This document shows, piece by piece, positions 1 through 35,975 of a DNA stretch of 35,975 nucleotides. This stretch comes from Bacteroidota bacterium (GTDB taxonomy: Bacteria > Bacteroidota > Bacteroidia > Bacteroidales > F082). The stretch lies in contig JAJRQN010000142.1 of assembly GCA_024280235.1 (NCBI GenBank), positions 1-35,975 of the forward strand. The letters are read 5' to 3'. The notes beneath the pieces are model-generated. The model was not told the DNA's origin. It made no database searches and saw only the letters and a program-made list of their open reading frames with translations. Position numbers and translations under genes: made by a program. Position 1 is the stretch's first letter. Every line of letters begins with the position of its first letter.

Positions 1-100
1 GGGCAGTTTCATCTTCGGGGTTTCTAATAGCTCGTAGCTTAAGATTTTTCAACCTCCAGTAAAAATCGCCCTTGTTACTTCCGACAAAGGTAATAATCAT
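1..100 (-). CDS. Possible 5' end of a gene running off the left edge
   Basis: On the minus strand an open frame starts at an ATG at 100-98, just after an in-frame TGA, and stays open to the window edge (33 codons, including the stretch FYWRLKNLKLRAIRNPEDET). A second in-frame start, TTG at 52-50, directly follows a GGAGG. The promoter at 85-115 would start transcription near 78, which favours the TTG or a later start over the ATG. I do not recognise the family. The piece is too short for confidence, and the promoter is better evidence for a gene here than the reading frame is. Confidence 0.3.
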   Translation of the reverse strand, partial: MIITFVGSNKGDFYWRLKNLKLRAIRNPEDETA

Positions 101-115
101 TCCCTTTTGTGTCAA
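85..115 (-). promoter_or_regulatory. Bacteroidota-type promoter facing the left edge
   Basis: On the minus strand, TTG (113-115) is followed after 20 bases by TACCTTTG (85-92). This fits the Bacteroidota primary sigma pattern of TTG or TTTG, 19-21 bases, then TAnnTTTG. Transcription would start near 78 and run left out of the window. It is one of the best two-box matches in the window. Confidence 0.6.
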
Positions 116-617
116 GTTGCTCGTCATGAGTGTTTCATCTTAATAATACTACCTGATTCGATGGCTTCATTATTTGCCCGAGGTCAATTCTGGTCATTTT
201 TGTTGTATCATTTCTGTTTTTGGTGTACTGTTTATCGCGCCTTTTATCCCGGTAACAAAATCATTCCATTCAAATAGAATAACAACCACAAACATGGCAA
301 ACACGCCAAGGAGGAAAAACTTAATATCTCTCGATGATAATTTTTTAAACATAATAATTATGGTTTTAACGATTGTTTAGGAATACAAAAATAGTGTTTT
401 TCAATTTGGTTGGCTATGATTCTGGTTTGTATGTAAAATCAAAAGTACCTGTTCCTTTAATTTTTATTGTTATCTTTGAACAATTTCCGTACAACAATCT
501 GAATTATAAAGATAATAAGCGTTAAAAAACTTTGCCTGTATTATCTGTTTTTAAAAATACGTTACCAATAAACTAATCTAATAATCAAAATAATTTAATT
601 AACAAAAAGGAGACAAA
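116..617. other. Gene-free AT-rich spacer between divergent genes
   Basis: I see no convincing gene in this stretch. An open frame at 174-380 (+) has no ribosome site, low-complexity content and no recognisable family. A TATCTTTG at 471-478 (+) could be a -7 box for the hydrolase gene at 618, giving a leader of about 130 bases, but no clear -33 box lies at the right distance. The rest is A/T-rich filler. Confidence 0.5.
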
Positions 618-1604
618 ATGGACAAAGTAAAAGTTAATACGGTTTCCGGACAAATTTCGCCGGAAGAGCTGGGTGTAACACTTATGCACGAACACATTTG
701 TTATGGTTATCCCGGATGGGAAGGCGATCAGACTATAGCCCCAATGAATCGCAACCTTGTTGTAAAAAATGGTGTGGAAACACTGCTAAAACTGAAAGAA
801 CTTGGTGTGAAAACCTATGTTGATGCCACAGCCAACGATCAGGGACGCCAGCCCGAAATATTAAAAGAAATTTCGGAAAAGTCAGGCGTGAATATCATTT
901 GTTCAACCGGCTATTATTACGAAGAAGAGGGTGGTAATGCCTATTGGAATTTTCGCAGTTCGCTGGGGGATATTAGTGATGAGCTTTATGAGCTTTTTTT
1001 CACTGAAGTAACCAAAGGAATTCGCAATACGGGAATAAAAGCCGGTGTTATCAAAGTGGGTTCCGGAAAAGGTGAAATCAGTGAATATGACAAAAAGATG
1101 TTTGTTGCAGCTGCCCGTGTACAAAAAGACACCGATGTTCCCATTATTACTCATACCACCGAAGGAACCATGGGGCCTGAACAGGCCAAACTGCTTATTG
1201 AATCTGGTGCTGATCCAAAACGAATTCAAATCGGACATATGTCTGATAATCTGGATATTGACTATCAGTTGAAAACATTGGAATATGGTGTTTATGTTTC
1301 ATGGGACCGTATGGGCTTGCAGGGACTTGCCGGTTGTCCAATGGACGAACAACGTTATGAAACTTTAACCGAACTCATAAAAAGAGGCTACGCAAATAAA
1401 ATTATGATTTCGCATGATTACATTATTACCTGGCTTGGAAGAGCGTTGAAAATACCGGAACAAGCTCTGCCTCTGATTGCTAACTGGTATCCTACACATT
1501 TATTTGAACATATTATTCCTGTTTTGAAACAGAATGGCGTAACGGACACACAGATACAAACCATTATTCAGGAAAATCCGAAACATCTTTTTCTCGGCGT
1601 CTGA
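618..1604 (+). CDS. Phosphotriesterase-family metal-dependent hydrolase (lactonase-like)
   Basis: A 328-residue amidohydrolase-fold enzyme of the phosphotriesterase family. The binuclear metal site is visible: H24 and H26 in HEH, K146 (the carbamylated lysine) in GVIKVGSG, H179 in ITHTTEG, H207 in QIGHMSD and D267 in SHD. Length is normal. Family members hydrolyse lactones (PLL group) or phosphotriesters; the substrate cannot be read from sequence, and a lactone is my inference. The start is secure because AAAGGAG (606-612) sits five bases before the ATG, an unusually good ribosome site for this phylum. A stem-loop follows the gene, and the next gene downstream encodes an acyl-CoA ligase, which fits opening a lactone to a hydroxy acid that is then activated. 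No signal peptide, so cytoplasmic. Confidence 0.85.
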   Translation: MDKVKVNTVSGQISPEELGVTLMHEHICYGYPGWEGDQTIAPMNRNLVVKNGVETLLKLKELGVKTYVDATANDQGRQPEILKEISEKSGVNIICSTGYYYEEEGGNAYWNFRSSLGDISDELYELFFTEVTKGIRNTGIKAGVIKVGSGKGEISEYDKKMFVAAARVQKDTDVPIITHTTEGTMGPEQAKLLIESGADPKRIQIGHMSDNLDIDYQLKTLEYGVYVSWDRMGLQGLAGCPMDEQRYETLTELIKRGYANKIMISHDYIITWLGRALKIPEQALPLIANWYPTHLFEHIIPVLKQNGVTDTQIQTIIQENPKHLFLGV

Positions 1605-1629
1605 TATTTTCCAATAATCAATTTTTAAA

Positions 1630-1660
1630 TCAGATGCCGGGGATCGAATCCGGCATCTGA
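1630..1660 (+). terminator. Stem-loop after the hydrolase gene
   Basis: TCAGATGCCGG (1630-1640) and its exact complement (1650-1660) form an 11-bp stem with a 9-base loop, 26 bases after the hydrolase stop. The downstream tract is A/T-rich rather than a pure T run, so it may attenuate rather than fully end transcription into the ligase gene. Confidence 0.6.
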
Positions 1661-1699
1661 TGTGTTAAATTTAATAATAATAATTTTAAAACAGATATT

Positions 1700-3325
1700 A
1701 TGAACTCTGATTTATATGAAAAAAATAAAGCAACAGGAATGCATCCTGTTGCTTTGAAAGATCTGGCTTTTTTAAAAGAAAAACGTACTGATTTTGATAG
1801 TGTGGCCGAAATGTTTCTTACCCGTGTCGGTGAGATACCGGATAAACCTTATGTATTGTTTTATGATGAGGTGATTACTTACCGGCAGGTAAATAGTAAA
1901 GCAAACAGAGTTGCTAATTATCTGAAATCAAAAGGGGTGAGTAAAGGAGATGTGGTTTCTGTTTTTATTATGAATTCCCCCGAAGTTTATTATACTATGT
2001 TTGGAATTCAGAAAATAGGTGCCATTGCCGGCTCTATCAACTTTATGTTGAAAGGGCCTGAAATTGCTTATCTGCTTGACAACTCAAAGCCGAAACTTGT
2101 GTTTGTAAGTAGCGAATTTATAGAAGAATTTTCAAAAGGTTACCTACAGGCAAAACATAAACCAGATGTGGTAGAGGTTGTTACCAATGTTGAACACAAC
2201 GTGGATTTACAACAGGAAAACCTGTCCGATATTTTTAAAAATTATCCTGATACGGAGGCTTTGGTAGCTCAACAAAAAGAGGATCCATTTCTGTTGCTTT
2301 ATTCTTCCGGAACTACCGGAAAGCCGAAAGGTATTTTGTTGTCTAATAAAGGACAGTTGTCTGTTTGCCGCGACATGTCTTCGATAGGTATTTTCCGGGA
2401 GGGCGATGTTATGCTGTTGCTGCTACCCATGTATCATACCAATCCCATTTGTGTTTGGACGTTTCCGGTGGCTTTCGCCGGACAAACTATCAGCATCAGG
2501 AAGGCATTTTCACCTGCCGATTTCTGGCCTGCCATTATTGACCATCAAGCCACTATCCTTATGGGTGTTCCTGCTATGTATAATTATGTGTTTTACTCCA
2601 TTGATTCGACCGCAATTGACAGCTCAAAACTTAAATTGAGAATTGCTTTTTGTGGTGCTGCACCGCTATCGGTAGAATTGATAAACGGTTTTAAGAATAA
2701 ATTTAATGTGGAAATTATTGAAGGATACGGACTTACGGAGGTTACAGGCCTCTCAACAGTAAATCCTCCTTTGGGAAAGAGAAAGCCAGGGTCTATCGGT
2801 CTGGCAATGCCTGAGCAGCAGATTAAAATTATGGATGATGCAAATTCGGAGCTTCCTATGGGTGAAAAGGGCGAAATATGTATTAAAGGAAATGCGGTAA
2901 TGTTGGAATATTTCAATAATACGGAAGCTACTCAGAATACAATAATAGATGGTTGGTTGCATACCGGCGATATTGCTTTTATGGATGAAGAAAGTTTTAT
3001 TTATATCGTTGACCGGAAAAAAGATATGATAAACCGTGGAGGAGAAAATATCTATCCAAGAGAAGTGGAGATAGCTATTGAAGCTTTTTCCCTCGTAAAG
3101 GAAGTGGCGGTAATTGGTATTCCGGATAAAGCTTTGGGAGAAAGAGTAAAAGCTTTTATTATTCCAACCGAACAGGACAAGCTTACCGAAGAAAAAGTTA
3201 AAGAATATCTCGAGGATAAGATAGCAAAATATAAAATTCCTGAGATTATAGAATTTGTAACGGATCTTCCCAGAAATCCTACAGGCAAAATTTTGAAAAA
3301 AGAGCTGAAACGTATGGAGCAGTAA
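1700..3325 (+). CDS. Acyl-CoA ligase (AMP-dependent synthetase)
   Basis: A 541-residue member of the ANL superfamily. The ATP-binding P-loop YSSGTTGKPKG is at 201-211, GYGLTEVTG (A5 motif) at 342-350, GWLHTGD (A7) at 418-424 and the hinge/A8 region VDRKKDMINRGGENIYP just after. The catalytic lysine K530 lies in PTGKILKKEL near the C-terminus. It activates a carboxylic acid through an acyl-adenylate and transfers it to CoA. Chain length cannot be read reliably; similarity in style is to medium/long-chain ligases. It lies 95 bases after the lactonase-like gene, across a stem-loop, so it may share its transcript. No Shine-Dalgarno sequence is visible, which is common in this phylum. A second ligase of this superfamily sits at 25434-27104. 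Confidence 0.9.
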   Translation: MNSDLYEKNKATGMHPVALKDLAFLKEKRTDFDSVAEMFLTRVGEIPDKPYVLFYDEVITYRQVNSKANRVANYLKSKGVSKGDVVSVFIMNSPEVYYTMFGIQKIGAIAGSINFMLKGPEIAYLLDNSKPKLVFVSSEFIEEFSKGYLQAKHKPDVVEVVTNVEHNVDLQQENLSDIFKNYPDTEALVAQQKEDPFLLLYSSGTTGKPKGILLSNKGQLSVCRDMSSIGIFREGDVMLLLLPMYHTNPICVWTFPVAFAGQTISIRKAFSPADFWPAIIDHQATILMGVPAMYNYVFYSIDSTAIDSSKLKLRIAFCGAAPLSVELINGFKNKFNVEIIEGYGLTEVTGLSTVNPPLGKRKPGSIGLAMPEQQIKIMDDANSELPMGEKGEICIKGNAVMLEYFNNTEATQNTIIDGWLHTGDIAFMDEESFIYIVDRKKDMINRGGENIYPREVEIAIEAFSLVKEVAVIGIPDKALGERVKAFIIPTEQDKLTEEKVKEYLEDKIAKYKIPEIIEFVTDLPRNPTGKILKKELKRMEQ

Positions 3326-3479
3326 AAAATGAATTGGCTTTAGGCAATAGTGGTTTTTACGATTCAAAATGGTTTTGTTTTCCATATATTCAATACTTCT
3401 GTAATAACCATATTAACATTATTATCAACATGTTGTACCGGCCTCAAGATGGCTGTAACTTATTATGAAATATCCATGA

Positions 3480-3597
3480 CCCCGCTTAAAGCGGGAACAC
3501 ACCCGCCCGAACGTCCCGTTAGGTACGGGCGGGCAAGGGGATGATTAAAGTCCGCATAGCGGACGACTCAAATGTAGTCTCGGATTTTAATCCGGGG
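3480..3597. repeat. Array of four short hairpins (REP-like intergenic element)
   Basis: Four inverted repeats occur in about 120 bases. CCCGCTT/AAGCGGG is at 3481-3487 and 3489-3495. CCCGCCCG/CGGGCGGG is at 3502-3509 and 3526-3533. GTCCGC/GCGGAC is at 3550-3555 and 3559-3564. CGGATT/AATCCG is at 3581-3586 and 3589-3594, extendable by G-T pairs. The block is clearly richer in G+C than its surroundings. This looks like a dispersed, folded intergenic element; no second copy is visible in the window, so repeat status is inferred. Confidence 0.5.
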
Positions 3598-3744
3598 CGA
3601 TGGTGTCAAAACACATTATATCAATATTTTACAAAATCATAAACATATGAAGCAAGTGTTCATGAAACAAGTGCCTGTGTCTTTACATCTTTGCTGGGAT
3701 GTAAAATTAACGGAGCATTGATATATTGATTTCTGAATTTTTTT

Positions 3745-3752
3745 TACATTTG
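3745..3752 (+). promoter_or_regulatory. -7 box of the tRNA-Ala promoter
   Basis: TACATTTG matches TAnnTTTG and lies 10 bases before the tRNA 5' end, the distance expected if transcription starts just ahead of the mature tRNA. A TTG at 3726-3728 is 16 bases upstream, shorter than usual, so the -33 box is uncertain. Confidence 0.5.
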
Positions 3753-3762
3753 CACCCTCGTT

Positions 3763-3836
3763 GGGGGATTAGCTCAGTTGGCTAGAGCGTTTGACTGGCA
3801 GTCAAGAGGTCATCGGTTCGATTCCGATATTCTCCA
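3763..3836 (+). tRNA. tRNA-Ala, anticodon GGC
   Basis: A complete cloverleaf. The acceptor arms GGGGGAT and ATTCTCC pair with the G3-U70 wobble that marks alanine tRNAs. The D arm is GCTC/GAGC. The anticodon stem is TTTGA/TCAAG with loop CTGGCAG, giving anticodon GGC at 3797-3799 (reads GCC). The T arm is ATCGG/CCGAT with loop TTCGATT. The discriminator base is A at 3836, and CCA is not encoded. The next gene, hflX, is only about 130 bases away. Confidence 0.95.
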
Positions 3837-3941
3837 CGAAAGTTGAAAGGGTTACGGTCTGAGGATTGTAGCCCTTTTTTTGTGGGGTTTTGTTGTATAT
3901 GTTCCTGTTTTTTATCTCATCTTCCGTCATTTTCAAATGCT

Positions 3942-3949
3942 TATCTTTG
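3942..3949 (+). promoter_or_regulatory. -7 box upstream of hflX
   Basis: TATCTTTG fits TAnnTTTG and would give transcription from about 3956, 13 bases before the hflX ATG. No clear -33 box. It supports the internal ATG at 3969 as the real start rather than the longer open frame that begins at 3843. Confidence 0.45.
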
Positions 3950-3968
3950 CCACGCTATTAGATTCTAT

Positions 3969-5165
3969 ATGAAAGAAAAAGAACAAATAAGGGATGATCG
4001 CCCGGAAAAAGCTTTGCTTGTTGGCCTTATTACGCCGGCACAAAAGAAAGAAAAGGTTGAAGAATACCTGAATGAACTCGAATTTCTTGTGGAAACTGCC
4101 GGTGGTGTTGTGGTAACACGTTTTGTTCAGAAACTGAATTATCCCAATCCGCAAACATACGTCGGTACGGGAAAACTGGACGAAATTTCTCAATTTGTTA
4201 AAGCAGCAGAAGTAGATATTGTCGTTTTTGATGACGAACTGGGGCCATCACAGTTGCGAAATCTTGAAAAAGTGCTGGAGTGCAAAATCCTTGACCGTAC
4301 CAACCTCATTCTCGACATTTTTGCCCGCCGTGCACAGACAGCACATGCCAAAGTGCAGGTTGAGCTGGCGCAATACCAATACATGCTGCCACGGCTTACC
4401 CGAATGTGGACGCACCTCGAACGACAACGGGGCGGCATCGGCTTGCGTGGTCCGGGAGAAACAGAAATCGAAACCGACCGGCGTATCATTCGTGATAAAA
4501 TCAGTTTGCTGAAAAAGCATCTTATAGAAATCGATAAACAGAAAGCTACCCAACGGAAAAATCGTGGAAAGATGGTGCGTGTGGCACTGGTAGGTTATAC
4601 GAATGTCGGAAAATCGACAATTATGAACCTGCTGAGTAAATCGGATATCCTGGCGGAGAATAAGCTTTTTGCCACCCTCGATACTACCGTGCGCAAGGTT
4701 GTTATTGAAAACCTCCCTTTTCTTATGTCGGACACGGTGGGTTTTATCCGTAAACTTCCCACCGCACTAATTGAATCGTTTAAATCTACACTGGATGAGG
4801 TGCGTGAGTCTGATATCCTCATTCATATCATCGATATTTCGCATCCCGAATTTGAAGACCAGATAAAAACTGTTAATGAAACACTGACGGAAATTGGTGC
4901 GGGCGACAAAGACATTATCATGGTTTTCAATAAAATTGATGCTTTCCGGTTTGTACGAAAAGAAGAAGATGATCTCGCGGAACCTGTTCGCGAAAACATG
5001 AGTCTCGACGAACTGAAAGCCACCTGGATGTCGCGCGAAAACCAGCCCTGCATCTTTCTTTCGGCCAAAACAAAGGAAAACTATCCCGAATTTAAAAAAC
5101 TTCTTTACGACCACATTCGCGCTGTACATGCTGTAAGATATCCGTACAATAACTTTTTATATTGA
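3969..5165 (+). CDS. hflX: GTPase HflX
   Basis: A 398-residue ribosome-associated GTPase of the HflX family, which binds the 50S subunit and can split stalled or stressed ribosomes. The N-terminal domain contains YVGTGKLDEI (about 64-73); GGIGLRGPGETEIETDRR (about 155-172) marks its C-terminal end. The GTPase domain follows: P-loop GYTNVGKS at 209-216, DTVGF (G3) at 255-259 and NKID (G4) at 321-324. I chose the ATG at 3969 because family similarity begins there and a -7 box lies just upstream; the longer open frame from 3843 adds 42 unlikely residues. Length is normal. The next gene (YhhN) starts 55 bases later on the same strand. Confidence 0.95.
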   Translation: MKEKEQIRDDRPEKALLVGLITPAQKKEKVEEYLNELEFLVETAGGVVVTRFVQKLNYPNPQTYVGTGKLDEISQFVKAAEVDIVVFDDELGPSQLRNLEKVLECKILDRTNLILDIFARRAQTAHAKVQVELAQYQYMLPRLTRMWTHLERQRGGIGLRGPGETEIETDRRIIRDKISLLKKHLIEIDKQKATQRKNRGKMVRVALVGYTNVGKSTIMNLLSKSDILAENKLFATLDTTVRKVVIENLPFLMSDTVGFIRKLPTALIESFKSTLDEVRESDILIHIIDISHPEFEDQIKTVNETLTEIGAGDKDIIMVFNKIDAFRFVRKEEDDLAEPVRENMSLDELKATWMSRENQPCIFLSAKTKENYPEFKKLLYDHIRAVHAVRYPYNNFLY

Positions 5166-5220
5166 GATAAGAGCGAAAAGCAAACGGTTTTTTTGTAAAT
5201 TTATGCGGTTATAAAAAATC

Positions 5221-5853
5221 ATGCTTATGCCTAATTTGCTACTCCTTATCATACTTTCCGGTTTGCTACATATCACAGGGCTTTACGTTAAAAGTCCTTC
5301 TTTAAAATATATCTTTAAGCCGCTGACTACAGTCCTGATTATATTTCTCGCTATTCATCAGGGAGGGCAATCCTGTTCACAGTACAAAATGCTTATTCTT
5401 GGTGGTTTGGTATTTTCATTACTTGGTGATATTTTTCTAATGCTTCGCCGCGAACGATTTATCGCCGGGCTGGTTTCTTTTCTTCTTGCACATATTTTAT
5501 TCATTAGTGCTTTCGTCAGCTATTCCGGCGTTTTCCTGAGTATTTATTATCTTATTCCCGTACTCATTTATTTTACTGTGTTTCTTGTGGTGTTGTTGCC
5601 TCATACGGGCAAAATGAGTCTGCCTGTTGTAATTTACGCCCTTGTTCTATTAGTATTCTTGTGGCAGGCTGCCGGCCAATATATTCAACATCCGGCAAAA
5701 GAAACAACTTTTGTTTTTTTGGGAGCTGTTCTTTTTGTTCTTTCCGATTCACTGCTGGCTTTCAATAAGTTTGTGAAAACGCTGAAATGGGTACCTGCTC
5801 TTTTGATGGTGCTTTACTGGTCTGCCCTTTATTTTATAGCTTTGTCCATCTAA
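5221..5853 (+). CDS. YhhN/TMEM86-family integral membrane protein
   Basis: A 210-residue, very hydrophobic protein with roughly seven to eight membrane segments. Family landmarks are KPLTT near residue 36, the block FSLLGDIFLML followed by FLLAHILFI, and the late GAVLFVLSDSLLAFNKF with the closing YWSALYFIAL. The family includes animal lysoplasmalogenase TMEM86B, an ether-lipid vinyl-ether hydrolase; bacterial members are mostly uncharacterised. The conserved aspartates (GD and SD) within membrane segments are candidate catalytic residues by analogy. It lies 10 bases before the next gene, so the two are probably cotranscribed. A second in-frame ATG two codons in (5227) is an alternative start. 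Confidence 0.8.
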   Translation: MLMPNLLLLIILSGLLHITGLYVKSPSLKYIFKPLTTVLIIFLAIHQGGQSCSQYKMLILGGLVFSLLGDIFLMLRRERFIAGLVSFLLAHILFISAFVSYSGVFLSIYYLIPVLIYFTVFLVVLLPHTGKMSLPVVIYALVLLVFLWQAAGQYIQHPAKETTFVFLGAVLFVLSDSLLAFNKFVKTLKWVPALLMVLYWSALYFIALSI

Positions 5854-5863
5854 AATCACAAAA

Positions 5864-6718
5864 ATGATCTGGATTTTCAGCCTCTTGGGAATTGTGCTTG
5901 TCGCCGTTTCCGTATTGTTTTATTTTATGGTCAGAGGGTTTATCAATCCTGTGGACAAGCATAAAGTCCCCGAAAATTTACCTTTTGAAATTGAAGAAAT
6001 ACGGATTCCGCTTCCTGATGGCAGACATTTGTACGGGTGGTGGATTTTGACTGATAAAGATGCGCCCACCATTATTTTTGCTCATGGGTGGGGACGCAGT
6101 GCAAGACGTATGCTACCCTATCTGAAAAAGTTTTGCTGTCAGGGTTTCAATTTACTTGCATTTGATGCACGCGGACATGGCAACAGCGATTCGGACAAAT
6201 ATTCCAATCTTGTCAAATTTGCCGATGACATCATCGCTTCCATTGACTTTGTGCAGGATAATCAAAAATCTGAGAATCCGGATTTTTATCTTGTGGGGCT
6301 TTCCATTGGCGGGGCCGGCTCTATTTATGCCGCTGCCCACGACAAGCGTATCAAAAAGGTTGTAACTGTGGGTGCTTTTGCTCATCCTGCCTCAGTGATG
6401 AAAAAACAATTTAAAGACTATCATATTCCTTATTATCCCATGATTTGGCTGATGTTTAGGTATTTGAAGGTTTTTCAAAATTTTGATTTGAACAAAGTGG
6501 CACCGGAAAAACATATTGCCAACGCTCATGCTTCCTTTTTGTTGATTCATGGGGAAGCTGACAAAACGGTTCCTGTAGATGAAGGAAAACGTCTGCTCCG
6601 GGCAGCCGGAAAAAAAGCGGAGTTGTGGATTATACCGGGTCGCGGCCATTCCGATTGTCATCTCGAAAAGGGTTTCTGGGAAAAAGTAATCGGTTTTTTA
6701 GCTTTACACACGGAATAA
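5864..6718 (+). CDS. Membrane-anchored alpha/beta hydrolase
   Basis: A 284-residue serine hydrolase. Residues about 1-25 form one hydrophobic segment (signal anchor), so the enzyme probably faces the periplasm on the inner membrane. HGWGRSARRM forms the oxyanion-hole region; the nucleophile elbow is GLSIGG; the acid is likely the aspartate in HGEADKTVP; the histidine is in GRGHSDCH. The substrate is unknown; the layout resembles YqkD/BAAT-like esterases and peptidases. It follows the YhhN gene by 10 bases. Both may act on lipids, which is inference from adjacency only. Confidence 0.8.
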   Translation: MIWIFSLLGIVLVAVSVLFYFMVRGFINPVDKHKVPENLPFEIEEIRIPLPDGRHLYGWWILTDKDAPTIIFAHGWGRSARRMLPYLKKFCCQGFNLLAFDARGHGNSDSDKYSNLVKFADDIIASIDFVQDNQKSENPDFYLVGLSIGGAGSIYAAAHDKRIKKVVTVGAFAHPASVMKKQFKDYHIPYYPMIWLMFRYLKVFQNFDLNKVAPEKHIANAHASFLLIHGEADKTVPVDEGKRLLRAAGKKAELWIIPGRGHSDCHLEKGFWEKVIGFLALHTE

Positions 6719-6836
6719 ACTTAGGCTCATGTATTTAGGGCTTGCAAAGCGAGATACAAAGTTACCGTAATAGCCACTTTGAATGTCTTCGCTTCGGGAT
6801 AGCGAGGTAAAATGTAATCTATTTGCTTTACCAATT

Positions 6837-7266
6837 TTATTTCAGCGATACAATTAAGAAAAGAAGTAAAAGTGCAAAGATTGTGTACAAAATAAGGCTT
6901 AAAAAACTGACCAGAACATACCGGATAACAAACACCCCTTCAAGGGAGTCAAAATGAATCCATGCTCTTAGAATAAGATAAACTGCCGTAACGAGGATAA
7001 AAAATGCCACAGGTTTGTAATACTTTTTTCTTTTTCCGGCTATATATTCCTTAAAAAGCATTCCCGGATTGACGATGAGTAGCCGGAGCGTTAGCCACAA
7101 AGGTCTCTCAAGAGCGAAGGCGATACCCATAAAATTGCGGATTGTCTCCTTGAAGCTAATCCTTCCTGTACCGGAAGGTTGTCCACACCCGGCACAAAAG
7201 TTTCCATGTAGTTGTTGTGCCACAATTAAGACAACAGCTATTATTATTTGTTAATGTCTGCTGCAT
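6837..7266 (-). pseudogene. DUF3667-family membrane protein, frameshifted
   Basis: The gene starts at an ATG at 7266-7264 preceded by CAGGAG. The first frame encodes MQQTLTNNNSCCLNCGT, giving the first CxxC of a zinc ribbon. The frame then shifts, and the other frame continues QLHGNFCAGCGQ (second CxxC), ISFKETI and GKRKKYYKPVAFFI, followed by three hydrophobic segments. Removing one A from the ACAACAAC tract (about 7210-7219) would rejoin the halves as CGT-QLHGNFC, the family layout. The C-terminus also looks short: about 145 residues against the usual 230 or more. DUF3667 proteins are Bacteroidota membrane proteins of unknown function. Either a broken gene or a sequencing indel. Confidence 0.65.
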
Positions 7267-7536
7267 ATTATTATCTCCTGACTTCAATTAGTAAATACAA
7301 TTTTTAAGCGATTTTATATTATTTTTCAGGAGAAGGAAATCGAACATAATATCTCCGTTTTTTCTCCGGAAAAATAGGAATTTTTACTCCATTTCTTAAA
7401 TTGTCAATAATAATTTTCAAAAAAAGGCCTCCTCACAAAGCAAAGATACCAAAACAGAAGCGTGTTTGAGATTAAGGAATAAATAAAATAATATCTTTTG
7501 CCACGACAAAAAAACCTCTATGTGAATAATTTAGCG

Positions 7537-7544
7537 TACTTTTG
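7537..7544 (+). promoter_or_regulatory. -7 box upstream of the DEAD-box helicase
   Basis: TACTTTTG fits TAnnTTTG, with expected transcription start near 7551. It overlaps the first possible start codon of the open frame (TTG at 7542). The true start is therefore the next in-frame TTG at 7569. Confidence 0.5.
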
Positions 7545-7568
7545 CCGCTCATTTTTAAAAACACCTCA

Positions 7569-9035
7569 TTGATTACATTTAAACAACTTGGGCTTTCAAA
7601 CGAAATTTTGAATGCCATGGCCGACCTTGGCTTTGAGAATCCTACTGAAATACAGGAACAAGCAATATCTTCCCTCATGCAGGAACAACGTGATTTTATT
7701 GGTCTGGCCAATACCGGTACAGGCAAAACCGCTGCATTTGGAATTCCTCTTTTGGAAAACATCGATCCTTCAAATAATAATACGCAGGCTTTGGTTCTTG
7801 CTCCCACCCGCGAACTGGGCCAGCAAATAGCAGAACAGTTGCAGTTATTTGCGCAACATCTGCAAAAAATAAATATTCTCGCTGTGTATGGCGGAGCAGC
7901 CATTACAAATCAGATAAAAGCGTTGCGTAAACCGCAACATATTATTATTGCCACACCAGGTCGGCTTATCGACCTCATCAATCGTAAAACCATCAAGCTG
8001 GAGCATCTTCGGTTTCTCGTACTGGACGAAGCCGACGAAATGCTGAACATGGATTTTAAAGAAGATATTGATAAAATCTTAAGCTTCACCCCGGCTGACA
8101 AGTTAACCTGGCTTTTTTCGGCCACTATGCCTCCCGAAATCAAGAAGATTGTTAAAAAATATATGGACAATCCTATTGAGGTAAGGGTAAATGCCGATAC
8201 AAAGGTGAATGCCAATATCGAACATCAATATACCCTTGTGAAACAGGCCGACAAGGCCGAAGCACTCACTCGTTTTCTGGATATCCATCAGGATATGCGC
8301 GGACTTGTATTTTGCAGAACAAAGCGGGATACTCAAAATCTTGCTGAAGAATTACTAAGCAAAAATTACAAAGCAGATGCACTTCATGGTGATTTATCGC
8401 AGGCACAGAGAGACCGGGTGATGAAACGTTTTAAATCGCGCGAATTGAATCTAGTCATTGCCACGGATGTGGCTGCGAGAGGAATTGACGTGGATGACCT
8501 TACACACGTCTTTCATTTTACGTTGCCTGACGACCACTCTTATTATACACACCGAAGCGGAAGAACTGCCCGTGCCGGGAAAACAGGTATCTCCTTTGCT
8601 TTTGTTAACATCAGGGAAAAAAGTAAGATCGAAAGATTTGAAAAAAAGCTGGGTATCTCCTTTAAAAAAGTGCCCATTCCCAGTAGTGAAGAGATTGCTG
8701 ATGTCAGAATGGAAAAATGGTGCCAGCAAATTCTTGATAAGAAAACCAAGGGAAAAATTTCACCTGAAATAGTGGAGAAAGCCGGTATCATTTTTGGGAA
8801 TTTATCCAAAGAAGAGCTTATAACTAAGCTTTTGGTTAACGAGCTGGAAAAATTGAATATTGGGAAGTCGGGTAACCTAAACGCTTCCCGTAGTTCCAAA
8901 TCATCTGATAGGGATGACAGCAGAGGCAGACGCAGCCGTGACCGGGATGGCCGTAACGACCGTTTTGATCGCAAAAGTGATCGTGATGGTAACCGCCGTG
9001 AACGTCGTGAGCGGGATCGCAATAAAGGTTACTAA
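7569..9035 (+). CDS. DEAD-box ATP-dependent RNA helicase, cut before its RNA-binding domain
   Basis: The 488-residue part carries every helicase motif: a Q motif around 22-33, Walker A ANTGTGKT at 47-54, PTREL at 79-83, TPGR at 129-132, DEAD at 153-156, SAT at 184-186, and later ARGID and HRSGRTAR. The tail from about 435 is rich in Arg, Asp and Ser. The start is a TTG at 7569, chosen from promoter position and the family-like ITFKQLGL opening. The frame ends at TAA (9033-9035), but the same frame continues through a plausible linker into a DbpA-type RNA-binding domain (9090-9323). In related Bacteroidota helicases that domain is the C-terminus of the same protein. The gene therefore looks interrupted by one stop; helicase activity could survive, with RNA-target specificity lost. 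Confidence 0.9.
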   Translation: MITFKQLGLSNEILNAMADLGFENPTEIQEQAISSLMQEQRDFIGLANTGTGKTAAFGIPLLENIDPSNNNTQALVLAPTRELGQQIAEQLQLFAQHLQKINILAVYGGAAITNQIKALRKPQHIIIATPGRLIDLINRKTIKLEHLRFLVLDEADEMLNMDFKEDIDKILSFTPADKLTWLFSATMPPEIKKIVKKYMDNPIEVRVNADTKVNANIEHQYTLVKQADKAEALTRFLDIHQDMRGLVFCRTKRDTQNLAEELLSKNYKADALHGDLSQAQRDRVMKRFKSRELNLVIATDVAARGIDVDDLTHVFHFTLPDDHSYYTHRSGRTARAGKTGISFAFVNIREKSKIERFEKKLGISFKKVPIPSSEEIADVRMEKWCQQILDKKTKGKISPEIVEKAGIIFGNLSKEELITKLLVNELEKLNIGKSGNLNASRSSKSSDRDDSRGRRSRDRDGRNDRFDRKSDRDGNRRERRERDRNKGY

Positions 9036-9089
9036 CGGAAAAATCCAGGAAGTTTTTCAAAAGAGCGAAAATCCTCCGATAAATCCGGA

Positions 9090-9323
9090 ATGCCCCGTTT
9101 TTTTATCAATCTCGGCACAAGAGACAAGATGAACAAACACGATTTGATGGATTTTATCTGTAAACATGCCAAAGTGAAACCTTCGGAAATTGGAAATGTT
9201 GATCTGCAAAGCTCTCATTCTTTTTTTGAAGTAGATGGCAAAGTAAGCCGGAAAATCACCGGCAGCTTTAAAAATGTTGTCCTTAAAGGTGGTCGCGAGT
9301 TACGGGTAAATCGCGATAACTAA
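9090..9323 (+). CDS. DbpA-type RNA-binding domain, detached C-terminus of the helicase
   Basis: The 77 residues from MPRFFINLGTRDKMNK to ELRVNRDN match the small RNA-binding fold at the end of DbpA/CsdA-type helicases, including the family-typical SFFEVDGK strand. It lies in exactly the helicase frame: after the TAA at 9033-9035 the frame reads RKNPGSFSKERKSSDKSG straight into this domain with no further stop. No good ribosome site precedes the ATG at 9090 or the one at 9129, so independent translation is doubtful. Best read as the severed tail of the preceding gene; readthrough of TAA would give one protein of about 583 residues. Confidence 0.7.
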   Translation: MPRFFINLGTRDKMNKHDLMDFICKHAKVKPSEIGNVDLQSSHSFFEVDGKVSRKITGSFKNVVLKGGRELRVNRDN

Positions 9324-9506
9324 GGGGTTGTAATAAAAGTAAGCGATGGAAAGGATTTGGTTGCTTTACTGTATGGCAATATGAAAAGAATTGCATTTTA
9401 GAATATCAATTTTTCAAGTTACTACAATGGTTGTTAGATTTTAAAATATTCATAATTAGCACTATATGTGCAAATTTTTATATTATGTCTTAGCTGTTCG
9501 CCCTTT

Positions 9507-11186
9507 TTATTCTGTCAACCAATTTATTGCTTCTTGTGTTATTTCATTATACCAATCCACCTCATTATCGGTTGTGTGTGCCAATTCGTTGGAACGTTCG
9601 AAAAATCGTTGAATATGTCTTGGCTCCGGTATATAATTTGCATTGTATGAAGCTTCAACAATTTTAATGAACACACTCAATGGTAATGGGACAATTGTCG
9701 AAGTTCCTCCATAATATTGAATATTCATCTTGTGCAAAGCATAAAAATGTGCTTTGCAAGCATCATTTATGTTAGGAGCAATAAACAAGCAATAAGCAGA
9801 TTTCTCTGTTTCTTTTTTATATTTTGCAAGGTGTCTTGTTACTGGCTCTCCTTCTGTTTCATATTGCCTTTGTCCGCTTTGCATTGTTACCTCCACCGTC
9901 AAACCAAAATCTCCGTAATCACAGACAATATCGGCCATATTTCCTTGTGCCGTTGACATTGGTTTTCCAAAATCATCAAATTTCAGATTTGTTTGAATAT
10001 TACCTCCGTCCAGCATTGTCATTGCTCTCCAGGTATTCCACTCCAACATCAATGGAGTATCATAAAGTGAATTATCGAGTATCTGTTCAAAAGTTGATTT
10101 TATCTCCTCGAAAAGTCGGTAGTCCTTAATTGCTGCAATCTGGTCTTTAAGTATTTGTTCTTTTCTGTTTTCTAATTCATCTGCAAATATGTTTTTAAGT
10201 TCTTGTAATATTGCGGTTTCAGGTATTTGAAGTTGAGGGAATTCAGTTCGTATTTTTTGTTCGAGTAATTCTCTGTTGTCAGTTAATAGCGTTGGAATCT
10301 GAGGGTTTCCAAGATATGCAACATATTGTCGTTCACTGTCTATAAAGCAAGGTTCTCTATCTGAGTTTTGCAGGAAGAAATCAACATCTTGTATTTTTTC
10401 CGGAACGATAGATATTGACTTTCCTAAATGTGAAATATTGACTAATCCTGTCACACGTAAATAACGGAAACAAGCATCTGCATAAACACGCATATTACTT
10501 GCTTTGGTTCTTAAAAATTTTGTAACCGAAGCATCATTGGTTTCCCTTGTTCTTGTATTACCTGAATTTATATCAGCACTGTAAATTTCTCCGAGTTCCC
10601 TTTTCAGGTATTCAGCACGAAACTTTTTATAATTTCCTTCATTTTGTGTTTTTGCTATTCTGAACAGGTCAATCTTATCAACAATAGTGTCGAATTGTCT
10701 GTAATTGACTAATTGCAACCCAAAAATCATCAATTCATCGAATTTCAATGAACCGAAATGTCTAATCAGTCGGAATAATTCAAGATACGGCTTTATCCAA
10801 AAATCTGTTGAATTATCGGTTGGTTTATGATAGGGTGAGGGTATTTGAAATTTGAGTAACTGTCTTAAAAATATCTCTTCTTTTCTTCTTAAATTGATTA
10901 ATTCTTTACCTGCCGGAGTTAATTGTATAGTTGGGGATAGTATAACAAAACCAAGTGATTTCGGTGCTCGATTAATACGGTCTCTCGCACTAAATGCAGG
11001 GTCGTTTGCACCTTGGCCATTGAAAAAGTTTTCCTCTCTCAATAGCTCCATAAAAGCTCTTTGTGTTTTTGTATTCCATTTTTGACCCGAAAAGTATGTG
11101 TTCAGCAATCTTATTTCAGGAATCATTTTGGCCGGTGTCCGTGGAGACGTGGTAACGAAAATTACTTTGCTGTCTATCCTTGCCAT
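9507..11186 (-). CDS. AlwI-family type II restriction endonuclease
   Basis: A 559-residue protein, large for a type II enzyme but usual for the AlwI/PleI/BstNBI type IIS family. Recognition rests on overall layout: an N-terminal TSPRTPAKMIPEI block, a DNA-binding mid-part, and a C-terminal nuclease region. There LEWNTWRAM (381-389) precedes MADIVCDYGDFGLTVEVT (417-434), so D419 and E432 are candidate PD-(D/E)xK metal ligands, followed by the conserved-looking GEPVTRH. AlwI itself cuts outside GGATC; the specificity here is unproven. It is the last gene of a three-gene operon, six bases after the methyltransferase. That gene order lets methylation precede cutting. A+T content is above that of the flanking metabolic genes, which suggests acquisition. 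Confidence 0.8.
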   Translation of the reverse strand: MARIDSKVIFVTTSPRTPAKMIPEIRLLNTYFSGQKWNTKTQRAFMELLREENFFNGQGANDPAFSARDRINRAPKSLGFVILSPTIQLTPAGKELINLRRKEEIFLRQLLKFQIPSPYHKPTDNSTDFWIKPYLELFRLIRHFGSLKFDELMIFGLQLVNYRQFDTIVDKIDLFRIAKTQNEGNYKKFRAEYLKRELGEIYSADINSGNTRTRETNDASVTKFLRTKASNMRVYADACFRYLRVTGLVNISHLGKSISIVPEKIQDVDFFLQNSDREPCFIDSERQYVAYLGNPQIPTLLTDNRELLEQKIRTEFPQLQIPETAILQELKNIFADELENRKEQILKDQIAAIKDYRLFEEIKSTFEQILDNSLYDTPLMLEWNTWRAMTMLDGGNIQTNLKFDDFGKPMSTAQGNMADIVCDYGDFGLTVEVTMQSGQRQYETEGEPVTRHLAKYKKETEKSAYCLFIAPNINDACKAHFYALHKMNIQYYGGTSTIVPLPLSVFIKIVEASYNANYIPEPRHIQRFFERSNELAHTTDNEVDWYNEITQEAINWLTE

Positions 11187-11192
11187 ACAATG

Positions 11193-12101
11193 TTATAATG
11201 TTGTTGCTTTCTCAAATTCTAACTGCGGATATCGTTTTTTTGCTTCATTGCCATAGTTAGAAATTAAAATATGATTTGCAGAAGACTTAAATCTATTTCT
11301 AATATTCACTGCATAAGATTTTCCATATTCATCAACTATCATATCTCCATACAATTCTTCCGTTAATGGCGTTCTACCAATAACCATAAGTGCTTTACAT
11401 TTTAGTTTTTTATAATTGTTGGCTAATTCGATATGATTTTTTTGACTAAATCCATCTTTGTATTCGGCATTTCCGTAATCAGAAAAAACACAGTCATAGG
11501 GTGGGTCTAAAAACATAAAATCATCATCTTCAGCCATATCAAATATTTCAGAATAGTCAAGATTTAATATCTCTGTGTTTGCGAGTAATTTACTATGAGC
11601 CTTTGTTACCAAAGAGGTGTTTAAATTGGCATACCGTCCATAAGGCACGTTAAACTCACCCTTTGCATTGTATCTTATCATTCCTGAATATGCTGTTTTA
11701 TTGATAAAAAAGTAAAGTAAAGCATCAGAGTATTTCTTTTCTATCAAGTCGTTGAACATATCTCTAATTTGGTAATACAATGTTTCGTTTTCATCAGCTA
11801 CTCGCTTTTCAGGTGTTTTACTTTTTAATTCCTCAAACTTCTTTCGATTAGTTACATATTGTTTTTCTATTTCCGAAAGTTCTGTTTTTAGAGTCTCAAA
11901 GTTGTTCTTAGCACCTAAATAGAATGCCATTAGCTTAGAGTTTATGTCGTTTATTATTGCTCTTTTTGGTTCTAAATGAAAGAACAATGCGCCACCGCTA
12001 AAAAATGGCTCAATATATCTGCCACTATAATTCGGAATATGTTTTATTAGATGTGATATCTCTTTAGATTTACCTCCTCTGTATTTTATTAATGGTTTCA
12101 T
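11193..12101 (-). CDS. DNA adenine N6-methyltransferase (Dam/D12 class)
   Basis: A 302-residue alpha-class adenine methyltransferase. Motif X is IKYRGGK (5-11), motif I the YIEPFFSGGALFF stretch (29-41), then NDIN (51-54), and the catalytic motif IV is DPPY (199-202). The 60-180 segment fits the target-recognition part between motifs I and IV. It should transfer a methyl group from SAM to an adenine at the operon's recognition site. A Dam-like enzyme methylating GATC would protect both strands of GGATC, the AlwI site; this is inference. The start ATG overlaps the regulator's TGA stop (ATGA), so the two are translationally coupled. Confidence 0.88.
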   Translation of the reverse strand: MKPLIKYRGGKSKEISHLIKHIPNYSGRYIEPFFSGGALFFHLEPKRAIINDINSKLMAFYLGAKNNFETLKTELSEIEKQYVTNRKKFEELKSKTPEKRVADENETLYYQIRDMFNDLIEKKYSDALLYFFINKTAYSGMIRYNAKGEFNVPYGRYANLNTSLVTKAHSKLLANTEILNLDYSEIFDMAEDDDFMFLDPPYDCVFSDYGNAEYKDGFSQKNHIELANNYKKLKCKALMVIGRTPLTEELYGDMIVDEYGKSYAVNIRNRFKSSANHILISNYGNEAKKRYPQLEFEKATTL

Positions 12102-12409
12102 GCTTGGGCAACTTTTCGTTTATACTTAATAATGTTTTCTGCAACCACATTTAAAATTTGTGTTGCTTCTTCCTCTTCTGCAATAATATCATAAACTTTA
12201 TCTGCTGACCACAAACGAAGTAACTCCTTTGAATCAACTTGAAGCAAGTCAGAAAGAATAATTACCTGTTCTCTTTTTGCTCGTCTATCACCCTTTTCGA
12301 TTTTACAATATGTTGCTGTGTCAATCTCTAAGACAGCAGCTAATTGTCTCTGAGGAATTTTTTTTTCCTTTCGAAGCGACCTGATTTTATCACTAAAAAT
12401 AATTGACAT
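12098..12409 (-). CDS. XRE-family HTH regulator of the restriction-modification operon
   Basis: A 103-residue protein with a Cro/C1-type helix-turn-helix at about 20-43 (QRQLAAVLEIDTATYCKIEKG). It heads the operon and overlaps the methyltransferase by four bases. Controller (C) proteins of type II systems are usually about 80 residues, so this is a little long; the extra C-terminal 30 residues are a charged helix. Its likely role is timing expression, delaying the endonuclease until host DNA is methylated. A clean promoter (12433-12463) and a palindrome at the predicted transcription start (12415-12424) lie directly upstream, consistent with autoregulation. Confidence 0.85.
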   Translation of the reverse strand: MSIIFSDKIRSLRKEKKIPQRQLAAVLEIDTATYCKIEKGDRRAKREQVIILSDLLQVDSKELLRLWSADKVYDIIAEEEEATQILNVVAENIIKYKRKVAQA

Positions 12410-12414
12410 ATTTT

Positions 12415-12424
12415 TGTCTTGACA
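12415..12424 (-). promoter_or_regulatory. Candidate operator for the HTH regulator
   Basis: TGTCTTGACA is a perfect TGTC-N2-GACA palindrome overlapping the predicted start of transcription (about 12426). A direct repeat ATGTCAA occurs twice on the minus strand, at 12419-12425 and 12402-12408, 17 bases apart; the second copy overlaps the start codon. Binding here would repress the operon. Confidence 0.4.
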
Positions 12425-12432
12425 TTATTTGG

Positions 12433-12463
12433 CAAATATAATATTTTTCCTTTCTATAAGCAA
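12433..12463 (-). promoter_or_regulatory. Promoter of the restriction-modification operon
   Basis: TTG (12461-12463), then 20 bases, then TATATTTG (12433-12440) on the minus strand: a full match to the Bacteroidota pattern. Predicted transcription start is near 12426, about 17 bases before the regulator's ATG. Confidence 0.6.
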
Positions 12464-12509
12464 CTTTTTTAGGACGGGCCAGGTTGTCGGCTATCTCCAA
12501 TCTTTCAAC

Positions 12510-13679
12510 TCACGAAAAAGCTGAAATCTCTGTTACATCCATGCCGGTAATCAGCAAATGAATATCGTGTGTGCCTTCGTAAGTAATCACCGATTCCAGA
12601 TTCACCATGTGGCGCATGATGGGGAAATCGCCGGTTATGCCCATGGCGCCCAATATCTGTCTGCTGTTGCGGGCAATGTTTATCGCCATTTCCACATTGT
12701 TGCGTTTAGCCAAGGAAATCTGTGCCGGCGTTGCTTTCTCTTCGTTTTTTAAAACACCCAACCGCCACGCCAGCAACTGCCCTTTGGTAATTTCGGTTAC
12801 CATCTCCGCCAGTTTTTTCTGCTGTAGCTGAAACGAAGCAATGGGTCTGCCAAACTGTTGTCGTTCCAGCGCATAGCGTAAAGCGGTATCGTAGCACTCC
12901 ATGGCTGCACCGAGAACGCCCCATGCGATACCGTAACGAGCTGAATTCAGGCACATGAGCGGCCCTTTCAGTCCTCTCACTCCGGGCAGTAGATTTTCTT
13001 TCGGCACTTTCACATTATCAAAAACCAGCTCCCCCGTAGCCGAAGCCCGCAGCGACCATTTGTTAAACGTCTCCGGTGTAGTAAAACCCTCCATGCCGCG
13101 CTCCACAATAAGGCCTCTTACTTTTCCCATTTCATCTTTTGCCCACACCACCGCCACATCACAAAAAGGAGCGTTTGTAATCCACATTTTTGAGCCATTC
13201 AGCAGGTAATGGTTACCCTTATCTTCAAAATGACATTTCATGCCACCCGGATCCGAACCATGGTCAGGCTCCGTCAGCCCGAAAGCTCCAACACTTTCTC
13301 CCGAAGCCAGCTTAGGCAGGTATTTTAACCGTTGTGCCTCATCACCAAAAGTATAGATTGGGTACATTACCAGCGAACTCTGCACCGAAGCACCGGAACG
13401 TACAGCTGAATCACCTCGTTCCAACTCAGTCATAATCAGGCCGTAGGAGATATAATCCAGTCCGGGGCCACCATATTTCTCCGGAATAAACGGCCCCAGC
13501 GCTCCCAACGCTCCCATTTGTCTCAAAAGTTGCCGCGGCAACGGATCGTGTCTCTGCGCATAATCTTCGATAACGGGCTTCACATTTCGGTTTATCCACT
13601 CGCGCACCGCCGCACGAATCATTTTGTGTTCGTCTGTCAGCAGGGCATCAATTTCGTAATAATCGGGAGGATGATACAT
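12510..13679 (-). CDS. gcdH: Glutaryl-CoA dehydrogenase
   Basis: A 389-residue acyl-CoA dehydrogenase. Diagnostic features of the glutaryl-CoA group are AVRSGASVQSSLVM (92-105), whose R94 can bind the distal carboxylate, and TYEGTHDIHLLITG (366-379) with catalytic base E368. FAD/substrate motifs FGLTEPDHGSDPGGM (133-147) and KMWITNAP (164-171) are intact. It oxidises glutaryl-CoA and decarboxylates the product to crotonyl-CoA, normally in lysine or aromatic breakdown. No electron-transfer flavoprotein gene is in the window. It is convergent with nothing and divergent from kbl. A non-decarboxylating variant cannot be excluded by sequence alone. Its product, crotonyl-CoA, is also the product of the dehydratase at 23789-25291. 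Confidence 0.85.
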   Translation of the reverse strand: MYHPPDYYEIDALLTDEHKMIRAAVREWINRNVKPVIEDYAQRHDPLPRQLLRQMGALGALGPFIPEKYGGPGLDYISYGLIMTELERGDSAVRSGASVQSSLVMYPIYTFGDEAQRLKYLPKLASGESVGAFGLTEPDHGSDPGGMKCHFEDKGNHYLLNGSKMWITNAPFCDVAVVWAKDEMGKVRGLIVERGMEGFTTPETFNKWSLRASATGELVFDNVKVPKENLLPGVRGLKGPLMCLNSARYGIAWGVLGAAMECYDTALRYALERQQFGRPIASFQLQQKKLAEMVTEITKGQLLAWRLGVLKNEEKATPAQISLAKRNNVEMAINIARNSRQILGAMGITGDFPIMRHMVNLESVITYEGTHDIHLLITGMDVTEISAFS

Positions 13680-13814
13680 AAATCTTGTTTTTGAGAGGTA
13701 AAAATAGGGAAGTTTCTGATGATGTCGAACTCAGGTTATTATAATACCTTGGCTTTATCACAAAAGAAAGAGATATCTGATTATTTTAAAGATAGAAACA
13801 GTAGAAATTTTCAG

Positions 13815-13822
13815 TAATTTTG
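13815..13822 (+). promoter_or_regulatory. -7 box upstream of kbl
   Basis: TAATTTTG fits TAnnTTTG, with predicted start near 13829, 24 bases before the ATG at 13853. It supports the ATG, not the TTG after the in-frame stop, as the original kbl start. Confidence 0.45.
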
Positions 13823-13852
13823 TGGAAACATTAACAGCTTAAAACTTATATC

Positions 13853-15043
13853 ATGTACGGAAAATTTAAAGAACATTTAACCCGCGAACTGGATAACATC
13901 CGCAACGAAGGGTTGTATAAAAATGAACGAATTATCGTCAGCCCGCAAGGTGCTGAAATATAATTGGAATCAGGAGAAAAAGTACTGAACTTCTGTGCCA
14001 ACAACTACCTCGGCCTTTCCAACCATCCCGAACTGATTAAAGCCGCCAAAGAGGGCCTCGATACACACGGTTACGGTATGTCGTCAGTACGGTTTATTTG
14101 TGGCACCACTGATTTGCACAAAACGCTGGAGCGGAAAATTGCTGAGTTTTTTGGTACCGAAGATACTATCCTGTATGCTGCTGCTTTTGATGCCAACGGG
14201 GGTGTCTTCGAACCACTACTCACCGAAGAAGATGCCATTATCTCGGACAGTCTGAACCATGCTTCTATTATTGATGGCGTAAGGCTTTGTAAAGCACAAC
14301 GTTATCGTTATCCCAATGCCGATATGACCGGTCTCGAAGAGGAACTGAAAAAAGCACAGAAAAATCGTTTTCGCGTGATTGTTACCGATGGCGTCTTCAG
14401 CATGGATGGCAATGTGGCACCTGTAGATAAAATAGCAGAGCTGGCCGAAAAATATGATGCCATGGTGATGGTGGACGAAAGTCATTCGGCAGGCGTTGTC
14501 GGTCATACAGGAAGAGGCGTCAGTGAGTACTTCAATATTACAGGACGCATCGATTTGATTACCGGGACACTCGGAAAATCGTTCGGAGGTGCCATTGGCG
14601 GTTTTACCACAGGACGTAAGGAAATAATCGAAATGCTGCGTCAGCGTTCGCGGCCTTATTTGTTTTCCAATTCACTACCGCCTATGGTGGTCAATGCCGG
14701 TATTCGTATGTTTGACATGATGTCGGAAACAAATGCGTTACAGGATAAATTGCATCAGAATACCGATTATTTTATGGAAAAGATGACGGCTGCCGGTTTT
14801 GACATTAAACCAACTAAATCGGCTATTTGTGCTGTCATGCTTTACGATGCCAAATTATCTCAGGATATGGCGGCAAAACTGTTGGATGAAGGAATTTACG
14901 TTATTGGTTTTTATTTTCCGGTAGTTCCCAAAGGAGAAGCGCGTATTCGTGTACAGCTTTCGGCAGCTCACGAACAACAGCATCTGGATAAAGCGATTGC
15001 TGCTTTTACAAAAGTCGGGAAAGCGCTTGGCGTGATAAAATAA
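13853..15043 (+). pseudogene. kbl: 2-amino-3-ketobutyrate CoA ligase, in-frame TAA at codon 37
   Basis: The ATG at 13853 opens MYGKFKEHLTRELDNIRNEG and continues to GAEI, then TAA (13961-13963), then LESGEKVLNFCANNYLGLS in the same frame to 15043. Without the stop it is 396 residues, the normal Kbl length. PLP lysine is in GTLGKSFGGAIGG (position 242 of the full frame), with DESHSAGVVG upstream. Kbl cleaves 2-amino-3-ketobutyrate with CoA into glycine and acetyl-CoA, the second step of threonine breakdown; threonine dehydrogenase is at 27958-28914. Family members usually have lysine at the stop position (recalled), so AAA to TAA is the simplest change. Restart at TTG 13964 would lose 37 N-terminal residues. 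Nonsense mutation, sequence error or readthrough are all possible. Confidence 0.8.
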
Positions 15044-15053
15044 TTGAAAAATA

Positions 15054-15098
15054 TAAACCTGACCGGAAAAGATTTTTTGCTCTTTCAGGTCAGGTTTA
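15054..15098 (+). terminator. Hairpin between kbl and acpS
   Basis: TAAACCTGACC (15054-15064) pairs fully with GGTCAGGTTTA (15088-15098), and the loop can pair further (GAAAAGA with TCTTTC). It starts 11 bases after the kbl stop and ends 18 before the acpS ATG, so acpS may depend on partial readthrough or its own promoter. Confidence 0.6.
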
Positions 15099-15116
15099 CT
15101 TTATGTACCTGAAACT

Positions 15117-15494
15117 ATGATTTTCGGAACGGGAACGGATATTATTGAAATAAAGCGTATTGAGAACTCTATTGCGCGTACAAAAGCGTTTGTTAATAAA
15201 ATTTTCACCGAGAGGGAGCAGGCCTATTGCAAAGCAAAAAAAGCCGGAATATTTCAGAGTTATGCAGCGCGCTATGCAGCCAAAGAAGCCGTTTTCAAAG
15301 CGTTGGGGACGGGCTACAGGTATGGGATGGCTTTCAAAGATATTGAGGTGATAAATAATGAACTGGGAAAACCCGAGGTGGTCGTTCACGGAAAAGTAAA
15401 AGATTTTGTGCAGGAGTACAAAGTTACGCGGATACATCTCAGCCTTTCACATGTAAAAGAGATGGCACTGGCTTTTGTGGTGCTGGAGAAATAA
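15117..15494 (+). CDS. acpS: Holo-[acyl-carrier-protein] synthase
   Basis: A 125-residue phosphopantetheinyl transferase of the AcpS type, which moves 4'-phosphopantetheine from CoA to a serine of apo-ACP in fatty acid synthesis. The Mg-binding motif GTGTDIIEI carries D8; FTEREQAYC and AARYAAKEAVFKALGTG (with E57) are both intact. Length is typical. Convergent with cvpA, 13 bases apart. The only copy in the window and normally essential. Confidence 0.93.
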   Translation: MIFGTGTDIIEIKRIENSIARTKAFVNKIFTEREQAYCKAKKAGIFQSYAARYAAKEAVFKALGTGYRYGMAFKDIEVINNELGKPEVVVHGKVKDFVQEYKVTRIHLSLSHVKEMALAFVVLEK

Positions 15495-15507
15495 GCCCGC
15501 CGTTTGT

Positions 15508-16047
15508 TTAAATCACCTTTTTTAACAACTCATCCTTATCCGGAATCTGGTCTTTAAAATTATCAAGATGTAGTTTGGAATAGAGCATGGGAGCCAGCGA
15601 TTCCACCGGAGCGTAAAATATGGATTTCTTCACCGCCTGCGGTTTGATAATGGTTCTTCCCGTATCGAAATAATTGATAATAAAGATGATAATACTCAGA
15701 AAAAGAGCGCCTTTCAGGATTCCGAAGACAGCACCCCCCAGCTTATTAAGAAATCCAAGCATCAGGATGTTGACAAATTTTTCTAAAAGTTTGGCCAATA
15801 CCAAGACAATGATAACGACACCGATAAAAGTAACAATAAAAGAAATGGCAGCCATGTATTTCGGTTCAATATTGAAAAACTGTCTAAGATAATTTGCTGT
15901 AAAGTCAGAAAAATAGAAGGCGAAATAAAGACCAAGAATAAAAGCAGCAAGTGAAGCAATTTCAATAATCAATCCTTTTTTGAAGCCGTTATAACCAAAC
16001 CACAAAAGTGGTATTAGTAAGATAATATCGAGAAGGTTGATGCTCAT
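15508..16047 (-). CDS. cvpA: CvpA-family membrane protein
   Basis: A 179-residue inner-membrane protein with four hydrophobic segments (about 5-25, 28-50, 65-87 and 102-125) and a polar C-terminal tail. The opening NLLDIILLIPLLWFGYNGFKKG and the later GAVFGILKG are typical of the CvpA/colicin V production family, which is linked to purine gene regions, envelope homeostasis and biofilm traits; the molecular role is unknown. A TACTTTTG (16070-16077, minus) lies 22 bases upstream as a likely -7 box, giving it a promoter separate from the upxY-like gene. Confidence 0.82.
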   Translation of the reverse strand: MSINLLDIILLIPLLWFGYNGFKKGLIIEIASLAAFILGLYFAFYFSDFTANYLRQFFNIEPKYMAAISFIVTFIGVVIIVLVLAKLLEKFVNILMLGFLNKLGGAVFGILKGALFLSIIIFIINYFDTGRTIIKPQAVKKSIFYAPVESLAPMLYSKLHLDNFKDQIPDKDELLKKVI

Positions 16048-16097
16048 GTCCTGGCGTATTAATTCATTTCAAAAGTACAAAAAAAGAAATAACCGGT

Positions 16098-16613
16098 TTA
16101 CCCGATAATGCGCAACTGTTTTCGGGGAATGTTCAGGATGATGGCACTGCCCACCACTTCTATTTCAACTTTTACCCGGTTTTTTCCGTTGGCTTTGATT
16201 AAAATACCTTTCAGCCCGATGAGCTTGCCGGTCATAACTTCTACCTCTTTGCCCTCTTCCCACTGTTGGTCTTCGTTCAGTATCGGGTCTATTTCCTGAA
16301 GATAAATTTTGATAGCATCTATCTGCTGTTGCGGGACGGCCACCGCTTTCCCTTCAAAACTGATATATTTTACTACTCCCCTTGTTTGCAATACTTTGTA
16401 ATATTCTTTTTGTGTGATATACACAAATATATAGGAACGAAAAAGTGGTTCTTCAACCCATTTTTTCCGGTCGCTCCATTGTTTGAGTCTTTTTTCCAAT
16501 GGCAGATAGTAATCGAATCCGCCTCCTGCCAGTTCAATAGCCACTTTTTTCTCCGTACGTGATTTCACATACAAGGCATACCAAACCTTTTCCGCTTTTT
16601 TCTTTTTATCCAT
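16098..16613 (-). CDS. UpxY-type NusG paralogue (specialised antiterminator)
   Basis: A 171-residue protein with an N-terminal NGN domain (WYALYVKSRTEKKVAIEL at about 11-28, SYIFVYI at about 60-66, RGVVKYISFEG) and a C-terminal KOW-like domain (about 120-165). UpxY proteins are NusG paralogues that in Bacteroides promote transcription elongation through the capsule operon they head. Here no polysaccharide genes follow: the downstream gene is cvpA. Its start overlaps the nitroreductase stop by eight bases (ATGGATAA), so it is translationally coupled to that gene. An orphan family member; its target operon is unknown and could lie elsewhere. Confidence 0.82.
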   Translation of the reverse strand: MDKKKKAEKVWYALYVKSRTEKKVAIELAGGGFDYYLPLEKRLKQWSDRKKWVEEPLFRSYIFVYITQKEYYKVLQTRGVVKYISFEGKAVAVPQQQIDAIKIYLQEIDPILNEDQQWEEGKEVEVMTGKLIGLKGILIKANGKNRVKVEIEVVGSAIILNIPRKQLRIIG

Positions 16614-17157
16614 AAGTGTTGTATTTTACTGCCTTTTCAAATTTCTTCCTGATTTTTTTCCGATGTCTGTAATTTTCCGGTGTGTATCCGATAGTGATTA
16701 GCAGTGGAATATTTTTCTCTTCCGGAACATGAAGTAATTTTTTTACTTTTCTCTCATCAAACCAGCCCAGCATGCAGGTTCCCAGCCCCTCTTCCGTTGC
16801 CTGAAGACAAAAATGCCCGGCAGTAATACCCACATCCATTAGGGGATACTCTTTTTTCTTAATCCTACCTCCCACTTCGGTAATTATTTTGGGCTTTTCC
16901 ATGACAATGACTACGATAACAGGAGCCTGAGTTGCAAACGTATTGAAAGAATATAGCGGTCCCATTGCTGCTTTTCCGACTTTTTTTACCAGTTCAGGAT
17001 TGTTGACAACCACAAAAGTCCACGGTTGAGAGTTGCTGGCTGAAGGTGCCAGACGTGCTGCTTCGAGACAGCGTTCCAGTTTTTCTGGTTCCACAGAATC
17101 ATCGGTATATCTCCGGTCGCTTTGCCTCTTTTGTACCAAATCAAGGAAATTCTTCAT
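16606..17157 (-). CDS. Nitroreductase-family FMN oxidoreductase
   Basis: A 183-residue protein. FMN-binding landmarks are KRQSDRRYTD near the N-terminus, APSASNSQPWTFVVV (about 37-51), and LMDVGITAGHFCLQATEEGLGTCMLGW with the ITIGYTPE strand near the C-terminus. Members use NAD(P)H to reduce quinones, nitro compounds or flavins; some are dehalogenases or act in cofactor synthesis, so the substrate is open. Length is normal. It starts 19 bases after the lnt stop and overlaps the UpxY-like gene, so lnt, this gene and the UpxY-like gene may be one transcript. Confidence 0.85.
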   Translation of the reverse strand: MKNFLDLVQKRQSDRRYTDDSVEPEKLERCLEAARLAPSASNSQPWTFVVVNNPELVKKVGKAAMGPLYSFNTFATQAPVIVVIVMEKPKIITEVGGRIKKKEYPLMDVGITAGHFCLQATEEGLGTCMLGWFDERKVKKLLHVPEEKNIPLLITIGYTPENYRHRKKIRKKFEKAVKYNTYG

Positions 17158-17176
17158 GGGATTTATTATTATAAGA

Positions 17177-18775
17177 TTAGAAAAGGCTATTCTGCTTTCT
17201 CAGAAAACCCTGTACCACTGAAACGAGCAAAATCATCACACTGATATAAGCCGATATTCTCGCTATCTGATCACCGTTTTTTACGTAATAGGTCAGTCGG
17301 CTGTTGAGGTTGAGTTGGTCGGCAATGACTGCTGGTTTCCAGTAGGCTGTTTTTTGCAGGATGTCCCCTCTTTGGTTGATGAAGCCGGAAATACCTGTGG
17401 TGGCTGATTGTGCCACATCGCGGCGGGTTTCAATGGCGCGTAGTACCGAAAAAAGAAAATGTTGCCGGTAACCGGGTGTATTGCCCCACCATCCATCGTT
17501 GGTGATAACAAAAATAAGGTTGGCTCCGGCCCGGATGGTTTTGTTCACAAAATCTCCGTAAATAGACTCGTAACAAATCAATGGCGCAACTTTTACTCCT
17601 GTTTGTTCATTTGTGAAAACGGTGGTGTGGTTGTCCTCTTTCAGGGTTCCCACAATTCCGCCGAGATTAATAGCGTATTTTTCAAGCGGTTTCAAAAAAA
17701 ACCATGAGGGCATTTTTTCGACACCCGGAACAAGTTTCGACTTGTGATGAACCTGTACATAAGGCGAATTATCAAGATAAAAAGCGGTATTGTAAGCATA
17801 ATAGTACAACCCTTTTCTGTAAAGTCGTGCTGCCGGGGTCCGTTTTTCATTAGGTTTAAGCCATCGGAAAGTGGAGGCGCCAACCACCATCGATAGTTTT
17901 GGATAAGCCCGGATAAAATTTTTCAGTGTCCGGATACTTTGAGAGCGGCGCAGATTACCTTCCCAGATGTTCTCCTGAATAGTCGATTCCGGAAAAACGA
18001 TATAATCAGTACTGTCGTTTACCTTTTCCGCAGCAAGCTTCAGGTTTTTTTGGATAATTTCGGCAGGTGGCAGGCTATACTCTTCGGTGTATGGGTCAAT
18101 ATTTGGCTGAACTACCACCACATTCACCGGTTGGCGGGTTTCTTTGTAATGCGCATAGCGAAAGAAAGAAAAAGTAAGAGGAACAAAGAGAACAAGTAAA
18201 AACAAGATGGTGTTGACAATCATCCTGAATCTTTCTTTTGAAAAATAATTTTGTATTAAATTAAATACCAAAATATTGGCCAGTATTATCCAAAAACTTC
18301 CACCGAGGACACCTGTGTATTCATACCACTGAATCCAAATAGGCTTGCTGGCAAAAACATTTCCCAGTGTGAGCCAGGGCCAGGTAAGTTCCCAGTTCAT
18401 ATGAAAATATTCCCAGCTTATCCAGTAAAAAATCAAAATGCCAAACCCACGCCGGTTGTTGAACAGCCATTTTTTGGAAATGTGAAAAACCTGAAATATT
18501 ATTGCCATAAAAAGGGAATTCATCAAAATGGCTACAACAGCACCACTATGAGTTGAATTCCATATCCACCAGGTTGTTAGAATATTCCATACAAAGAAAG
18601 TAATCCAGGCCAGCCAAAACATCCCTTTTCGCCGGCTGTCGCCAAGATGTTGTTGTACAAAAAACAACGGCACCAGCGCCACAAAAATCAGCGGAGTAAA
18701 CCCATGTTGCGGCCAGGCAGCCGCAAGCATCAGACCTGACAAGAGCGAAAGCAACAACAGATGAATTCGTTTCAT
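17177..18775 (-). CDS. lnt: Apolipoprotein N-acyltransferase
   Basis: A 532-residue inner-membrane enzyme that adds the third acyl chain to lipoproteins. The first ~205 residues hold about six membrane segments; a nitrilase-like domain follows with E263 (FPEST), K345 (HHKSKLVP) and C401 (PLICYESIYG) as the catalytic triad; a final membrane segment is at about 505-525. The loop NDGWWGNTPG is typical. Lnt is variable across Bacteroidota, so a complete copy is informative. Its stop is 19 bases before the nitroreductase start. Confidence 0.92.
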   Translation of the reverse strand: MKRIHLLLLSLLSGLMLAAAWPQHGFTPLIFVALVPLFFVQQHLGDSRRKGMFWLAWITFFVWNILTTWWIWNSTHSGAVVAILMNSLFMAIIFQVFHISKKWLFNNRRGFGILIFYWISWEYFHMNWELTWPWLTLGNVFASKPIWIQWYEYTGVLGGSFWIILANILVFNLIQNYFSKERFRMIVNTILFLLVLFVPLTFSFFRYAHYKETRQPVNVVVVQPNIDPYTEEYSLPPAEIIQKNLKLAAEKVNDSTDYIVFPESTIQENIWEGNLRRSQSIRTLKNFIRAYPKLSMVVGASTFRWLKPNEKRTPAARLYRKGLYYYAYNTAFYLDNSPYVQVHHKSKLVPGVEKMPSWFFLKPLEKYAINLGGIVGTLKEDNHTTVFTNEQTGVKVAPLICYESIYGDFVNKTIRAGANLIFVITNDGWWGNTPGYRQHFLFSVLRAIETRRDVAQSATTGISGFINQRGDILQKTAYWKPAVIADQLNLNSRLTYYVKNGDQIARISAYISVMILLVSVVQGFLRKQNSLF

Positions 18776-18870
18776 GGAAAAAAATTTGAGGCTAAATTAA
18801 AGCTTTTGCACATTATCGCTGCCGTTTTTTATAAAACCTCCTCGTAGAATAGAGTCTCTTTGTTAATTTA

Positions 18871-19911
18871 TCAGGATTTTTTCAGTGTAAACGAAAAGGT
18901 TGTGCCCTTATTAGGTTTGCTGCGGACGGTAATGCTTTGCCGGTGGGCTTCGATGATGTGTTTTACAATAGATAGACCGAGACCTGTGCCTCCTTTCTCG
19001 CGTGAGCGACTTTTGTCCACACGGTAAAAGCGTTCGAAGATTCGGGGAAGACTTTCGTCTGAGATGCCAATGCCATTGTCGCTTACTTCGATGAGCACAT
19101 TATCGTGAAAATCGTAGAATGAGATAATAATTCGTCCGTTTTCAAGCGGCCCGTAATTGATGGCATTGTCCACGAGGTTGATTAGTACCTGACGGATGCG
19201 CATTTTGTCAGCCAATACATTTATGCGGCTATTCTCAGATTCTTTAATAATGATTTGCGCATTACTTTTTTCAGCTTTAACCTCCAGAAATTCAGCTATT
19301 TCACGACAAAGTTCATTGATGTTAAAAACTGTTTCATTCAGGTTCATCACCCCGGATTCAAACTTTGTAATTTCTTCCAGATCCTGAACAATGGCAATCA
19401 TTCTATCCACACTCTTTTCCGATTTTTCCAGGAACTTTTTATTAATTTTTTTATCTTTCAAGCCACCATCCAGCAAGGTAAGAATGTAACCCTGAATATT
19501 GAAAATCGGAGTCTTAAGCTCGTGTGAAACATTGCCAAGAAACTCCCGGCGATAATCCGCCATCTTTTGTAATTCATCAATTTTTTGCTGTTGCGTATCA
19601 TGCCATTCCAGCACTACCTGATTTACCATTCCCAAAATATCGTTCGTGTTTTTATCTGCATGTTGTCCTCGTTTGATTTCATGCCATTTTCCGATGGTTT
19701 TATAAATAATTTTCAAGCGGTTATAGATAAACCGGTTCAACGTATAATATACTGTTAAATAAGAAGCGACAAAAAACAACAAGCTACCGACAATAAAGAG
19801 TGTTGGCTGAAATGCAATTCCGGCATAAACCATTCCAAGGTAAAAAGCCATAAAAACCAGCATAATAATACCGGCATTCAGTAAAGCCACATTTCGGGGA
19901 GCATGTTTCAT
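18871..19911 (-). CDS. Sensor histidine kinase (PhoR-like)
   Basis: A 346-residue kinase. Two membrane segments (about 8-30 and 36-58) have almost no loop between them, so there is no periplasmic sensor domain. Then a linker, the dimerisation/phosphoacceptor helix with H130 in NVSHELKTP, and a HATPase domain with NLVDNAINY (N box), DNGIGI (G1) and KGGTGLGLSIVKHI (G2). It overlaps its response regulator by four bases (ATGA). With no external domain, it probably senses the membrane or a partner. A phosphate role is only a family analogy. Confidence 0.9.
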   Translation of the reverse strand: MKHAPRNVALLNAGIIMLVFMAFYLGMVYAGIAFQPTLFIVGSLLFFVASYLTVYYTLNRFIYNRLKIIYKTIGKWHEIKRGQHADKNTNDILGMVNQVVLEWHDTQQQKIDELQKMADYRREFLGNVSHELKTPIFNIQGYILTLLDGGLKDKKINKKFLEKSEKSVDRMIAIVQDLEEITKFESGVMNLNETVFNINELCREIAEFLEVKAEKSNAQIIIKESENSRINVLADKMRIRQVLINLVDNAINYGPLENGRIIISFYDFHDNVLIEVSDNGIGISDESLPRIFERFYRVDKSRSREKGGTGLGLSIVKHIIEAHRQSITVRSKPNKGTTFSFTLKKS

Positions 19912-20612
19912 GGCTGTTCTTCAAATTTATAGCCGACACCTTTGATTGTTTTTATATTTTCTAATCCGACTTTTTCTCTGATTTTACGGATATGCACATC
20001 AATGGTTCGGCTGCCTACAATTACGTCATCACCCCATATCTCGTGAAATATTTCTTCGCGACGGAAAACTTTGTTGGGCTTAGAGGCCAGAAGATAAAGG
20101 ACGCTAAATTCTTTTCGTGGCAGAGAAATGGTCTTATCTCCTTTTATCACCACATAGCGAAGCGGGTCAATAACGATACCGGTTCTTTCAATGGACTCAT
20201 TTTTCTTTTCCGTTTTCTTTGAGCGGCGCAGCAGGGCAATGATGCGTTTGATTAGTACTTTTGGTTTGACGGGTTTGGTAACATAATCATCCGCACCTGC
20301 TTCAAATCCTGCGATTTGCGAATAATCTTCGGAGCGGGCAGTGAGAAACACGATAAATGTGTTATCAAGCTCCGGGATATTTCTGATTAGTTCCACTGCT
20401 GTCATGCCGTCCATCCTCGGCATCATAATATCCATCAAAATCAAATGAGGTAACTCCTTTTTTGCAATCTTTACTGCTTCCACACCGTCGAAAGCTACCA
20501 ACACTGCAAAGCCCTCTCTTTTCAGATTGTAGGATAGAAATTCAATAATGTCTTCTTCATCGTCAACGAGAAGAATCTTGTAATTTCCATAATTCGGGTC
20601 TTCTTTTTTCAT
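19908..20612 (-). CDS. OmpR/PhoB-family response regulator
   Basis: A 234-residue regulator. The receiver domain has acidic DDEED near 17-21, phosphoacceptor D61 in LMDIMMPRMDG and the conserved lysine in YVTKPV; the winged-helix domain (about 135-230) includes SRTIDVHIRKIREK and IKGVGYKF. It is cotranscribed with and overlaps the kinase. No pho box is visible upstream and no phosphate transport genes are present, so the regulon is unknown. Confidence 0.92.
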   Translation of the reverse strand: MKKEDPNYGNYKILLVDDEEDIIEFLSYNLKREGFAVLVAFDGVEAVKIAKKELPHLILMDIMMPRMDGMTAVELIRNIPELDNTFIVFLTARSEDYSQIAGFEAGADDYVTKPVKPKVLIKRIIALLRRSKKTEKKNESIERTGIVIDPLRYVVIKGDKTISLPRKEFSVLYLLASKPNKVFRREEIFHEIWGDDVIVGSRTIDVHIRKIREKVGLENIKTIKGVGYKFEEQP

Positions 20613-20746
20613 TTTTTATTTGTTGCTGCGAAGATGGACAATAAATGTAAATAGTTAAATTGCAGAATGTTAAATTTTGGTTAAGTTTTCTGAAGCGAAG
20701 ATACAACAAAACGGGAAAAGCTTTTGAAATGCTCGCATTATGAGCA

Positions 20747-21688
20747 TCAGGAAGAGAGAAAATTAATGTTTCTGCGCAAGTTCTTAAAGCCGGCACGTTC
20801 CACAGCCGTATTTTTAAACAAAGATTTGAAAGCTGTTTTATTTAGATTTTCCCAATCGGACTTCTGCATGTTTTGTAATGCATTTGAAGCCTCAAAAGCC
20901 GGTTCCTGATGAGGTCGGGCTTTGCTGTTCCAGGGGCATACATCCTGGCAAATGTCGCAACCGAAAATCCATTGTTTCCATTTCCCATGGAATTTATCAG
21001 GTATTTCCGTGCCGCGATATTCGATGGTCAGGTACGAAATACACTTGCGGGCATCCACTTCAAAAGCGGTCAAAGCTCCGGTGGGACAGGCCTCAATACA
21101 TTTTGTACAGCTGCCGCAATAATTTTCGACTGTTTCCCTGTCGGGCATCAGTTCCAAATCAAGGATGATATGGCCAATAAAGAAAAAGGAGCCTCTTTCA
21201 CGGTTTATGAGCAAAGTATTTTTCCCGATAAATCCCAGCCCGGCTTTTCGTGCTACAGCACGGTCGAGAACCGGAGCAGAGTCTGTGAAAATTCTTGCTT
21301 CACGCTTTCCGGTCAGGGTTTCTATTTTTTCGAGCAGCAATGCCAGCTTTTGTTTAATGATGTAATGATAATCTCTGCCGTAAGCATATTTCGATATTTT
21401 ATAATGGCCATTTTCGGGAAGTTCATGTGCCGGAAAATAGTTGAAAAGAACTGAGATAACCGATTTGGCATTTTCTACCAGCATTGTAGTATCGTATCGC
21501 TTCTCACGATTACGTTTGAGGTATTGCATCTCTCCCTGCATCCCTTTTTCGAGCCATTTTTCCATCCTTTCGGCATCGGCTTTCAGGAAATTTGCTTTGG
21601 AAATTCCGCAGGCAAAAAATCCCAATTTTCCGGCTTCTTTTTTTATCCGGTCGCTCAGTTGTGCTCTTTGCAGGCTGTGGAGGGGCAT
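20747..21688 (-). CDS. queG: Epoxyqueuosine reductase
   Basis: A 313-residue cobalamin-dependent iron-sulfur enzyme that makes queuosine from epoxyqueuosine in tRNA. Two [4Fe-4S] motifs are visible: C191-C194-C197-C201 (CGSCTKCIEACP) and C244-C247-C251 (CDICQDVCPWN), the last cysteine pattern shared between clusters as usual. The catalytic region DSAPVLDRAVA is at 136-146. I chose the ATG at 21688; a longer open frame extends upstream but would run into mnmA coding sequence. It lies 31 bases after mnmA, so both tRNA anticodon-modifying enzymes share an operon. Confidence 0.92.
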   Translation of the reverse strand: MPLHSLQRAQLSDRIKKEAGKLGFFACGISKANFLKADAERMEKWLEKGMQGEMQYLKRNREKRYDTTMLVENAKSVISVLFNYFPAHELPENGHYKISKYAYGRDYHYIIKQKLALLLEKIETLTGKREARIFTDSAPVLDRAVARKAGLGFIGKNTLLINRERGSFFFIGHIILDLELMPDRETVENYCGSCTKCIEACPTGALTAFEVDARKCISYLTIEYRGTEIPDKFHGKWKQWIFGCDICQDVCPWNSKARPHQEPAFEASNALQNMQKSDWENLNKTAFKSLFKNTAVERAGFKNLRRNINFLSS

Positions 21689-21719
21689 AAATATTCTTTT
21701 TGATACAAAAAACAGGCTG

Positions 21720-22790
21720 TTAATCTTCTTTTTGAGCAATAACCCCACTACCGATGCAGGTCTTTTCTTCACGGTCATAAATGACGGCAAACTGTCCCGG
21801 TGCAATGCCTGAAATCTTTTCTCCGGAAAAGATGCGTATTCCTTTTTCATCCCGAATCAATTCCCCTGCTGTAAATTCCGGTTGATGCCTGATTTTGAAT
21901 TTTATCTCTTTCAGTGCGGAGTAATCGTGGTTGGGATTTAATAAATGCAGGTTCTCCATCCGGATGGTGTCATCGTACTGGCTAATGGGATCATAACCGT
22001 TGGAAACGTAAATAATATTTTTGAGGGTATCTTTTTTCACCACAAACCATGGCCCGCCGCCAAGTCGCAAACCGCGCCGCTGGCCAATGGTATGAAACCA
22101 GAAACCTTTGTGCTCGCCCAGTACTTTGCCGGTTTCCAACTCAATGATTTCACCCGGTTTTTCACCGACATATTTTCTGATAAAGTCAGTGTAGTTTATT
22201 TTACCGAGAAAACAAATCCCCTGGCTGTCAGGACGATGTGCACTTGGTAATTTCATCTCTTCGGCAATACGGCGTACCTCTTTTTTCTGTAAATGACCGA
22301 TGGGAAACAGGGCTTTTCCCAATTGTTCGTGTGTAATCTGCCCCAGAAAATATGTTTGGTCTTTTACCCTGTCCACAGCGGTACCCAGAAAAGCGCCCTC
22401 TTCTGTTTCGTAACGGGTAGCATAGTGGCCGGTGGCAATGCGGTCAAAATCTTTACCATGGCGGTCGTTAAAAGCGCCGAACTTGATGAGCAGGTTGCAC
22501 ATGACATCCGGGTTAGGCGTTAGCCCCTGCTTTACGCTCTCCATGGTATATTTTACCACCGTTGACCAGTACTCCTTTTGCAAATCCACTACATCAAACC
22601 GGCAGCCGTATTTTTTTGCAATCCATGTCGTAATTTCGATATCTTCTTCCGCCGGACAATCCATAAAAGCCGGCGCATTTTCCATGCCGATACGGATGTA
22701 AAAAATATGCGGGTCGTAGCCCTGCTTTTTTAGCAAAGGAACACAAACCGAACTGTCCACACCTCCCGAAACAAGGGCTGCAATTTTCAT
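21720..22790 (-). CDS. mnmA: tRNA 2-thiouridylase MnmA
   Basis: A 356-residue enzyme that thiolates wobble U34 in tRNAs for Lys, Glu and Gln. PP-loop SGGVDSS is at 8-14, catalytic C98 in NPDVMCN and the second cysteine C193 in SQGICFLGK; the C-terminal RNA-binding part includes HTIGQRRGLRLGG. The start was set at MKIAALVSGG (22790), not the upstream ATG, which adds 29 residues with no family match and overlaps the divergent glycosyltransferase promoter. Followed by queG. Confidence 0.93.
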   Translation of the reverse strand: MKIAALVSGGVDSSVCVPLLKKQGYDPHIFYIRIGMENAPAFMDCPAEEDIEITTWIAKKYGCRFDVVDLQKEYWSTVVKYTMESVKQGLTPNPDVMCNLLIKFGAFNDRHGKDFDRIATGHYATRYETEEGAFLGTAVDRVKDQTYFLGQITHEQLGKALFPIGHLQKKEVRRIAEEMKLPSAHRPDSQGICFLGKINYTDFIRKYVGEKPGEIIELETGKVLGEHKGFWFHTIGQRRGLRLGGGPWFVVKKDTLKNIIYVSNGYDPISQYDDTIRMENLHLLNPNHDYSALKEIKFKIRHQPEFTAGELIRDEKGIRIFSGEKISGIAPGQFAVIYDREEKTCIGSGVIAQKED

Positions 22791-22882
22791 TTTTCTTCCT
22801 GTTAAGAATCCGCTGCAAAGGTCGGAAAAAATAAGGAGATATATTTTTTTGCTTCTTCCTGCCGGTATTGGTTGCATTTGTC

Positions 22883-22890
22883 TATTTTTG
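22883..22890 (+). promoter_or_regulatory. -7 box upstream of the glycosyltransferase
   Basis: TATTTTTG fits TAnnTTTG but lies only 8 bases before the ATG at 22899, so the message would be nearly leaderless. No suitable -33 box is visible. Confidence 0.3.
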
Positions 22891-22898
22891 ACTCTGCT

Positions 22899-23657
22899 AT
22901 GGAAAAATTGTCAGCGGTCATAATCACTTACAACGAAGAGAAAAACATTGAACGCTGCATCCTTTCTCTTGAAGGAATTGCTGATGAAATCGTTGTTTTG
23001 GATTCTTTTTCTACCGATCGTACACGGGAGATTTGTGAAAAATACAAGGTCAAATTCTTTACCCATCATTTTGATGATTATATCGAACAGAAAAACAGGG
23101 CGATAACCCATGCTGCCTATCCTCATATTTTATCGCTTGATGCAGATGAAGCACTTTCCGATATTTTGAGAACATCTATCTTACAGGTTAAAAACAACTG
23201 GGATGCAGATGGGTACACCATGAACCGGCTGACCAACTATTGCGGAAAATGGATTCGGCATTGTGGTTGGTATCCCGACCGTAAGTTGCGTCTGTTTGTT
23301 GCCCGCAAAGGACGATGGACAGGACTTAATCCACACGATGTTTTTGTTATGAAAGGCAACTCCGTTATAAAACATCTGAAAGGCGACCTTTTACATTACA
23401 GTTACTATACTATCGATGAGCATTACCGGCAGGCAGAACGTTTCAGTACGCTTTCGGCAAAAGCAAAATTTCAAAATGGGAAAAACGCTCCCCTTATTAA
23501 AGTCTGGCTCAGCCCGGTAGTACGATTTATAAAATGTTATTTCCTTCAATTGGGATTTCTGGATGGAAGTGCCGGATGGCGTATTTGTACTATTTCTGCA
23601 AAGGAAAGCTATCAAAAATATCGAAAACTGAAATCCCTTTATCATCATAAAAAATAG
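22899..23657 (+). CDS. Family 2 glycosyltransferase (WaaE/KdtX-like)
   Basis: A 252-residue GT-A glycosyltransferase. It opens with LSAVIITYNEEKNIERCI, has VVLDSFSTDRT near 40 and the metal-binding LDADEALS near 90; WIRHCGWYPDRKLRLF and HYSYYTIDEHYRQAERFS follow the pattern of WaaE/KdtX-type lipopolysaccharide core enzymes. It probably acts at the inner face of the inner membrane using a nucleotide sugar. The start is set at 22899 since similarity begins there. It stands alone, with no other LPS genes beside it. Sugar and acceptor cannot be determined. Confidence 0.85.
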   Translation: MEKLSAVIITYNEEKNIERCILSLEGIADEIVVLDSFSTDRTREICEKYKVKFFTHHFDDYIEQKNRAITHAAYPHILSLDADEALSDILRTSILQVKNNWDADGYTMNRLTNYCGKWIRHCGWYPDRKLRLFVARKGRWTGLNPHDVFVMKGNSVIKHLKGDLLHYSYYTIDEHYRQAERFSTLSAKAKFQNGKNAPLIKVWLSPVVRFIKCYFLQLGFLDGSAGWRICTISAKESYQKYRKLKSLYHHKK

Positions 23658-23661
23658 TTAA

Positions 23662-23692
23662 GCGTAATTTAGACACAACATAAATATTACGC
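23662..23692. promoter_or_regulatory. Inverted repeat ahead of the dehydratase promoter
   Basis: GCGTAAT (23662-23668) and ATTACGC (23686-23692) form a 7-bp inverted repeat with a 17-base gap. It follows the glycosyltransferase stop and ends 13 bases before the -33 box of the next gene. It has no T run, so an operator is as likely as a terminator. Confidence 0.3.
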
Positions 23693-23705
23693 ATGCCAAC
23701 TAATT

Positions 23706-23738
23706 TTTGACTATTTAGTTAGTCTTTTCTTAGTTTTG
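23706..23738 (+). promoter_or_regulatory. Promoter of the 4-hydroxybutyryl-CoA dehydratase gene
   Basis: TTTG (23706-23709), 21 bases, then TAGTTTTG (23731-23738): a complete Bacteroidota -33/-7 pair. Transcription would start near 23745, leaving a leader of about 44 bases before the ATG at 23789. Confidence 0.65.
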
Positions 23739-23788
23739 TGCAAACTTCAATATTTTGTCATTCAAAATATCCAAAAAACGATAAAACT

Positions 23789-25291
23789 ATGTTAAGAACA
23801 AAAGAAGAGTACTTTGAGAAGCTAAAAGAGATGAAGCCAAACATTTACATTGGTGATGAAAAAGTTGGTCGTGATGACCCGAGGCTCAGACCCGGAATTA
23901 ACGTCCTGAGTATTACCTTTGATTTGGCTCAGGATCCAAAATATAAGAAGCTGGCAACTGCCAAATCAACCATTACCAATGGTGTGGTAAATCGTTGGGC
24001 ACATCTTCCGCAGGATCCGTATGATTTGATGGAAAAGCAAAAGCTTATTCGCATGGGTGCGCGTAGGGCTGGTGGTTGTATTCAGCGTTGTATGGGGCAC
24101 GATGCCATTAGTGCTTTGTCTATTTGCACCCGCGAAATTGATGATGCAAAAGGAACTGATTATCACAAACGTTTTCTGGATTATATGAAAGTTTATCAGG
24201 AAAATGACCTCGTGGGATGTTGTGCTCAAACCGACAGCAAAGGAGATCGTGTAAAACGGCCTTCCGATCAGGCCGATCCGGATGCCTATGTTCATATTGT
24301 TGAAAAACGGGAAGATGGTATCGTGGTAAGTGGTTTTAAAATGTCGGTAACACAGGCTCCTTATGCTGATGAAATTTTTGTGATTCCCACCCGTGCCATG
24401 ATGGAAAATGACGAAGATTATGCTGTAGCTTTTGCTGTCCCTGGCGACTGGGAAGGGGTAAAACTGGTAACGCGCCCGGTATGGCATCGCCAAAAAGATG
24501 ATAAAGATGCACCTCCTATCTGCCTGACCGGTATTTCTGATTCAGTGGTTATTTTTGACAATGTATTTGTTCCCAACGAACGTGTTTTTATGGCCGGGGA
24601 ATGGGAATTTGGCCGGCGTTTGGCCATGCTTTTTGCCGATTCGCACCGCCACAGCTATTCGGGATGTAAACCGGCAGTTTCCGATATTTTGTGCGGTACT
24701 ACCGTGCTCGCTGCCGAGGCCAATAACATTGTAAAAGTCTCTCACGTGAGAGAGAAACTTACACAATTTGCCGGAGCTGCCGAGCTTGCTTTTAGTGCCG
24801 GTGTAGCCGCTGCTGTTTTTGGTAAAAAAACCGAGAGCGGGACTTTTTTCCCAAATACCATTTATGCTAATGTGGGCAGGAAACTTATGGGCGAACTTAT
24901 CTATCACGAATTCAATTTGTTGACTGAGGTGGCCGGAGGTATTGCCGCTACACTTCCCTTCAAGGAAAGTTTTACCATGGATGAATTGAAAGAACATATG
25001 GAAAGATTTATTGTGAGAAATCCGAATATTCCACCGGAACTTTCATTGAAAATCTGGAATCTTGTGGAAATTATGAGTACTTCCGCCATGACGGCAGAGT
25101 TGCTGGTGGGTGGTGTGCACGGCGGCGGTTCTCCTATTATGGAAGCCATTGCCCTGAGTCTGGAATATGATTTTAAAACCCGTGTGAATGTGGCCAAATA
25201 TCTCGGCGGAATGTCCAAAAGGATGGATGACGATGTGGATTTGAAAACCGAACCATGGATGAAACTGAGATTTGATAAAGATGAGAAATAA
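23789..25291 (+). CDS. abfD: 4-hydroxybutyryl-CoA dehydratase / vinylacetyl-CoA isomerase
   Basis: A 500-residue flavin and [4Fe-4S] enzyme of the 4-hydroxyphenylacetate hydroxylase superfamily. What sets the dehydratase apart from the monooxygenases is its cluster ligands: here C97 and C101 (GGCIQRC), H286 and C293 (SHRHSYSGC). Their 4- and 7-residue spacings match the clostridial enzyme's C99/C103/H292/C299 (recalled). It converts 4-hydroxybutyryl-CoA to crotonyl-CoA by a radical mechanism and is oxygen-sensitive, so it points to anaerobic use, for example GABA or succinate fermentation to butyrate. I chose the ATG at 23789; the longer frame starts inside the -7 box. It has its own promoter and a strong terminator, so it is monocistronic. 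4-hydroxybutyrate dehydrogenase and CoA transferase genes are not in the window. Confidence 0.92.
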   Translation: MLRTKEEYFEKLKEMKPNIYIGDEKVGRDDPRLRPGINVLSITFDLAQDPKYKKLATAKSTITNGVVNRWAHLPQDPYDLMEKQKLIRMGARRAGGCIQRCMGHDAISALSICTREIDDAKGTDYHKRFLDYMKVYQENDLVGCCAQTDSKGDRVKRPSDQADPDAYVHIVEKREDGIVVSGFKMSVTQAPYADEIFVIPTRAMMENDEDYAVAFAVPGDWEGVKLVTRPVWHRQKDDKDAPPICLTGISDSVVIFDNVFVPNERVFMAGEWEFGRRLAMLFADSHRHSYSGCKPAVSDILCGTTVLAAEANNIVKVSHVREKLTQFAGAAELAFSAGVAAAVFGKKTESGTFFPNTIYANVGRKLMGELIYHEFNLLTEVAGGIAATLPFKESFTMDELKEHMERFIVRNPNIPPELSLKIWNLVEIMSTSAMTAELLVGGVHGGGSPIMEAIALSLEYDFKTRVNVAKYLGGMSKRMDDDVDLKTEPWMKLRFDKDEK

Positions 25292-25330
25292 AAATGGTAA
25301 TCATTTGTTTATCAAATGACTGATGCCAAT

Positions 25331-25379
25331 AAGGACAAGGATAAAGAAGTTATTAAGTAACTCTTTTATCCTTGTCCTT
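25331..25379 (+). terminator. Strong Rho-independent terminator after the dehydratase
   Basis: AAGGACAAGGATAAA (25331-25345) pairs perfectly with 25365-25379, extends with one bulge towards the loop, and is followed by a short T run. A 15-bp stem is the longest in the window. It separates the dehydratase from the ligase transcriptionally. Confidence 0.85.
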
Positions 25380-25433
25380 TTGCATTTCGGATGTAATTAA
25401 ATATTGACAGATAAATAAATTCCGGAGGTAAAT

Positions 25434-27104
25434 ATGATGAAAATGGTAGAAAATCGTCTGTGGTATGGCAACTGGCCTGCCCACCTGCCTAAAACACTTG
25501 ATTATCCGAAAACACCGTTGTTTGATGCGTTGGAAACCGCTGCGAGACGCTATCCCGACAAACCGGCTATCCTATACTACGGCCGGAAAATAACCTATGG
25601 GGAGTTGTGGGAAAGTGTTTTGTCTTTTGCGGGCTATCTCAGCAATTCAGGAATAAAAAAAGGAGACCGTGTAGCTCTTTATCTTCCCAATTGTCCCCAA
25701 TTTATCATTGCCTATTATGGTGTTTTGCGTGCCAATGCCATTGCTGTAACCATTGACCCCATGTTAAATCAGGATGGCCTGAAGCAGGTGATTAACGACA
25801 ACGGAAGTAAAGCCATCGTTTTAATGGATGCGGCCATCCCTCTCATCGAAAAAATAAAAGAGAATACCACATTACAAAATATTGTTGTGAGTGCTCCGGC
25901 AGATTATCTCCCTGCAGATCCGGAAATTCCGGTACCTTCTTCCATGCTGATGCCAACAGAAAAGGGTTCGGGAAATAAAAGCTGGCAGGAGATTATACTC
26001 GAAAAAAGTGTTGCGCCCGCAATTGAGGTTACTTCCGATGACCCGGCAGTTCTTATGTACACATCCGGAACAACCGGCGAACGAAAAGGAGCACTTCATA
26101 CGCACCGGGGGATGTATGTCAATGCTTTACGTGCCAACTATTCCCTCGCTATGACACCTTCTTCGGTTCATCTTGCCATCTTGCCGTTTTTTCACGTTAC
26201 CGGAATGCATTTTTGTATGACAGCTCCGGTTTATGGTGGCGGAACCATGGTCATCCTATCCCGATGGGACAGAGAAACAGCCATTCAGGCTATTGAAAAA
26301 TATCGTTGCTCACACTGGATCAACATCTCCACTATGGTGGTTGATATACTGTCGGCTCCCGACATCGACAGCAGAGATTTAAACTCCTTAATGGTAGTAG
26401 GTGGCGGCGGTGCACCGTTACCCAAAGCGATTGGAGAAAAATTAAAATCGCTGAATATCAATTATGTTGAAGGATATGGACTTACAGAAGCCGGATCGGG
26501 AACACACATCAACCCGTTAGACAGGCCAAAACTACAATGTCTCGGTATTCCTTCGTTTGATGTTGATACAAAAATTATTCATCCGGAAACCGGGGAAGAG
26601 TTGCCACAAGGGAAATCAGGTGAGTTGATTATGACCACCGAAAGTGCCTTCAAAATGTATTGGAATAAACCGGAGGAGACAGAGAAAGCCTTCATTACGC
26701 TGGAGGGAAAAAAGTGGCTCAGGACAGGTGATTTGGCCTACATGGACGAGGAAGGGTATTTCCACATGGTTGACCGGTTAAAAAGAATGATTAACCGGGC
26801 AGGTTTTAAAGTATGGCCTGCCGCTATTGAAGGAGAATTTTACAGACATCCGGCCATTAAAGAGGCCTGCATTATTGGCACACCTGACCCGCGGGTTGGT
26901 GAAGAGGTAAAGGTCTGCATTGTGTTGAAACCTGACTATGTGGGTAAAATTTCGGCGGAAGAAATCAAAAAATGGGGGAAGGAAAGGTTTGCTTCACATG
27001 AGTATCCCCGTGTGGTGGCATTTGTAGAAAAGCTTCCCAAAAGTGCTTCCGGCAAAATATTGTGGCGGGTATTACAATCCGAAGAATTTAAAAAAAGTTC
27101 CTAA
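25434..27104 (+). CDS. Acyl-CoA ligase (AMP-dependent synthetase)
   Basis: A 556-residue ANL-superfamily ligase with P-loop YTSGTTGERKG (209-219), GYGLTEAGS (347-355), KWLRTGDLAYMDEEGYFH and VDRLKRMINRAGFKVWP, and catalytic lysine K541 in SASGKILW. GGAGG (25424-25428) sits five bases before the ATG; a second ATG follows directly at 25437. It activates an unknown acid. Given the neighbours, 4-hydroxybutyrate or another short acid is a candidate (inference), but the long-chain ligase type is equally compatible. The SDR starts 64 bases later. It is not a close duplicate of the ligase at 1700, judging by differing motif residues. Confidence 0.88.
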   Translation: MMKMVENRLWYGNWPAHLPKTLDYPKTPLFDALETAARRYPDKPAILYYGRKITYGELWESVLSFAGYLSNSGIKKGDRVALYLPNCPQFIIAYYGVLRANAIAVTIDPMLNQDGLKQVINDNGSKAIVLMDAAIPLIEKIKENTTLQNIVVSAPADYLPADPEIPVPSSMLMPTEKGSGNKSWQEIILEKSVAPAIEVTSDDPAVLMYTSGTTGERKGALHTHRGMYVNALRANYSLAMTPSSVHLAILPFFHVTGMHFCMTAPVYGGGTMVILSRWDRETAIQAIEKYRCSHWINISTMVVDILSAPDIDSRDLNSLMVVGGGGAPLPKAIGEKLKSLNINYVEGYGLTEAGSGTHINPLDRPKLQCLGIPSFDVDTKIIHPETGEELPQGKSGELIMTTESAFKMYWNKPEETEKAFITLEGKKWLRTGDLAYMDEEGYFHMVDRLKRMINRAGFKVWPAAIEGEFYRHPAIKEACIIGTPDPRVGEEVKVCIVLKPDYVGKISAEEIKKWGKERFASHEYPRVVAFVEKLPKSASGKILWRVLQSEEFKKSS

Positions 27105-27168
27105 ACTTATTCAACTGGTCTTACGTACTTTTACAGACTATTTCTTTAACAGCAAAAAAACAGAAACT

Positions 27169-27936
27169 ATGATTAAAAACAATTTTAGTTTGGATGGTAA
27201 AATTGCAATTATTACCGGCTCTTCCAAAGGAATTGGCGAAGCTATTGCACGAACATTTGCTGAGAATGGGGCCACGGTGGTAATTAGCAGCCGCAAACAA
27301 GAGGCATGTGATAAAGTGGTTGCGTCTTTTAAAGCAGAAGGGCTGAAAGCCATTGCCATTGCTTGTCATGTGGGCAATCCCGATGACAGGAAAGCACTCG
27401 TTGAAAAAACAATTGATGTATTGGGCGGGGTGGATATTTTGGTGAACAATGCAGGAACCAACCCTGCCTTCGGCCCCATCGAGGAAGCGACAGAAGCTAT
27501 TTTTGACCAGATTTTTAATGTAAATGTAAAAGCACCCTGGGATTTGGCCAACAAATGCCTGAAAAGCATGAAAGAAAGAGGCGGTGGCAGTATTATCAAC
27601 ATCAGTTCTGTGGAGGGAGAACTCCCCGAAGAAGGGCTGGGTATTTATTCAACAAGTAAAGCGGCCGTTTCCATGCTTACCAGGAGTCAGGCCAAAGAGT
27701 GGGGAAAGTATGGCATTCGTGTAAATGCCATTAGTCCGGGACTTATCAAAACAAAGTTTAGTGCAGCTTTGTGGACCAACGATCAGATTATGGAAGAGAT
27801 AAAAAAATCATCTCCCATGGGACGCATGGGTGAACCGGACGAAATAGCCGGCGTTGCCCTGTTGCTGGCTTCCGATGCCGGAAGTTTTGTTACAGGCAGC
27901 TTGTTTGTGGCTGATGGCGGATTTCTTTTGTCCTGA
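27169..27936 (+). CDS. Short-chain dehydrogenase/reductase (FabG-like)
   Basis: A 255-residue classical SDR with TGSSKGIG (16-23), NNAG (93-96), a catalytic serine in NISSVEG, Y160 and K164 in YSTSK, and SPGLIKT. The residue after the second strand (SSRKQ) favours NADP(H). The start is the ATG at 27169; the longer open frame overlaps the ligase's 3' end and adds 42 unrelated residues. Possible roles are a 3-hydroxyacyl-CoA or 3-oxoacyl reductase working with the ligase upstream; substrate is unproven. Its stop lies in the left arm of a hairpin shared with convergent tdh. Confidence 0.85.
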   Translation: MIKNNFSLDGKIAIITGSSKGIGEAIARTFAENGATVVISSRKQEACDKVVASFKAEGLKAIAIACHVGNPDDRKALVEKTIDVLGGVDILVNNAGTNPAFGPIEEATEAIFDQIFNVNVKAPWDLANKCLKSMKERGGGSIINISSVEGELPEEGLGIYSTSKAAVSMLTRSQAKEWGKYGIRVNAISPGLIKTKFSAALWTNDQIMEEIKKSSPMGRMGEPDEIAGVALLLASDAGSFVTGSLFVADGGFLLS

Positions 27937-27957
27937 TTAATTTTGGGATGAATCAGG
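27932..27957. terminator. Bidirectional hairpin between the SDR and tdh
   Basis: CCTGATT (27932-27938) pairs with AATCAGG (27951-27957) across a 12-base loop, in the 21-base gap between two convergent genes. The SDR stop codon (27934-27936) is inside the left arm. Confidence 0.5.
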
Positions 27958-28914
27958 TTAAGTACTCTTGCTCGCTTTTTCTCTTATTTTACGTAACATA
28001 ATGGTTGTCATCTTTTCCAGATTGAAAGAGGTACTCAAACCCCAGTCTTTCCGGGCTATACTGTCGTCAATACTGGCCGGCCAGCTTTCGGCAATCGTCT
28101 GTCTGAAGTCGGGTTTGTACGAAATGGTAAATTCGGGAATGTGTTTCCTGATTTCTGCGGCGAGTTGTTTTGGATCAAATGAAATACCGGCCATGTTGTA
28201 AGCCGATCGCAGAGATAACTTTTTGGGGTCTGCCTGCATGAGTTTGATAGTATTGGCAATGGCATCATCCATAAACATCATGGGCAGGGCGGTATCCTCT
28301 TTCAAAAAACATTGATAACTTCCTTTTTTTATTGCATCGAAGAAAATTTCAACAGCATAATCAGTGGTACCTCCGCCGGGTTCCGTTTTGTAACTGATAA
28401 GCCCTGGATAGCGGACACTCCGAAAGTCAACGCCATAGCGTTTGTTATAATATTCGCCCCAACGTTCACCAGCCAGTTTGGATATTCCATAAACTGTATT
28501 AGGCTCCATAACAGTGAGCTGCGGTGTGTCATGGCGTGGTGTTGTCGGGCCGAAAACGGCAATGGAGCTGGGCCAAAACAACTTTTTTGCGCCTGATTCG
28601 CGGGCTGCTTCCAGCGTGTTCATCAGGGCTTTCATGTTGATGTCCCATGCTTGTAACGGAATTTTCTCCGCATTGCCGGAGAGTACAGCTGCGAGATTGT
28701 AAATCTGTGTGATGTTAAACCGTACCAGAAAATGCAACAAATTATTGAAATCCAACACATCAAGATTCTGAAAAGGCCCGCTTTTTCTTACCTCTTTGGT
28801 GGGTTGCTTGATGTCGGTGGCAAAAACATGCTCGTTGCCATATATCTTACGAAGTGCCATGACCAGCTCCGAACCTATCTGACCCGAACTTCCTATAACT
28901 AATATATTGTCCAT
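27958..28914 (-). CDS. SDR-type L-threonine 3-dehydrogenase
   Basis: A 318-residue extended SDR (epimerase fold), not the zinc-dependent Tdh of E. coli. NAD site GSSGQIG is at 8-14, catalytic Y142 and K146 in YGISK, and SYKTEPGGGTTDYAVEIF (174-191) is the hallmark of the threonine dehydrogenases found in Bacteroidota and some animals. It oxidises threonine to 2-amino-3-ketobutyrate, the substrate of Kbl (13853-15043). Start set at MDNILVIGSSG (28914): a likely -7 box TACTTTTG (28944-28951, minus) lies upstream, making the longer frame from 29001 impossible. Divergent from glyA, which handles the glycine produced. Confidence 0.88.
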   Translation of the reverse strand: MDNILVIGSSGQIGSELVMALRKIYGNEHVFATDIKQPTKEVRKSGPFQNLDVLDFNNLLHFLVRFNITQIYNLAAVLSGNAEKIPLQAWDINMKALMNTLEAARESGAKKLFWPSSIAVFGPTTPRHDTPQLTVMEPNTVYGISKLAGERWGEYYNKRYGVDFRSVRYPGLISYKTEPGGGTTDYAVEIFFDAIKKGSYQCFLKEDTALPMMFMDDAIANTIKLMQADPKKLSLRSAYNMAGISFDPKQLAAEIRKHIPEFTISYKPDFRQTIAESWPASIDDSIARKDWGLSTSFNLEKMTTIMLRKIREKASKST

Positions 28915-28943
28915 TTGATAATTTTTTGAGTGAATAAGCGATG

Positions 28944-28951
28944 CAAAAGTA
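28944..28951 (-). promoter_or_regulatory. -7 box upstream of threonine dehydrogenase
   Basis: TACTTTTG on the minus strand fits TAnnTTTG, with expected start near 28937 and a 23-base leader. No clear -33 box at 19-21 bases. Confidence 0.4.
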
Positions 28952-29032
28952 TAAAAACAATTGCATTCATAATCCTTTGAAAGGCTACGTAAAATACGCA
29001 AATTACTTATGGGGCAATTGACTGAAATTTAG

Positions 29033-29040
29033 TATTTTTG
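29033..29040 (+). promoter_or_regulatory. -7 box upstream of glyA
   Basis: TATTTTTG fits TAnnTTTG, expected start near 29047, leader about 28 bases. The only TTG upstream is 12 bases away, too close for a -33 box. Confidence 0.4.
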
Positions 29041-29074
29041 CTCCTCGAAAATTCATCTATAAAAAAATAACATC

Positions 29075-30355
29075 ATGGAAAGAGACCAAAAGATATTTGA
29101 CCTGATAAAACAGGAAAAAGAACGCCAGATGCGTGGTATTGAGTTGATTGCTTCTGAAAACTTTGTGAGTGAACAGGTTCTTGAGGCTATGGGATCGGTG
29201 ATGACCAATAAATATGCCGAAGGCTATCCCGGAAAACGTTATTATGGTGGTTGTGAGATTGTGGATCAGTCGGAGCAGCTCGCCATCGACCGTGCCCGCG
29301 AACTTTTCAATGCCGAATATGCCAACGTACAGCCTCATTCCGGCGCGCAGGCTAACATGGCAGTTTTGATGGCTTGTCTGAAGCCGGGCGATACTTTTAT
29401 GGGGTTGGATTTATCGCATGGCGGCCACCTGTCGCACGGCTCTTCCGTGAACTCTTCAGGGATTCTGTATCACCCCGTGGCTTACAAAGTAAAAGAAGAA
29501 ACCGGCACGGTGGATTATGAGGAAATGGAAGTACTGGCCAAAAAAGAAAAACCTAAATTGATTATCGCCGGAGCTTCTGCTTACTCACGCGACTGGGACT
29601 ATGAGCGCATGCGTGCCATTGCCGATGAGGCAGGTGCCCTGCTTATGGCTGATATTGCTCATCCGGCCGGTATCATTGCCAAAGGTTTGCTCAACGACCC
29701 CATCGAATATTGCCACATCGTTACCACCACCACTCACAAAACCTTGCGTGGGCCGCGTGGAGGCATGATCCTCATGGGCGAAGATTTTGAGAATCCCTGG
29801 GGATTGAAAACGCCCAAAGGAGTTACCAAAATGATGTCTGCTGTTTTGAATTCTGCTATTTTCCCCGGTATTCAGGGTGGCCCGCTGGAACATGTGATTG
29901 CCAGTAAAGCTGTGGCTTTTGGTGAAGCTCTCACCGATAGCTATTTTGAATACATTATGCAAGTACAAAAGAATGCACAGGTTATGTCTAAAGCCTTTAT
30001 TGACAGAGGCTACCATGTAATTTCCGGCGGCACCGACAACCATTTGATGTTGATTGACCTGCGTGGAAAATTTCCTGATATTACCGGAAAATTGGTGGAA
30101 AACACACTGGTGAAAGCTGATATTACCGTAAACAAAAACATGGTTCCTTTCGACAGCCGTTCGCCATTCTCCACCAGTGGCCTGCGCGTAGGAACGCCTG
30201 CCATTACCACCCGCGGACTAAAGGAAAAACACATGGAACCCATTGTGGAGCTGATAGATGAAGTTATTAGTAATATTGAGAGCGAAACTGTATTGGCCGA
30301 TGTAAAAAAACGCGTCAATAAAATGATGGCCGATTTTCCGCTATTTGCTTATTAG
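29075..30355 (+). CDS. glyA: Serine hydroxymethyltransferase
   Basis: A 426-residue PLP enzyme interconverting serine and glycine with tetrahydrofolate. Landmarks are [31 protein letters not shown] and the PLP lysine in [16 protein letters not shown]; the C-terminal [17 protein letters not shown] block is intact. Normal length and a cytoplasmic housekeeping enzyme. Divergent from threonine dehydrogenase, so the intergenic region could coordinate threonine-to-glycine and glycine-to-serine steps. Followed by a clear terminator. Confidence 0.96.
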
Positions 30356-30378
30356 AAACAGTTTCTTTTTTAACAAAT

Positions 30379-30408
30379 AACAGGCGAATATTTTTATATC
30401 CGCCTGTT
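30379..30408 (+). terminator. Rho-independent terminator after glyA
   Basis: AACAGGCG (30379-30386) pairs with CGCCTGTT (30401-30408); the A/T-rich loop can pair further, and TTTTGCTTTG follows. Confidence 0.8.
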
Positions 30409-30453
30409 TTGCTTTGTAAAAATGATTCCATTCAGATACTTTAAGTACTTTAC

Positions 30454-30461
30454 TATCTTTG
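30454..30461 (+). promoter_or_regulatory. -7 box upstream of sixA
   Basis: TATCTTTG fits TAnnTTTG, expected start near 30468, only about 10 bases before the ATG at 30478. The same octamer precedes hflX and ispG. Confidence 0.45.
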
Positions 30462-30477
30462 TTTAAAATTCATACTG

Positions 30478-30978
30478 ATGAAGACGCTTTATATTGTCCG
30501 TCATGCCAAATCTTCGTGGGATGATTTTAGTATTTCCGACCATGACCGTAAACTGTTGTCTGTGGGCAAAAACCGTACCCGTAAAATAGCCGGATGGTTA
30601 AAAGAACAGCATATTTTTCCCGATAAAATCATCAGTAGTTCGGCTGTACGCGCTTTTGACACTGCCTGTCTGCTGGCTGAAGGTATTGGCTATCCCAAAG
30701 AAAAAATAGGAAAAGAAAGGGCAATTTATGGTGCTGATTCGGAAGATGTGATAAAAATGCTTTATACACTTCCCGACACGGTAGAAAAAGTTATGGTAGT
30801 CGGACATAATCCGGGATTTACCGATTTGGTAAACTCGTTTATGGATGCTTATAATCAAATTACCAACTTTCCAACTTCCGCTGTGGCTGCTGTAAGTCTT
30901 GAAACCGAATCATGGCAGGAAATTGATTTGGCAAAACACCGGATTTTGTTTTTGATTACTCCAAAAATGGTTAAATAA
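30478..30978 (+). CDS. sixA: SixA-type histidine phosphatase
   Basis: A 166-residue member of the histidine phosphatase (RHG) superfamily. R8-H9 in VRHAKSSWDD is the phosphate-accepting motif, SSSAVRAFDTA carries the second arginine, and VVGHNPGFTDL the second histidine. E. coli SixA dephosphorylates phosphohistidine on phosphotransfer proteins such as ArcB or PTS-Ntr NPr; the Bacteroidota target is unknown. Single-domain, no signal peptide. The repeat element at 30980 begins one base after its stop. Confidence 0.88.
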   Translation: MKTLYIVRHAKSSWDDFSISDHDRKLLSVGKNRTRKIAGWLKEQHIFPDKIISSSAVRAFDTACLLAEGIGYPKEKIGKERAIYGADSEDVIKMLYTLPDTVEKVMVVGHNPGFTDLVNSFMDAYNQITNFPTSAVAAVSLETESWQEIDLAKHRILFLITPKMVK

Positions 30979-30979
30979 C

Positions 30980-31124
30980 GGCTGCCGGAAAACGCCAATC
31001 TCTTTCCCGTTTCAAATGGAGATAAGCTGTTGAGCTTATCTTCAAATTAGTCATCCCGATAATGATATCGCGGACTCCTGATATTCAAATTGCGCCTGTC
31101 TTGACCTGATGTTTTCTGTCAGCT
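30980..31124. repeat. Inverted-repeat-ended element, copy A
   Basis: The ends GCTGCCGGAAAAC and GTTTTCTGTCAGC are inverted repeats matching at 11 of 13 positions. Inside are a hairpin AGATAAGCT/AGCTTATCT (31020-31041) and CGATA/TATCG (31057-31070). Copy B at 32869-32988 shares the left end GAAAAYGCCAATCTCT, an internal TAGTCAT, ACTCCTG, and the right end TTTTCTGWC, in the same orientation. Both begin just after a stop codon. Looks like a non-coding dispersed repeat or MITE-like relic. Confidence 0.6.
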
Positions 31125-31407
31125 GCTTTCTAAAATCATCAGTGAAAATTAGTTAGGCTTGGTGGGAAGCTTCCTCTGAATCTATAGACACAATTGTATT
31201 ACAATGTTGTACGGCCTGACTTTGGCCCTAAATGGCAATGGCGTGTTCAGGCGCAGATATTGTTGCCTAAGTCTATTTTCAAATCAGGGGAAAAATAATA
31301 AATTCTGAAGTTAAATATTCAGCTAAATATTCTGAATTATAAGGGAGATTCTGAAGTTTTTATGAGCTTGCTGCCTAAAGCCTTTTCCATCCTGCTCTTT
31401 TCCTGTG

Positions 31408-31415
31408 TATCTTTG
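31408..31415 (+). promoter_or_regulatory. -7 box upstream of ispG
   Basis: TATCTTTG fits TAnnTTTG, expected start near 31422, leader about 14 bases before the ATG at 31436. No clear -33 box. Confidence 0.45.
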
Positions 31416-31435
31416 CCGAAGAAAGCACTGTATTT

Positions 31436-32863
31436 ATGTCTGTTTTTCAAAGCCGTGAAATTTCTATTGGGCACCTGCGTCTCGGAGGCGGGCAGCCTGT
31501 GCGTATTCAAAGCATGACTAATACGCCCACAATGGACACAACAGCCACGGGGAAACAAATTATTCGTTTGGCGGAAGCCGGTTGTGAACTTGTGCGTGTT
31601 ACGGCTGCCAACATCAAAGAAGCTGAAAATCTGGAAAATATCATTGAAAGTCTGCACCAATATGGAATCAATATTCCGCTTGTTGCTGATATTCATTTTC
31701 AGCCCAAAGCAGCTGAAACGGCCGCCAAAATCGTAGAAAAAGTGCGCATTAATCCCGGAAATTATTCCGGTTCGTACCACAAAGCGAAAAAATATTCAAC
31801 TGCCGATTATCGGAATGAATTACAGAAAATGGCGTTAAATCTAACCCCTTTGCTGAACATTTGCAAAGAATATAATACTGCTATTCGTATCGGTATCAAC
31901 TATGGCTCACTCTCAGACCGCATCCTGTATAAATACGGCAATACTGCTAAAGGAATGGTAGCTTCGGCTATGGAATTTATCCAAATTTGTCGGGAAAAGC
32001 ATTTCGAAATGCTTACCCTTTCGCTTAAAGCGAGCCACGTTCCCACTATGATAGAAGCCAATAGGATGATGATATCTGAAATGCAATTACACGGTTACAA
32101 CTATCCGCTTCATATCGGGGTAACCGAGGCAGGCAACGGAGAGGAAGGCCGCATAAAATCGGCTATGGGAATAGGTACTTTGCTGGCCGAAGGAATTGGC
32201 GACACCATTCGCGTTTCGCTTACCGAAGCGCCGGAAAATGAAATTCCTGTGGCTCGGCGATTATTAGAATTTTTTGGTAGAGGTGGTTCTAAGTCACGGA
32301 CAATGATACAATACCTGCATGCCAAGAAACTAACTTCCACTCAGCGAAATGCTGTAGCATTTATTAATGAAACGCCAATTTTTCCGAAAGAGAATTATGT
32401 TCTCCTTCTCTCCTATTCAGGTATAACGGCAGAAGAATTGATGCTTCGTGCGCCGATGGATTTTGTACGGGCATACGAAGATAAAAAAGCGGATGGATTG
32501 CTCATTGAGAACGGTTCTGACAATCAAAATTTCCGGCGTTTGGCTTTGCAGATTTTGTAGGCATACGGTTTGCGTTATTCGAAAACCGAATTCATAGCCT
32601 GTCCTTCCTGCGGGCGAACTCTTTTCAATATTGAAGATAAGCTGGCAATAGTTAAACAACGACTCGGTAATTTTAAAGGGCTGAAAATCGCCGTTATGGG
32701 TTGTCTCGTAAACGGACCGGGCGAAATGGCCGGCGCTGATTATGGTTTTGTGGGTTCTGATCCCGGAAAAGTGAGCCTTTATAAAGGAGAGAATATACTT
32801 TACAGAAACGTTCCTGAAGAGGAAGCGCCTGATATACTGGAAATGGTGATAACAAAGAGATAA
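31436..32863 (+). pseudogene. ispG: IspG (HMB-PP synthase), in-frame TAG at codon 375
   Basis: IspG (GcpE) makes HMB-PP in the MEP isoprenoid pathway. The N-terminal 374 residues form the TIM-barrel domain (RIQSMTNTPTMDT, VADIHFQPKAA, RIGINYGSLSDR, GVTEAGNGEEGRIKSA) and a short insert; the frame hits TAG (32558-32560) and continues in phase as AYGLRYSKTEFIACPSCGRT to GCLVNGPGEMAGADYGFVG. The second part carries all three [4Fe-4S] cysteines and the cluster-binding glutamate, so the first product alone would be dead. Homologues typically read LQ at the stop (recalled), so CAG to TAG is likely. Restart at TTG 32570 has no ribosome site. The gene is normally essential when MEP is the sole route, so sequence error or readthrough deserves as much weight as loss. 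Full frame: about 474 residues plus the stop, short for insert-bearing Bacteroidota IspG. Confidence 0.85.
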
Positions 32864-32868
32864 CTAGT

Positions 32869-32988
32869 GCTTGTCAGAAAATGCCAATCTCTTCGTTGAA
32901 CTCATATTGAAACGTAGTCATTTACTTTCGTAAACTCCTGTGTTCCAACATTTCGTTCGCCTCGACCTTAACGTTTTCTGACTAAGCG
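32869..32988. repeat. Inverted-repeat-ended element, copy B
   Basis: The ends GCTTGTCAGAAAATG and CGTTTTCTGACTAAGC are inverted repeats apart from one inserted base and one mismatch. It starts six bases after the ispG stop, in the same orientation as copy A (30980-31124), and is shorter by about 25 bases because copy A carries an extra internal hairpin region. No open frame or transposase is inside. Confidence 0.6.
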
Positions 32989-33022
32989 CATTCAAAAACC
33001 AACGTTTTAGTGTAGGCGCTAA

Positions 33023-34030
33023 CTACTTGTTTTTCAAAAATATCCCGGCAGTTTTTTGAATACATTCTTTCATGGGAGTAAATTTCATTCCGGTAGTTTT
33101 CACAAATTTTTCACTGCTGTAACGGTAATCACTATTTGCCGTTTGTGCTGTTTGTCTTGTAATCAGCGGCCTTTTTCCCGTTATCAATGCCTCAATTTTC
33201 AACAATCTCCAGCTGAGTTCACTCAGAAATTTTCCGGCTTTATATTTTGGCGGTTTTACTCCCAGTGCCTGCGCCATCATTTCAAACAATGTCTTGTAAT
33301 ACAGGTTTTCACTATTCAAAATAAAGCATTCATCCGAAATATCACTTTCCATGAGTATAATCATGGCTTTTGCCACATCGTTCACATCTATGTAGCCATT
33401 CATTCCACTGGTATAGACTTTCAGTCCGTTGTACATGGTTTGAAACATCTTTGCACTACCCTTTGTAAAATCGCCCGGGCCTATGATGACCGAAGGATTG
33501 ACAATTACCGCTTTTAAACCTTCGGCTATGCCACGCCACACCTCCCGCTCGGCTTCATGTTTACTTATGGCATACGGAGATGCTTTGTGATTTGAATTCC
33601 ACTCATTTTTTTCAGTAGTTATTCCGTTATTTCCGGCTCGTCCCAATGTTGCTATTGAGCTAACATAACACAGTTTTTTAATTTTTTTCTCAAGACAGGC
33701 ATTCACCACGTTGGCCGTTCCATCTATGTTGGTTTCTATGATTTCGGCTTTATCTTTCGGATCAAACGAAACCATAGCTGCCGTATGATAAACTTTTTCT
33801 ATGCCGTCCAATCCTTCCTTTAGCGAATCCATATCTAAAATATCACCTTCGACCCATTCAATTCGGGATAAAAATTCTTCAGGTTGGGAATGATATAGGG
33901 AAAATATTTTTTCTACTTTTCCAATATCGGATGAAGGCCTTCGTATGGCGCGAATTCGTTCTTGCGTTTGCGACAGTTGAAAAAGCAAATGTGAGCCAAC
34001 AAGCCCTGTTCCGCCGGTTACTAAAATCAT
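33023..34030 (-). CDS. NAD-dependent epimerase/dehydratase-family reductase
   Basis: A 335-residue extended SDR resembling dihydroflavonol-4-reductase-like proteins. NAD(P) site GGTGLVG is at 6-12, the catalytic Tyr/Lys in YAISKHEAE, and NPSVIIGPGD marks the substrate side. Bacterial relatives reduce aldehydes or ketones, or act in hopanoid or sugar pathways; no specific substrate can be assigned. It starts 39 bases after the M1 peptidase stop on the same strand, so cotranscription is possible. Confidence 0.82.
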   Translation of the reverse strand: MILVTGGTGLVGSHLLFQLSQTQERIRAIRRPSSDIGKVEKIFSLYHSQPEEFLSRIEWVEGDILDMDSLKEGLDGIEKVYHTAAMVSFDPKDKAEIIETNIDGTANVVNACLEKKIKKLCYVSSIATLGRAGNNGITTEKNEWNSNHKASPYAISKHEAEREVWRGIAEGLKAVIVNPSVIIGPGDFTKGSAKMFQTMYNGLKVYTSGMNGYIDVNDVAKAMIILMESDISDECFILNSENLYYKTLFEMMAQALGVKPPKYKAGKFLSELSWRLLKIEALITGKRPLITRQTAQTANSDYRYSSEKFVKTTGMKFTPMKECIQKTAGIFLKNK

Positions 34031-34069
34031 ACAACGAAATTACACTTTTTACTTTGAAGTTCGTTTCTT

Positions 34070-35975
34070 TTACCGGATAAATTTTCTTATAAAAATATGA
34101 TCTTTTGTCTCAACACGCATCAGATAAAGTCCTTTTTGGAGATGAGAAGTATTGATTTTTATTTTTTCCCCCATTGTTGAAGTCTGAAAAATTTTCTTAC
34201 CGTTCATGTCAAAAATCAGAATTTCTTTGGGTGAACCTTGAGGAGCGCTGAATGTTAAGGATAGAGATTGTCTGGCAGGTACTGGACCCATGCTAAAATA
34301 TGCCGGATTTTGCCGGTCTTGTATTCCTACATAAATAATACTTTTTACTTTTTCCAACGTCCAATGATTGGGATCCACAATAATTTGTTTTACCTTTTTG
34401 GAGATCGGAATACTGAATCGGTCGGTATTAGCGTTTTGCTGCAGGCGAATCAGGGTATCGGAGCCATCTGTAAATACTATTTTGTAATCCATCCACATCC
34501 TAAAAAATGAAGGTTCCCGGATAGATGTGGCCTGTGTAATATCCAGATGGAGCAGATTATTCGCATCATACCATTCAATTGAATAAATGGGATACCCTTC
34601 TCCATAATACCACTGTTTGAAAAACCATGTATAATCCTCTCCGGTTACTGCATTTACCACCGATTTAAAATCAGCACCCGTAGCCACACTGCCTGCAAAT
34701 CGAGTTTGATATGTCTTCAAAACACGAAAAAACAAGGTGTCATTGTTTATTTCGTGACGTAACATGTGAATAATAGCTGCTCCTTTATTATAGGATAATC
34801 GTTCGTTAAAAATACGCCATTCGTTTCCCATATAAATCTGATCTTCCGGAATATAAACAGAACCACCGGCTTGCGACATGGCGTTTTGCTGTGCTTTTGA
34901 AATAAAAACCTGCGCTATACTGTCGCCGTTAATGTACTCATTCGCAAGATAATCTGCATAAGTGGCAAATCCTTCGTTTACCCAAATATCACTCCAGTCC
35001 GCACAGGTTACATTATCCCCAAACCACATGTGCCCCAATTCGTGGGCAACTAAGTCAAATCCAAAATCGCCAAGAGTTGTCATGGTTTGATGTTCCATTC
35101 CTCCCGCCAGTTCTGTCAGGCAATGGCCGTATTTCTCTTTTCGGAAAGGGTAAGGGCCGAATAGTTTGACATATAGTTCAATAAATTTTGCTGTTCTTTC
35201 AATTTGGCTTTTGTGTTGATTAAAGTATTCATCTGAATTATAGATAAAATTTTGTACTAAAACCGAATCTCCGGCCGGGTTATCCGGATGAGCATAAAAA
35301 CTAAAGTCCCTGTAATCGGCTACAGCAAAAGAAAGCAGATAATAATCGATGGGATAACTGGTTTTCCATTCGTACCGTTTTTTTCCATTACCCAAATCGA
35401 CCACCTTAGTGAGAAGGCCTTCCGATCCGGCCATATAATTGCTGTCAACCGTCAGGAAGATCCATGCTGAATCTGCTTTGTCTTTTAAATCTTCCTTCAC
35501 AGGAAACCATGTTTTTGCAGCAAATGGCTCGGATAGAGTCCATGCTACCTGTTTTTTCCATGTTTTGTTGTAAGCAGTCGTAACACCTGAGAAAAAACCT
35601 CCTGTTGGTGAAGTGCCGTGATAGTAAATTTTTACAGAAAACGGAGTATCCTTCTTTTTAATTGAAGAGATAGAAAACAGAACATTGTCCGCATTCCGCA
35701 CAGGTTTGGCTAATTTATTTCCATTAAGAAATGCTGAATCTATAACCATCTCAGGGATTAGTTCCACGGCAAATGTATCAAGTTTGTCCACTAAGGTGGT
35801 GGCTTCTATCGTTACATTTCCTGATACAAATGTGGAACTTGGACTTATTGAGATATCCAACCAGTAAAAGTGAATGTCATAGTCAAACAGGAATTTACTT
35901 TGCCATGAATATTCAGGGTTGAACGCTTGACGGTTGAACGTTTCAATGGTTTGGTATTCTTGTGCGGTTGCAATA
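34070..35975 (-). CDS. Secreted M1-family aminopeptidase with T9SS domain (5' end beyond window)
   Basis: The frame is open to the right edge: 38 more codons lie upstream of the TTG at 35860 (including FNPEYSWQSKFLFDYDIHFY), so the true start and probably the signal peptide are outside the window. Visible M1 features are GGMEHQ (exopeptidase loop, unusual Q for the common N) and zinc site HELGHMWFGDN followed 18 residues on by the glutamate in NEGFATY. The C-terminus, about 75 residues (SLTFSAPQ to FIRKFIR), is a type A T9SS sorting domain with IFDMNGKKIF and LQKGLYLMRV, so it is exported and probably surface-attached or released. It should trim N-termini of external peptides. Confidence 0.9.
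   Translation of the reverse strand, partial: IATAQEYQTIETFNRQAFNPEYSWQSKFLFDYDIHFYWLDISISPSSTFVSGNVTIEATTLVDKLDTFAVELIPEMVIDSAFLNGNKLAKPVRNADNVLFSISSIKKKDTPFSVKIYYHGTSPTGGFFSGVTTAYNKTWKKQVAWTLSEPFAAKTWFPVKEDLKDKADSAWIFLTVDSNYMAGSEGLLTKVVDLGNGKKRYEWKTSYPIDYYLLSFAVADYRDFSFYAHPDNPAGDSVLVQNFIYNSDEYFNQHKSQIERTAKFIELYVKLFGPYPFRKEKYGHCLTELAGGMEHQTMTTLGDFGFDLVAHELGHMWFGDNVTCADWSDIWVNEGFATYADYLANEYINGDSIAQVFISKAQQNAMSQAGGSVYIPEDQIYMGNEWRIFNERLSYNKGAAIIHMLRHEINNDTLFFRVLKTYQTRFAGSVATGADFKSVVNAVTGEDYTWFFKQWYYGEGYPIYSIEWYDANNLLHLDITQATSIREPSFFRMWMDYKIVFTDGSDTLIRLQQNANTDRFSIPISKKVKQIIVDPNHWTLEKVKSIIYVGIQDRQNPAYFSMGPVPARQSLSLTFSAPQGSPKEILIFDMNGKKIFQTSTMGEKIKINTSHLQKGLYLMRVETKDHIFIRKFIR

Follow-up and report, generated by a model that had tools for sequence, protein, structure and literature searches.

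Listeria has, beside its mevalonate pathway, a partial MEP pathway with MEcPP as its end point and a link to oxidative stress, according to the accessible parts of two reports (PMC13001223, PMC11192765). A survey across 4,400 genomes of bacteria, as far as its available text goes, saw no promising way around IspG or IspH and calls both enzymes evolutionarily rigid, with the stated limit that a species possessing another complete pathway would escape detection (PMC10663253). Here we analyse an ispG (gcpE) frame in a stretch of 35,975 nucleotides (the window) from a member of the Bacteroidota. The frame shares with known IspG/GcpE proteins a GcpE match over its whole length, all the Fe-S ligand residues and relatives in the PDB (3noy, 4mwa and 2y0f), but it differs from them in carrying an internal TAG and in belonging to a genus with no detectable IspH. 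We regard the TAG as an isolated, unprogrammed nonsense lesion in a well-kept ispG, one of many scattered in a draft assembly (probability about 0.83). On its own the stop codon is of little import and it is the surrounding gene content that matters: the interesting lead is a partial MEP pathway ending at HMBPP, and not the stop.

The ispG frame and its relatives

Read through its TAG, the frame scores 398.4 bits against the Pfam GcpE profile with that one stop inside, past the family's curated cut-off of 32; it is not one uninterrupted open reading frame (table 1). The first half matches the profile over residues 7-282 (profile positions 2-249) and the second half over residues 2-97 (profile 247-341), which together with the translation bears out the first-pass annotation in its description of a single TAG splitting ispG into two halves in the same frame, with no further stop. 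The same annotation placed the stop exactly before the Fe-S domain. This holds for the Pfam border. In an AlphaFold2 model made with Gln in place of the TAG (mean pLDDT 90.1, pTM 0.91), however, the stop position, residue 375, falls within a helix (366-377) and not in an interdomain loop, just before the strand and loop bearing the CPSC motif. As modelled, the stop site is not an obvious linker between the domains. The insert domain, earlier thought to be reduced, is not so by the standard of its own clade, with 104 residues between the barrel and CPSC against 105-108 in five close relatives and 80-159 across all the copies aligned.

Table 1. Features of the window and their coordinates.
Feature	Position	Strand	Description	Basis
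ispG (gcpE) frame	31436..32863	+	475 codons, the internal TAG counted among them, then TAA; start ATG at 31436, end TAA at 32861-32863	translation
ispG, first half	31436..32557	+	TIM-barrel domain and insert region, 374 codons	Pfam GcpE
ispG, in-frame TAG	32558..32560	+	sole internal stop of the frame	Gln in the other 25 copies aligned
ispG, second half	32561..32863	+	C-terminal Fe-S domain; CPSC, C and GPGE motif residues retained	Pfam GcpE
kbl (2-amino-3-ketobutyrate CoA ligase)	13853..15043	+	in-frame TAA at 13961-13963	both parts align to solved KBL structures
Restriction-modification cluster	9507-12409	-	AlwI-type endonuclease, D12-class adenine methyltransferase, small HTH protein	Pfam
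DUF3667 protein	6837-7223	-	128 aa, GTG start, seemingly short

The alignment comprises 25 ispG copies from 24 genomes plus the one under study (26 in total). Glutamine, encoded by CAG or CAA, occupies the stop column in every other copy (25/25), and Cys389, Cys392, Cys423 and Glu430, which we take to be the Fe-S ligands, are invariant columns. Over 122 conserved columns the ispG product has two private deviants, the other copies having between 0 and 5; judged by its sequence, the gene is free of any sign of decay apart from the TAG. Nei-Gojobori estimates of dN/dS for ispG, 0.117 between our assembly (G000) and its relative G010, where dS is saturated at 1.85, and 0.199 between G037 and G031 (dS 0.28), suggest that the IspG protein is maintained by purifying selection. 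A further value, 0.13 for the pair G170-G171, comes from two genomes with IspH and has no bearing on the IspH-less case.

Across the family, a GcpE match was found in 46 of the 173 genomes, and apart from our own the match rows, 49 in number, are all free of internal stops. Several copies at first seemed broken, but those of G038, G015 and G156, as well as an extra piece in G003, are cut by contig ends, and that of G039 by a run of N, with no stop in any of them. The first-pass annotation had called for a check for a second ispG in the genome, and a GcpE profile search of the assembly, rated 95.65% complete, returned none. The congener G011 has two full-length ispG copies (on L195 and L196), with IspH still undetected. 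Elsewhere in the window, the small HTH protein of the restriction-modification cluster may be the controller of that cluster.

Lesions in the wider assembly

The TAG of ispG is not alone. In the same window, kbl shows a comparable lesion, an in-frame TAA at a site that is Glu in a relative of 95% identity. The assembly itself consists of 275 contigs and, from this number and its quality figures, is probably derived from a metagenome. We compared a sample of 657,882 bases of it (21%), with 51,311 codons alignable to genes of relatives, with 124,568 codons of three relatives (G001, G003 and G005). The sample yielded 10 flagged stops, 8 of which were retained, and the three relatives together 4 and 1 (Fisher p = 0.0013 for raw and 3.5e-4 for retained flags); flags that, by eye, preceded a start codon (as both of those in G000 did) or sat at a gene junction were dropped (2/10 in G000, 1/1 in G001, 1/2 in G003 and 1/1 in G005). 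Besides kbl and ispG, the retained stops fall in a lipoprotein-like gene, rpoN, an outer-membrane barrel protein, a LytTR regulator, a RhuM-like gene and a gltD-like oxidoreductase, the names lipoprotein, gltD and rpoN resting in part on our own reading of sequence and domains. Relatives have Glu at five of these eight verified sites, Gln at two and Trp at one. The inferred changed base is G or C in 8/8, where uniform substitution gives an expected share of 0.51 (P = 0.005).

Frameshift candidates number three in the G000 sample (a GH3/beta-lactamase fusion, a CorC-like protein and threonine synthase), one in G003 and none in G001 or G005. Coding potential, read by eye, points to four further stops in G000 at genes without homologs in the samples: a TGA in a murF-alr fusion, a TAA in pdxA, a TAG in a methyltransferase-like gene and a TAA in a wzz-like gene, with the alr and pdxA identities compared with the PDB. 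The broken pdxA (TAA) and the murF-alr fusion (TGA) of this genome share one contig (L170:9500 and 11407). Candidates by coding potential amounted to 22 in G000 and to 7, 8 and 6 in G001, G003 and G005, but being mostly gene junctions they are uncounted save for these four. All lesion counts use genes filtered by coding potential, the full set of six-frame open reading frames being swamped by antisense frames and unusable. If the rate of the sample holds, the whole assembly would contain some 130 such stops, by extrapolation. Lesions of this type are not confined to G000 within the genus: G003 is also affected, with one stop and one frameshift candidate, and in the congener G002 a transaldolase-like gene has an in-frame TAA (L198 near 5368, minus strand).

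MEP and mevalonate genes in the family

Mevalonate-pathway genes, scored here by HMG-CoA reductase and diphosphomevalonate decarboxylase, are widespread. HMG-CoA reductase occurs in 169 of the 173 family genomes, in all 101 good ones and in all 12 of the genus. Diphosphomevalonate decarboxylase is found in 166/173 at E <= 0.001, a lenient threshold that other GHMP kinases also pass in controls, and over the curated cut-off in 12/12 of the genus. In the genome under study, the HMG-CoA reductase gene adjoins a GHMP-kinase-like gene, as read by eye.

IspH (PF02401) is detected in 12 of the 173 family genomes and in none of the 12 of the genus. With a second IspH model and E values allowed up to 10, 5/12 genomes of the genus returned weak and partial hits, the best with E = 0.025 and none near the cut-off; that best match lies in a serine hydroxymethyltransferase-like frame, and all these distant matches were rejected as partial and at chance level. 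Dxr, IspF and IspG, on the other hand, are found in 42, 47 and 46 family genomes, respectively, some of the Dxr matches being contig-end pieces, and IspE in 53 at E <= 0.001 (35 over the cut-off). IspG accompanies Dxr in 42/42 cases. The three enzymes Dxr, IspF and IspG occur together in 41 of the 173 genomes, 31 of which have no detectable IspH; by rounded figures, 24 of these 31 reach 90% completeness with no more than 5% contamination, and one of the IspH-less genomes, G001, consists of one contig 3,266,086 bases long. In G031, IspH was scored as present from a fragment of 53 residues lying where a contig ends. The family member G157 has IspH and IspF with no detectable IspG or Dxr.

Within the genus, Dxr, IspF and IspG are found together in 8/12 genomes, while IspF is missing from G002, Dxr from G009 and all three from G006 and G007. 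IspD-like genes occur in 12/12 (8 over the cut-off), and tell us little because G006 and G007 carry them without Dxr, IspF or IspG. In G000 the upstream enzymes scored, Dxr, IspF, IspE and IspD, are all over the cut-off.

IspH being undetectable in the genus, IspG therefore cannot supply isoprenoids via the known route. The first-pass annotation had called ispG essential and listed a mevalonate bypass among the ways to live with a real stop. The bypass finds support in the two mevalonate-pathway genes found throughout the genus. Essentiality does not: with those genes present, with IspH undetected and with G006 and G007 living without IspG, Dxr and IspF, ispG is, on gene content, not essential here. 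Since mevalonate-pathway genes are present and the genus has no detectable IspH, we expect that a real stop would leave isoprenoid synthesis running, the gene content being observed and all metabolite fluxes inferred. What it would do is cut an HMBPP-ending MEP branch back to MEcPP, as described for Listeria.

That the branch is kept at all is puzzling. Tentatively, and at somewhat less than even odds, we propose that the MEP enzymes up to IspG are selected for a non-isoprenoid product, HMBPP being either an end product or signal or the substrate of an unrecognised enzyme that replaces IspH, and that this species may shorten the branch to MEcPP. The neighbourhoods of ispG, dxr and ispF, read by eye from 75 N-terminal and 25 C-terminal residues per frame, offered no candidate for an IspH substitute. 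In a literature search we recognised no account of IspG kept without IspH.

Readings of the stop and comparison with known systems

A recent mutation or a consensus error, either of which the first-pass annotation had allowed for, is now favoured by the many like lesions in the same assembly and the few in relatives. An unprogrammed lesion is preferred because similar lesions abound in this assembly while none occurs in the ispG of relatives. Between its two possible sources, a wrong base in the consensus is the likeliest, at roughly even odds, and a genuine null allele ranks second. The number and spread of the lesions, the core biosynthetic genes hit and the otherwise good preservation of ispG speak for error. 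Like false stops dispersed through a metagenome draft, the lesions are single-base, unlinked and located in conserved genes; a literature search on such false stops found nothing. The lean to G or C, however, fits mutation, or DNA damage before sequencing, better than uniform base-calling noise. Failing a consensus error, the TAG would most probably be a recent null allele, a possibility that we rate clearly lower: the strain or population would truly have lost IspG, and its partial MEP pathway would now end at MEcPP. Such a loss would suit a genus in which IspH is undetected and in which G006 and G007 have lost Dxr, IspF and IspG, it would agree with the bias of the mutated bases, and it has a precedent in the MEcPP-ending partial pathways that the accessible parts of the Listeria reports describe beside the mevalonate pathway (PMC13001223, PMC11192765). 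Yet unrelated core genes (gltD, rpoN, threonine synthase) are lesioned in the same assembly, and the remainder of ispG, together with dxr and ispF, appears intact in searches.

The other readings are far less probable. Decoding of the TAG as an amino acid, whether by a suppressor tRNA, a code change or programmed readthrough, would give a full-length IspG, and the fully open frame beyond the stop and the Gln of relatives at that position would be expected from it. It is nevertheless very improbable, the least likely of all: the 38 tRNA matches in the incomplete assembly (37 typed by ARAGORN and one degenerate copy read from an alignment) show no anticodon complementary to TAG, TAA or TGA, three other genes of the window use TAG as their terminal stop, the other lesions of the assembly include TAA and TGA, and no relative has TAG at this site. 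On the tRNA set and the TAG-ending genes of the window, recoding and a suppressor tRNA were rejected. Among the tRNA genes, a degenerate tRNA-Gln-like gene at L176:7475-7546 (35.8 bits) was left uncalled by ARAGORN. IspG acts as a dimer, in which the Fe-S domain of one chain faces the barrel of the other. A split enzyme, with barrel and Fe-S domain made as two complementing polypeptides, would thus be conceivable, the stop lying near the Pfam domain border with a TTG 9 bases past it, but it is hardly any likelier than readthrough, given that none of the relatives has a split IspG, that the stop is placed within a predicted helix and that, besides the TTG, the next in-frame start-like codon (ATT 32630) is past the beginning of the CPSC codons. 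Neither of these two proposals of the first-pass annotation is thus upheld. Finally, an intact ispG or ispH might be present in the organism and absent from the draft. This is only slightly less improbable, and draws on the 275 contigs, on the incomplete assembly and on the copies truncated by contig ends or N in other members; it has against it the lack of detectable IspH throughout the genus (12 genomes, the single-contig G001 among them) and the restriction of a second ispG to the congener G011, apart from the contig-end piece in G003.

Taking the TAG as an unprogrammed lesion, the comparison of interest is with Listeria. As far as the accessible parts of those reports go, the likeness lies in mevalonate-pathway genes and an incomplete MEP pathway kept for a non-isoprenoid use. 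In contrast, Listeria is described as having an absent or defective IspG and as ending at MEcPP (PMC13001223, PMC11192765), whereas the family described here has IspG without IspH, and with the known enzymes its branch would end at HMBPP. A real TAG would mean that this species has come to resemble Listeria, with MEcPP as the end. By the limit stated in the available text of the 4,400-genome survey (PMC10663253), the family is of the kind that the survey would miss, with 31 genomes that combine mevalonate-pathway genes with an IspH-less MEP branch, and it offers a direct way to ask what role HMBPP or MEcPP has outside isoprenoid supply.
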